DNA from: Microvelia longipes | Lineage: Eukaryota; Arthropoda; Insecta; Hemiptera; Veliidae | Length of the DNA: 64,000 bases | NCBI GenBank assembly: GCA_018340805.1 | Contig: JACMZG010000008.1 | Coordinates: forward strand, 14,792,261-14,856,260 | Direction: 5' to 3' | In this document: positions 1 to 64,000 of the stretch, in pieces | Layout: every line of letters begins with the position of its first letter | Position numbering within the stretch: position 1 is the stretch's first letter | Notes under the pieces: generated by a model | Databases searched by the model: none | Told to the model about the DNA's origin: nothing | Seen by the model: only the letters and a program-made list of their open reading frames with translations | Made by a program: the position numbers and the translations under genes

Positions 1-235
1 TTGCTTCAATACAGCAAGTATATCTACGGGTTTTGTTGAATCTTAAAAGTTAATCAGCATCGAGTAAGGTCAGTGCCTGGATGGGTGACCGCTGGAAGTA
101 AAACTTATTTGCTAAGGGCAAGCGAAGCGGGTACAAAGACTGGTTGGACTACATATTTGGCGATTTGTTTATTATGATGACGATCAACGCGAGTCCGATT
201 TGGTGAGGATAAGTTCCTAGGTAGCAGGTCATAAT
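1..235 (+). repeat. 5S rRNA-derived SINE, copy 1
   Basis: Positions about 45-100 match the 5S rRNA internal promoter: an AAGTTAA-type box A near 48 and GGATGGGTGACCGC at about 79-92, at roughly the spacing seen in 5S rRNA. The terminal stems of a real 5S gene are absent and the sequence runs on into a tail (about 100-235). The same head and a related tail occur at 12941-13178, so this is a dispersed retroposon (SINE3-like), not a 5S gene. The element may begin before the window. Confidence 0.75.
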
Positions 236-360
236 ATTTTGTAATATATTATAATAATATTATTATACATAATTTTTCATTTACTTAGTTTCTGATGATT
301 ATAACTGCAACCCTGGGATGTTTTAAATAATATTATTTAAGAACTTTATAGTTTTATTTG

Positions 361-600
361 TACCGCCTCGTGGCCGAGGTCGTTAGATTGTCAGTCTTTA
401 CACTGACCTTTGACACACGGAGGTCTGGGGTTCGCATCCCAGGGTACGCTCTCAATTTATAGAAGATTATTTTATAGAAATTATCGCCAACTATAGAATA
501 CACTTTGAGCGTAACGGTTGCTACTACTACCCGAGGTTGTTCCCGCAGGGGTTATCCCTGATGAGCCGCAAGGCTCTAAGCGGGCATTATTATTAATATA
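361..600 (+). repeat. tRNA-derived SINE, copy 1 (3' truncated)
   Basis: An A-box-like TGGCCGAGGTC (371-381) and a B-box-like GGTTCGCATCC (429-439) form a Pol III promoter of tRNA type. The following body (GAGCGTAACGGTTGC, CCCGCAGGGGTTATCCCTGATGAG, GCAAGGCTCT) matches the minus-strand element at 52889-53292 over its whole length. This copy stops near 600 and lacks the poly(A) end seen in the other one. Confidence 0.75.
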
Positions 601-3600
601 GTTTTATTTGTAAGATTAAAACCTTATGTTTTTCATATTATTTAACTATACATTTATTATTATTATTTTATGCATGATTACTTTTCTTATTTATTGTTAT
701 TATGTGGTATTAGTTAATATAGGAATTTATTTATTATATTTCATTTTATTTTTTTACTTTTTAATGTTAAATTTTTGTTAGGAAATTTACTATAGCAAAC
801 AAAAACAATCTTAATTAACAATTTGTAGCCTCAAATATTGCAAGTTTTTAATGTTCTTTTGTTTTTTACGGAATAAGGGAATTTTATTCATTGAATATAG
901 ATTTTTATTGGTTGAATTTATTGTTTGTTTAAACTCTTTCCTGTATTTTACGACATGGCGCAAATTCTCTTCTTTCTAAATAAAAAAAAAAAATATGAAT
1001 GCATAAAACAACAATTTAGTGTTTTCTTATGTAGTAGTTGTATAAGTTTAATACTTCATAAAGTCTTAAATGTAAGCAGCTAGATAGTTTACATTAATCA
1101 TTCATCCATTCAAAGTAAACATACATTAAACAGTAAATAAAATCATGAATATTATTCAAAGAGTTTGTAAAATTTTATTTTAACTTACAAAACATTATTC
1201 TGTTTGTAAAGTATCATAAAAAATATTCTCACTATTCCCTTCATACTTACAAAATAGTACAAGTTATGTATTGAAAAAATGCCAACTTAACATAAATCTT
1301 TTTGTACGCTTTCAAAGTACTACTATATCTTTTTATTAAAACTAAATGAATACTTTAGAAAAAAACATACATGTTATTAAAAAATAAAGAGAGTGTCCTT
1401 ATTAAAAACCATGTCTTTTTATATCAGTAATACCAACATAACTGAATAGACTAAAAATACAGTGTATCCTCTAAAGGAGAAAGTATACTTCTAAATAAAG
1501 ATTTGTGTCCTCTTCTATTTTCCTAGTATGGCTTTTGGTTTGAAAAATGCAACAACAGTGGACTTCTTCCTAAACGGTATAATAGTATGGTTTTATGCTA
1601 ATTTACCTTCTTATTTTACTTAACATGCAATTTTAATAAATATAGGTTTATTCAATTCTATATTCGTGCTATTGTATTTCATTGAATGTACGTAAATTTT
1701 ATATTACATTGTTGCTTCTGTGTCAAAACTAGAATAACTGAAATATAATTAATAATATTGATTTAATTTAACTACTGAAAATTTCTTAGGTAACTTAAAA
1801 GTTACGCAGTCAGTAATTAATTGCTTATTTTATGTTCTGTTCATTATACTCTTTTCCTAACTTAAGTGTACTTTTTAACGTGGTAGCTTTATTTAAAATA
1901 GTTTTAATAACATAAACGATTAATAAATCTTTTTGTAACCCTTGCAAATGAACTCTTACTCATCATATTGCATAATATTGTTTTCCTTGTACTTTTCTTA
2001 TATCCATTACTTGAAGCTATATACTTAGTAAGAATAAGATCTTTTAAACCTAGTTTAATGATAATTTATTACTTCTATTACCGGAATTTATTTTCTCCCT
2101 AAGATGCTTATTTTTAAGTTCGTGATTAAAATGATTTTAATTTCATTTTAAAAAAGTTATTTAGCTATATTTTATGCTTTAAAACGTAATATTTTTCATG
2201 GTGGTCTTAGGTTTTTTTTTAATTCAAACATAATAATTATATTATAACTTTTCTAATATGTTTTAGCATTGCGTAATTACTTTTTATTGTATAAAATATC
2301 AAATAAGTATGTAATATAATATATTTATTGAATATTGATAATATAATTTAGCTAATGATTATTAATAGTTATTTCTCAGCGAGTAAAAACGCTAAAGTGT
2401 TTGTATAAATTTATTTATTTTATAATATAAAGTGATTTGAAGATTGTTATACTTGCATATTTTCTTAGTTATTTAATTTCTGTTTCCCTTTTTTCTACAG
2501 ATATCTTTATTTAGTTAATAATAATAGATTAAATTTTATCTGAAAGAATTACTGATTAAATAAAATATTAAGTAAACAACCGAACGACTAATGACATATA
2601 TTGATATTGATTCTTTATAGAAAACAAGTTATAGGAGTATAAAATATGCAATAAGGTTTTGTAAGTAATAAGTAAATTTATAAAATAAAAATAATTGTAA
2701 TTATTTATTCCCTTAGATACTTTTTCTTAAAAAATTTTAATTTTACATTCATATTTTTCATAATTTTTGTTAACATTTTTTTAACAATGCAATTCAAATT
2801 CTTTTATTTAAATTCTTATTTTAAAAAAACCTTTGTGCCAATTCTTTAATTTTCTGTTTCGCGATTGAGTCTCCTTTCTCTACGTTTGTCAATTGGCAAA
2901 TTTCTCTTCCTATTGTTATTTTATCGAAAATCCAACAGAATTTAAAAATGTGTTAGTAGGATTTTATTCAGTTAATTTGCACAGTCAGTATGTAAATATT
3001 TATCGACTGAAACAAATTTTCGTTTTAAAGATCTGTTTATCTTTAAATTTTATTTCTTTCTTTATAAGTTGTATTAGTTCTGTTTGGTAAATTCCGTTAC
3101 TTGTATATGCTAGAATTTTTCACTTTAAACGATCCTTCAAGTTAAAATCTTTTCATCATTTTATTCTTATATTTTTTCTTCATTTCATTTACAGTTTAAC
3201 TAGTTAGAGCTGCTGCATTGATGTTAGGATTTCGATTCGGTATATTCTCTAAGAACCTGCACTTCATCGTCTTAAATCATATTATCATTAACCTTCGCTC
3301 TTAAAGTTAAACCTCTTTAACTTTTTGAACTTAAAAATGTTTACTTTGTATAATTTATTTTAATATTTATGACATCATGTATGATCTTGAAGTCAGTAGG
3401 TCATCACTACAGCACGTATTTTTTGTCAGGATTTGTTTACCTTCTTAAACAAATTCAAATAATTATTTGATTCTTTCGTTGTAATCTTTGATCCTCTTAC
3501 GCCTTTTACTTTTGACTTATTTTTATTAGCGACGTAAAACGTTTAATAAAACATTCTAAATTTTAATTATTTATTCCTTTAAAGTATATTAAAAAGAGTT

Positions 3601-5000
3601 AATCAGTAAATATTTTTTTGTTTAATTATACCCTAGATAAGTAAAAAATGAGCTTATGAGATAGGAGTGATAAAGAAAGGAAAGCAACGTTTTTGAATTG
3701 GAATTCAGAAATAATATATTTCTGTATTGGAATCAAAATAATATTATTCTGAATTCCAGAATATTTATGAATCGGGAGGCGATATTTATGAATTGGGGGA
3801 TCATGAATCATTACTGATCAAACATATTTTGGCCTCACAATAACTTTAGAGCGGTCAATGATCTCAGTGAAACTTAGCTCAGAAATCAATCTTATATATT
3901 CAAGAACCATATAATTTATTAAATTATTGTGTCATCATTAACGTACAATAACGACTAAGCAAAAATATTCAAAATGCACTAAAATGTATTTTTTAATTTG
4001 GAAATTTTCTATATTGTGACAATATACCACTTGCAGTACCTTATGACAACTAATTTATACAGGGCCCTGATGTGACCTGCTGAAGCCGTTTTGTGGTCTT
4101 GTTTTTAATTTATCTTGTAATTGTCAACAAGTTATTTGGTAGCCCTGAAAACTGTTTTGAGGAATATAAAAAGAATCATTTTTTTTCGAATAGATATTGT
4201 GTCTAATTTAATGATAATCTGTTTTAACTGTATGTCAACGAGTGTTTTAATGTTAAATTTTAAGTTAAGGATTTAATATTATTTCTCGTTTTCATTTGCA
4301 GTTTGTAGGAAGAGTCATTTTGATAAAATTAGCTAAACTGTTACTAAAGAATACCTGAATATTTTATTATGGATAATTATACAAAATGAGGTACTATTCT
4401 AAGATTGGTACGGAAGTAAATATTTTCTTCAAAATTTCGTCACTACTCTATGATTTGTTTGAACAATAATTAGACGCAAATGCAAAGAATTAGAATCAAA
4501 GTTATAATCAAATTTACTATAATTTAATAGCATTCGCCATTTTAATTTATATTGCCATTTTCGGAAAGGTGTTGGGACATACTGACAATTCCTAATAAAT
4601 ATTATAATAGGATATGGCAAGTGATCGTGTGAAGGATCCTATTTGGAATATCATTAAAAATATATTTCTTATAAGCAAGTTAAGTACATATTTTCTTTGT
4701 TCCTTCACCGATAACAGATGCCCTCGTGACATTTTACTTGTAAAATTTTGTTAAAGTTTGTCGTAAAAGTGTGATTGTATGAAAATGAGCTTTATCGTGC
4801 AAAAGTAACTACCGCTGAGGCACCGTGGGAACGCGTAGACACTTGACTGTCCTGCTTATTATACTGTAGCTGACTTGTCTTTATTCTCAGGAATATAAAA
4901 TGACAGCAGATTTTTTTTTATTTGATTCTACGTACTTGTACCAATTGATGATTTATTAATTAATATAGGTTGAGTTGAGGCATAACTATAACTAGGCTTT
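601..5000. other. AT-rich stretch without recognisable genes
   Basis: Only short random frames occur, dense in stops on both strands. A diverged inverted repeat built on GGAATTCAGAA lies at 3699-3758 and a short tandem duplication (ATATTTATGAAT) at about 3761-3800. A 24-base string (CTTGTAAAATTTTGTTAAAG...) at about 4737-4760 recurs near 5494-5517, suggesting repeat debris related to the element at 5205-5465. Confidence 0.6.
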
Positions 5001-5026
5001 AGAGCTCTACTGCTAATACAGCTTCT

Positions 5027-5116
5027 TCAAGCTATTGAAACTGGCTGCTTAGTTTCAATAGCTTGAGGATACATAAATTATTCTCAGGCTTTTAAAAGTA
5101 TTTCTTTTAAAAGCCT
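5027..5116. repeat. two adjacent perfect hairpins
   Basis: The first stem pairs 5027-5042 with 5051-5066 (16 bp, 8-nt loop, core CAAGCTATTGAAACT). The second pairs 5086-5098 with 5104-5116 (13 bp, 5-nt loop, AGGCTTTTAAAAG). Both are mismatch-free. No run of T follows either, and I see no gene they would serve. Confidence 0.85.
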
Positions 5117-5204
5117 AAGTTACATATATTTTACGAGATGGCAAAATGGATTTACCTAAGATGTCATAGAAATTTTTCACCTATTAAAACTTCTGGCGCG
5201 GTAG

Positions 5205-5465
5205 TCCGCATGTCAGACGAATTTTCTTTTGGAATGCGTGTTTCCGTGGTTAACAACCCATTTCTTGCTTAAGTTCAGGTTTATGCTATATAACCTAAGC
5301 ATGTACTCAATTATCAAGCACTACTCGTAACTATTTTTTGTATTTTTTAAAGGAAATGCGAATAATTATCCTATTGGTTGTGCAAAACTATGCCTCTAAA
5401 ATTGGCAGCGCACATCATTATTTGCACTATTTTAATGCTCAGTTGGTTTCATGGTTAGTTTCTTT
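5205..5465 (+). repeat. interspersed repeat R3, copy 1
   Basis: About 230 bp here match, in inverse orientation, 56262-56505. Shared landmarks in order are GGAATGCGT, CCCATTTCTTGCTTAAG, GGTTTATGCT, AATTATCC and CCTCTAAAATTGGCAG. No terminal repeats or coding potential are evident, so its class is unknown. Confidence 0.75.
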
Positions 5466-5656
5466 AAAGTTTTTAGCGCATTACCTTTCCTTGTAAAATT
5501 TTGTTAAAGTTTGAATTTCTCGAAAATAAGACAATTGTTGGAGTCCGTATTAAATTATGTAGAGAAAGGTTTGGGCTAAATACTTGATTTATATTTATAT
5601 CATTTAAATTGATCCCTTATCCCATTAACTCATTTCTACCTTGAAATATCACTAAA

Positions 5657-5658
<2 letters not shown>

Positions 5659-5735
<77 letters not shown>
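5659..5735. repeat. (TA)n microsatellite
   Basis: Almost pure TA repeat with one phase break near 5695. It abuts the hammerhead-like motif at 5750-5783. Confidence 0.95.
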
Positions 5736-5741
5736 CACGTA

Positions 5742-5787
5742 CGTGCTACACTCCTGACGAAGCCGCACGGCGAAAGCTTGAGTACAT
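5742..5787 (+). ncRNA. possible minimal hammerhead ribozyme motif
   Basis: The two conserved core boxes of a hammerhead are present: CTGACGA (5754-5760) and GAAA (5772-5775). They are separated by a short stem II, GCC/GGC at 5762-5764 and 5769-5771. Stem I pairs ACTC (5750-5753) with GAGT (5780-5783). In place of stem III is the palindrome AGCT (5775-5778), so pairing would need a dimer; cleavage is predicted after T5779. Dimeric hammerheads without stem III are known from Penelope-like retroelements. One extra base (A5761) follows the CTGACGA box, which weakens the call, and no Penelope coding sequence is seen. Confidence 0.4.
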
Positions 5788-5877
5788 CCTTTCCTTCTAT
5801 ATTTTTAACCATCTGTAAGTTATTTTAATTGTTGTTTATAATCTTATGATTTGTTTTTTCTATTTTCTTATTGTTTG

Positions 5878-5879
<2 letters not shown>

Positions 5880-5950
<71 letters not shown>
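5880..5950. repeat. (TA)n microsatellite
   Basis: TA repeat with one phase break, ending at the left arm of the inverted repeat that starts at 5951. Confidence 0.95.
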
Positions 5951-6040
5951 GTTGACTCAACACCAGTAAAACAAGCATCTATACGCAGAAGCGTTCATGG
6001 TAATTACGTAAATAAATTTATTTCATAATCTATTAAAAAC

Positions 6041-6138
<98 letters not shown>

Positions 6139-6186
6139 CTATACGCGTCTCCGTATAGATGCTCATTTTACTGGTTTTGAGTCAAC
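5951..6186. repeat. inverted repeat enclosing a (TA)n array
   Basis: Left arm 5951-5986 (GTTGACTCAACACCAGTAAA...) and right arm 6152-6186 are diverged inverse copies sharing GTTGACTCAA, CCAGTAAAA, GCATCTATACG. Between them lies a TA array (about 6041-6138). The right arm is preceded by a small hairpin, CTATACG/CGTATAG, at 6139-6158. Confidence 0.8.
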
Positions 6187-6189
6187 CAT

Positions 6190-8570
6190 TGCTGTTTGTT
6201 AATTAAAAGACCAATAAAACTGTGTCGGTGTGTCAAAAGGTAAACAATTATTTCCATAATTAATTAAAAGAAAAAAGAAGAGCGTTGACAGTATTCAAAA
6301 CAGTATGAAAATATAATTTAATAAATTATATACTTGAAAAACAATAGAAGTTAGGTAAGAATTTTGAGAATACTTAGGACAATAGAAGTCAGGATAGTTC
6401 CTTACGCTTATATCAAGATAACATCGTAGCCTGAAATCCTAGCTCCCTGACTACAACTTAAAGTATTGCAAAAGTTCATCAATTATAGAACTGTACAATT
6501 AACTTTTATACCTTCTTGTTTTATTACTATTACTTTATTTAGACAATGTTTTGTACTTATTTTTTTCTGTTTTTTTGGTGCACATTGTTTTATTAGTCAA
6601 AACATTTGCTAATGTTTGTATATTTTTGTATTGACTAATATTTAATAAAAAATAGGTTTTACAGTCTCGCCGTATATAGGTTTTACGCCGAGACTTTTAT
6701 CTGTTTATTCATATAAGATTTAATCTGTTTATTAATTGTAGTATTCGTTAATCTCCCATAATTTCTCGAATATTACTTTCTCGCTGTCTTAATTTTAAGT
6801 TAGCCCTAATTAAAAAATAGGCAAAATGTAAACGAATAAAATCAAATGGATATTTTTATGGGATAAGTGTTTTATTTTAATTAAAAATATTAAATGCGAT
6901 TTGTGTGTATACATTAATGTTTTTAATTTAAGTTTTAAATCCTTCTTTTCTTATTCTTGTTCTATTAAAAAATGTATTTTAGTATTGTAATTTTGAAGTG
7001 TTTACGTAAACGCTCCCATTAACTTTCAATAGTCTCCTCAACGTCTTTAGCAAACTTATTGTTTGACATGCACTTTGAGCACTATAGATATTGTGCTGCA
7101 ACTGAAATAGTGCTTGTCTGCTGAGTAAGTAGCACCGATTGGCCGAAATGTTTTGAAACAGGCATCTTTAAAATTTGATTTGTTTAAAGTTTTCATTATT
7201 TAATAAAAAAAAATGCCCCTCTCAGCTCAAATAGTTTTCTCGATTCTATCTTGCTTATATACATTATGCTCGAAGTCAATGTTAACATCGTAAACGTCAA
7301 TTTAATGTTCATACTTTGAATTTTGTATTTAAAAAATTCATAAAGTTTTCATCTTTTTTTAAATATATTATTCTTGTAACTTCCTATTTTATCCTTTCGT
7401 GTATTCTATATATTTAAATGTATTGTATTATTTGTGTCTATCATATTTTCTCATTAACCTAGTATTTATTAAAAAAAAAAAATGGAATTATACTAGCGGA
7501 AAAATGAAAAATAAATAGGTGTTAGTATTTATTAATTCCATTTTATTTGTCTGGGACATGGAATTATATTTTTATGAAGTATATTTTCAACGAGCAGAAC
7601 CCTAAGGATTTCCACCGAACACAGTCAAACCTGCAATTGGTCGAAGTTTCTCTCTTCTAGGTTTATGAAATTAATATCTTGTCAGCAGCAAGAGTTAGTT
7701 AATTATATTAATAATGACAAAGCAATGATTCAAAGAAACATCGAACAAAAAAAAAACAATTAATTAAATCAGCAGAAAAACATGTTTTGTATTTTTATAG
7801 CCAACTATTAAATATATAGGACAAAATACTTTATTAATTAATTGATATAGCAATAATTTAACCTTTGGAAGTATTTCGTGATTGCAATATTGAATTTAAC
7901 ACTTATACTTAATACTTATACTTATACTTAATTAAAAAAATTATGTATATTTTTTTAATAAACAAAAGTTAAACAAAGTAATCAATGATTGGAAAAATAC
8001 TATTTAATTTTAAATCATAATTTTTAATTGGACTTGTATTAACTTAATTTACTTATTTTTAAATATTTTATAAACTTTTTAAATTCAAATTTTTTAACAT
8101 ACTTAAAAAATAATATTACTGTTAATAAAATTATTAAGTTAATAAATTAACATAATATGACATTGGAAATATAAAAGTTAAATATTAAATTAACAAAATT
8201 GATTCAATATTATTTTTTTATTGTTTTAAGATTTTTAGTACTAATTCATCACGTATTTGTTTGAAAAAATGTTCTGCAGCACATGAATTAAATAAAAGTA
8301 TGTGAGGGTTAAATTTATTAATTATCATTTAAATAAATCTATCAAGGCAAAAACTTAAAAATTTTAATGTATACACGAATTGAACATTTTATAAACTATG
8401 TTTCATTATGATTTAAAATTTTATGATCGTGTTTTTGTGATAGTTATTCTTAATTTGAAAATAATTTATTCATAATTTTACGAGTACAATAATTTATTCA
8501 TACTAACAAGAATTTTTTCGAACTAACTAATAAACTAGAGTGAACTAACTATAATAAACTAACAGTTCTA
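6190..8570. other. AT-rich stretch, no gene seen
   Basis: Poly(A/T)-rich sequence with no open frame of note on either strand and no terminal-repeat element that I could delimit. A motif near 7118-7152 faintly resembles a decayed hammerhead core but fails on key bases. Confidence 0.55.
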
Positions 8571-8580
8571 AGGCTAAGGT

Positions 8581-8840
8581 GAAGTTCGATATAATTAAAG
8601 CTAGAGATAACTAAGAAGTAGTAGTTCGATATAATTAAAGGCTAGAGAGAACTAAGAAGTAGTGAAGTTCGATATAATTAAAGGTAAAATAGAACTAAGA
8701 AGTAGTGAAGTTCGATATAATTAAAGGCTAAAGTGGTAAAATAGAACTGAGAAGTAGTGAAGTTAGTCAGAACTAAAAAAAAGAGGCAAAACAGAACTAA
8801 AAAGTTGAGAAGTTCAATAGAACTATGAAGAAGAGAAGTT
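8581..8840. repeat. tandem repeat, unit about 43 bp
   Basis: Four or so copies of a unit starting GAAGTTCGATATAATTAAAG and ending AACTAAGAAGTAGT lie at 8581-8764. They decay into looser AGAACTAA/GAAGTT motifs up to about 8840. Unit length varies between about 40 and 57 bp. Confidence 0.85.
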
Positions 8841-8889
8841 AAGTTAAACTTTATGGTAAGAATTTTTTGAGTAATTATATTTGCCAAAT

Positions 8890-10480
8890 ATTTATTCCTT
8901 ATGATTCCTAAAGATGCATTTTATTTTCCTACAACTATAGTGTTTTATTTTCTTCCACTATAGTTTATGACTCCATATTTTAACCTAATTGTTACGTGTA
9001 TTATACGTATAGAAAAATACGTGTTATTAGAACAAGATGGAAGCCTATATTTACAACTTACATCTTTATGTAAACCTGACTAAAAGCAGGAAGGATTCTG
9101 TACCTTACATCCTGTCAGGAAAATAAAGCCCAGTAAATATACCTCTACTTTACCAAAATCTATTGGGATTTTGTTGTATTGCATATTCTGCCGTTATAAC
9201 CAGCGATTATTTATTTTTATTTTTTATTAAATGATTTTAAATATAAATTTCTTATAAAAATATAATTACGTTTATTTTTAGAATACAAAATCGTAAGTTA
9301 TGAGGGGGGTATAATTTACGTATGGAACAGTTTATCCGTGTCTTTAAAATCAAACTTTTAAAAAACGGAAGTTTTATCGTTTAGCACAAAAAAATTACTC
9401 ACACGGAGAAAGTGTTTTTAATATTGAAAGGGTTTTCGTAAAAAAAAGTAAGACAAAAACCGTATTTTGGTAATATAGATGAATAGTTTCAAAAAAACAT
9501 TCATATTTTACTTGACTTTTTTAGTTGTGGCAAGGAAAAGTATTATCTATCAAAATAATATTAATTTTTATGAGTTATGTTCTAAATATTTTCGTAAAAA
9601 CTGTTTTAAAGAGGTTTAGAAAAATTTAAAAACTATGTTTCTATACTGTGGTGTATGGGTAATTATATTATTAATTATTATAATTATAATTATAAAATAG
9701 CTTACTAATAAATCTATTTTACAGGGAACTTGTAAAGAACTTTGTATGTGATATAATTTTTTTACCGTTCTGGTACCCTAAAAATCCGTTTACGGAAATA
9801 TTTCAGAACGTTTTTCAAGGACTTCTGTCAATAAGAAGTAGCAAACACCTCGACTCTTTTTTTAACATTTTTATTGAATAATACTACAACAATATAATTG
9901 TTACTAGTGTTAGAGTTGATATATTTTAGTTGCTTGCTAAGGCATGTAAGAGAAACTATCCAGTGATTATTCTCAGACGAAAGAAACTTCGTTTATTTAG
10001 GTATGTGATTTTTCAGATACTATATTGGTAGTAATAGTTAAAATATGCGGAGATAGAAAAGGGTAAAATAAAAATGTAGTGAAGATTGTCGAATTTGGAG
10101 AAATAGGAATTATAAATAATTTAAATTAAGATACAATAATTAAAAAGGATGATGTTTACGGATAGGGTTTGTACTAGAGGATTAGGATAATCGATTAAGG
10201 ATTCATGGAAATGTTTATAAGGGATTATGGAAAGATCTTGGTCAAAAGGAACATCAAGGTCGTCTCTGTGGATTGTTAAATTTGATACATAAAATGGAGC
10301 ATTTGTGATGTTCGGATCGTAGGATTACCTCCACACAAAATGCAATCTTTATTTATTTTCAGACATTACAACCTTAGAACATTAAAATTGTTCTTTGTTC
10401 AGCAAATGCTTATGACAAACAAAATGCAATGCTATACCTCTGGGAAATGTTCCCAAATGTTCATTTGACATTCTTCATCA
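8890..10480. other. AT-rich stretch, no gene seen
   Basis: No convincing reading frame or RNA gene. The edge at about 10473-10494 (TCATCATTGATGGCTCGACC) is partly repeated inversely at about 10871-10890. The MITE at 10495 may therefore have landed inside an older inverted-repeat element. Confidence 0.5.
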
Positions 10481-10494
10481 TTGATGGCTCGACC

Positions 10495-10807
10495 CATAGA
10501 GATATATACTAGAGGGGGCATAGCCTATCTAAATACATTGAGAGCCCTGAAACATCTTTTTGGGGCTCTCAGGGGCTCTGTGTAACCTCATTGAAACCTC
10601 CTTCAAGAGTGAGTTAAGGTTATAATTAATAAATGTACTTCTGTTCCCGCACATTGTTTGTGTGTTGATTTGTATTTTTAAAATTTACTATATAAGTTAT
10701 TGTAATTTTGCACTGATTATTTAATTATATTAATTAGCGAAGGTGGTCAGGTTACTTTTTCGATGTTTCAAAATTTAACCTATAGGCCCATCTAGTATAT
10801 CTCTATG
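10495..10807 (+). mobile_element. hAT-type MITE, copy 1
   Basis: A 313-bp non-coding element with terminal inverted repeats, CATAGAGATATATACTAG at the left and the inverse ending ATCTCTATG at the right. It is flanked by an exact 8-bp duplication, GCTCGACC (10487-10494 and 10808-10815). The 8-bp target site and the CA...TG ends suit a hAT-superfamily non-autonomous element. Two more copies are at 49871-50190 (inverse) and 51874-52214. Confidence 0.88.
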
Positions 10808-10815
10808 GCTCGACC

Positions 10816-11500
10816 TAATGTCAAGATCCAGTCTGTTTAGTTACGTCTGAATCATCAGCGCACCTATTATGTCGAGCCATTATTGATGACGATTATCGTA
10901 TGATGGAACAGTTCCCTCATGCGTTTTCATCTACAGTTTCAATTTGCATTGCATTTTGTTTCTTACATTTACTAGGTGCCTCTCGTACAAATTATATTGT
11001 ATCAAAACAATATGTCCAAATGTCCAAACATGTTATCAAACCAACATTTATAATATTTCTTGTGGTAGATATAAGTTTTGTTTCAAAAGTGAAAACCAAC
11101 CATAACCAGTATAACATTTCTTTAGAAATTGCCAAAAAACAACAATCATTTTAACTGGTATTAATTATATACCTGTATCTACATCTTATCATTTTTTTGG
11201 CAACTATTCTATTTCAAATGATATTACTTAATTATTATGCTATTATATTATGTTTATTTGCTTCAACTCGTCATCATTCATATTGATTTCCTAAAATTAA
11301 AGTTAAGTGGCCAATATTGCGATAAAAGGGAGAGAAAGTGGCGTAAAAACTATAATTTATTATTTTTCTCCCAATAATATTTACAATATTGTAATTGTCA
11401 AATTACAATACACAATGCTAGAGTTGAATAATACGATTTGCAATTTATGTTTATTATTATAATTAACTAGATGGTCTATAGAAAGCAAGAGTGATCGAGA
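10816..11500. other. no gene supported
   Basis: An 84-codon plus frame at 10900-11154 has no recognisable domain and the base composition of its surroundings, so it is treated as chance. GCATTGCATTTTGTTT near 10946 occurs inversely near 10418-10433. Confidence 0.5.
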
Positions 11501-11504
11501 CTTA

Positions 11505-12000
11505 TGACATTCTGTTAAAAAAATGTCATTTTATGCTTTTCTAATAGTTTTGCATTTAATTTTAGTTGTGGTTTGAGTTCACTGACCCTACTTGAATGTC
11601 ATTTCTTCTGTTATTAAAATTTTGAATTATAGGTTTTGTTTTTAAATTCTTTTTGGTCTGTCTTCCCCCCTTTAAAATTTGGTTTGCCTTGGTGCAAAGT
11701 TGTTTGCTACAAAGAACTTCTTTTGGCCTGAAACAAATATGTCATTTCATGCTTTTCTAATAGTTTTACATTTAATTTTAGTTGTATTTTGAGTTTATTA
11801 ACCCTACTTATAAACATTTCCTCTGTTATTTTTTTATATTTTTTTTTAACAAGTTCTTTATTGGCACCTCTGTTATTAAAATTGTGAATTGTAGATATTG
11901 CTTTTAAATTCTTTTGGTCAGTCCCCCCTCTATGAATTTTTAGTGTGCCTTGGTGTAAAGTTATTTGCTCCAAACAACATTTTTTGGTTTGAAACAAGGT
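11505..12000. repeat. degenerate tandem duplication, unit about 240 bp
   Basis: 11505-11735 and 11738-12000 align throughout. Shared landmarks are ATGCTTTTCTAATAGTTTT, CATTTAATTTTAGTTGT, TTCTGTTATTAAAAT, CTTTTGGTC and GCCTTGGTG. The second unit keeps a 96-codon minus-strand frame (11707-11997), but the first unit has stops in the same frame. An old coding origin is possible but unproven. Confidence 0.75.
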
Positions 12001-12683
12001 CCGCTATTTTTTTTTCTTTTTTCGTTAAGACGTACTAAAAAATGCTATAGTTGCACCCCAAAGAAATATATAACAATTTAGTTGGTCTCCTTAAAAATGT
12101 ATGGGATGCAGCTCCTAAAAAAAAAAATGCAAATATTTCCTCTTATAAGATTTTTGGGCTAGAAACTTATCTTAAAAATTTCTTTTCCTCCTTACATAAA
12201 TCTCTCAATAAACTTTACATTATTTACTGTTTAGTGATAAAATCTTTTTAGACACACTGATTTGTCAATTCTTTTTAAAATATTTATAATTTCATAGACC
12301 GATCAAGGAGCGCCAAAATCCCACGAAAATAGCTTTTAACTTAATGATTCCTCCGATACTGCTGTCAAAATTTACTATCACTTTTAATAATAGTTTTTTA
12401 TTGTTTTTGATTTCATTCAACGAGTCGTGACCGTCAAAATGTGATGAAACGGAGTCAGTTGTTTGTTGTGAAAATTAAAACAACTTTATCAGTTGTCAGA
12501 CTTTAGTGTTTATTTCGAATGATAGTTCTATTTCTTCTGTTAGATTTCATCTAGTCTCGATTATGTGAATTTCGTGAGATATCTTGATTGGATCGGAAAA
12601 TCGGAATAGTTATACGTATATCAACTATGGCTTATAATATCTAGTTCCATTTGACCGTTTTTATTATTATTGTGAAGAGTAGT

Positions 12684-12940
12684 ATTTTTACTTTTCCTCA
12701 TTTATATCTTAGGTGTACAGGAAAGTATTGTGTTCACAAAAAATCCGAAAAATTCCGGAATGACTCCGGAATTGTCCGCTTTAGGTGTTTTTAAGACCTC
12801 CTAAATGGTTTTCACAAAGTTTTCTGTCTGTCTGTGTGTGTGTATGTACCTGTTACCATCCTAATAACGAAATAATCCTATTGAGTATGGAAATTTGATG
12901 CAAGTGTATATTTACATATTAAATAAGTACACTAACTTTT
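12684..12940 (+). repeat. dispersed repeat R2, copy 1
   Basis: Begins with TTTTTACTTTTCCTCATTTA, then CAGGAAAGTATTGTG and GTGTTTTTAAGACC, then a TCTGTCTGTCTGTGTGTG tract. The same order recurs at 45580-45885, inversely at about 16940-17230, and at the window end (63937-64000). It runs directly into the 5S-derived SINE at 12941, so the two may form one composite element. Confidence 0.7.
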
Positions 12941-13178
12941 GTTTCAATACGGCAAGTATATCTATAATTATTGTTGGATCATAAAAGTTAAGAAGCATTA
13001 AGTGTGGTCAGTGTCTGGTTGGATGACCGCTGGGAATGTAATGAATGTTTTACTATGTGAGAGGGAGTGAAGCAAGTTCAAAGATGTTTTGCAGTACAAA
13101 TGCGAGTTCAGAACAGGTAGGCTGAACGTAGCGAATCCGAAGAGATGAGGGAAAAGTTCCGAGGTACCACGTACCTTT
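12941..13178 (+). repeat. 5S rRNA-derived SINE, copy 2
   Basis: Contains AAAAGTTAAGAAGCATTAAG and GGATGACCGCTGGGAATG, corresponding to boxes A and C of 5S rRNA. The tail has GGGAGTGAAGCAAGTTC and ends AAGTTCCGAGGTACCACGTACC, then a short T run. Head and tail match copy 1 (1-235). Confidence 0.75.
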
Positions 13179-13179
13179 T

Positions 13180-14980
13180 TTTATATTAAATTACGATGCA
13201 TGTGCTGGCCACTTCTGGCTCAAGAGATGGCATATTGTCCTACCAAATCAACAATAAGTATTGTAGAGTTGACAACTGCCTGAAATCCTTACAGTCTCGG
13301 TTCAATCTCGGTCGGTGTCTTAGAAATAGAAGTAAATGCGCCGACCGTAGAAAGGGCGTAAATGTATCTGTGCTTCTGAGCGTTTTTGATGTTAAGTATT
13401 CGTATATAAATTGAACCTAGATTTAGGCAAATTTAGGATTCCTCCTATTCCTGTTCTATCTTTAGGGTTAAAATGTATTTGATTTTGCTGTAACAGTTGG
13501 AAAGCTTAGTTTTACAGAAAAGCATGTGATATTTCTAGTTCAAGCTATAATAGGATCATGTTTGATAGTCATAGGTTATTTTGTAGGTTACACGGAAAAT
13601 GCCTAAACCTGGATTCAGTTAAAATATAAACTTCTATCTTTGGGAGGTAATAAAAAACCAACTGTGGGGTTTGCCCATCACCTCTTCCTCGTTACTATGA
13701 TTGCATATAAGAAAATCATTTTAAGGTTTAAGTTTAATTTTTCTTCAGATTAGCTGTCAACAAAAGAAAATACCTACTTTCGTAACTTTAGATTTTGAAG
13801 TAAACTTGACCAAGTTGGATGCGATTCCTTTTAACGGATGCAGCTGTTTAAAAGGTTTTAAAATATGTTCGTCCCAGTAAATTGTTCACTATTTATTGAT
13901 TATTAAAAGGTAAACTTGTAAAGAAGACATAAATGTTTTCTTAATTTTTCTTGTTTAAAATATATTTGTTTAGTAGATTATTTTTATTATGCCACTCCTT
14001 TATAACCGTAATCTATTTTACGTATCGAGTATTTGAACCAGTTAGTAAAACTTAACCAACTAGTTTATCCCTGCATACATTCTCTGTTTACTTTTTCAAA
14101 TTTAAAACCATTTTAAATTTGGAATTATTAAACTATTGGATTCCATAGTTATTAAACAGTATATAAGTCATTGAATGGAAATATGAACGGAAATATAAAA
14201 GAAATGTTCTGTTATTTAATAAGATAAAATTATTAACTGAAAGAAAGTTTTAAATATAATTATTTTATGGTTTATACAATGGACGAGGAAATTAGCAAGG
14301 CACTGTGACTTTAAGTGCAGACATTAAAGGGAAGTCACCGAACTTGCTATAAGTTTTTAAATTACTTTCACATGTTTTTAAAAGGACTTTAACAAAAAGG
14401 AAACAATTATACTGTAAATTAAAAAAACAAGCTTAGATTTTATAATATATTGTGTAAAATTTGTATAAAATTGTATAAAAATGTAAATTAGGAGTGCCCT
14501 TGAAAAGAAAACGCATTGGCCAGAACGACATCTTATGTACGCATTTTATATGAATACTGTATATTAAAGCTGTGAGAAAATAGCTGAGCTAAGAGTTACA
14601 TCCTCAGCATAAATTAATTTAATAACATTTGTGTCTCAGTAACATAATAAAGTGAATTAATTAAAAGATTAAGTTTTTGTTTTTAAAAGGACAATAATCT
14701 TAACCGTGAATGTTGGGTCCAATGCGATGTTTGAAATTTGGTGAATATGGGTCCATTACGGAACTACTGCAGTAAATTATTCTAAACTAGGTCTAGCTTT
14801 TTCCCTTAGGCGCATTATCCTACGCTATATTTGACTCTCCGAGTGAATTAAAATCTTGCATTATGATTGGTTGACACAGTTGATTTGTTTGTTGAACAAA
14901 CAAATTCCTCTAACAGCAAAACACATTTTCTATTATACATAATAGAAACAATTATTTGATCAATGGCTCATGTGATTGAT
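13180..14980. other. no gene supported
   Basis: A 72-codon plus frame at 13196-13414 lies in a slightly GC-richer patch just after the 5S SINE. It has no recognisable domain and is more likely retroposon debris. The rest is AT-rich and featureless. Confidence 0.5.
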
Positions 14981-14985
14981 GCTAT

Positions 14986-15060
14986 GGCATTGTGTGCTTA
15001 GCTGATAGAGCAACTGTGTTCCGATAAGGGAAGCTTTTTTAGGAATGGTTATGCATTGCC
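14986..15060 (+). pseudogene. tRNA-like relic
   Basis: The segment is 75 bases, tRNA length. GGCATTG (14986-14992) pairs with CATTGCC (15054-15060) with one mismatch, as an acceptor stem would. A D-arm-like TGCTTAGCTGATAGAGCA (about 14995-15012) carries an A-box-like TAGCTGATAGAG. The anticodon stem is poorly paired and the T-arm box GGTTATGCATTGCC departs from GGTTCRANTCC. It looks like a decayed tRNA or SINE head. Confidence 0.35.
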
Positions 15061-15174
15061 ATGACGGACTAAAGGTAAGATGATATTAGCACGCGTGTAG
15101 GATCATTTAAACATAGCTAAAAGTGTTGAATACCCTTTTTATTTTTCTGTCCCTTTAAACACAAAGAAAAACTA

Positions 15175-15340
15175 AAAGCAGATGTCTGTCTGATGTCGTC
15201 CCTTGTGGTTTACTTTATGCCTCCTGTGCCTAGCTGTGCGGGAGCCACTCTATCCCCTCCAGGCTCTAAGCTATCAGATGGCAGTTTTCCCTACATCCTC
15301 AGTTAGTTTGTTTGATCGTACGTGAGGATCAGTCCCTTTA
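15175..15340. other. GC-richer island of unknown origin
   Basis: Composition rises clearly above the surroundings. A plus frame is open from about 15165 to a stop near 15305 (about 45 codons), and a splice-acceptor-like CCTCAG occurs near 15300. No domain is recognised. Retroelement debris or an unassigned exon are both possible. Confidence 0.3.
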
Positions 15341-15537
15341 ATCCATTAGCTCGCTTTACTCTATAGTTCCAAAGAAAATTTCGCTACATTCGAGTTATGT
15401 TTAGGCTATTAATTGAGTTTTCCCAGCCGCAGTCAATGATGGTGTAATATGTGGTATTTGAATTCATTTCTTTATTTTAAAAGATTAGTAATTCCCAAGA
15501 ATAACAATATCTTCCAAGTAGATATTGTTTTATTTTT

Positions 15538-15810
15538 CTAATACCCTGTAAAAATGTATTTAGTTATCTCTAAAACCTAAAGAAATTGTTTTATTTTCCT
15601 AATACCCAGTATAAATTTTCAGTTAATCCTAATACCTGTAAAAATGTATTTAGTTATCTCTAAAACCTAAAGAAATTTTTTATTTTCCTAATACCCTGTA
15701 GAAATTTGTTTAGTTATCCCTAAACCCTAAAGAAATTGTTTTATTTTCCTAATACCCTGTAGAAATTTGTTTAGTTATCCCTAAACCCTAAAGAAATTGT
15801 TTTACATTCC
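15538..15810. repeat. tandem repeat, 61-bp unit
   Basis: Four full units beginning CTAATACCCTGTA and containing TTAGTTATCYCTAAA.CC and TAAAGAAATTGTTTTATTTTC, plus one shortened unit near 15605. The last two units are nearly identical, implying recent unequal exchange. Confidence 0.9.
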
Positions 15811-16176
15811 TATACTCTATAGAAAATGTTTGGTCATATATCTTGTTCGTCGATAGTTCATACTAAGTCATATACTGTTTTCTATTGATTGGCCATTTGA
15901 ACGGATTAAGCAGTTTGGGATGATTAATTTCATCATTATTATATTATTTTTCTTTTTAGTATTACTATGTTTGATTTTTAGTAGAGCTAATACCTGAAAA
16001 CAATTTTATAGTCCGTTCATTCTGATATTGGCCATTAAAACATTTAGAAAGTTTACCTGTATGCTTTATATGTTTTATTAACTTGATTTAAGAACATATG
16101 CCACACTTTTTCAAGTTACTCTTTTTGCTTTGTCTCTTTTTGTTCTATTTATATACTCTGTTTTACTTTGTTGTAG

Positions 16177-16314
16177 AGCATAATGGAAGGAGTAAACTTG
16201 CTAGAAGAATGTCTCGCCGTACAGCTTCTCAGGATTGGACCAACTGGAGCTGGACCACCCCAGTCCACAACCCACCACTACTGGATGTACGATACTGGAT
16301 ACCTACTGTTTCAG
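16177..16314 (+). CDS. candidate exon, unknown protein
   Basis: This 138-base block is GC-richer than its flanks. A long pyrimidine tract ends in TTGTAG just before it and CAG|GTGAAT follows it, good matches to animal 3' and 5' splice sites. An ATG in favourable context (ATAATGG) lies at 16183-16185 and opens a frame of 44 codons to the donor (MEGVNLLEECL...). A second forward frame is also open, so the frame is not settled. I recognise no domain. It could be a first coding exon, or part of a non-coding transcript. It may join 19911-20092: reading continues without a stop in either frame, depending on which of two adjacent AG acceptors is used there. Confidence 0.4.
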
Positions 16315-16699
16315 GTGAATATTTTTGTCAGTTTTAATAATTTAGATTAAATAGCTATGCTTGTCTAGTGGCTTTAACAACAATATCATCAGCGAAATTG
16401 ACTGCTGTTAAGGAAAGTCGCATAAACTGCATTTCAAATTCTCTTTGTTGATTTTATATGAGGATCAAAGTTAATCTAATATCTAGTAATCTGTCCTTAA
16501 CTGAAACTCGACATATCTAACTACAGGAGTCTAATTTGTTAAATACTTCCAGGCGACTTTTTTCGGTTTAAATTATATAAGAACTTCGGAGGGATTATTG
16601 GATATTTTCATCTTTGATGTTTTACTTCGTTAATATAACTTTTATCCTTAGTACTTGTATTTAATTTTAGTTGAACTATACTAACTAAATTAGAAATAA

Positions 16700-16832
16700 T
16701 CGGGTACGAGGTACCTCTGAATGACCTCTCTTATCAAACTTGCTTCTTCCGCTCTCAGAACGTAAAAAACGTTATTTTCCAGTCACCAGTTCTAAAGACC
16801 ACTCTCCATGCTGTCCGTAATAAAATTATATT
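16700..16832 (-). repeat. 5S-SINE tail fragment, inverse orientation
   Basis: Read on the minus strand it gives CTGGAAAATAACGTT, TGAGAGCGGAAGAAGCAAG and GAGGTACCTCGTACC. These follow the tail of the 5S-derived SINE at 13020-13178 in the same order. The 5S head itself is missing. Confidence 0.6.
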
Positions 16833-16939
16833 TTGTATACTTTTTGAGTATAAGGAGTCATACCCTCATGCATTATTTCAACTCTATTTACTTATTTTTT
16901 TTTTTTTTTAAAAACTTATTTATATGATTTGATTATAGC

Positions 16940-17232
16940 AAAACTAATGCTGATAGCGACATGACGTGCCAAGTTAGTCTTTGGACTTAATAGGTGCCAA
17001 ATTTTATAGTTATGCGAAGTCAATAATGACGGTTAATGACGCATTAAATCACGCCCTTAATCACCTATAGGCTGATTTTTAAACCAAGTTTCAATTCTGT
17101 ATAAATAACACTCTACGATAATTACAGAGACACATATACAGACTGACAACTTGATAAAAAACCACTCAGGAGGTCTTAAAATACCTGATACAGATAATTC
17201 AAGGGAAATCTCTGTTTCGTATTTTAGGGCTG
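16940..17232 (-). repeat. dispersed repeat R2, inverse copy
   Basis: On the minus strand it reads TTAAGACCTCCTGAGTGGTT, then GTCAGTCTGTATATGTGTC, and later TATCAGCATTAGTT. This is the same order as R2 at 12684-12940 and 45580-45885. It lies next to an inverse 5S-SINE tail, repeating the association seen at 12.7-13.2 kb. Confidence 0.65.
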
Positions 17233-17239
17233 AATAATA

Positions 17240-18420
17240 TATTTGTATAAATAAGAATCTTCACCCAAAAAAATAAAGCTGTGGCATTTATATGTTTTAT
17301 TTTCTCCCTTTATATCAGTAATACTCGTATATGTATTATCTTACGCAAATCTTTTAAATTATCTACTTTGAAATAATTAATTGTGTGTTTCTAAATTTTC
17401 ATGAATGTTATTAGATTTAAATTGAAAAAAGAATTTGTTTTTAAAAAGTTAAATTTTCCTTTTTGGGTTTAATTTGTTATTAGTAGATTTTTTAAACTAA
17501 TCTGGTGTGCTTTTAAGGAATGATAATTTCATTGGTCCATTTTCTACCGCTTATTGTGCCTATTTATAAAAAAAAACGATTTTTGAATATAATTAAATAG
17601 AAGGTAGCTTAGTTACCATAAAGTGCTTTACCATTTCGAGAAATTTGACTTACATAAGGAAGACAGTATTCAAGGTTTATAATATTGACCGGAAGTCATT
17701 AGTTTTGCTATTTTTACTTTAGTTTCCTTCCTAATATTTATTTCTCGTCTATAAGGGCTATTATTATTCACTAGAAGTTTATTGTTTATTCTTCCTCTAT
17801 ATGGCGAAAACAAGTAAATTCTCACAAGAAATCCTTGTGGATGGAAGACTGCGAGTTGTCTCCTCCAACGCCCCATATATGGCGCCGCTTCTACTCTAAA
17901 TGGGAAGCAGATATTAAAAGATTCTTTGCTGGTTTTTTATTTAAAATTTTAGGTGGGGCCTTTAAACAATCTTCTGGAAAATGTACTGACTTTTAAATCT
18001 TTTTAAGTTTCTTATTTTAACTTTTTTTGTTTTCTTAAAAAATATTTCGTCCCAAATTTATTTTGTCTAACTAAAGACTAAGTATCAATTTAAAATATTT
18101 TTAAGTGATTATTAGACAGGAATATGCTTTAAAAATATCTAACGGGACACTGGCACTTTAAAACAATGTATGATGATCTTTGATCAATTCCAAATATTTA
18201 ATGGTTAATTTTTTAAATTTATAAGTTTAATTGTTTAAACATGAAAAAATATGCTTATTTATATCATATTTGTTCCCTTCTGCTCAAAGAGTAACGTCAT
18301 TTCAAGATGTTAAAGATGAAATTCTAGTAGTGGATCTAGTCCTTATGACAAAACACGATAAGAACGTCATATAATTATAGTGGAATCAGTTTTTACTGAC
18401 TTTTTTAAATTATTTGAAGT
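17240..18420. other. no gene supported
   Basis: AT-rich. A short GC-richer patch at about 17790-17900 contains ATATGGCG twice in opposite senses, but no frame or element can be defined. Confidence 0.5.
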
Positions 18421-18439
18421 CGTCACCGATTTAGATACA

Positions 18440-18800
18440 GGGTGCAGTTGATACCTTCACAGAAAATACCAATGCAAATGGGAATGTTGTTCGTCATTGA
18501 CCTTCTACATTTTTGACCATAAAATGTAATCGATAGGTGAAGCAAAGGTCCAGTACCAATGTCCATATCATTGGTATCTTTAAAGATAAGCCAGTGTGCT
18601 TTGAACTTCTGAGATGTGAAGCCCTAGCCTTTCAAAGGTTCTCCAACTTCGGTAGCAGCACTCTCACTAACTTTGGCTCTTTCAATGAATCACTGGTCAA
18701 AAATATCCTTGATCTAGTCCAGGGAAAAGGATTGACCTGGACCAATTGAGGGGATGGTACAATAGACTTCTAGTCGCAGTGCAAATGGGGTCTATCCTCC
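18440..18800. other. GC-richer island with a 70-codon frame
   Basis: A plus frame at 18537-18749 is open and the block is compositionally distinct, but no domain is recognised. The minus strand has a partly open frame over the same block, so orientation is unclear. A small inverted repeat (ACCAATG...CATTGGT) lies at about 18556-18574. It is either transposon debris or an unrecognised exon. Confidence 0.3.
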
Positions 18801-19910
18801 AATCCAACCCCAGTAATTAATAATAAAGGTCCAGTATTTGTTTTATTGCTAAAATATTAGTAATTATTATGTTGATATCTCCACGCTGACTCATCAAAAA
18901 AAGGTGCCCTACTCTCTTCTATATGATCTTGAAATAATGATAAAATATCCACTTGGTTACCTGTTGGTCTGAAAACTTCTTAGTCTTCTTGGTAAAGCAC
19001 TCTTAAATTGTTACTTTTACTCGTGTAAGTCACTCTTACTACATACTTTACTTCACAGCTATTAATTAAATATTAATTATATCCTTTCTAACGTGTAATT
19101 ATGCGTATATAGATCGTGCCTTAATACTTTACATTTATTTTGACACGAAACTAATATTTTTTATTGAATTTATTGACGATCTCTTCGTAATTTTGAGTTG
19201 ATTTAAAGTCACGTATCTGGTATGATGTTTAATCTTGTGGGACAGGATTTTTTAATTAAATGTTTATTACGATGTATAATGACTTGTGCTGCCCTGTAAT
19301 TAACCGTAATGGAAGATGCAAGAAAAATAGAGTAGTTGGTATTATGTAAGGAGAATTTATTTTCAAGTTTAGTTTATTTGCTTTATGTTGAGAGTATGAG
19401 GTAAATTTTTATTTTAGGTATATATGGTTTTTCTTTTTAACAAATCTTTCTAATATAAAGATTATACTATGGACAGTAGGTTTTTCAAATTCTTCTTCTT
19501 GCGGTATATATCACATCTTATATCTAAATGATATTTAAATCGAAATTGCTTTTCTCCGATGATTTTCTAGTTGGCTTGACTTAACCGTATAATGCTCAAG
19601 TTAATTCTGTTTCAATCATTATTGATTCAGCCAACTTATTGCTGAGCAAACTTCATGACTATTTTAAGGTATTCGTGTTAACACAGTGACTGATTGTTTG
19701 TTTCTGTGTTTGTCTACTTCAATTCTTGATTTATTTGTAAGTAAACTATGTTTAGTTTAGATCGTTAGGATTTTAGGTTTCCCGTTATAATCGCGTCAAA
19801 ATGGAGAAGTCTCTAACTAGACAACTTATTATCTTTTATTTGTATTAAAAAATAATAACCTCATTGATTTTTGAGTTTACATCAAAATATATTTTGCTGT
19901 TTACAATTAG

Positions 19911-20092
19911 AGCCAGGGGAACTCAAAAGTGAGGAACACTTCTACTACATTGGCACCTTAAGCTACTTTATCATCAGCAGCGATAGAGCCACTCTTATTA
20001 GAGGAGCAGTGAGCAGCCAACTCCGTGTGGTGGATATTTGCCGCGGTGGTTGCTGTTTACGTATCCTGCAAATCATAAGCACATACAGATAA
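19911..20092 (+). CDS. candidate (terminal) exon, unknown protein
   Basis: A GC-richer block starts after TTTGCTGTTTACAATTAG, a plausible acceptor; a second AG two bases on gives an alternative start at 19913. One frame is open for about 60 codons (PGELKSEEHFYYIGTLSYF...) to TAA at 20090-20092; the other two forward frames stop early. No known domain is recognised. It would follow the candidate exon at 16177-16314 after an intron of about 3.6 kb. The cysteine-rich end (RGGCC) is unremarkable. A non-coding exon remains possible. Confidence 0.38.
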
Positions 20093-20099
20093 TGATTAA

Positions 20100-21685
20100 T
20101 AATTATTAACAAATCTATCATAATACGGGGATTTTCCTTCAATTCCACGGAATATCATTATTTTTACTCTATATTATTTATTTACTAAAATTATTAGTTT
20201 TTACTTTCTGTGACTATTCTAATATATACTTTGTAAAATTATTAATTTTAAATTGTTCTTTAAAAGTTAATTTTTTATTCTCAATTTTTTCGTTAGCTGG
20301 CATTGTTCCCATCATTATAATTTGTATCTACCTTACTCTGGACAGACTTCGTCATCAATCACCTTATTTTTTTAAGATGTGACTCCAGACTTGTCTTGGC
20401 GCTCCAGTTTTATAATTAACTTATTAATAGACAACATTAATAACTTGAGATACTCTTTTAAACATAAATTAGTGCTCAAATATTTATGTATATCTTTCAA
20501 TAATCTTTGCTATGAGCAACAGTAAGTTCTAATAATTAAAAATCTTGAATTTTAAGTATTAGTTGAAGGTTCTTTGATTATTTAAAATTATAATTACACT
20601 TGCACACGTACACATAGACTCATTATTCACGGTTTAGAGCGGAAATTTAAGAAGGTAATGAATAACTGTTTTAGAAATCAGCCTTTTATTATTAACTTCA
20701 TAGTAATTTGTTTACAGACGTCAATTTGGTTATTATATTTAACATTCTTTATTGATTGTTTGTTAACTATAGATTCTGACCTTCAGTAGACAAATTATTA
20801 GAATTAAATACAAATGTGTGACTCTATACAAACATTTATGCCGATTTAGAAGAAAATTGAGTTGTTTCAAATCAATATTACGATAATTACTTCAGATTTT
20901 ACCATTTTTTGTTTAATAATTATATTAAATATGAGTATAAATGTTAATATATATTATTTTGTTGTTTTAATTTGTGCTTTTGATGAATTAAAACCTCGAG
21001 ATCCAACCTATATTTTATTTTGGTTAGAACCATTCGTGGGACATAAATGACATGACATGAACATATAAAGCATAAAATCTAGAGTTAGGTTAAACTTAGG
21101 TTAAAAATAGAATCCTTCCTAAATGTTTGCACAAACTCGCTATAAAGTTTAACTTTAACGCTTAAAAAATTCAAAATGAAATAATATATTCGATCAAAAT
21201 AGTTAACTGAACATAATAAATTATAGATCTAACTAGCAGTGATACCCGATCTTCGCTCGGCTAATATTTTATCTATTAAACAACAAATTATTAATTATTC
21301 CCTTGAGGACTACAAAAAATAGTAGTTGTTAACAGCTGAAACAGGATGAAATTTTTTTGTTTAAGATGTTTTTGTCTATCTGGCGATCAAGCCGTGCTTT
21401 ATGATTGCTTGGCAAGTCCCTTGTTTCAATAAGTTGATGATCAAAAATGGAATTCTTAAATCGTGTGTTTTACAGAACACACAGTGTGTTATTGTGAGAA
21501 TACAATAACATTCTCGACAAAATAGACCATGAATTGAACAATTAAATAAATGCCTATTATTTTAAAACACAGAATAGTATTATTTGAGATATATAATTTT
21601 TTTTATATTAATTTAGACTCCATGGTGTTCATTGTGATCAGTCAGTGGTATAAATAAAAGTTAAATAAGTTGAGCTGTGGAGTCA
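20100..21685. other. AT-rich stretch, no gene seen
   Basis: Possibly intron, UTR or intergenic to the candidate exons upstream. Short local inverted repeats (AACACAC/GTGTGTT near 21476-21490) are the only structure seen. Confidence 0.5.
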
Positions 21686-21690
21686 ATCAA

Positions 21691-22011
21691 TAAAAGGAAT
21701 TGAAAGAAACAGTCTCTCCACTGATTTTAAAGATAATTTATAGACAGAGCCAGCTTTCAGTTTTAACAAACCATCATCAGTGCCGGCAAGTCAAGAAGAA
21801 AGAGTCAAGCAACAGGCATAATTGAGTTGTTCAAAGTGTTGAAACGAACTATGTTCGTTTCAACACTTTGAACAACTCAATTATGCCTGTTGCTTGACTC
21901 TTTCTTCTTGACTTGCCGGCACTGATGATGGTTTGTTAAAACTGAAAGCTGGCTCTGTCTATAAATTATCTTTAAAATCAGTGGAGAGACTGTTTCTTTC
22001 AATTCCTTTTA
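21691..22011. repeat. perfect 159-bp inverted repeat, 3-nt loop
   Basis: Bases 21691-21849 are the exact reverse complement of 21853-22011; the centre is TAT (21850-21852). I compared both arms base by base and found no mismatch. The sequence outside the arms does not pair. Each arm is GC-richer than the surroundings and reads, on the plus side of the right arm, through CACTGATGATGGTTTG and ACTGAAAGCTGGCTC. It has no reading frame of note. A transcript would fold into a 159-bp duplex. Alternatives are a foldback or head-to-head transposon terminus, a recent template-switch product, or an assembly or library artefact. Confidence 0.97.
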
Positions 22012-22855
22012 AATAAAAGTTAGGTCAAGATTTATAGTTTAGGTTCAATCTGTATAATACTCAAATTTGTTTTCCTTACACTAACTTCTTATAGTCATTT
22101 AAGAACAATTTTCTATGAGTCATAAAATATGTTCATTCTGACCCAGGAGTAGTCTAAGTTTAAAGTTTAGTTAAGATGCATCAATTAGATTCCGATCTTT
22201 AAGCATCTAAAACTTATTTTTTGCAATAATAAGTTTTTGTGCTATTTGTGAAGAAATTTCGTTCACATATAATGGGGTCAATATAAACTATGAGTCGTTT
22301 AAGTGTAGAGTTCAGTCAAGATCCATCGATTTGATTCCAATCTGTAAGCACTTAAAATTTAGTGTTGTTTTAAACCCATATTATTTTCGTACGGATCCAG
22401 ATAAGACCTAAAAGGTGACTACTCAGACCTATAAGCATTCTAAGTTTTAAGTTTAGTTTAAGATCTATAAATTAGATTCCGAGCTGTAAGCACTCAAAAA
22501 AAGAATTTTGACAATAATCCAATACTGTCATTTTGGCACTGATCAAGATCTGACATAGTTTATGACTCCTTCTGATATATAATTTGTCAGTAGTATTTAC
22601 ACTAGTAGACCAGCTTTTAAACAGTAAAGTTTAAACTTTGGTCTAGATCCTTTAAATACTTTTCAAGTTAAAAGCAACTAAAATTTTCAACTTTTTTTTT
22701 TAATTATAGATTATATATAGGTCTATATGTGAGTACAATTAGTGAAAACACCATTCTTCACAATATATAATCTATTTTACATTCAGTTTGTATAATGGAA
22801 AACTCCTTCTGTAAACTGGGTTTCAATAGTACCTTTGCCCCAAAGATATGACAAA
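22012..22855. other. AT-rich stretch with loose internal repetition
   Basis: Phrases such as AAGTTTAGTTAAGATGCATC, GATTCCGATCTTTAAGCA and CACTCAAAA recur with changes at about 22160, 22300 and 22450, a weak period near 140 bp. No gene is seen. Confidence 0.45.
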
Positions 22856-22859
22856 TTTT

Positions 22860-23160
22860 TCTACTTTCAGTTCCATGGTCCAATACTCCGAGTTTCAGTG
22901 TTCTTTTTCAGTTTGTCCAGTTCCATTGACGGTTCATTACATCCAGTTCCATAGATTGACCAATGCGTCATATTCAATGTCGGTCTAGTCCTTCCAGTTC
23001 CATTGATTTGCCAATACATCCATTTGTATTGAAGATAGTACTTATACTTTCATTGATGGTCCATTATTTCAAGTTTCATCGATGATCTAGTAATTTTAGT
23101 TCCATTGATGATCTAGTAATTTTAGTTCCATTGATGATCTAGTAATTTTAGTTCCAATTA
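22860..23160. repeat. degenerate tandem array, unit 26-30 bp
   Basis: Variants of AGTTCCATTGATGGTCCAATA repeat through the block. Near 23075-23155 three almost identical 26-bp units, TTCCATTGATGATCTAGTAA..., are in tandem, a recent local expansion at the end of an old array. Confidence 0.85.
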
Positions 23161-23164
23161 TGAT

Positions 23165-26100
23165 CAAGTTAATTTGATTACATCGGCGGTCCAGACTTCC
23201 CGTTTCATTATCATAAAGGCCCCTCTCGTTGCCTCTAACTCAATAATTCTTGGATACAAATGCCATTTACTACAAAGTATTGACCTTATGTGGATTTACT
23301 GTAACTAATATGTCCCATCTTATTATCTTATCTTATTGACACCACGCATATCATTTTTGTGTCTAATATCTTTTAAATGTTGCTTTTAACACTTCCAAGA
23401 CATAAGATAATAATCCTCATTCCTTTATATCGTTTATCCGGCTTGTAAAATTCTTTTCTATAGGACCACCCACAATCTTTAATATCTTCGCTTTTGTTCT
23501 TACTCGAAACTACTCGAGTTTGGTTTCATTAACTATATAATTTCAATACATTGTATCTGCGTTGTTAGCTTAAGTCGAAATAAAATCTACTTTTAGCAAA
23601 CTAACTTAGTCGTATTATTTGACTAATGAGTCACTTCACGTCAATCCGTGTAGGTTCGCTGTCTGTCACACAGATTGACAGATTAGTTATTAAACTGTTT
23701 TTCAAAACTCTTTCGACTATAAATGACTTTATGAACTTTTTTAATCTTTTAATAACTTCTTTACAAGATAAATCAAATACTTTGGTATTTTATAACTATC
23801 AAAGTAATTTTAAGTTTTTAAAAGACAAATAAAATAACAATAAGTTTTAAAAAGTTAATATTTTACTTTATTATTGTTATGTTTAAAATTTTTTAGACTA
23901 CTGTTTAAAAACAGTAATATTTATTATTAGTACAGTATATTATTTATTATTTTGCGTCTCCAATGTGAAATTTTATTTCAGAATTTATTCATGTAAAGTT
24001 TTAGACGACGACCTTGTAGTTTTGTTTTACATTTGGAGGAACATAAATCAAAATGTCTAAAAAGCATTTTGGTTCCTGTGGAAGGGATTTTCTTCCTTAA
24101 GTTGTCCTTACAGCGTGAAGCACCTTTACCTTTAAGGTATTATGGACACATTGTGCGCAGTGTTCTTTTCAGTTTTTACTGCATTCTGATTTAATAATAA
24201 TTATTATTTAACTAATCAATTATTTTGGAAGAATTAAATTAAAGTAATTGATGCTCAAAAACTTTATTTGTCCGAAAAAACATTAGTGAGTCCGAAGTAT
24301 TAAGGAAACTTTCCAGCTTCCCTGTACCCAGTTTTTACCTTATGATTAGATTATAAACAATAGGTCCATTGAATAGATAAAGTTCCAACAAATATAAACC
24401 AACTCCCTAATCCAAATTGATAAATGCTTTTAATTTAAATAATTCACATTTGCTTTCGGAATCACTTTCAACATTTTGTAATCTCGATCATGAAGCTCCC
24501 TGGAGGGACTGCTCTTCTCACGAAGATCGCCTCATTAGTGAATTTTGATTATTGTCTTATATAAAAGGAAAAGGGTATAAAATTGCTGCATCCTATTAAT
24601 AAATTATTCCATTTACACAACCCAACCTTGATTGTCCTTTCACTGTTTAGAGTTTTTGTCTTTTGTGTATTTATTAAGTTTTTCAACCTGCATAAAACTT
24701 AACGTTTCTCGTACTCTGAGAAATATCGGTTTTTTATAATCTTATAAACTCCTAGATTGACCTCTCTAGACTTTTCTTTCTATATAAATTTTTATATAAA
24801 TTTAAATGATTTCCACGATTTAGTTATTGATTTTGTTAATTATTTTATCAATATAATGTTCAATATGTAAATTTATATTGCGTAAACTCGTTTGAATATT
24901 TAATTAATTACATATGGAATATATTTAATATAGTGATGAAACTATATGAGAACTCTTTCCTATGTAGTTAGTTAGAAATGAGGAATATAGCCTATCATAG
25001 ATTATCTTTGCGTATTAGATTTTATTAGTTTTGTATTATAGATTATTCATTACGTACTCTTACATATTCTGTTAGATGTATTATCAATCAAAAATGAATT
25101 TATCAATTTTTATATTATCTTCAATATAAAAACTTGTCAATTACTTTTGTTCTTAAAGAGTAATGTAGAGACTAACAATATTGAATGTTCTAATTGTTTT
25201 TATTTACCTAGGGAGTAAAATTTTGTTACGACTCATAAGTCATAGCCCGAAGAATAATTAATTTTTAATTTTATTCCCCAGATAAAACTGAGAGATAATA
25301 ATTATTAGCCCGAGATGCTCATCCACCCGTTTTGCTGAGATGAAGTCGTGAAATGTATTTTTGAGACCACTCTATGTGGTCGAAAAACATATAAATATCC
25401 GGAAAATCTAAAATGTGGTCAGAAAAAGCAAATTTTGAGTTGGGTGTCATTATCAGTGTTTTTGGGTTCTCGGATTTAAATGAAATCACTCCTGGAAATT
25501 CGCTTATATCTTGGGAATATCCGCGGAAATATTTTTAGGAAATGCTTTATTAATATTATTTGTTATCTTGATCCCACGTTCAAGTTAAATAACTTACCAG
25601 TCTTGCTTCTGAATTTTTACGATTTTTACTAAACAAAAGCTTGAGTCTTGCCTGGTTTTATGTTTGCAACAGATCGTGTTTAGAATTTAATTATGGTACA
25701 CGTACGAATTTGACCTTTAAAAATTAGCATGATTCATACAACTCGTCTGAATACCTTCTAATATTTTCCATACATTTTAAGGATATTCTGTTTAATTTAT
25801 AGTTAAGACGTTAACAAATGAAGTAATTATTTATACTGTCGACAATTTCAAGCTTTTGGCATTTTGACGAACTATATCGATTATTTAAAACTAATCATCA
25901 AGTTGTTAGTTCCTGATGAATTTGACGTTTCCTTTCTTCATTACGGATGCTCCACTTTGTACCCACTTTTTTACGTTGTTTATTTTATTTCTAATTTTAA
26001 TTCTGCCATGGTCATTTCTGTAGCTGTGATTGTTCAAGCTTTCGCTTATCGACTTTCCGACGGATTTCAGGGTTGGACCTCCAGTTTTTAGCCTAGTTTC

Positions 26101-27550
26101 TGATTTTAGTTTTTAATGATCTAGGCGTTCAGTTATTAATAGCTTAAAGTGTCCGGACTTTTTCAGGTCTTGCTATCCTTACTCTTAAGATAATCGTTTT
26201 GTATCTTAGTCAGGCTTTATATGCTTCACGATAAATAGCAGCCTTATAGTTGCTGTCATTTTCTCAAAGTTAAAGTATAGCTAATTTTCAAAGGGTTCAA
26301 CACATTTAGAGAGATACCCTCTTCATTAGACATCCAACCTAGTGAAGCTAAGTGAGAGGAAGAAGGTTATCTAGTGTTGTGAGCCAGAAAAAGAATTAAA
26401 AGAGTTTATCTTGGATTATCGGGTCTCTAGCTTTGTCGTACAATGTAAAGTGTCTTAAGCTTGTAGGGAGTTGTTAAAAATTATCCAAAAATGGTACTTG
26501 CAAAATGTTCAAATCTATAGTTTTCGCCTTTTCATAATACACCCAATACCATTATAATGGTCCAAATTTGAATGAAAATTTGTTCACCTACTTAATATTT
26601 TGGTGACATCGATTAAAATGTTATTACTGTTTTCCTTCTACTTTAGATTTATCTGCAGCGTGCCTTCTGTACTCCTCACAAGAGACTGGCATTTCTATTT
26701 TACAAAAGTTAATTATAATTTACCAAATGACTCATCTTTCCTTAACACTATTATATCTTGTTAATTTAAAGTCTATTTGATATATTTTATTACCCTACAT
26801 TTTAATGTACGTTTAATACGCAGTTTAATGCTTAAATTAACTTTGCATCAAACAATGATAAAACAATTCTGTTGTTGTATATTAACAACTTAAAACAACT
26901 TTTGAAAAATTTCAAAACAGCTTAAATTATTCTCATGTTAAATTTAAATTTTCTTATTAAACTCGTTTCAGAGTGCGTTTAAAACTAATTAATTCAAATA
27001 AAAACTTGGTTTTAATGGATAAAGTGTTTTAGTTTAAAGCTTCGTAATGGTTACTTTGTTATTAAGTAATTAATGAAATAAATCCATGTTTGATAGATAA
27101 ATGTAATAGTTATTTAAAATTAGCATATATATTTATTTTTAATCGTATAAAAATGTTATTTGAATTAATTCGTCCTTGAAGATGGCTGCGAAACAAGTTT
27201 CAGGAATAGTTTATTAAAATTATTTTTATTACTTTTTATAATTAGTATAGCTTTATTTGATGTTTTATGATGCGGGATAGTACCATAGCAACCCGACAAT
27301 TCAGTATAGGGGGTAACGTAAAGCCAAAACAATAGTGCCACTGTTTTGCAAAAAAAAATAAAGTAAGTTAAAATTTACTGGAAAACTCCACACAAAGTTT
27401 GTCTATTTAGCTCTTAATGTCTGACATCTTAATGCCGACATAGTATAATAGTAATAATAATAATAAATTATATATTTACACAAAAAGGTGTAAGTAACCT
27501 TATATCTTTTTTGGATATCTCCTGAGCGAGTCCTCCGCCTCAGCACTGCA
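23165..27550. other. AT-rich stretch, no gene supported
   Basis: Short frames at 23626-23832 and 25864-26091 have no recognisable domain, no splice context and local base composition. No RNA gene or terminal-repeat element was delimited. Confidence 0.5.
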
Positions 27551-27554
27551 GTAC

Positions 27555-27621
27555 TTTAATACAATGTTCACATTGTATTAAATTGTATTAAATTAGTTCT
27601 CTCACAGGAGAGAACTAATTT
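27555..27621. repeat. two adjacent perfect hairpins
   Basis: Stem one pairs 27555-27566 with 27571-27582 (12 bp, 4-nt loop, TTTAATACAATG). Stem two pairs 27590-27603 with 27608-27621 (14 bp, 4-nt loop, AATTAGTTCTCTC). This is the same arrangement as at 5027-5116. Confidence 0.85.
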
Positions 27622-27629
27622 TCCCAATG

Positions 27630-28730
27630 GAAGTTATGTGTAAAAAGTTGTGTTTAATATTATATTTGTGTATTATATTGTATATAATTTTTAAGCTCTC
27701 TCGATCATTTTAATGGCAACAATTATATTTGGGGTTTACTTTGTATTTAATTTGAATCAACGCTTATAAAGTAGACATATTTATCTCAAAATCTTCAACT
27801 ATAGCAAAAAGAAAATAGATTTCAAACTGGCTTCAGTCCAATTCCAGTTTCACTTGTTTGATGTTTTAAACTCCATTATAATTCTCATTCTTAAACAAAC
27901 CCAAACAATTCAGGTTTTTTTATCATCTGCTAATTTTATAGAAACTCGTTTGAGTTCTGCTCACAGGTGTTTAAATCGTGTGGAGTAATTTTATAAAGTG
28001 GTTTTTCTTTTTTGTTTTTATGATTTTCTTTCCTCATTTTTTTTTTGGTTTTTCACCAATGATTTCATTTTTTTCTTATCTATAAAAACATATTTTGATT
28101 CTAAGAATGGAATGTGTTTATTATTGTTGGCATGAGATATATTTTTAGTTTTAAATCATAAAAGTTTTTATTAGGTTTGGTTAAAAATGTTTTAGTGTTT
28201 ACTTTACTCAGCTGTGTTTCTGTTAAAGTACTGTCCAGTTCATAATGCGTGGTAAGATGATTTATTAGATAGTACCTAAACTAGGTTCGATTTTAGATTC
28301 TTCGAGTTAGAAAGAAAAGTTTAAAAAGCCAAAGCTGTCAGGAAGTTTAAGTCTCGGTAGTGCTTCATCATCTCACCTTTATTTTAGACATTTAAAAAAT
28401 CTCAATAGTATTACTTTTTAAAAAAAAATCCAGTTCTTAATCTGCCTTCATTCATTTTTAAACTTTTTCCATCTTTGATACACAAACCTTTTTTTCCTGA
28501 AATGGTGTGTTTTATGGATTGATTTATTTCCTTTGACTGGTTACGGTTTCATAAAGTTAGACAAATTTTATTTCTCCTTATTTTGAAGTGTTCAATAATT
28601 ATTTTTTCGATTCGTAATAACTCTATGAGGTTACGTAAGATTAATGTTTACTAATTTTTCAAATTGTTATTTAAGAGACGGGCGTTTTTGTTTTAGTTCA
28701 CAGATTAAGTTGGTCAATGAATTTCTGTCT
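27630..28730. other. AT-rich stretch, no gene seen
   Basis: Many stops on both strands and no definable element. Confidence 0.55.
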
Positions 28731-28734
28731 TGGC

Positions 28735-29368
28735 CAGGCCAATATTTGAGCCATGCCTTTGCGTGTAAATGACAAAAATTTCATTTTTCGAAAAAAAATT
28801 CATTCATGATAAAAGCTTCTGCATGATTTTACTATTAATTAACTAAGATTTTTCATTTTTATTTGTTATTTTTTTAATTATTTTTAACATTTTTTTAGTT
28901 AAGTAAAATTAACGCTTTCCCGTTTTATTAAAATACCTCAGTAAGTGTTGCTTATATCGAAGTTTACAATACTACCATTTTTGTTCCACTAGTCAAGACC
29001 TTTAAAACGATGTATCATTTATCCAGATTGAACAACTTTTAATTTTTCCTAAATTTGGGCGATGGGGTAAATATCGGTGAATTTTAAAAACTTTTATTTT
29101 ATTTTTTTATGAAAAAATTTTCTCAGGGGGACAATAAGACAACTTTATGAAGAAGACTTTTTTTCAAAAAGTCAAAATTAAGCCTACTTTACACTTCGTA
29201 CATTTTTCAAAAAATGCAGTTTTTGAGTGTAGCGTTATAAATAAAAAAAATATGAAAAATATTAGTTTAAAAACATGCAGGAGCTTTTATCAAGAATGAC
29301 ATTTTTTCGAGAAATGAACTTTTTTGTCATTTACAGGTATAGGCAACCCCATCCGGGGACACACTGTA
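28735..29368. mobile_element. MITE with long terminal inverted repeats
   Basis: Left arm about 28763-28831 and right arm about 29268-29336 are diverged inverse copies (TGTAAATGACAAAAA, TCATT.TTGATAAAAGCT, CTGCATG). The right end reads, inward, TACAGTGTGTCCCCGGATGG, an end resembling Tc1/mariner-type elements that insert at TA. The left outermost bases match poorly, so that boundary is approximate. The 430-bp interior is AT-rich and non-coding. Confidence 0.75.
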
Positions 29369-29559
29369 TACATATGTATATGTATGTGTGTATAAGAATT
29401 GAACCCTCCTTATTGTTCCTCATTATGTTCAGTAATAAAGTAAGGGCAATTTGAGGAACAATATTATGTTATAACACACATGATTATGCCTTGGGGAGAA
29501 GGCAAAATATACTATAATTATAAGCTAAATATTGGATAGTTTTTCCTCAAAAGTGCTAT

Positions 29560-29576
29560 ATATATATTATATATAT

Positions 29577-29607
<31 letters not shown>

Positions 29608-29675
29608 TATATACAGTTCATACACCTCACTCAACTCGGGTAATCGGTCTCGGAATATATATATATATATATATA

Positions 29676-29711
<36 letters not shown>
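29560..29711. repeat. (TA)n arrays
   Basis: Two TA blocks (about 29561-29607 and 29656-29711) separated by about 45 bases of unique sequence, followed by a GTGTGTATG tract. Confidence 0.92.
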
Positions 29712-29712
<1 letters not shown>

Positions 29713-30126
29713 GTGTGTGTGTATGTATGTATATATGTAAAGTTACTTTCTTAATCATTCTTAAACATTCGCTTGAAAATAAAAAACACGAAAAAAGATA
29801 CAAAACCAAGATAAAATTAAAATGGTTGTATATTTTAAGGAACAAAGGAACAATATAAGTAATACCCTTAAGGCAGTCGTAGTACTTTTCTTACCCTCTC
29901 ATAAGTTTTCACTATTTTCCTGTGTCAGATCAAGTCTGTCTTGTTTTCTTAATTTGTCATAGGGCGCATTATGTTGCGCATTATGTTGCTCATTTCTAAT
30001 ATTTTTAGTTAAAAAATTAGAGTTAATTTAATTTAATTTTTTTTGTGTTGGTTGAAAGTATTGCAAAGCTCTATTGGTTATTTGTTCGGTATAACTAAGT
30101 GTATTTACATCACTATTTTTATACTA

Positions 30127-30444
30127 TTTATTGACTGTTGCTACTATTGAACTATTGACTGTTGTTGTATTGCTACTATGAACTATTGACTGTTGCTACT
30201 ATTGACTATTGACTGTTGACTATTGAACTATTGAACTATTGACTGTTGTGACTTTACTATTGAACTATTGACTGTTGCTACTATTGAACTATTGACTGTT
30301 GCTACTATTGAACTATTGACTGTTGCTACTATTGAACTATTGACTGTTGCTACTATTGAACTATTGACTGTTGCTACTATTGAACTGATTGATTGACTAT
30401 TGACTGTTGCTACTATTGAACTATTGACTGTTTACTATTGAACT
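30127..30444. repeat. minisatellite, 24-bp unit
   Basis: Repeats of CTATTGACTGTTGCTACTATTGAA, with shortened variants at the left edge. The central units are nearly identical. Confidence 0.93.
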
Positions 30445-30449
30445 AATGA

Positions 30450-33400
30450 ATATTTGCTTAGTGCTTAACAATTTAAGTATCTTTAAATCAGAAATTACAG
30501 CAGTTTTATTTATATTAGAAAATCGTTTTGAGTTTATTAGACTTTGTGGTTGTTATAAGGTAGTAAAATATTTTTTTTAGAATAAAAGTTTACTGTTATT
30601 ACAAGTTCTTATATTTTTTATTGATCTATAACGCATTTTTATCAAACAGATTTAAAAAGATCCATAAAACTGTTGCAGTTTGAATGTTAGCCGCACCCAT
30701 GTTTGGTTTATTCCCACGAATCCATATAACTTTAAAATGTCAATAAAAAACCTTTGTAACTGGACCAAATAGTGGCAAGTCTTGCACTCCACGACGCGAC
30801 GCCGACTTATCCTATATTGCTGTTAACTCTATTTTGCGCAAAGTCAAGATTCACGAGGCCGATCTGACCTCACCGGGAGGTCACCTTCTGACCCAGCCCA
30901 GGGGATTCGTCTAGTCCACTTTAGATGATCTTGTTTCATAAGTTAGTATCAACACTGCTGGCATTTTCTACAAGCAATTTACAATGTTTGTAACTTTGTC
31001 TTTTTTAAAAACTATGTTACTAAAAACTATTTAGTAGTTAGCTATTGTTTTAAATCGATCTTTTATTAATCTAGCCTTTATTATCTGTATCCAATCAGTT
31101 AATGAAATATTTTGAACTTCATTGAAAAGCGATAAAAGCTATTATTCTTTTGGTACAAATTTTTTCTTGGGAGACATTTTCTTGAGGGGTGAAATCATAA
31201 TTTAGAACAGTCTTTAAACCTTTTCCTTTTGCCTAAAATTTTAAATTCGAAGGCTGATTATAAAATTAGCGTAAGTTTTTTAATAAAAATTGTCTAAAAA
31301 CTCAAGAGAAAATATATAACCTGTGCTCGCCGAATGTTACTTTCCTAATATGATGTTTACATCAGTTGCTTTGTTACAGTCTATTACCGTCGATAGAGGC
31401 TACAACCGCTACATTGAAAAATCAGCGGTTGACTATAATTTTTTCCCTTACATAATGACCATAATTCCATTGTTATAATCTAGTTATTAAACTTGGTACT
31501 TAACTTAAAACTATAAAACAGAATCAAAGATGAAATAGTCTGTTTTAGAAATAATATATTTCTCGCTTTATCAGGGAGCAAGCAGAGGTATCGTTCTTTG
31601 GCGAACTAAGTGTTTCTGATGGGTCGTAACTGACAGCATTTTCTCAAAGCTTTTTGCTAATATCCCTATATTATTTGTTTTGTTATTGCTAACATAGTCA
31701 AAACATTTTTTTTAGTAAAAAAACTGATCTACAGGTGGTTTAAGTAATACTGCCACCCTAACAATATACAATTTTCATATAACAAAGTTGGCAATCCTTC
31801 CGGTCACTGGATTACTATGTTCTATTATTAATTAATGCTCGATTGTTCATAAAATACTAACAAAAATATGGATGCATATATTTTTTTAAGCATTCTAAAT
31901 TGTATTTTAAAATATTTAATTAGAAATATGTTAAAAGTAGTCGTCATCAACTAAACGTAGATTCTCGTATTCCGGTACAATTTTGCTTTCTAAGATTAAA
32001 TACTTCGCTGGTTCTTAATTCTTAATAATTGTTTCCTATAAATTTCTCATAAGTGAATATTTATGACACATTTATAAAATAGTTTTTTGTTTGTTAGGGT
32101 GATGACCCTACTTAAGACCACCAGTAAACCGGCTTTCGTGTTATCAGCGGACCTCTATTGGATTTACTGTCCTATATTCGTTCTAAATTAGTATTATTAT
32201 AAGTTCACGTATGTCTCCTTTCTTACAAAAACGTATACGTCCTTTTCAACATATCTCTATCCAAATCCGTAACTCTTAATGACCTTAGCCTAAAAAAATA
32301 CGATGCTCTATTTACAGTGACTCATATTATTAAAAATCGTGATTTATTTTATTTCATTAACTTAAATATGATATTTAAAGATTGTATTGTAATAAAATTT
32401 TCTTTATGTTATTGATCATTTTAAATATATCGTGTGTCAGTATCTTGTGATTGGTTTTATGTTTAATTTGATTTTGAGTTATGAATCGATCTGTCCTGTA
32501 TATTGTCAAGGATAGAAATGTTTTTTGCTTAATTGGTAATGACAGAAACATCATTGGTAACTTTAGTAATTACTTCGTCGGAAATAAGGACTGTATTAGT
32601 CATGTTGCTAAGTGGGTTAAATATTTAATCTTATTTTTACTTTCAGGATATGACATTTGTACGAATGAACCTGCAAATTTGTTTCTAATCTCGATCTGTT
32701 TTTGGGTCTCGTTTTTATTTTATTGTAGATCCATAATTACTTTCATTATTTTAAAACCGTTATATGCACACTTGATTTTTTAGTTTATGTAGAGTGATTA
32801 TTATTCAAAGAACCCAGCAAATTCTTATGAACCATTGCGAAGATGTTATAAAATAGTACTCAGAGATTGTTACAAGAAAATCATATTTAACTTCTTAATC
32901 ACATTTTATGGACTAAACGCCCTATCGATATCCCCAGTCCCACTATAGAAAATTTGGCAGAATTTTCATAAATGTTTGATACATAATAGAACCCTATTTT
33001 TATAAGAGGAATAATTCCAATGTGGAATTATCAATCAAATTAATAGAATTTAAAGTTACCTAGGATAAAGCTCATAAAAACAAACCCAATCGCTTAACCA
33101 GGTTTCATAGTTCTTTGTATTCTTCGTAAATAAAACAAAAATTAACTATATATTTATACTATAAAAAATCCAGTTTTACCCTCTTTAAATGTCAAGCTTG
33201 AATAAATAAAATTTTTAACAGATTTATCAATTAAGTGAAAGGAAATGTGACAAATTAAAAAAATCTTGTACGAAGGCTGCAAGTCGAGCGAATTTTCTAT
33301 AAAATGCTTGCTTACTTACCCAAACATCCATTCCTTGATTATGTTTCCAGTATATGCCTTATAATCTGATACGTAACGTCAAAACTTTGTTTTTCTTTGT

Positions 33401-33500
33401 TATTTAACAAAAAAAAATGCATTTATTGATACTAAAAATAATGCAAAACTATATCCAAAATTCCAAAATAGCCATCATCATACATCATATGCAAGAAATT
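30450..33500. other. no gene supported
   Basis: A GC-richer patch at about 30800-30920 (GACCTCACCGGGAGGTCACC) and another at 31380-31435, with an AACCGCT/AGCGGTT hairpin, are unassigned. A 100-codon plus frame at 32481-32783 is hydrophobic and AT-rich, with no domain, and is treated as chance. Confidence 0.5.
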
Positions 33501-33720
33501 ATATTTCAATGAAAATTCGCCTGGCTTGCGTACTTGGTACAAACCTATATAGTGCAAATATAACGCTAAATAATTATCTCCGGTACCAAGATTCGAACCT
33601 TGGCTTTGAGTACTTTGATAGATTCATTACAAATTCTGTTCTAGTAGATTCAACGTTCAATAAACATTGAACCTATCGGATTTCCAGTTTTCCGGTTATT
33701 TACCATGGTATTTTAACTTT
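33500..33720 (-). repeat. possible tRNA-related SINE remnant
   Basis: On the minus strand, CCAAGGTTCGAATCTTGG (about 33590-33607) is a perfect T-arm with a consensus B box GGTTCGAATC. Expected A-box sequence upstream is not clear. The downstream part (GTACGCAAGCCAGGCG, TTTTCATTGAAATATAATTT) resembles a retroposon tail, but no second copy is in the window. Confidence 0.4.
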
Positions 33721-33734
33721 TTAGTCACTTAAAG

Positions 33735-33870
33735 GGGTACTACCGAATCCAAACTTTTAGAAAATTTGCAGACTCAGCAAACAGCGTTTATGACGTTACA
33801 ACAACCTGGTTATAAATAGGATTCGGGTCCTTTCAAAGTTTGATTTAAAAATATTAATCTGTGTTGGCAA
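33735..33870 (+). repeat. interspersed repeat R4, copy 1
   Basis: GACTCAGCAAAC, TATGACGT, ACCTGGTT, ATAGG and TCC follow in the same order in the inverse copy at about 55285-55400. No ends are delimited. Confidence 0.6.
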
Positions 33871-33916
33871 GAATCCACTATATACACAAACGTATGTACA
33901 TATATGCAGAACATAT

Positions 33917-33975
33917 ATATATATATATTATATATATATATATTATATATATTAATATATATATATATATATATA
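33917..33975. repeat. (TA)n array
   Basis: Imperfect TA repeat with phase breaks. Confidence 0.9.
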
Positions 33976-33979
33976 GACA

Positions 33980-34790
33980 ATTTTCGTTAACACAATTTTT
34001 CAAATTCGCTTAAAACGATCAAAGTAGAAAATAATAAATATATATTAAACAGGTGAGTTAAGGAACAAGGTGAACTTGAGATAAATCCCACTTGGACTTC
34101 GTTGACTTTTAATTCTAAACAAGATAAATCATAAATCACAAGTTTTATTAAAGCTATTAATATGAAAAGTTAAAAATCTTCTATCGCCGGGTTTGAACAG
34201 AAAAATAACCTTGATGAGGTTGAATATTCATTGATTTAATTCATAATACATTTGAAAGAGACGCTAATAAATTCTGAAATATAACCTATGTCCACATACG
34301 AGGTAAGTTCACGCATAGCGTTAGTCAAGTCTGCCGTGGGACTGCCAATAATAAAAGGGTAGTTTTTAAACCCTCCGCTCATTTGATTTTAATTACAAAA
34401 ATATTTTGTTTATCTTTCAATTCTTCCCTGGTAAACACTTTTTATCTTACTCATTAGATCTATGACAGGACCCCCAAAATCACTCCCCATTTAAATTACA
34501 AGAATATAAAATCTAAGTAAGTCAAGAAAATAATTTGTAAACAAATACAAGAGGTCTTCAGCCTGTTGTAGAGTTCAACCTTAATTTAGAATAGGTTGTC
34601 GTATTACTAGTCATGAATGTAGCATGCTGCAACAATATTTGTGGCAACAGTATTTCTGCTACTAGTCAGAAACCTTTATTTGCTTACATATAAAATTATT
34701 CATACGAAACGATGTTAAATTTCAGCTTTCTATTTATATAATTTTCTAGTTTTTAAAATTTATTTTAAATTTTTAAAAAAGTGCTAAAAA
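33980..34790. other. AT-rich stretch, no gene seen
   Basis: No frame above background. AATATTTGTGGCAACAG near 34634 and similar phrases do not form an element. Confidence 0.55.
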
Positions 34791-34794
34791 ACTG

Positions 34795-34838
34795 GAGTAA
34801 TATGAAATAAAGAGTCCAACAACTAAAATAGTTGCTTT
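34795..34838 (+). repeat. short repeat R5, copy 1
   Basis: About 41 bases (ATATGAAATAAAGAGTCCAA then CTAAAATAGTTGCTTT) recur at 38102-38143 with few changes. There the match ends exactly where the 36-bp minisatellite begins. Confidence 0.75.
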
Positions 34839-34967
34839 ATAACGTCATAAATATTTTATAATTCTGTATTTTTATATGTTTATGTTTATGTGTTAAGTTC
34901 TTTCCGATTAAAGAAAGTGTTCGAAGGAACTTGTAAACTTGTAAATACATACATACACACCTGAACA

Positions 34968-35028
<61 letters not shown>

Positions 35029-35037
35029 ATATATATA

Positions 35038-35081
<44 letters not shown>

Positions 35082-35108
35082 ATATATATATATTATATAT
35101 ATATGTTA

Positions 35109-35173
<65 letters not shown>

Positions 35174-35205
35174 TAGTATATATATACTGTAATATATATA
35201 TATAT
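34968..35205. repeat. (TA)n arrays
   Basis: Long TA tract with many phase breaks and a short unique insert near 35172. Confidence 0.93.
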
Positions 35206-35303
35206 ATACAGTCTCTCTTCGTCTGTGGAAGAACTTTAACAGTTCGAAACGTTACGTTTTTGTAAGTTTTCTTAATGTTTCTATATCTTTCTTTATAATT
35301 AAG

Positions 35304-35308
<5 letters not shown>

Positions 35309-35361
<53 letters not shown>
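35309..35361. repeat. (TA)n array
   Basis: Uninterrupted TA repeat. Confidence 0.95.
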
Positions 35362-35364
<3 letters not shown>

Positions 35365-35915
35365 CTAAATGCATAAAACGCTGACTGATAACCCCCCTTT
35401 ATCATTATTTCCGACCGCTGTTTACATTATATACTCTTTACTCAGCTTTACTTAGGCATGTATGTGTGAATACTTATAAGTTATGTTTCCACGTAAAGTG
35501 TATTTAAGAGAGCTATATCTTAGTTCTTTCAGCAGACTATCTGCTTTGATAGACGAGTGCTCTTTTACCGAAGTTTCATGTAAAAATGACTCTTATGAGG
35601 TTTTTTTTATCGTGCCCATACCACGATTTTTCTGTCACTAACACTTATCGTTGACTTAATTTCTATATGTGAATAAAGTTGTAATTTCGTTAAATTTGCG
35701 TTTTATTCACTTTGCTTTATATCGTCCGATTCCGCATTACATTACATGTGGACAGGAGACATGGCAGAGGGTGGCGTGGGATAGGAAAGAATGGGCAAGG
35801 ATGGGAGAGGTGTGCAAGAGAACATTATTAGATAAATAAAAACATTAATATAAATAATACGAACTGTATGAAATAATATAACCTAAAATAACATTTAAAA
35901 AGCAAAAATTTAATA
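35362..35915. other. no gene seen
   Basis: Contains a purine-rich tract at about 35750-35820 (GGACAGGAGACATGGCAGAG) with loose GG(A)AG repetition. Confidence 0.5.
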
Positions 35916-35919
35916 TGTT

Positions 35920-36290
35920 TATATGCGTGTGTGTTATGTAAGTGTGTGTGTGTATATGTATTTATGCGTATATGTATGTATGTGTGTGTGTATGTATGTA
36001 TATGTATGTGTGCATGTGTGTGTATGTATGTATTTATGTGTGTATGTATGTGTATGTGTATATATATATATATATGTATATGTATGTATGTGTATGTGTG
36101 TGTGTATGTATAATGTATGTATATGTATATATATGTATAGTATGTATATATTATATGTATATGTGTATGTATATATATTATATGTATATGTTATATGTAT
36201 ATATGGGTATGTATATATGTGTATGTATGTATATATAATTGTATATGTATGTGTGTATGTATGTATACATGAGTATTGTATTCACAATAT
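35920..36290. repeat. (TATG/TG)n microsatellite
   Basis: A run of TGTATGTATG-type repeats with a TA core at 36058-36075. Several frames stay open through it only because the repeat lacks stops in those phases; they are not genes. Confidence 0.95.
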
Positions 36291-36299
36291 ATATTCTAA

Positions 36300-36740
36300 A
36301 CTCTAATTATAAATTAAATAATAAGTCGAACTTGTATTTAATTATATAAAAAATGTAGTTTGTACAAATAAAATAATAGTAAATTAATTTAAGTTTTAAA
36401 ATTGTATTCAAATTATGTATTCCATGTGTTGTAATCATATGTTCTTATAAGAGTCTTTTTTTTGTTGATTTCTTTGTAATTTGATGGTAAATACTTTCCT
36501 CAATTAAGTTAATTTAGTTAAAACTTTTAATATTTAGGATTCCTTTAAAATAGTGAGCATGTGTGATAGAAAATTATTTTATAAATATATCTTTATAAAC
36601 TTTATTTAATGTCAACTCATAGAGTAATATAGTAAACTATATACATATGTTTTTCATTATCATTATAGTTATAGTTTAGTTAATAGTAATTATAGTTATA
36701 GGATATAGTTAACTTAAGTCTAAGCAATTTGTAATTTTAT
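36300..36740. other. AT-rich, no gene seen
   Basis: Featureless AT-rich sequence apart from GTTATAGTTTAGTTAATAGT-type local repetition near 36660-36700. Confidence 0.55.
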
Positions 36741-36764
36741 TTGGAAATTGGAAAACTGTATAAA

Positions 36765-36894
36765 AATGGCGTTGCAACCATTTTTTTCTCCCTCCCTGAG
36801 GGCACCACGGCTAAGTGCCGACTTTGCACAAATAAAAGTGTTATTATTTTTTATTTATTGTTAAAAATGATTGTTATGTGTGCAAATAAATGGT

Positions 36895-36925
<31 letters not shown>

Positions 36926-36927
36926 TT
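36765..36927 (+). repeat. retroposon-like fragment with (TTTA)n tail
   Basis: A GC-richer piece (CCCTGAGGGCACCACGGC, AAGTGCCGACTTTGCAC) is followed by AATAAA-rich sequence and ends in about eight TTTA units (36894-36927). This is the form of a SINE or LINE 3' end. The internal GGCAC..GTGCC pairing could form a small stem. No head or second copy is seen. Confidence 0.45.
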
Positions 36928-36929
36928 CC

Positions 36930-37495
36930 GCATTACAACGATAATAATTAGACGTATCACCTGATATAGTAACAGCATCACAATGATTTTGTTAATCAAA
37001 TCTTCAGTGTATTATTTTTAAAAGCACACACATCACCGATGTTAAAGGGTTTAAATAAACCTTTCTGTGATTTTTATAATTAAAAAATTTCTATAGTAAT
37101 TAAAACAATAAAACATATCAATAAACTTTATAATAATCAGTATTCTTATCTATGGCAGTACTGTCATTTATTCATGGTTAATGTTGTATTATACATTTGA
37201 TATTGTTTTGGTTATTTCTATTATTTCTTCTGTTATGAGTTTTGATTATTTGTTTATTAGTTTGTTCCCAGGAAATCAAAGATTCCCTATAATACGTTTA
37301 TATTCCTATTACGTATACGAGTTATTTTGTTTTTGAAATTTTGAAGAATGAGTGCGTCGATATAAAGGTGTGGAAGGATTTGAACTTTCAGTTGAAAATA
37401 GGAATCAAAATCAGGTTAATTCTATTAGGGATTTAATGATGTGTCTTTATTTAGAAATATTTCACGATCTTGACCTTTTTTTGTCAATTGTAATT
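36930..37495. other. AT-rich, no gene seen
   Basis: No frame, RNA gene or repeat was delimited. Confidence 0.55.
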
Positions 37496-37499
37496 TAAT

Positions 37500-37770
37500 C
37501 GGAAGTCACTAAAGATGTGAGGGATGTGACGTACACCGGAGTGACGAGGATGTTAGAATAAGAAAGGTGGCAAGAAAATAACTGAGTTCTTTACTTCTCA
37601 AGATGACTGTAGAGAAGCCACGTACAAAATAAAGTTTTCTCACTCTAAGGATACTTATTAATAGAAGACGAAGCAGTGGCGAGATCAACTGAAGAACCGG
37701 TTTCTGTAGAGGTTGTGCTGCGCCTCCCAGGGTGCATCACTGCGCCATAAGCCACTTCTAGCACTCTACT
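37500..37770. other. GC-richer island, unassigned
   Basis: Compositionally distinct. A short plus frame (about 37661-37750, ending in TAA) could be an exon remnant, but it lacks clear splice sites and any known domain. Retroelement debris is equally likely. Confidence 0.3.
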
Positions 37771-38101
37771 TGACCCTTCTTCTTTAATAACTAATCTTTT
37801 AAGTTTTCAAGTTTTAACTTAAACGTAGTTAAGTTTAACTAGTTTTAAGTATTTTAAAAGCTTTGACTTAAAGAAAATAATGATTTGTGACTAAGTTAGT
37901 TTAATCCTACTTTACTTTGAAGCGTCTTTACTGTTTAGGTGTGTTGCATAGTTGGTTTAAAATGTGAGATTGAATAAAAATATAAAGCCATTGTCTTTAG
38001 CATTTTTTTTATCTTTCTTCGGTTAAAAATCTTAAGTGAAATTTAATGTTATCAGTGTTCTCTTACAACAACCACCGCAAGTCGTAATAAAATAAATTCG
38101 A

Positions 38102-38143
38102 GTGATATGAAATAAAGAGTCCAACTACTAAAATAGTTTCTTT
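38102..38143 (+). repeat. short repeat R5, copy 2
   Basis: Second copy of the 41-base phrase at 34795-34838, directly upstream of the minisatellite. Confidence 0.75.
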
Positions 38144-38144
38144 G

Positions 38145-38560
38145 CGTGCTGAACTCTATAATGTTGAATTCTATAACCGATTCTACATGGTTAGCAATAT
38201 CAGCTTCTATAATAAATTCTACATGGTTAGTAATATCAGCTTTTATAATAAATTCGACATGGTTAGTAATATCAGCTTCTATAATTAATTCTACATGGTT
38301 AGTAATGTTGGCCTCTTTAGTAGATTCTACATGGTTAGTAATGTCTGCCTCTTCAGTAGATTCTACATGGTTAGTAATGTTTGCCTCTTTAGTAGATTCT
38401 ACATTGTTGTAATGTTGGCCTCTTTAGTAAATTCTACATGTTTAGTATTGTCTGCCTTTACAGTAGATTCTACATGGTAAGTAATGTCGGGCTCCAGAAT
38501 AAGTTCTATTTTGTTAGTAATGTCGGCCTCTATAGTAAATTCTACGTGGTTAGTAATAAT
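38145..38560. repeat. minisatellite, 36-bp unit
   Basis: About eleven units of TCTACATGGTTAGTAATRTC followed by GCYTCTWTARTAAAT. Because 36 is divisible by three, a frame encoding a 12-residue repeat (STWLVISASIIN-like) stays open at 38146-38412. A one-base loss near 38407 shifts the frame, and there is no initiation or domain context, so it is not called a gene. Confidence 0.93.
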
Positions 38561-38569
38561 TTGGTTTTT

Positions 38570-39250
38570 GCAAAATCCAAATTAAAAATAAGTATCATGT
38601 TTCACTATTGCCCTCCACGGCACAAGAATATTCTTTTATTCTTTAGTGGAGGGATATACTATGTAAAAATATATATTAAAACTCTTGTAATGATAACTAA
38701 ATAAAGGTTTAAAAAAAAAAATTAATGTTTGATTGATATCAAACTTTTCAAACCAGTTCGTCGTAGTTGAAATGAGCTTATATATTTATGTTTAACTTTG
38801 CTTGTAATTTATGAATAATGTTTAGGTTATTAATATTATATGCTGATATTTTGGTTTTTTGTATCTTTCCATCAAATCAACTTAAATTTTCTTTATTTAA
38901 TTTACTTTTTTGCTTCGTTGCATTTCACGATTTAGCTTTTCAGAATTTTTCGTAAGCTACTACTAAAAGGGCACAAAACTATCATGCTAATAGACTATAA
39001 TAATATCTTTGCTGGAAGGTATAAATTGTACCTCCTATCGGGTGCCATTATATCCATATAACATAATTTGACAGGAAAATACTTTCAGTATTACATTTTG
39101 TTCCATCTGATATGAGAAAATCTTTTTCATGAGAGTTGTAGCTATTTGTATCAGTCTAAAGTCTAGAGGCAATCTCAAGTGTGGGTCCTATTACTCAAAG
39201 ACTTCATAAAAGTTTACTTCCATTATAAATCAATGTCTTGGTAAAGTTTA
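38570..39250. other. AT-rich, no gene seen
   Basis: A short inverted pair (CCCTCCAC near 38610 and GTGGAGGG near 38646) is the only local structure noted. Confidence 0.5.
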
Positions 39251-39259
39251 CAGTGTTAG

Positions 39260-39312
39260 GTCGTGCCGATGTGATTCGGCAGCTCTAAAGTTGTAAAACC
39301 TCAAAGCACGAC
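39260..39312. other. nested stem-loop
   Basis: GTCGTGC (39260-39266) pairs with GCACGAC (39306-39312). Inside, GCCGA/TCGGC forms a second hairpin at about 39265-39281. The closing stem of seven pairs recalls an acceptor stem, but the other tRNA arms and boxes are absent. Confidence 0.5.
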
Positions 39313-39319
39313 GTGTGTA

Positions 39320-39915
39320 CTATAAGAGACATAGATCCCGATCTTGATATGACCATGGACGGCTTGTCTCTAAACCACTTTTTATTTGCCAATAATATAC
39401 AGTATGTCCACATTTCTTGTTGAATATATCTGTAAATGACAATTTTCGACAATACATCTCAACAAAGTAATTTTTTAAATGTATTAACTTTTAACAACCA
39501 TGAGCACGCTGAGAATATATCTAGGATAGAAGAAACATTACTCATGATAACAGAAATATTCGACCAGCGACCAGTTGTAATCCAAGTTGTAACCTACTTT
39601 GCAAACTTAAAACTATGATTTGTGTATCTTAAGTCAATTCAAGTATTTATATGTTTTTGAATTAACAATCTTCCGGTTTGCCATCATATCTTCCAACATA
39701 ATAACCGGTTTTTTGAGTCCAAATTGACCAATTTATTAAATATTATCTTCTCTATGAAGATGATATTTTTATTATAAACACTAATAATTGTTTATTGTGA
39801 GCAGTAATTGTTCAATAGAATTACATTAATGTTACGTTTCCTTTATTAACTCGTCAAGTAAAAATGAAATTGTTTGTTTATGAAGCAACTATATTGCTTG
39901 ATTTATCATTATAGT
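39320..39915. other. no gene supported
   Basis: A 60-codon plus frame at 39436-39618 lacks any domain and is not called. Confidence 0.5.
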
Positions 39916-39920
39916 ATTTT

Positions 39921-40587
39921 TAGTCCAAGAGTCAAACCTGAAAAAATGTGACTCATTTTGTACTACTTCAAACCAAATGTTTCTGAAAATATACCTTCAA
40001 TTATAATGGGAAAGCATATTTTTATTTTCATATGAATGCTTAATATGAACGCGCTTGCTCAAAATATTTGAAAAACAAAGAAATTCCAGTTTTCTTGCAA
40101 TAAGTGGTTCCCTGTGGGTCGTTTGCAAAACACGAAGAGAATATTTTTTAAGCTGATAAAATGTCCTATAACACGTGTGTTTTTTCATTAAAATGCTCAA
40201 AAAGTAAATATTTCTTTAAAGAAATTCGTTGACTTTGCACAAATTAACCATTTTTATGAAAGAGCCATAACTTTGGTTGTAGTTATCCGATTTTGATGAT
40301 TAAACACTCGTTTTATTGGAAATCGTATCAGCTTTGAAAAATGTTGAGAAGTGCTTGAAAAAATGTCTCTTCTTGTTTTGCTTTTGATCCACTGGGAACC
40401 AATATTTCCAAGAAAAGTAAAATATGGGCGATTTTCTAAAATGTTGAGAATGTGCAACCATATTGTAAGAACTCCCCTCTGGATAGCCACACTATGTTTT
40501 TCTTCATATTTTAAGATATATTTTTAGAAAAATTTGTTTTACAGTTGACAAAATGAGTCAATTTTTTCAGGTCCGGCTTTTGGATTA
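39921..40587. mobile_element. MITE, about 667 bp
   Basis: Terminal inverted repeats of about 38 bp: TAGTCCAAGAGTCAAACCTG at the left (39921 on) and, on the opposite strand at the right (from 40587), TAATCCAAAAGCCGGACCTG. Both continue into AAAAAAT.TGACTCATTTTGT. The interior is non-coding; short minus frames at 39997-40200 and 40254-40490 have no recognised domain. The target duplication was not resolved, so no superfamily is named. Confidence 0.8.
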
Positions 40588-40589
40588 TT

Positions 40590-42845
40590 TCGCACTTATA
40601 CAATGTTGACAAAATAAAAAAAAGAACCTCCTTTCAAAGAAAATAACAAATCTCTTTTTCAATCAAATTTACCCTTTTTACTAATTTTTCCAATAAAGAT
40701 GTAGTTATGTAAGTAATGACGTCACACTTCCTGATGAAAATGTCATTGACACCATACCATAGCGGAAATTATGTTTTTATCTAATTTGTGAATAATTTTT
40801 CGTAATTTTGCAAACTTATATGTATTTTTAGTTGCAGTTCGTGTTTTGCTTAAAGGGACATTGATTTGATTTATTGTCTAGTCAATACTCTTGACGTACA
40901 CGTCTTTTTTACGAGTTACGAACATCAAGTTCTGTTCCCTTTAACCTCTTTCAGCGTTGAACACATGTAAACAAAGAGAAAGTTAGCAAAGATGCAAATC
41001 CACTTAATAAATCTTTTCGTATTGTTGGAGGAATTAAAATGAAAAATGTTAAAGTCTCAGAGGCGATGGATTTAAGTTTATAGGAAACCAAGATTCGATG
41101 ACAAAAATTACATTATTTAAAATTTGAATGAAGTCTTCACAACGTGACTTATGTCATAGGTTGACTAAAAAGTATTAAATTACGTTATGCAAACACTGTG
41201 TAGTAACGCTGAAACGTTAAATTTGTTGCTGTAATTGAGTTATTACTCGAAATCATAAGTTAATTCAGACATTAACTGTTGACGCTAACATAGAAATTAA
41301 CTTTACGAAAATAAAATAGTTACCACAATAGTTAATTGTTCTCGATAAAAGGGCAAATTATAAGAATGCAGAGAGATGAAGCATATGTCATGATAGATAT
41401 TACGTGTTTTCTTCGTCATTTTAGATTTTATGTCTAAAATATGAGTGTGTTTTGATGCTTTTTTTTAGAAATTAATAGAGAATAAGTGGCAGTAGTATTT
41501 TTGTAATGTATCATGTATTTTTACGTGTTAGGTTAAAATATGGATATAATTAATTAATTCATTTTTTTTTCAATGTAAGTAGAAGAAACCGACGAATTCA
41601 TAAATAAGTTTATTTATTGCATAATACTTCATATCTAAATTTATTTTTTGAAACTTTCAAATTTATTAATAAAAACCTTAAATGATTAAGATCTTTATTT
41701 GCAATAGCATTGTTGGTTTAGACGGATCTGCTTGAACATTTAAATGAAGAATTTTCACTTATTCCAAAATAAGCAAAAAAATGCTTTCTAAACTTTCATT
41801 ATGCCTAATATTAAGATCATAAACTGTCAATTATTTTGATACGTATTTCCAAATAGCCGCTTTTAATTACAATACAACGTTACAGGTCGTTTAATTATGA
41901 AATTCGAAAAAAAAGAAAACAGAAGTGTCTTACTTTGATGCCCGGAGGGTTTGTATTCGCTACCTAAGTTCACGGTCGTTATCAATATCAAAAACGAATG
42001 CAAAACTTTCTTTTAAATATCCTCTTTTTTTCGCGAACTTAAAAAAAAATTAAGTGTCTCTTCTTAAAGATTTATTATACACGTAAACAGTTAAGTGTAC
42101 ATTAGTATTTGAATGACCAGTAAAGTTGTGTTTTTGCAAAGTTACATCTTACGCAATTTAAGAAGTTCATTAAGAAGTTTGTTTGATGACGTTGTGAAAA
42201 AAAGACGCAATTTAAGTTCCACACATGGGCAGACCAAGGTGCTTAGTTGGGTTTTCTCCTTCCAGTCAAGACAAGTCAATCTTGATATTACCGCTTGATT
42301 TCTTACATACTTAGGCGTTTTTACTATACTCTTATTTCTGATATTCCACTAAATATTAAACGGGGGGTGGGGGGGGGATGTTAAACTTAAAAGTAGCGAA
42401 AAGTAAATAATTCACTTTTAAAAAAAATCTAATCCTTCACACATTTCAAAGGTGCGAACATTGAAATCCCTTTGGAGCCTAGAACTATTGGACGGGAATA
42501 ATTATTGTTCAGTGGATTTTAAGACTTGTCACTTGTTCAGTTATATCAATGAATTGTTTCTTAAATACAGTGAAACAGTTCTCAAGATTACAGTGCTTAG
42601 ATCATTTAAAATTTTGCTTAGAACCAAAGATTCCTATCTTTTATTTACGTTTTATCCCCACTGTTAGCAGTAAAGCTTTAAGAGACTGATGCCTTGTATT
42701 CAAAGACACTTCTTGACCTAATCCAACCCTATTCATAATAAAGCCCTTATTCCTAAACTTGACAGAAAAAAATCACTACGGTGTCTGTTGACATCGTAGC
42801 TCCCAGTGTATTTATGCTCGAGAGTTCATAATATGTTTTTAGAGA
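40590..42845. other. no gene supported
   Basis: Short frames at 42113-42298 and 42452-42667 have no recognised domain. A G-rich tract with three runs (GGGGGG, GGGGGGGGG) lies at 42361-42380. Confidence 0.5.
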
Positions 42846-42849
42846 AAAA

Positions 42850-43065
42850 TATTTTTTATGACGTCATAAACCCGAAATAATGACAGTAAAAATTTCGAAA
42901 AATCATAAACGCGAAAAAATGTTACAATCAATTTGAGATTTGGCACGCATGCAGCCATCTACTAGACTAACATATCCGCTAAGTTTCCTCTCATTATCAG
43001 CATTAGTTAAATTTTATCCAACAACATGTCAAGCATAACTTGTGCTGTATTTATGCTAGAGAATT
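42850..43065 (+). repeat. dispersed repeat R2, internal part
   Basis: AAAAATTTCGAAAAATCATAAA, TTTGAGATTTGGCACGCATG and TCATTATCAGCATTAGTT match 45745-45870 in order. The block is followed by an inverse 5S-like segment. Confidence 0.65.
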
Positions 43066-43069
43066 CAGA

Positions 43070-43240
43070 CTTAGGTCTAGTTGTGCTGTTGGTCAAGTGG
43101 TCACTCAAACTCGTCGCTCAGTGGTCACCTATCTAAGTACCACGCTTGATGCTAACAAGTGACCCAATGACAACCGGTGGTTCTGTAGCTATCTTTAAAC
43201 TGAAGCGTTAGAATCTGTTAGATATCCGAACAGATAAATT
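43070..43240 (-). repeat. 5S-like SINE, inverse copy
   Basis: On the minus strand: CTACAGAACCACCGGTTGTC, GTTAGCATCAAGCGTGGT, ACTTAGATAGGTGACC, which follow the order CGGTT / GTTAAGCA / GTACTT.GATGGGTGACC of 5S rRNA. The element at 62640-62870 is the same subfamily in the opposite orientation. Its tail (GACGAGT, CAGCACAACT, TAGCATAAATACA) differs from that of copies 1 and 2. Confidence 0.7.
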
Positions 43241-43244
43241 TCTA

Positions 43245-43680
43245 CCAAATTTATCTTGATCCCCCAAAAAACAAAAACTTCCCCATAAAATAATGATATG
43301 AGCATTGGTTTTAATAAAGTACAAAACTACTACTAACAATGCAAAGACATTTGACATATTTGTTACTCTTAAGTGTAGGAGTTTTCAAATGATAAACCAC
43401 TTAAATTATTATCAAAATTTAAATAGAATTTTAGTAATCCGCTTAAATAAACCTGGAGGATGGATTTTGTTTCAACTCTCTAGCAAAAATGCATTGGAAT
43501 AACAGACAGACAGACACATAAGATGACAGTAAGACAACCGATCCCTATGTATCAAATATATCATAAATTTGTTAAAAAAATAATCACTTCATTGGAAAAT
43601 AATAGTAATCTAAATTATTATTGACCTTTATAAAGTGTTTTTAATGATTTACCTAAACATATTGAAGATTTAGGTCTTCC
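43245..43680. other. no gene supported
   Basis: Holds a 65-codon frame without a domain and an ACAGACAGACAGACACA tract near 43502-43518, a phrase also seen inversely in repeat R2. Confidence 0.45.
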
Positions 43681-43709
43681 GGTGGTGACCGCGTCAATAT
43701 AGATAAAGA

Positions 43710-43751
43710 ATCCGACGTTTCGCTTTCACTGTGGGAGGCATCTTCAGGGAT
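43710..43751 (-). ncRNA. possible minimal hammerhead motif (decayed)
   Basis: On the minus strand, CTGAAGA (43747-43741) and GAAA (43721-43718) are the two core boxes. The GAAA box continues as ACGTC, giving the palindrome ACGT in place of stem III and C as the cleavage-site base. Stem I is perfect: ATCC (43751-43748) with GGAT (43713-43710). The stem II region between the boxes pairs poorly and has an extra base, so an active ribozyme is doubtful. Confidence 0.33.
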
Positions 43752-43759
43752 GTAGGACA

Positions 43760-44875
43760 TCATGGATAGAAACACAATGCTCTACAAAACTGAACTGAGT
43801 TTAAACTTTTAAATAACTAGTTACTCTAAATAAAAAAAAATTATTGGCGAAAAATTAAAAAGTCTTATTAATTTAAATTTATCATTTTCTACTCTGAACC
43901 TTAGTACCATTCCATTCCTTTTAAAACCACCAAGATTTATGTAGGTTAAAGATTAATTTTCTAAAAAAAAATGTTAATACAGAAGTTGCAATTAAAAATA
44001 GATGTTCAATTCTAATTTTATTATTGTATTATTGATCTAATAAACGGTTCATTCATTCATAGGTGAGCCCATCCAGAGACAAAGGATATATGTACTGTTA
44101 GATTTTATGATGTTTATTATACTGTTAAATAATAAAATCCATACTTGAAAGCAATGATTATTTTTATTTTATGCTTCTTTAATTTATGTATTATTAAAAT
44201 GTATTTATTTCTCTTAAAAGAAGTAACAGTTTTACAAAACCTGTTCTTTTTATTCCCCTAGAAGTGTCTTTAATTGCCATATCATAGCTCAGAATTAGGG
44301 GTCGTAATCTATTTGCCTACTGACCCTTTGGCTTATATTTTATTAAAAAAACTTGAAACAAAAAGATTGAACCAACTCGATTTGTAACATAAAATTCGCT
44401 TATGCTTCGATACAATTTTTCTATTTTAGTATAGCCTGCATTTCTTATGTCTTACATTTTCTTAATTTTTGTTACAGGTTTGTTTCAAATTGAATAAACT
44501 TTATTTCTGCAAGTAAGGTAATGTCTACTTGCTTCTTTTGAATAAGCTTAGTTAATGGAGAAAATTTATTTTAAACTTAGCTTAACTTAAACTTTAGCTT
44601 TAAATACTAACTTTATCATAGTATTTTATGCTAACATAAAATAAATGAAATATCTAACCATAACTTCAAATCTTTTTTCACTATTTTTCATCCACAAAGT
44701 GGCTGAGAAAAATGTTTGTCACGGCAATTAGATTCAACGATACATAGTCCCTAGCAGCTTTTTGCATTAATCATATTACTTACTAGGAGGGGAGAAATAC
44801 AACCCTCTATATATAGTTATGACTGATTTAAGCTAAGCTCCTTGTAAGCCTGATATTTCAATCTTAGAAGATAGA
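43760..44875. other. AT-rich, no gene seen
   Basis: No coding frame or delimited repeat. Confidence 0.5.
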
Positions 44876-44878
44876 ATT

Positions 44879-44935
44879 TGGGGGGGGGGGGCTAACGAAA
44901 TATTTGGGAAGTTTTAGCCATCCCCCCCCCTTAAG
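44879..44935. repeat. inverted G-run / C-run
   Basis: A run of G followed by GCTAA (44881 on) faces TTAGCC and a run of C (44915-44931). The two could pair as a hairpin with a loop of about 20 bases. Confidence 0.7.
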
Positions 44936-44939
44936 TCCA

Positions 44940-45575
44940 TCTATGAAAGTACTCTAAAAGTCACTACTCAAGACAAAGACACTAAGCAAAGTACAACCTC
45001 CAAAACAATATTACCGTCTATTTATAAATGTGTTTGATTTAAGACACATCTGAGTAAGTTCAGATCCTTATTTAGATATATATTTTTAACTTCCATTATT
45101 TCATTAAAAGGAATACGTTTATGATCCCACATTAGACCTAATATATCATCACTTTGACCTGATTTAATCCACTCAAATATAAATAAAATCTTTAATTCCA
45201 AAATTACATTTGTAATGTAAAAGGAGAAATGAGAAATTAAAAAAAAGTCAATGTTAAAGTAATAAAGTTCTCTTGCATAACTTTAATATGTTTTTTTGCT
45301 GCAAATTTCAAAGGACAAACTTGATCCTGTCCGGCAAAGAGAACCAGTTCTTTAGTTTTATTATTTCTTGATCTCTTCAAAACCTATTTATAAAAATATG
45401 GCTTTTTTATTAAAAAAAAAAATATTAAATTAAGGTGACTAATAAGTTTGTTGAAAAATGAGGTTATCGTTTCCTTTTAATAACTCGAATTGTAAATCCC
45501 AATCCTTAAAAACATATGCCAGACAATTGTATGTTTTGTGTATACGAATGTTTGATTTCTTTTATTTTGTACGTT
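44940..45575. other. AT-rich, no gene seen
   Basis: No coding frame or delimited repeat. Confidence 0.5.
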
Positions 45576-45579
45576 AGAC

Positions 45580-45885
45580 GTATCAGGTGTTTTTAAGACC
45601 CTCTGATAAGTTTTCACAGAAAGTCTATCTGTATGGGATTATATGTGTGTGTTTGTATGTTTGTTATCATCGAAGCTTCTTGCGTATATTTGCTATGGAG
45701 TTGAAACAATAAAAAATCAATCACCAAAAATCGATCACTCGGCAAAAATTTCGAAAATTCATAAAACGCGGATAATGTTTTGATCGGTTTGAGATTTCAC
45801 ACACATGTTGTCATATATAGGACAAAAATATGTAGCACGTCTCATTTCATTATCAGCATTAGTTCAGTTTTCAACGTACGACTTG
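45580..45885 (+). repeat. dispersed repeat R2, copy 2
   Basis: Starts TCAGGTGTTTTTAAGACC, continues through a TGTGTGTTTGTATGTTTG tract, AAAATTTCGAAAATTCATAA and TTATCAGCATTAGTTCAG. It links the 5' part seen at 12684 with the 3' part seen at 42850. Confidence 0.7.
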
Positions 45886-45889
45886 TATA

Positions 45890-47235
45890 CGTATTTTTTT
45901 TTTAAATTTTAAAACATCGAAAAATACTACCATTGAGATGAGATTTTGTACAAGTGTTTCTAATCTGATATGATGAGAAATTGAGGTACCCCGTGTCCAA
46001 ATTTGAAACCACTTTAATGGTATTTGGTATGTATTCAATACGTTCCTAGTAGAATATTTTAAACTCAATAGAATAACCCAAGAGGCAAAGAGACTAATTA
46101 CTATTGTATGCCAAAAAGGAGTGGTTAAATATAAATTAAAATATTAACATGAAAATTAAATTAAATATTAAATTAATATTTCAGGATTGGTTACCCTGAA
46201 AAATTATGCACCGCTCTAAAATTCTAATTTTAATTCCACTCCTCTATAACTATAATATTTAATAGGATAATTAAGTTTTGCCTGTGTTTGTGAAGCCTTT
46301 GCTATGTTATAAGAAGTCAAAAGTGTCTTTCATTAATTATATATCATTAGATCTGGTGATATGTTCATATAAGATAATTATTTCAACCCCTTGTAAACGA
46401 TAAAAGTTTATTCCTTAAAATACTAATTGATTGTTCAATTATAAAACAGTTTCTAAAGTTATCAGTAGAAAGTTGCTTAAAACGGCTCCTTTTTTGTCCA
46501 AATAACTTATTGTCTAACCCAAGTTTGCTTAAATATAACTTATTGGTTTACTAGAATTTAAATCATATATAAAAATTTATAATTTTTGGAGAAACGACAG
46601 AATAAAGGCTCTATAAGGAAATAAAACAGTAATTATAACGCTATCACGTATACTCGGCTTCCTGAATGTTAAATCTCTTCTTTCCCATGGCAATCTGAAT
46701 TTATAAAAATACCATGACATAGTGCTAATACCATTACGTACAAAGTCAAGCCGATGTTCAGAATGTTCAAATAATTAGTGATTAGTATGCAAGATGTGTA
46801 GATACAAAACAAAAACTCCTACTGTCTTGCAAGTTACGGAGTCGTGTTTTGTTGGTAAAGTTATGGCCCCTCTTTAGTATTCTTGCAGCTTTATTCTTCT
46901 AGAGATAATTTTTGATAAGTAACTATAAACTTCGCAATAAAACCATTTTTATATTAATAATAGAAATATTTTTAAAATCTCATTGTAATGTCACTTAATT
47001 AAACTTTTTATTATTGAATATGAAATTGGATGATGATGAAACACAAAAAATCGGAACAATTCGGAGATTAAGGTCGGAAAGATATTCTGGGCATTCAGGC
47101 CTTCGTATGACCGAAAACTTAGTAAAAGTGAAGGCGGTGATACGAATAATGTAAGTGAAGTGACTGGGAACAAAGTGCTTGGTACTTGAAGACAGACATC
47201 TCCCTGTAGCACTACAGAACTTTGACTTTCTCGGG
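45890..47235. other. no gene supported
   Basis: Minus frames at 45871-46068 and 46991-47212 have no recognised domain. Confidence 0.5.
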
Positions 47236-47239
47236 GTTG

Positions 47240-47575
47240 CCAGAGTTCTCTGTTGGGTGGCGCTGGACTAGCCAGATCTGTGAGCGTGGTTAGAGTCTGC
47301 TGATGCTAGAGGAGCTGATGAGATTGGTGAGACTGGTTGAACTAGGGCGGGCCAAGTGAGACTAATGTGATTAGAGGACCTAGTAAGACTAGATGAACCC
47401 ACTGTGAACTAGTAGTCGGCGCTAGCCAGAGTGGTGAGCCTAGCCAGAGTCTAGCTGGTCTAGATGAACTAGGCATACTGTGTACTAGTCGCAGACACTA
47501 GCCAGAGCAGTGAGTTTGAATAGAGTCTGGTTGTGCTTGATGAAGTGGGCACACTGTGGACTAGTCATATGTGCA
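47240..47575. repeat. degenerate GC-richer minisatellite
   Basis: Repeated phrases ACTAGCCAGA, GTGAG, AGAGTCT, TGATGAA and CACACTGTG..ACTAGT recur with a period near 80-90 bp. The last two units are the clearest. Composition is well above the local average. Confidence 0.75.
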
Positions 47576-47579
47576 CATA

Positions 47580-49860
47580 TCACTACTCACTAGCATACCA
47601 CTAGTGTGGTGTGCTTTCTAAATGATTTGGGAGTTCGTCGTAAGATTTAAGAGTATTTCTTTCTAGGGTTAAGATATGCTTATGTCTTAGGTGTAGGATT
47701 ACTTCTTCTTAACGTCCAAGACTGTTTTTTCTTAAGTTTAGGATAATTACTTACTTAAGTTTTGGATCGCAACTTCCTTAGGTTTAAGAATATTTTTTAT
47801 AGTTTAGTAAAGATGTTCATTAGGTTTGGTTTTAGATGCACCAATTCTTAATAAGTTTAATAAGTTCTTAAAGCTTCAGAAAGCTTCTTTTTAAAATGTA
47901 GAAGTACTTCCTTCGCAAAATTAAGGACTCCTAAGGAAGTAATAAAATCTAAGCTAAACTAATTGTAGTATCTTAAGTTTTAACTTGAATTTAACAACTT
48001 TTAAGTATGAATGTTAGTCTTAGGTATGGTTTAACGCCTAAATAGGTTTGCGGTGTTTATTAAATTAGTTTTGTCAACGGTTTCCTCACCCGCATATCAG
48101 ACGCGGGCCACCTCCCAGTCGCGTGCCCCCATCCATCTTCCTTCCTCAGTAAATACTTAATATTTTCCTTACTTAAAGCCGTACACTTTTTTCTTAACTT
48201 TATAACGAGTTACAATGTCTAACATCCTTGAGCCCGCATCTTCGTTGCGCTGTTGGTGGTTATTTTTCATCTCTTGAAGTTTTAAGATGGTTGTAAAAAT
48301 ATCGTTGCACATTTAATAATAAGAAAATTGTAAACTAAAGACTTTAAAAATATTTTTAAACAAGTTTAGAAGTAAAAGTAATTAAATTAATTTGATTATT
48401 AATTTAATTACTAGAATATTAAATTAAATTAAAAATTAAAGCTTGTGTGTCAAACTTAGTGTTATTAAATTCAGACTTACTATAGTGACAATGCGTAAAT
48501 TGTGTTGTATCGTTACGATTATACATTTTTGCTTTCAAAGAACTTGTAATCTTTACGAATTCTTAGTAAATATGTTTTGAAAAAAAGTTTTGCGTATAAA
48601 ATATATGTTTATAACATTATGATTTATGAAGCGTGTTTATGTTTCCATGTTTTACATTGATTTCTATTTTATAAATTGATTTCTGAAATTAAAGTATTGT
48701 TGGCACTTGGTATTTAAATTTAAATTAAATGTTGAAGTTGTCCTGACTAGCTGGAAGACTTGGTAAAAACTTAAAACTTCTAAAACACTTCTACGTTAGA
48801 ATGGAGTAAAGTGTACAAGTTATTTTACCTAACGTTATGATAACATCAGTTATCTGATAATAACTCCTCTACCCATTTAATCTCCATGCTTGTCAACATT
48901 TTATTTCTGACAGTTAAAGGCGGAAGTGACATGTATAGATTTGAATAAATTCTGACTATACTATGTATTCCATTCAATTTCTTTTCAACCATATCGGACA
49001 GTCAACTCTTACAAGATTCAGCTTAAAAAGACATCTGTCTTGAGAAATGTTACAGAGTTGATTCTCTGAATGAAAGAGCAGTGCCAGAAATCATTTGAAA
49101 TTATTTTCTCTTAGTTTAGTCTAAAGAATCTAGATTTAAATCTGGTCTACACTGTCAACAAGGCAGTCAAAGTAAGTCTAACAATCTGACTGTTACTGAT
49201 TAAACACTAATGACAACACATTGGATTTAGTACTCTTTCATCTTAAGTACGTATATTTTTTTTTTGAAAAAGCAATAATAACCTCATATTGTTTTTAAAT
49301 AATCAAGTTAAGTTTAAATTAAACAATGAACAAAACTAATAGACCTAACTACTTCAGTAGCTAAACATAAATATGCTATATTGTCCTTCTGAAGCAATTT
49401 TCAAAATGTAGAAATCAATATCAATTTCTTCCTTGAAACTCTATAAGAATGAAAGTCTATGAATTACAGTATAAAGTATAATTTAACATGTTATACAAAC
49501 ATGAGATGTGCAACACAAATAAGGTCTTTATAAATTTGGATGCTCACTTTCTCATGTACCTTATAATTATGTTTATATTGCTATGACTACACCTGTCACA
49601 TTATCTATTTAATCTTCCAACTTTCCTAGTTCCGTTTCGAAAATTATGTCTTTACATCCAAGTCTATAAGTCTCAACTCTTGTTTTATTTGAATCCTTCA
49701 GTTAAGTTATAGTGAAGTTATTAAGGAATAGAATTCTATGCCACTATAAGTTTAGTTCTCAAATATTTAAACTGACTTGTAACTACTAATCTTTGTGTTT
49801 TGTACTTACTTAGAGCCATTAGTTCCATTCCATGAATCCAACCTTGTCTGATCAAGCTCC
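47580..49860. other. no gene supported
   Basis: 47640-47850 has loose repetition of CTTAGGTTTAGGAT-like phrases. A GC-richer patch at 48085-48150 is unassigned. The remainder is AT-rich. Confidence 0.5.
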
Positions 49861-49870
49861 TCATTTTTCC

Positions 49871-50190
49871 CATAGAGATATTATTACTAGAGAGACCCTA
49901 CAGTTTAAATTTTTAAAACATCGAAAAAGTAACCTGACCACCTCGCATATAAATACAATCTAATAATCAGTACAAAATTTCAGTAACTTATGTTGTAGAA
50001 CGTTAAAAATACAAATCACAACACATGCAATGTGCGGGAAGCTGAAAACAATTGGTTTATTATAACCTTATTTTAATCTTGGAGGAGGTTTCAATGAGGT
50101 TACACAGAGCCCCTGAGAGCCCCAAAAAGATGTTTCAGGCCTCTCAATGTAAGAAGATAGGCTATGTCCCCTCTATTATATATCTCTCAG
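49871..50190 (-). mobile_element. hAT-type MITE, copy 2 (inverse)
   Basis: Inverse orientation to copy 1. It is flanked by an exact 8-bp duplication, ATTTTTCC (49863-49870 and 50191-50198). Left end CATAGAGATATTATTACTAG; right end mutated to TATCTCTCAG. The interior shares GAGGTTTCAATGAGGTTACA and CCTGAGAGCCCC with the other copies. Confidence 0.88.
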
Positions 50191-50199
50191 ATTTTTCCA

Positions 50200-51395
50200 A
50201 TGTAGCTTAGCATCCCTGGGAAGTTCAGAGAGACAGTTATTTTAGAGGGTAAGGTTATCATATACCTTATTATTACGTTTATGTTGCTTAGCAACAACTG
50301 GCACTGTATATATTTATTTAATGTTTAGTCTATAAAACCAAAATATATGCGTATCTTTCCCAGTTCCATTAAAGAAATTCTGTGATCACATCTAAATCAA
50401 TTAGTCTCAATTCTTTTTTTACAATTTCTTGGAATGTTCTTAATTTTTTAAGCAGACAAAATAAGGTAGTTTAGGACGCAGAACACCTCAAAATAGGATA
50501 TTTGGAGAGACAATCATTAATTATATTGGATTTTTGAAATTTGTAGGACCTAAGAAGTAGACATTTTATTAAAAAAAAATCCAAATTTTTAGCTTTTACT
50601 ATGCTTTTCCCTAATATTATAAGAAAAGAGGAAATAAAAGAACATTAGAACCCAATCAGCTCTCCTAATTTCTTTAAGCTCGTTTTTTGCTAAATTTCCT
50701 TTGTATTTCATATTGCAACTGATTTTTTTAAAATTTGATTCTCAACTCTCCTTTTATCTAGTCAGTTTTACTATACGTATGATATACATTCGTCTTATGT
50801 CATAATTTTTATATAACTGTTACATGGTGTAGCAAGACACGTGTTTAATCTATGACTGGGACATTTCTTTATCTATATTTACTCTCTATGAATAATATGT
50901 TCAAATTTATTATATGTTGTTATAAAGTCAATGATCCATGTAACAAGTCACAATTCAAGTGTTTGTCTATATTGTTCCCGAGCCTATAACTATAGATATC
51001 CACGCCTTTTAAGACGTCTATTTTCTATTTCCGATTTCTTTTAATATGAAATTATTGATTAGTTTTGGTCCTATTGAGCACATTGACATTCATAATTCAT
51101 TTCTAGTTTTTAGTTCTTTTTCCTTCCATAGGCTGACTGAAAAGTAAACAAATATACGACCGCTAACCAAAACATAATCGAAGAAACTAAGAGCTCTCAG
51201 AGTCTTGCCTCCTAAATAACCAAAAAATTAAAGGAAGTTAAGTTCAATACTTATTATTATAGTGATTGATAAATAAAATATTAGTTGTAAAGTAATCATA
51301 AAGTATTAAATAAATAAGTTATTAAATTAAAACGAAATGGTATCTAAATTCGGCTATTCTCGGAGTTCCAAGTGTAGAGATTTTTCTCTTCCAAC
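50200..51395. other. AT-rich, no gene seen
   Basis: No coding frame or delimited repeat. Confidence 0.55.
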
Positions 51396-51397
51396 CA

Positions 51398-51430
51398 TAG
51401 AGTATTGATTGATAATCAATCAATACTCTA
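51398..51430. repeat. near-continuous palindrome
   Basis: TAGAGTATTGATTGAT (51398-51413) is the reverse complement of 51415-51430, with a single base between. Part of it (ATCAATACT) is repeated directly afterwards. Confidence 0.85.
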
Positions 51431-51873
51431 ATCAATACTTTTGTTAATGCGGTCTGCGATGTTATTGTAATTGATGTTTTAATTAAAATTAAAGTAATTT
51501 AAACAAACCTACATAGTTTAGTTTAATTTTTTTTGGGTTTGACCAATCAGAAAAGCCGCTGCCGACCCAACACTTGAAAAGAGAGAAAAAATCCCTACTC
51601 CCATAACCGCTGTCGGGAAATAACCTCCTTACCGGCAATCGTTCACTGTTTGTGATTCTTCTTGTGTTTACACTGCTCTGAAAACTACTTTCTAATTAAT
51701 CATGAAAATTATATTATAAAATAAAACTACACAACAGAAATGTAAAAAAACATCGCCAAGAAAACACGGGTAAAATAAACTGATTTGTTTACAAATCCCT
51801 TCTTGTAGGGATATTTTTTTTAGAATAGGCTGTGCCTTAACTGTCCTGTCAAGATTTCTAAAGTAGTCAATAG

Positions 51874-52214
51874 CATACAGATATATACTAGAGGGGGCAT
51901 AGAGATACATATACTAGAAGGGGCATAGCCTATCTCAATACATGAAGAGGCCTGAAACATCTTTTTGGTGCTATCAGGGGGTCTGTGTAACCTCATTGAA
52001 ACCTCCTTCAAGAGTAAGTTTAATAATAAATAATCTTATTTCGGCTTTCAGCACATTGTTTGTGTTTTTGTTGTATTTCTAACATTCTACTATATAATTT
52101 GTTTTAATTTTGTACTTATTATTTGAGTATATTTATAAGTGAAGGTGGTCTGGTTACTTTTTCGATGTTTCAAAATTTAACCTATAGAGCCTCTCTAGTA
52201 ATAGTATCTCTATG
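51874..52214 (+). mobile_element. hAT-type MITE, copy 3
   Basis: Flanked by GTCAATAG (51866-51873) and GTCGATAG (52215-52222), an 8-bp duplication with one change. The left terminus is doubled: ATATATACTAGAGGGGGCAT is followed at once by ACATATACTAGAAGGGGCAT. This makes the copy about 28 bp longer than copy 1. The interior matches copy 1 throughout. Confidence 0.88.
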
Positions 52215-52224
52215 GTCGATAGAC

Positions 52225-52885
52225 TGTAGTTTATTATAACATTCACTACGTGGGACGATTCAGTGTATTGCAGGCTTAAGCGTTACTTTTTTTATGGGCA
52301 TAGGGCTAAAACAGAAGGCTAAGCGGAATCAAAACTCTCAGTCCCTCTCACAAGCGTAATTTTCTTATTCGAATGAGCTAAAAACTATGAAATTTACCCA
52401 TTACTACTTTTCATTTTATTTTTCAGTTTTGACTTTTAAAGCATATGCGTTATTTTAACTCTTGAAATAATCATATTTCAAATCTTTATCATTAATATTC
52501 TTTTGAATTTTATTATTCCTTCCTTTTCTGTAAACTAACTCAAGTTGACTACTTAGTCAACTTGTGTAATGTTTAATATATTAGTCAGCAGTCTTATTAA
52601 CAGTGTTGACTCCTATATAAGGTTTTCGGTGTCGCATTAAAACTCTATTAGCAATTTTACAAGGAATCAAACGATGCATTAATCTTGCATAGCTGAAATT
52701 GTTTTTGCTGATATCCTAAAATATTTTCTTAATTATTTCTAACAGGGCCTCTGTTGCGCTTTTAAAATCTAAGAGGTTCAGTTCTAGACACATTTATTCG
52801 ATACTAAGTTTATTTATCACCAGCATTACAGGAAGAAATAATTTTTAATTATCTGCTTTTTTGATTTTTATTACACAAATATTAC
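52225..52885. other. no gene seen
   Basis: AT-rich. A CAAGTTGACT/AGTCAACTTG hairpin lies at about 52541-52564. Confidence 0.5.
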
Positions 52886-52888
52886 GGA

Positions 52889-53292
52889 TTTTTTTTTTTT
52901 TTTTTTTTTTTAACAAATTTCTTTATTTTATAAATAATATAATACAAAACATTATTATTCCATGTATAAGGAAACCTCCTGCTGTAGACCAGGAGGTCTG
53001 TGCTGCAGGAGGGAAAAGGTACAGTACTTATACCACATGAGTATATAATATAATAATGTCCGTTGAGAGCCTTGCAACTCATCAGGGACAACCCCTGCGG
53101 GAACCACCTCAAGTAGCTGTGGCAACCAGCACGCTCAAAATGTAATCTAAAGTTGATGATAATTCATTTGAACAATAATCTTAAAAAAACTGAGAGCGTA
53201 AACCGGGATGCGAACCCCTGACCTCTGTTGTGTCAAAGATCAGTATAAATACTGTCATCTTTATATGACCTTGACATAAAAGGTGGCTTTAC
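52889..53292 (-). repeat. tRNA-derived SINE, copy 2 (near full length)
   Basis: On the minus strand it has a diverged A-box region (TATGTCAAGGTC), a B box GGTTCGCATCC (about 53216-53206), the body shared with copy 1, a CTCCTGC...GCAGGAG stem (about 52975-53010) and an AATAAAG signal. It ends in about 23 A (a T run at 52889-52911 on the plus strand). Length is about 405 bp. A 76-codon minus frame at 52882-53112 is an accidental frame within it. Confidence 0.82.
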
Positions 53293-53299
53293 TACATGC

Positions 53300-53610
53300 A
53301 TAAATTCTTTTAATAACTTACTAGTGACAAGCTTAGTTCCTTAGTTTAGCTTTAAACAATTATTGATAATTTTGTGACTACTGAAAGCATTTGCTTCTCT
53401 CGACTATCTAAAACAGTGAAACGTTCTCACCTCTTTAAATTAGTACTAAATAAACTTTACGTACAATCTACAATGTATTTCTAATTTGAAATTCTTTACA
53501 TTGTGAATAAGATTATAGATCGCAGAGGCACTAAAATAACATTTTTACCCTCCAGATCCAGTTTGACTTCTGTATGAGTAGTTCGCAGCACTAAGGTCGT
53601 AATGCACCGT
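53300..53610. other. no gene seen
   Basis: AT-rich spacer between the SINE and the 50-bp array. Confidence 0.55.
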
Positions 53611-53611
53611 A

Positions 53612-53785
53612 TGCTTTATCCGTGACGTGATAAGTTTTGCTTATCGGCTTATAATAAGACTTGCTTTATCCGTAACTTGATAAGTTTTGCTTATCGGCTT
53701 ATAATAAGACTTGCTTTATCCGTAACGTGATAAGCTTTGCTTATCGGCTTGTAATAAGACTTGCTTTATCCGTAACTTCATTGTT
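53612..53785. repeat. tandem array, 50-bp unit
   Basis: Three full units starting at 53612, 53662 and 53712, with a partial one at 53762. The unit is TGCTTTATCCGTAACTTGAT, AAGTTTTGCTTATCGGCTTA, TAATAAGACT. GATAAG and CTTATC make each unit able to form a small stem. Confidence 0.95.
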
Positions 53786-53799
53786 TATTGGCATTATCA

Positions 53800-55140
53800 G
53801 TGCTAACAAGTTTTGCTTACCGTAGTTTAATATAAGAGTATTAAATGAGAATTAAGTACTTGTTTTGTGTCTAGATTAGCTTCTTCGAATTGCTTTTTTC
53901 GTTTGTCCTGTATACTGATGATTAATGTTCATCCATTAATGACTAAGCGTTACTATGAGATTATTGTTTAAAATGATTTGTTGTCCATTGCGTCCTTTCT
54001 ACGAAGGTTTACATTAAGGCAGAGCCGTGACTGGAGGATCTACCAAATCCTTAGTGTGTCCTTACCCAGGAAGACAGGACTTCAACTTTAACCCTCTATA
54101 AAATATTAATTTTATATTGCTTTTTAAAACGAGGTAATGATGGTTTTAGTTTGTTTTATTTCTGGCTCGAGGCGATTTTTCCTAAACGGTCTCTTGTTGA
54201 GTTTTTTCGACTTAATATGTTTCACTCGTTTTTAAGTTGTCGATTTCTCACGGACGAATTTGTCGAGCTTCTCACCGAGGTCGAAGGTTTAAGTAAAGAC
54301 ATTTATTTCAGCCAATACCCTAAAGGTAGAACTTTATATCCCTGACTATAGTTGTATTTAGGTGATAGCTTGTTTGTGATGATCCGCTGCATCTCATGGG
54401 GAAGTATTATGTTCATCAAAAAACACTTTCACTCCATAACCAGAATCTATAACTTTAGGAAGTATTTTCATTTCCACTAATTTATTTCCTCCGACAACAA
54501 ACTGTAAAGCTCTAATAGCGACTAATGACCTGTAATCTGTCTATTTCGGACATGATCAACTCCTCTCCATCCGATCCACTTGATGAATGATTTCTTCTTT
54601 TTCATTTTCAAGTCGCGTTTTATAAAATAATTAAAAGCATTGGACTTTTTAAAGTTTATTGAAATACCAGATATGACAAATCTTAGAAATGCCTACTAAA
54701 GAGAGACTGTTATTTTATTTTAAAAGAAATTTCACTTTCCATTTTATTAAATATTTCCAAGTGTTTATTTATTTTATCGAGTCGGTTTATTAGATAAGTT
54801 GTTTCCCTCTTCTATAAATGATAATAATTTTGATTTTGATAATGGTTTCTTAATGGATTTTGATTTCATCCGTGATCCTAGGTTACTATTAAGTAAAATT
54901 ATAGATTAGAGAAAATAATGAATCATTTCAGCGCCTTCACGGTTTATTGGCAGCGACGCCCAGTTCTTCTTGGTTCATCATCAGGCCAAATCAGTTAACT
55001 ATTAACTTCGTTTGCTTTGTATAATTTTAGCGAATTTTCTTTAAAAAAATTGCTAATGAGATAGCTCGTGTGAAGGGGCACACCCCGTAATATGTCCAAA
55101 ATCTTTTAGAGGTCCCTGACCGCGAAAAAAATACGCTCAC
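53800..55140. other. no gene supported
   Basis: A 64-codon plus frame at 54151-54345 lies in a slightly GC-richer patch but shows no domain or clear splice sites. Confidence 0.5.
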
Positions 55141-55144
55141 AACT

Positions 55145-55165
55145 ATTAATATATTATATATATAA

Positions 55166-55203
<38 letters not shown>

Positions 55204-55205
55204 CG
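55145..55205. repeat. (TA)n array
   Basis: Imperfect TA repeat with several phase breaks. Confidence 0.92.
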
Positions 55206-55284
55206 TATATATGTACGTATTTCTTGCGAATTATTTGTAAACCTGGTATCTTTTGAATGGATAAACATTTTTTTATTAAACTTA

Positions 55285-55400
55285 GTACAAGAATCAACTT
55301 AGGGAGGACACGATCCCTATTGAAAACCAGATTTTTGTGACGTCATTAACCTGGTTTGCTGAGTCAGCAAAATTTTCAAATAATAGTAAAATTTAAAGGT
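55285..55400 (-). repeat. interspersed repeat R4, inverse copy
   Basis: On the minus strand: GCTGACTCAGCAAACCAGG, AATGACGTCAC, ATCTGGTTTTCAATAGGGAT, matching 33765-33835. A direct repeat of CGGTCCGRAGTCGATA follows at about 55449 and 55591. Confidence 0.6.
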
Positions 55401-55882
55401 TAAATTTTTTTGAAATGGTCCTTACTTATGTATTTTAAGACATAAAACCGGTCCGAAGTCGATACAACTACTTTCAGTGACCAAAACATCGAAAATAAAA
55501 GAATAAAATAATTTAATACAAACAAAACTCAAAAATTTTGGAGTAGGGTGTCTTTTTCAATGTTTTTTTGGGGTGCTAAATACAATAAAAGCGGTCCGGA
55601 GTCGATAAGACTACTTATCGACTACATCGACTACAGCTGCCATCCGTCATTGCAGCTGGTGAACTGTTCCAGGAAAACTGTTCTAAAGATATTCATATAA
55701 AATAGCATGTACTTTCAATTCTAATTCAATCTTAATTCTAAATTTCTTCTAAGGACAAGTTTTCTTAGGGTGGTGCATCTGAAATGTTCCAATCGGTATA
55801 TAATAGGTGTATAGTAGGTGTAACGAGAGGACATGAAAGTATTGGTTCAAGCCTGGCTTTTTTAAAGATAACGTTGTTGAGA

Positions 55883-55911
55883 GTACCTAGTTAACGTTGT
55901 TAACTAGGTAC
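55883..55911. repeat. perfect hairpin
   Basis: GTACCTAGTTAAC (55883-55895) and its exact reverse complement (55899-55911), 3-nt loop. Confidence 0.88.
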
Positions 55912-56261
55912 GACTTATAACATTATATGAAAAAGTTTGTGTAAATGTCTTAAAATTATGTCTTTCTATTATAAATATTCAAATTAAACAACCATATAAA
56001 AATAATAATGAAATATATTACGATTCTTCATTTAACGGATTGAAATGATTTAAAATTAGGCTGCTAAGTATGACTGCTTAGATTTTTCAGGCTTTCGTGA
56101 ACATAGAAACGAAGTTTTTCTATTACCTGATTAAATTGATATCTTTTGTTATTCTTTTCAGAGATTCCGGTCTATGCTTTAGTATCAAGTACTGCTCTTA
56201 ACTCATTTTGTCTGTATTTTTCAAAGGAAATAGTTAGCGCTAAAACACTAACTGATTAGAT

Positions 56262-56505
56262 AAACACTAACTGAGCTTTAAACTTGTGCAAAAAATAGTG
56301 CGCACTGCCAATTTTAGAGGCCTAGTTTTGTATAACCAACTGGATAATTATGCGAATTTTTTAAAAATACAGACGAAATGAGTTACGAGCTTAAGGAACT
56401 GCTTAAGTATAAAGCATAAACCGGAACCTTAAGCAAGAAATGGGGTGTTAAGCACGCAAATACGCATTCCAAAGGAAATTGGTCCCGGTATGTGGACCAC
56501 GGTGC
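56262..56505 (-). repeat. interspersed repeat R3, inverse copy
   Basis: Matches 5205-5465 in inverse orientation over about 240 bp. It ends about 420 bp from the stop codon of the NACHT gene and just beyond its likely poly(A) signal. Confidence 0.75.
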
Positions 56506-56667
56506 CAGAATTATTTATTCATAACTACAATAATTTACTTTTAGATTTTTTTATAATATATTTATTGCAATTATGTTTACAAAATTTTAATAAATATTTA
56601 AAATTACCCAAGATGTTAGAAATTTGTAAGGTGGTTCAATACGATGTAAAAAACCGTTTAGTTTTTT

Positions 56668-56673
56668 TTTATT
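56668..56673 (-). promoter_or_regulatory. probable poly(A) signal of the NACHT gene
   Basis: AATAAA on the minus strand, about 250 bases after the stop codon. It runs into an A-rich stretch and is the first canonical hexamer I found downstream. Confidence 0.5.
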
Positions 56674-56721
56674 TGGATTTATAATTGGAGTTTATAACCT
56701 CACTTTTTTATGAATGACCGG

Positions 56722-56770
56722 TGACGTCATTGCAGGGATCGGTAAAGGCGGTTTTCCTGCAATGACGTCA
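56722..56770. promoter_or_regulatory. 15-bp stem carrying two TGACGTCA sites
   Basis: TGACGTCATTGCAGG (56722-56736) pairs perfectly with 56756-56770; the loop is 19 bases. Each arm contains the palindrome TGACGTCA, the classical CREB/ATF (CRE) core. It lies about 155 bases past the NACHT stop codon and before the poly(A) signal, so it would be in the 3' UTR as a hairpin as well as a double DNA site. It could also be the ends of a tiny inverted-repeat element. Confidence 0.6.
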
Positions 56771-56924
56771 ATTCCTGACTACAACCTATCATTTCAAAGA
56801 CAAAATTTTGACATTCATAAAAACCCTCTAATTGAATCACCTTATAAACTCTATCAGCTTGAAAATAACCTTGTTAAAACTATAATACAATTTGATTTTT
56901 TTTTTGTAAAACCTATATCTAGCA

Positions 56925-59900
56925 CTACCCATCAAGTACAACATATACTTCTTCTTTCATCTTTAACACTTCTTGATCATCTAAAAATTTAACGTTTCTA
57001 TCAACTACTTTCATAAAATAATTAAACGTTTTAGGTTTTTGATATTTTAATTCTCTGAGTTGAAGAGTTAAAAATTGTCTAACTAACGAATATTCCTTTT
57101 TTGTTAGTACTGCATTAAAAGTTGTGAAATAGAATTCGTTATTTTTGATTTTTATCAGGAAATTTGAAAGGAAATACTCAGCGAAACTACGATGACTGAA
57201 GCGTAGCTGTTGATTACTATAATTGACGATGCCAATCCTGCTGATTTCGTCGCATCCATCTTTATCCTTTTCTTTTAAAAGATTAATAAAACTATTTAAC
57301 TCTTTAAGTTTTTTCTTCTCTGTAAATTCTGGCATGAGGACAGGCAAGGCTAGTTCTGCGTGTATTTTATTCAATTTATCTTCAAATAAAATATCCTTGA
57401 CGGTTTGAGATTGGTTACCCGACACCCCCAAACACTTCTCGCCGTTATACTTCTTCCACTTAATATCCACAAATGCTTTATAAAGAGTTAACAAATTGAT
57501 TTGCCCTTTTGTCATACTGCTTCGGTCGTCACCAAATATTTCCATCAACATAAATAAATGAAGGGGAATCCGAGAAAATGAATCGTCGTTTAATTCTTTA
57601 TCGACTCTTTTTATTTTTTCTTCTATTTCTGACTTCCTTACATTATTTATACGTTGATTTTTTAAATATTCTTCAATTATGTACTCTCGATTTTCGTTTG
57701 TTAGTAGATCCAACTGTAAAGACATTGTCTGTAGCTGTTTCTCCAAGTCTTGTCGCGTACTGTGTCTCGTAGTTACTAGGGTTGAAAAGGCTGGATTATT
57801 ACAGACGGCTTTAATAATTTTCAATGTATTTTCTTTATAAGCTGGCGAAATTTCGTCAAAGCCGTCAAATAAAAAGAAGATTTCAGGCGTTGACTTAATA
57901 TTTCGCGACTTACTCTGTATTTTGTTAAATAGAAGCTGTTGTTCAAATATGCGTTTTTTTTCTGAAGTCTCTCTTTGCAATATCATCTTAAATAAATGTT
58001 GAATTAGATGTGCCTCTTCGTCGTCGCGTATGCTATTGTTATTACTCTTAATATTATTCAGATTATATTTCTTATTTTCGTCTGCAAACTTATTTAACTT
58101 AACCACATACACCCAACTTGATGGATGATTGGTTTTTATTTTTCTCCCAATTGTTCTTATAAATGTGCTTTTACCGAAACCTGGGTTGTTTGAAATTATA
58201 CAAACCCGATTTTCTCGAAGAATATCAATCACATTAATATCCTTTATTGTTCCGGGTGAGTTTGATTCGTATATGAAATTATTAAGCAGGGAATGATCTT
58301 CTGTTGAATCTTTCCAACGAAACAGTGCTGTTTTTCCTTGTACTTTTGCTAATTCTAACCAATGAATATTAGACACATCTTTGTTATTTGAAATAAATTG
58401 TTGCCAATTTTGCCGTGTGATTGGCTCTTTCAGAGTAACTATTTTTATGGTCTTATTTATTCTTTTACCCTCTATACTTTTCCAATTTTCGAGTGTTAAT
58501 TTACTGATTTCGTTTTCTAAACTTTCGACGTCTTTTTTGTCACATCTAGAAGTGGGTTTGAAACCAGTTAGCAAGAGCACATTGTCACCCAGTTGATTTT
58601 CTTTTAAGTTCATTAAGTCCAACTTTACCTTTTGCGATGAAAGCGTTCTTTCTACATAAATTATTTTTTTGCCTTTGCCGCGTTTTTCACTAACATAATC
58701 GTAAGAATCTCCAATCTCCAATTTATTGTTTAATATTTTCGTCAATATTTCTGAATCTATTAGTTCGTCTGCTTCGTTCTCATTTATGATTTGGTTAATT
58801 TTAATTTGTTTTCCCTGAAATAAAATTCCTTTATTTATGATTAATATTTTGGATGTTTCTTGTAAATCAGAAAATTTGAATGAGTATGAAGTACTTAGAG
58901 ACGGTAATTTTTGGACCAAATTATTAGATAATTCTATGTTTGGTTTCAAAATAAGTATTATTTTATTTTTAAAATTATTGTCTTTATGTTGATTAAGAAT
59001 TTCTATCAGGTTTTCGCAAACATTATCTATCGCATTTTTATCCAAATCGTTATTTTCTTTTAAAACTAATAATGCAAGTAGATTGTGAGAATTGCTATGC
59101 TTAAAAGCATTTAAAATATAATTACATTTTCTTACGTCGTCTAAAATGTTTTTTAATCTAGTTACGATGAAATTATCTTCCTGAGAGTAATATGCCGACA
59201 CGTCGACTTGCTGGCATATCAAATTCAAACAGAGCACCGGATCGTCCGACTTGACTTCAAGAATAATATGTACCTCGTCTTCCAAGAACTTTTTAACCTC
59301 GATTCCAAAATCAAGTTCTTTTTTAAAAACTAAATTTCTGTCCATCAATTCTGACTTTAAGTGTTGACTCATACCTGTGACCACACAATTAGTATATATC
59401 TTATGTAAATCCTCTAAAAGATCAGTTGCCCTATCTTCCGTCATAACCTCTAATGTTGGGTGACTCCTGATGTTTAGCCATCGAATGATTTTAGATTGGA
59501 ACGAGTCGCTGAGATTTTCTGGATCTAACAGTCTAAACTTCTCCCCTATCTTGCAATTCACGAGTGATCTCATATCTTTATCATCAGGGAGATGTGTTAC
59601 AAATGTAAAGCGTTCCTTAAAGTTGTCGAATTGCTTATTAACATTTTCCCACTCAAAAAATAAATTAAAAAATGGATCTAAATCCTCTTCTGTTTTACAT
59701 CTTTGAAGTTCTGTTAAACATGGTAAAAAAGTGTCTAACAGATTATTTGTCCATGTGTTCTTATCGTTTTTACAGTATTCTAAAAAGGTAACTGGAAATT
59801 GGTTTTGATTGATATAGGCGAGAATTTTTTTTGACGATAGTATCTTTTTAAGCGCCATATTTCTAATGACAGTTACGTCGAATTTGATTTTATAGCATTG

Positions 59901-60479
59901 AGTACTGGCTAACAATACGTGGTGGTTATTTATGTGTAAAGGTGTTTCTAAGAGGACCTGGTTATCTACTTTAGTAAGAATATCATTTATCTTGTCGCAT
60001 TCATTTATTACAGTATTGGTCAATACATATAACTGTTTATTGGAAACGTCATTAAACAAATCATTTTTATCCAATTTCCTATAAGACAAAAAATATTGTA
60101 TAATGCTAAAGGGATTTTTATTAGTTTTCATAAGATGTTCGTATTTGATTTGACCCATTGTCACAATGTCTTTTTTGTGTTTAACTTGTATGAACGATCC
60201 GGTCCGATCATTTTCATTCTTTAATATCATGATGACATCGTCCAACTGGCCGCAACCAGACGTCTCCGATAAAAGACTGAAAGGACAATTTTTCTCAGCA
60301 GCCCATAGTATATAATACATTATAATATAAAGTTGATATAAAATTCCGTGAATTGATGCTGCCATACCTGTAGCCTTATATTCAGTTTTATATGAATGTT
60401 CGTGGGCTTGATTCATACCATCGCTTGCTCCTGTAAAACTCTCTGGACAATCTACACTAGTAGATGACTTCTTTGACAT
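56925..60479 (-). CDS. NACHT-domain protein with nuclease-like N-terminus
   Basis: An uninterrupted 1184-codon frame. Residues 45-49 (GILYQ), D80-D81 and Q98-V-K100 follow the GxxYQ...(D)D...QVK order of PD-(D/E)XK nucleases of the DUF4297/Cap4 type; this assignment is tentative. A long middle region (about 270-740) is alpha-rich with ILFQGKQI (552-559), a phrase I associate with arthropod NACHT proteins. NACHT ATPase: P-loop NNPGFGKST (764-772, Asn for the usual first Gly), Walker B FFLFDGFDE (868-876), sensor-like TTR (903-905), IPL near 971-973. RFSHRSFAEYF (1093-1103) marks the helical tail. No ankyrin, LRR or WD repeats follow. The start ATG (AAA ATG context) has an in-frame stop seven codons upstream (60498-60500). 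No signal peptide is seen, so it is probably cytosolic. It is likely an NTP-driven sensor of the STAND class; its ligand is unknown. Confidence 0.88.
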   Translation of the reverse strand: MSKKSSTSVDCPESFTGASDGMNQAHEHSYKTEYKATGMAASIHGILYQLYIIMYYILWAAEKNCPFSLLSETSGCGQLDDVIMILKNENDRTGSFIQVKHKKDIVTMGQIKYEHLMKTNKNPFSIIQYFLSYRKLDKNDLFNDVSNKQLYVLTNTVINECDKINDILTKVDNQVLLETPLHINNHHVLLASTQCYKIKFDVTVIRNMALKKILSSKKILAYINQNQFPVTFLEYCKNDKNTWTNNLLDTFLPCLTELQRCKTEEDLDPFFNLFFEWENVNKQFDNFKERFTFVTHLPDDKDMRSLVNCKIGEKFRLLDPENLSDSFQSKIIRWLNIRSHPTLEVMTEDRATDLLEDLHKIYTNCVVTGMSQHLKSELMDRNLVFKKELDFGIEVKKFLEDEVHIILEVKSDDPVLCLNLICQQVDVSAYYSQEDNFIVTRLKNILDDVRKCNYILNAFKHSNSHNLLALLVLKENNDLDKNAIDNVCENLIEILNQHKDNNFKNKIILILKPNIELSNNLVQKLPSLSTSYSFKFSDLQETSKILIINKGILFQGKQIKINQIINENEADELIDSEILTKILNNKLEIGDSYDYVSEKRGKGKKIIYVERTLSSQKVKLDLMNLKENQLGDNVLLLTGFKPTSRCDKKDVESLENEISKLTLENWKSIEGKRINKTIKIVTLKEPITRQNWQQFISNNKDVSNIHWLELAKVQGKTALFRWKDSTEDHSLLNNFIYESNSPGTIKDINVIDILRENRVCIISNNPGFGKSTFIRTIGRKIKTNHPSSWVYVVKLNKFADENKKYNLNNIKSNNNSIRDDEEAHLIQHLFKMILQRETSEKKRIFEQQLLFNKIQSKSRNIKSTPEIFFLFDGFDEISPAYKENTLKIIKAVCNNPAFSTLVTTRHSTRQDLEKQLQTMSLQLDLLTNENREYIIEEYLKNQRINNVRKSEIEEKIKRVDKELNDDSFSRIPLHLFMLMEIFGDDRSSMTKGQINLLTLYKAFVDIKWKKYNGEKCLGVSGNQSQTVKDILFEDKLNKIHAELALPVLMPEFTEKKKLKELNSFINLLKEKDKDGCDEISRIGIVNYSNQQLRFSHRSFAEYFLSNFLIKIKNNEFYFTTFNAVLTKKEYSLVRQFLTLQLRELKYQKPKTFNYFMKVVDRNVKFLDDQEVLKMKEEVYVVLDG

Positions 60480-60499
60480 TTTAATAAAAACTTTTGGTT

Positions 60500-61360
60500 A
60501 CTTTATTTACCAATTTTGAATGTACAAGAAGCTAAGGTTTAATTAATTTACCGGGCTATTTTGTAGTTTTCTTGTTGTTTCATACCTTAAAATTCTGTGT
60601 TCACAAGAAGAGTTCGAAGCCAATAGACAATTAAACATAGTTCTCATCAGTTAATCTATAAAAAGAATAACAAATTATTAACTCCTTTATATCAGACAAG
60701 AAACTTAGTTCGACACATAACAATTTCATGTGTTTTCTATTTTAAATACTTTATATTTAGTATATATCCTATTAAAAGCTTTATATAAAATTTGCAATGC
60801 TGTATTATTGTTTAGCAATGTAAATTGTTTTTATGTGCAATGTCTTCGAAAAATAAAAAGGAGCTGTTAATCTATTTAAGTATATTAATAAATTGATGTA
60901 AATTACATAATAAATAAATTGATTATTTTTTTAATTTACTTACGTTAAGTTATAAATGTATTTTATCGATGCATGCATTTTCCTGAATAAATAAAATAAT
61001 ATGTTGTGTGGTTTATAATGATGAACTAATATATTCTTACCTACAGTTACAATTGTTTGAATATTTATACTCAAACACTTATATTGATATAAGTGTACAT
61101 TATCTGAATTATCTTCATCGTGATTTGATGAAATATAAAGAAATTACCGAGTGATTACTGAGAAATTATTATTGAGAAATATTGAATGATAATAATTAGC
61201 CAGTATTTATTAGTATTTAATTAAATATAATTATTTAATAAATTATTACCAACATGCTTGATAAAAGTGATAATTGAGAACGGTGTGCATAATATTGCTT
61301 TTTTCCGCTATTAAGATAAATAATTAAAGCCCCGAAAAAAATTGTTGCCGTTAAACTCGG
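60500..61360. other. upstream region of the NACHT gene
   Basis: AT-rich and without another gene. It should hold the promoter and 5' UTR of the minus-strand gene, but no TATA box or initiator stands out from the AT-rich background. Confidence 0.4.
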
Positions 61361-61364
61361 TAGT

Positions 61365-61420
61365 ATTGATTGTAACAATCAATTATCAATTATTGTTACC
61401 GATTCTTCTAATCGGTAACA
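61365..61420. repeat. two adjacent small perfect hairpins
   Basis: ATTGATTG/CAATCAAT (61365-61372 and 61376-61383, 3-nt loop) and TGTTACCGATT/AATCGGTAACA (61394-61404 and 61410-61420, 5-nt loop). This is the same twin arrangement as at 5.0 and 27.6 kb. Confidence 0.8.
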
Positions 61421-61670
61421 TTGATGTCGTTCAGCAGTTCGTTGCTGCTTACTAATAATGTTTCATACGATGAGATAAATATATATATATTTGTTCAGTA
61501 ATGGCCTTTACATAAAGGAATTAAAACATTGTCATAATTCTATGAGCATACACAATTATATATTACATTTCCCTAATTACATGCAATACTATAGTCGATA
61601 GTCAAATAATTTATAAACTTCTAAATTCACAAGTTATTTCTTTGCTAATTAAGTTTTGAAAGTTTCGAAA

Positions 61671-61925
61671 CTATCGTCTAAGAACTCCTTTGCTATAATA
61701 TTCTTTCTCAAGTAATAGTTGTTTTAGTTTTTTCTTAAAAATAATTAAATCTTTTAATTCAGTGAGCTGTTTGGGTAATTTATTCAATAACTTAGGTCCA
61801 AGATATAAAGGAGATTTCTTAAAATTTTCTAATTTATTGTTACTTATTTCTAATTTTTTACTGTTTCTAGTTGTATTTTTACCCTTATAGTTACGAGGTT
61901 GTGTCTTCCATATGGCTTGGATAAG
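61671..61925 (-). pseudogene. non-LTR retrotransposon reverse transcriptase, C-terminal end
   Basis: A minus frame of 84 codons ends at TAG (61673-61671) and reads NTTRNSKKLE, then KSPLYLGPKLLNKLPKQL, then FKKKLKQLLLEKEYYS. The order TRN - (S)P.Y.G.KL.N.LP - FK..LK..LL...YYS is the typical carboxyl end of ORF2 in Jockey/CR1-like LINEs of insects. An in-frame stop lies just upstream of the frame and no catalytic reverse transcriptase motifs are seen beyond it, so this is a 5'-truncated, dead copy. It lies about 1.2 kb upstream of the NACHT start codon. Confidence 0.75.
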
Positions 61926-61929
61926 TTAT

Positions 61930-62635
61930 AATAAAACTGATAGGGGGAGGGGGGGGGGTCTGCAAAATTAGCACCTTGTGGTATTATTCTTCAATAATGT
62001 TATTATAATTCCCGGGAAATGCTCCAGAACATTGTCAAAATTAGCTAAAATTTTAATTTATATGGTTGCAAAAAGGGATGATTTTGAAAGGGTAAGGACA
62101 GTATTGTATATCGTATAATACGTATATTTTCTTTGAAATTTAAAAACAATCTCGATACTTTCCCTCACAACTTTGGATTCGCTTCTCTCATCCTCAGAAT
62201 GTAATTATTCAAAGCCTAAGAATTTATTGATAACTCAAAATAATACGGCTATTTGAAGTCCGAAGTGTGTTTTTGCCCTATATATTTTTTTTTCTTAAAT
62301 CATAAAATCAAAATATAATCAAAAAATAGTCTTATTCTTCATAATAAAAATTAGCATAGTGAATATTATGTATTAACTGTATTTTTATTGATGGAAATAA
62401 ATATGATTATTATTATTATTATTTATTTTATTTTATTGCTCTTTATGTATTAATTATTTATTCTTGAATTATTTAAACCTGCTTACATTATTTTATTTAT
62501 TTTTGACTATGTCTCTGAGAGTATATGTATCTGTATTACAGCGGTATGTTTTGCTTGTGTGTATGAGATTGTTAAGTGCCTTCAAGCGTTTTGGCACTGT
62601 ATACATCATGTATATACCGTTCTATCTACTACCTC
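61930..62635. other. no gene supported
   Basis: A G-rich tract with two runs lies at about 61943-61960. The short plus frame at 62464-62649 has no domain. Confidence 0.5.
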
Positions 62636-62639
62636 CTAA

Positions 62640-62880
62640 TTTGGTTTGAATTTACACGTTCGGATATTAAAAATATTCCAAAGTTTCATTTTAAAGCTAG
62701 CTACAGAACCACCGGTTGTCATCCTATCATTCGTTATAAGTCGCATCAAGCGTGATACTTAACTAGGTGACTACTGAGCGACGAGTCTAACGTATCAACA
62801 GCACAACTGGACCTGAGTCCGAATTCCCTAGCATAAATACAACAGGAGTTATGCGTGACAGACGCACACACGAACACGTA
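62640..62880 (+). repeat. 5S-like SINE, subfamily 2
   Basis: CTACAGAACCACCGGTTGTC (62701 on), AAGTCGCATCAAGCGTGAT, ACTTAACTAGGTGACTAC, then GAGCGACGAGT and CAGCACAACT. It matches the inverse copy at 43070-43240 along its whole length, including the upstream part (GTTCGGATAT) and the tail (TAGCATAAATACA). Confidence 0.7.
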
Positions 62881-62884
62881 CCAA

Positions 62885-63485
62885 CAGACAGGAGACATGA
62901 TAAAAAAACCAATCAAAAAGTCTTTCCAGAGCAAAATAAATGTATTTAAAAACAACTATAAAGTAGTTTTCCAAGTTTGTTATTAATTTAAAAAATTAAT
63001 AGCAAGACAAAGTTTTACTAGTCAGACTAACGTTCAAACCGAAAATAATTATTTATTTTTTACAATAATTATTTTTTAATTTGGTTATTATGTCATTTCC
63101 TTTTCTTCAAAATCGAAACAAAAATGTTTGTTTTGTGAAATAGTCCTAAGAATTAGTTGATCAGATACTAGCTCTCCATGCGGTGGGTGTAGGCGTTACA
63201 ATATTATTCTTCCATGTCTGGCACTCAGTCTTGTCTCCCTATTTATATTTTGGCTGGAGCTCCACGTGTATTTACATTTTTATTTTCTTATTTTTAGGTA
63301 AAACATATTCTGACAGATTTTTTATTCTTATTTTTTTATAAATTAAGAAACTTTTAGAATAGTCCAGACGAGGCTATATATCTTGAATACATATGTATTT
63401 AATTAAATCTGTGAACCCCTAAAACTTCAGTTTTTATTCTTTTGTTTCTTTTAATAACTTTAGAGCTTTTGGACTGTTATAAATT
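62885..63485. other. AT-rich, no gene seen
   Basis: No coding frame or delimited repeat. Confidence 0.5.
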
Positions 63486-63491
63486 GTAATA

Positions 63492-63742
63492 ATAATTAAA
63501 TTGATGAAGACTTCAGTCCTTTTTTAAAATTTATTAAAAATAAATAAAAGGGTGAAAGCTCTTCATCATAACATAACATAATCGTTTATTCTGTAATGAG
63601 TACAACTTTTTTGATACAATAAGAATCGTCATGCGTTTACGTATTTACACAAAAAAATAAAATAAGAAAGTTAAATAAACAAAAACTCAATTATTTTAAT
63701 CAAATTTTTAAAAAGGACTGAAGTCTTCATCAATTTAATTGT
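63492..63742. mobile_element. small inverted-repeat element (MITE-like)
   Basis: Left arm about 63492-63532 and right arm about 63702-63742 are inverse copies sharing AATTAAATTGATGAAGACTT, then CAGTCCTTTTT and AAAATTT. The difference is a single-base length change in a T run plus minor changes. The 170-bp interior is AT-rich and has no frame. Target duplication was not resolved. Confidence 0.8.
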
Positions 63743-63936
63743 TAGTTTGTTTCTTTTAGTTATTTTTTACTATTTTGTTTTTAAATTATCATAACATCTA
63801 CCTTAGTGTAATAAAATTTTCCAATTTTTTTTTATTTTATTCCAGACTTACAATTTTTTTATTTCATTAAAACTTATCCATAAGCCATTATTTAACGTAA
63901 TAGAGACAGTTTGAAAATAAATATGTCGTTTGTGTG

Positions 63937-64000
63937 TTTTTACTTTTCCTCATTTATACTGTAAGTATATAGGAAAAGTATTGTGTTTACATTAAAATCC
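63937..64000 (+). repeat. dispersed repeat R2, cut by window end
   Basis: TTTTTACTTTTCCTCATTTA, TATAGGAAAAGTATTGTGTT match the start of the copy at 12684. The rest lies outside the window. Confidence 0.7.

What the first reader, a model, noticed from the sequence alone, without database searches (positions are those of the whole stretch)
56925..60479. Eukaryotic NACHT protein whose N-terminus looks like a PD-(D/E)XK nuclease effector
Seen: residues 45-49 GILYQ, D80-D81 and Q98-V-K100 are placed as in DUF4297/Cap4-type nucleases, followed by a canonical NACHT (GFGKST at 767-772, FDGFDE at 871-876). Known: bacterial NLR-like defence proteins pair NACHT or related STAND ATPases with nuclease domains. 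Inferred: this gene could be an animal immune sensor that cuts nucleic acid on activation, an architecture unlike classical death-domain or pyrin NLRs. The frame is intact within a repeat-rich, otherwise decayed neighbourhood, which suggests it is maintained.
Basis: partly seen in the sequence, partly recalled or inferred. Interest (0 to 1): 0.82.

Follow-up and report, generated by a model that had tools for sequence, protein, structure and literature searches.

The report
Insect immune-like switch with bacterial nuclease
This insect gene joins a predicted nucleic-acid-cutting domain of the kind bacteria use against phages to an NLR-type molecular switch, and the same genome holds relatives carrying the same domain on other switches, which hints at a little-described branch of insect intracellular immunity.

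Summary
Window 56925-60479 (minus strand) is one uninterrupted 1184-residue frame; the next longest stop-free stretch in the window is 130 codons. The NACHT domain is real (Pfam E 2.9e-11). The N-terminal domain matches the anti-phage nuclease profiles LmuA (3.1e-8) and CBASS endonuclease effector (8.8e-6); 0 of 5 scrambled controls matched. G45, Q49, E72, D80, D81, Q98 and K100 are identical in 23 of 23 Cap4 domains aligned, Y48 in 22 of 23. In the insect's own seven copies all are kept in 7 of 7, except Q49 in 6 of 7. Profile-profile comparison gives E 1.6e-5, above all 100 column shuffles. The host is a 664 Mb insect genome with at least nine related genes or remnants: the nuclease is joined to NACHT, NACHT-ankyrin, NACHT with a membrane-like tail, or an NB-ARC-like NTPase with TPRs. 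Comparison with the closest paralogue suggests purifying selection (dN/dS about 0.35). Structure prediction was too weak to prove the fold, and no function was tested. Most likely it is a STAND sensor whose activation switches on a nuclease: a new variant of a known kind.

The parts
56925..60479 (-). uninterrupted ORF, 1184 aa: nuclease domain, middle region, NACHT, short C-terminal part
   Evidence: one open frame; next longest stop-to-stop stretch in the window is 130 codons. No transcript data
59811..60374 (-). residues 36-223, PD-(D/E)XK-type nuclease domain related to Cap4 and LmuA
60333..60347 (-). residues 45-49 GILYQ, conserved first-helix motif (HG..YQ in Cap4)
   Evidence: G and Q in 23 of 23 Cap4, Y in 22 of 23 (F in L037); in insect copies G and Y 7 of 7, Q 6 of 7
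60264..60266 (-). E72, eight residues before D80 as in Cap4
   Evidence: identical in 23 of 23 Cap4 and 7 of 7 insect domains
60237..60242 (-). D80-D81, predicted metal-binding acid(s)
   Evidence: identical in 23 of 23 Cap4 and 7 of 7 insect domains
60177..60188 (-). Q98-V-K100-H101, predicted (D/E/Q)xK catalytic motif
   Evidence: Q and K identical in 23 of 23 Cap4 and 7 of 7 insect domains; H101 in 7 of 7 insect domains, whereas in Cap4 the H is one residue later
58245..59810 (-). residues 224-745, middle region without a known family (possible sensor or linker)
   Evidence: (residues 321-749 scanned): no PADLOC hit and only a chance-level Pfam hit; aligns along NACHT paralogues
57657..58208 (-). 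residues 758-941, NACHT NTPase
   Evidence: Pfam PF05729 E 2.9e-11
58164..58181 (-). Walker A GFGKST 767-772
   Evidence: G767, G769, K770, S771, T772 invariant in the 4 NACHT members aligned
57852..57869 (-). Walker B FDGFDE 871-876
   Evidence: D872-E876 invariant in the 4 aligned
57168..57194 (-). HRSFAEYFL 1096-1104, conserved motif of the post-NACHT region
   Evidence: invariant in the 4 aligned except F1099 (Y in L010)

Best explanation
The gene encodes an insect NLR-like switch. An N-terminal Cap4/LmuA-type PD-(D/E)XK nuclease is the effector, a NACHT STAND ATPase is the oligomerising switch, and the middle or C-terminal region senses or holds it off. At rest ADP-bound NACHT keeps the nuclease apart. 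On ligand binding (most likely a sign of virus or other intracellular invader) nucleotide exchange and oligomerisation bring nuclease domains together, and they cut nucleic acid (DNA most likely), destroying the invader's genome or killing the cell. Shown here: the frame, the NACHT, the nuclease homology with conserved catalytic residues, a sign of purifying selection, and a gene family that joins the same nuclease to different STAND modules. Inferred: catalytic activity, DNA as substrate, oligomerisation, ligand and immune role. I put the nuclease homology at about 0.93 and the full mechanism at about 0.6.
For: Nuclease: profiles, controls; single place in the whole genome; of 177635 PDB sequences the best match to the five-row profile is a Cap4, collinear motifs, although E is only 0.71; hhalign E 1.6e-5, score 40.7 against at most 22.5 in 100 shuffles; seven residues identical in 23 of 23 Cap4, Y48 in 22 of 23; Cap4 domains hit the same PADLOC models: 22 of 22 the effector model, 7 of 22 LmuA. 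Switch. Family and different switches. Selection. Insect host.
Against: No confident structure: single-sequence model pLDDT 36.3; model with 24 sequences pLDDT 46.6, pTM 0.31; Foldseek found nothing at E <= 0.001, and the 50 rows listed of 313 are mostly PCNA, with no restriction-type nuclease evident. Four of six paralogue nuclease domains gave no PADLOC hit on their own. Profile A2 did not recover Cap4 from the PDB. hhalign probability is 79 for the family, and only 13 (E 0.0022) for the window's domain alone. There are no expression, infection or biochemical data. The C-terminus lacks the LRR, ankyrin or TPR repeats expected of a typical sensor.
Confidence: 0.6

Rival explanations
1. The N-terminal domain keeps the nuclease fold but not the activity, and serves as a nucleic-acid-binding sensor or an adaptor in an otherwise signalling NLR.
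For: Degenerate relatives exist: P0001 has D, N and E in place of E72, D81 and K100. The insect motif puts H directly after K (QVKH), whereas Cap4 has it one residue later.
Against: All seven insect copies keep E72, D80, D81, Q98 and K100 although the six others are only 18-50% identical to the window's domain, as expected for a selected active site.
Confidence: 0.18
2. An active nuclease-NACHT protein with a house-keeping or genome-defence role (for example against transposons) rather than anti-pathogen immunity.
For: The gene lies in repeat-rich DNA. The ligand is unknown.
Against: Low copy number, diverse repeat domains and a truncated copy fit a birth-and-death immune family better; this is not decisive.
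Confidence: 0.13
3. The nuclease resemblance is chance in an AT-rich, lysine- and asparagine-rich protein.
For: No Pfam model reaches its cut-off for the domain in the window protein. NCBIfam lists nothing. No homologue found at the thresholds used with the single sequence among 5.8 billion proteins.
Against: Controls 0 of 5; 100 column shuffles; matching invariant residues. Pfam also gives nothing at E <= 0.01 for 22 of 22 bacterial Cap4 domains, so its silence says nothing.
Confidence: 0.05
4. A bacterial contaminant or a decayed gene.
For: Uninterrupted frame; surroundings without other long frames.
Against: It lies in a 92.9 Mb contig of an insect genome, has paralogues on several contigs, an intact frame and dN/dS of about 0.35.
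Confidence: 0.03

Closest known systems
CBASS effector Cap4 (DUF4297-type nuclease plus SAVED domain), e.g. PDB 7yib
   Same: N-terminal nuclease with HG..YQ, E-x7-(L/F)DDV and QxK in the same order; E-to-D spacing is 8 in both
   Different: Cap4 is switched on by a cyclic nucleotide bound to SAVED (recalled). No SAVED part is matched here; the switch is a NACHT
Lamassu LmuA / DUF4297 nuclease
   Same: Best profile hit of the domain (E 3.1e-8)
   Different: LmuA works with the SMC-like LmuB (recalled); here nuclease and STAND NTPase are one protein in an insect
Bacterial NLR-like defence proteins (Avs, bNACHT with nuclease effectors)
   Same: Same plan: N-terminal nuclease, STAND ATPase, C-terminal region; module swapping (comparison recalled, not run)
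   Different: Bacterial; not aligned here. The insect family uses ankyrin or NPHP3-like TPR repeats in some members
Animal NLRs (NLRP, NOD, NLRC4)
   Same: NACHT with Walker A and Walker B
   Different: No death-fold domain and no LRR among the Pfam hits; the effector looks like an enzyme
SAMD9 family
   Same: Animal STAND-like protein with N-terminal nucleic-acid-related domains and TPR repeats (PMC5445408, abstract and three passages seen)
   Different: AlbA and Sir2-like domains instead of a Cap4-type nuclease; a passage states that SAMD9 orthologues are missing in arthropods

Membership tests
Cap4/LmuA (DUF4297-type) PD-(D/E)XK nuclease domain | catalytic motif: acid(s) and QxK or ExK in register with family members | tested here: met
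   E72, D80, D81, Q98, K100 identical in 23 of 23 Cap4 and 7 of 7 insect domains
Cap4/LmuA (DUF4297-type) PD-(D/E)XK nuclease domain | significant sequence-profile similarity | tested here: met
   four of six paralogue domains give no PADLOC hit singly, and the window's domain alone against the Cap4 profile reaches only E 0.0022
Cap4/LmuA (DUF4297-type) PD-(D/E)XK nuclease domain | restriction-endonuclease fold | tested here: inconclusive
   helix-strand-strand-strand-helix-strand order, D80/81 at the start of strand 2 and K100 at the end of strand 3, but pLDDT 46.6; no match at E <= 0.001
Cap4/LmuA (DUF4297-type) PD-(D/E)XK nuclease domain | metal-dependent DNA cleavage | not testable with these tools
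   bench assay needed
CBASS Cap4 protein | SAVED domain after the nuclease | tested here: not met
   (profiles only): the SAVED_PDDEXK model is matched over positions 6-103 of 485, its nuclease part
Lamassu | LmuB SMC-like partner gene next to LmuA | tested here: inconclusive
   no other ORF of 150 aa or more in the window, but short exons could hide a gene and no SMC search was run
NACHT STAND ATPase | NACHT profile with intact Walker A and Walker B | tested here: met
Classical animal NLR | death-fold or pyrin N-terminus and C-terminal LRRs | tested here: not met
   none among the 5 Pfam families listed at E <= 10

The most novel reading that the evidence does not exclude
Insects carry a branch of intracellular immune receptors whose effector is a CBASS/Lamassu-type nuclease, shuffled among NACHT-ankyrin, membrane-anchored NACHT and NB-ARC-TPR switches. 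These receptors would destroy viral or self DNA directly on activation, with no inflammasome step, as bacterial Avs and CBASS effectors do.
Probability: 0.5. Interest if true: 0.86.

Novelty: new variant of a known kind. Interest (0 to 1): 0.73.

Why it matters
As I recall, insects are usually said to do without NLR-type immunity, and SAMD9, an animal STAND protein, is reported missing from arthropods (PMC5445408, passages seen). A low-copy family that couples a bacterial-type defence nuclease to NACHT and NB-ARC-like switches would give insects direct-acting NLR-like effectors. It would also supply concrete, testable residues (D80, D81, Q98, K100; K770) for asking whether an animal NLR-like protein cuts nucleic acid.

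Tried and rejected
Homologue searches: 5.8 billion proteins with the whole protein (the 7992 candidates sharing most words scored, none at E <= 0.001), with residues 36-270 (876 candidates, none at E <= 1) and with alignment A2 (5221 candidates, one protein at E <= 10: P0001, E 8.1e-4). IMG/VR with the protein and with L008: none; with Cap4 domains L058 (3 loci, one used) and L043 (none). Plasmids and phages by tblastn: only matches at E 3 or worse, or none. PDB by single sequence: chance matches only; by profile A2 only a phage protein at E 0.62; by profile A1 Cap4 first at E 0.71 and an unrelated carboxypeptidase at 1.3. NCBIfam: nothing. PHROGs: three families at E 0.026-0.069. Pfam: no model for the domain above cut-off in the window protein; among the seven insect domains each match is seen in 1 of 7, the best an Ig-CFAP74 model at 5.3e-4. 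Pfam gives nothing at E <= 0.01 for 22 of 22 bacterial Cap4 domains. Rfam and tRNA scans of the window: nothing.

Structure: single sequence and 24-row alignment both low confidence; the Foldseek result is therefore treated as uninformative, neither for nor against. The second alignment consists mostly of Cap4, so its secondary structure is not independent evidence.

Contamination and pseudogene readings were rejected.

Literature: ten searches of the open-licence PMC library. Three returned none. In the rows listed by the others (one search listed 20 of 2255, 15 of 5662, 15 of 121, 7 of 8) no title or abstract start describes a Cap4/DUF4297-type nuclease fused to NACHT in insects. This is not proof that none exists. 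My memory is that similar uncharacterised proteins occur in many arthropod genomes; no call tested that.

Not reached: the number of NACHT domains in the genome (PF05729), a PF14130 search, and paralogue searches with L023 and L009. The genome search was busy. The family count is therefore a lower bound.
Full report
OBSERVATION. The frame 56925-60479 (minus strand) encodes 1184 residues without a stop. It is the only ORF of 150 aa or more in the 64 kb, and the next longest stop-free stretch is 130 codons. Pfam finds NACHT at residues 758-941, E 2.9e-11.

IS THE N-TERMINUS A NUCLEASE? With residues 36-223 alone, PADLOC-DB gives LmuA at E 3.1e-8 (residues 41-201), a CBASS effector endonuclease at 8.8e-6 and a SAVED_PDDEXK model at 0.02. 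With the whole protein LmuA is not listed; the effector model (1.9e-4) and a model over the P-loop (mad8, 0.0037) are. The reversed domain and four shuffles gave 0 hits in 5. Searching the whole 664.6 Mb host genome in six frames with the LmuA model reports one place, this gene, at E 8.5e-5 (2 candidates scored), and nothing in 14 control genomes. Cap4 domains hit the same models: at E <= 0.01, 22 of 22 hit the effector model PDLC00741 and 7 of 22 hit LmuA. The insect domain's LmuA score lies within their range: the first Cap4 reaches 6.1e-6, the best 7.7e-10. Of six paralogue domains scanned singly, two hit such models (L012 effector 6.5e-4; L011 SAVED_PDDEXK 7.9e-6) and four hit none.

Profile A1, built from five insect domains, was compared with 177635 PDB sequences. 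The best match was 7yib chain A, CD-NTase-associated protein 4. Its E-value is weak (0.71), but the motifs are collinear: HG..YQ, E-x7-DDV and QxK. The longer, looser profile A2 did not recover it. From the printed Cap4 fragment I fetched 35 bacterial loci and aligned 22 Cap4 nuclease domains (A4). The 13 left out were close duplicates, short or broken frames and one Brucella record. hhalign of the seven-row insect alignment A3 against A4 gives probability 79, E 1.6e-5, score 40.7. One hundred column shuffles reach at most 22.5, and the reversed profile reaches 10.0. The window's domain alone against A4 reaches only probability 13, E 0.0022. The joint alignment A6 holds 21 of the A4 domains and one IMG/VR domain, L062; L037 was left out because its translation contains an X. 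There G45, Y48, Q49, E72, D80, D81, Q98 and K100 are identical in 22 of 22. Counting L037 from A4, which has F for Y48, seven residues are identical in 23 of 23 and Y48 in 22 of 23. In the seven insect domains all eight are kept in 7 of 7 except Q49 in 6 of 7. The H after K (H101) is in 7 of 7 insect domains; Cap4 has the histidine one residue later.

STRUCTURE. Two predictions were made. The single sequence (residues 1-320) gave pLDDT 36.3. Window residues 36-270 with P0001 and the 22 Cap4 domains of A6 gave pLDDT 46.6, pTM 0.31; the elements include H4-27, E32-38, E44-53, E56-65, H78-82, H91-103, E114-116. Apart from the short H78-82 this is the order of the PD-(D/E)XK core (order recalled), with D80/D81 opening strand 2 and K100 closing strand 3. 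Because the alignment is mostly Cap4 and the confidence is low, this is consistency, not proof. Foldseek gave 313 matches at E <= 10 and none at E <= 0.001; the 50 listed are mostly PCNA, with no restriction-type nuclease evident.

A FAMILY IN ONE INSECT. The window is G000:C1361:14792261-14856260 of a 664.6 Mb genome; the contig is 92.9 Mb. The 7tm_6 family (insect odorant receptors, recalled) gives 43 matches there and none in 14 controls. Two paralogue searches (8 matches, 9) resolve, with the fetched regions, into nine genes or remnants. (1) The window gene. (2) L012, 55% identical, 1221-codon frame, with a strongly hydrophobic C-terminal tail (mean hydropathy 2.64 over 19 residues; the window's best is 1.38). 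(3) L010, 1565 codons, NACHT plus a long C-terminal region with no Pfam repeat. (4) L009, 2221 codons, NACHT plus many ankyrin repeats. (5) L013, a fragment about 80 kb from L012. (6) L011, 1505 codons, an NB-ARC/AAA-like NTPase plus NPHP3-like TPRs. (7) L023, the same plan, two frames. (8) L024, the same plan, split over three frames. (9) L025, 1185 codons, the NTPase and TPR-like repeats, no nuclease match. Pfam was run on L009-L012 only; the NB-ARC and AAA scores of L011 are below Pfam's cut-offs. The NTPases of L023, L024 and L025 are assigned by similarity to L011 (46, 38 and 46% identity) and their TPRs by eye. Seven of the nine carry the nuclease domain and all seven were aligned. The nuclease of the NACHT-ankyrin gene L009 is 42% identical to that of L011 but 33% to the window's. 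So the nuclease has been combined with at least two kinds of switch. The seven-leaf tree groups the NB-ARC-like trio (97/97), so one change of switch would suffice; two of its four inner branches are drawn open and two end branches are long.

SELECTION. Window against L012: dN 0.31, dS 0.88, ratio 0.35. By domain: nuclease 0.32, middle 0.44, NACHT 0.21, C-terminus 0.32 (Nei-Gojobori; dS near 1, so approximate). The truncated L013 against L012 gives about 0.6 and 0.34 for its two pieces.

MECHANISM. By analogy with STAND proteins and Cap4 (established knowledge, recalled), the NACHT is expected to oligomerise on ligand binding and to bring nuclease domains together. Shown: both modules, with conserved catalytic and Walker motifs. 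Inferred: activity, substrate, trigger and immune purpose. The 520-residue middle region aligns along the NACHT paralogues but matches nothing known; it may be the sensor or the inhibitory clamp.

KNOWN OR NEW. Nuclease-STAND fusions are known in bacteria (recalled). In animals, SAMD9 is a STAND-like protein with AlbA and Sir2-like domains, reported missing from arthropods (PMC5445408, abstract and three passages). PMC8195603 (12 of 15 places found by search terms were seen) reports REase effectors in bacterial systems; no passage I saw describes this insect architecture. In PMC9815663, on effectors of fungal NLRs, 'nuclease' does not occur in the main text. In PMC4833078, on arthropod immune genes, 'NACHT', 'NLR' and 'NOD-like' do not occur in the main text. 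PMC12948488 was seen in 12 of 16 passages and PMC12758981 in passages; neither bears on this. Ten searches of the open-licence PMC library listed no description of it (calls in Tried and rejected). I therefore call it a new variant of a known kind. Domain and architecture are well supported; function is open.

Noticed in passing
21691-22011: Perfect inverted repeat: arms of 159 nt, 100% complementary, 3 nt apart; a fold-back element or an assembly artefact.
   Followed up: no
38122-38587: Tandem array with a mostly 36-nt period.
   Followed up: no
30118-30446: Minisatellite with mostly 24-nt spacing.
   Followed up: no
10498-10785, 50051-50188, 51902-52187: Dispersed repeat in three copies, two direct and one inverted.
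   Followed up: no
5183-5447 and 56266-56518: Inverted pair of a dispersed element; the second copy lies about 0.4 kb beyond the gene's stop codon.
   Followed up: no
L012:3898-7560 (minus): Closest paralogue has a membrane-anchor-like C-terminal tail that the window protein lacks.
   Followed up: partly
L025:4399-7953 (plus): NB-ARC-like NTPase with TPR-like repeats and no nuclease match, so the effector seems to have been lost or gained in this family.
   Followed up: no
P0001: JGI metagenome protein of 366 aa, the only profile hit among 5221 candidates of the 5.8 billion-protein search; matches LmuA (4e-5), but E72, D81 and K100 are replaced by D, N and E.
   Followed up: partly
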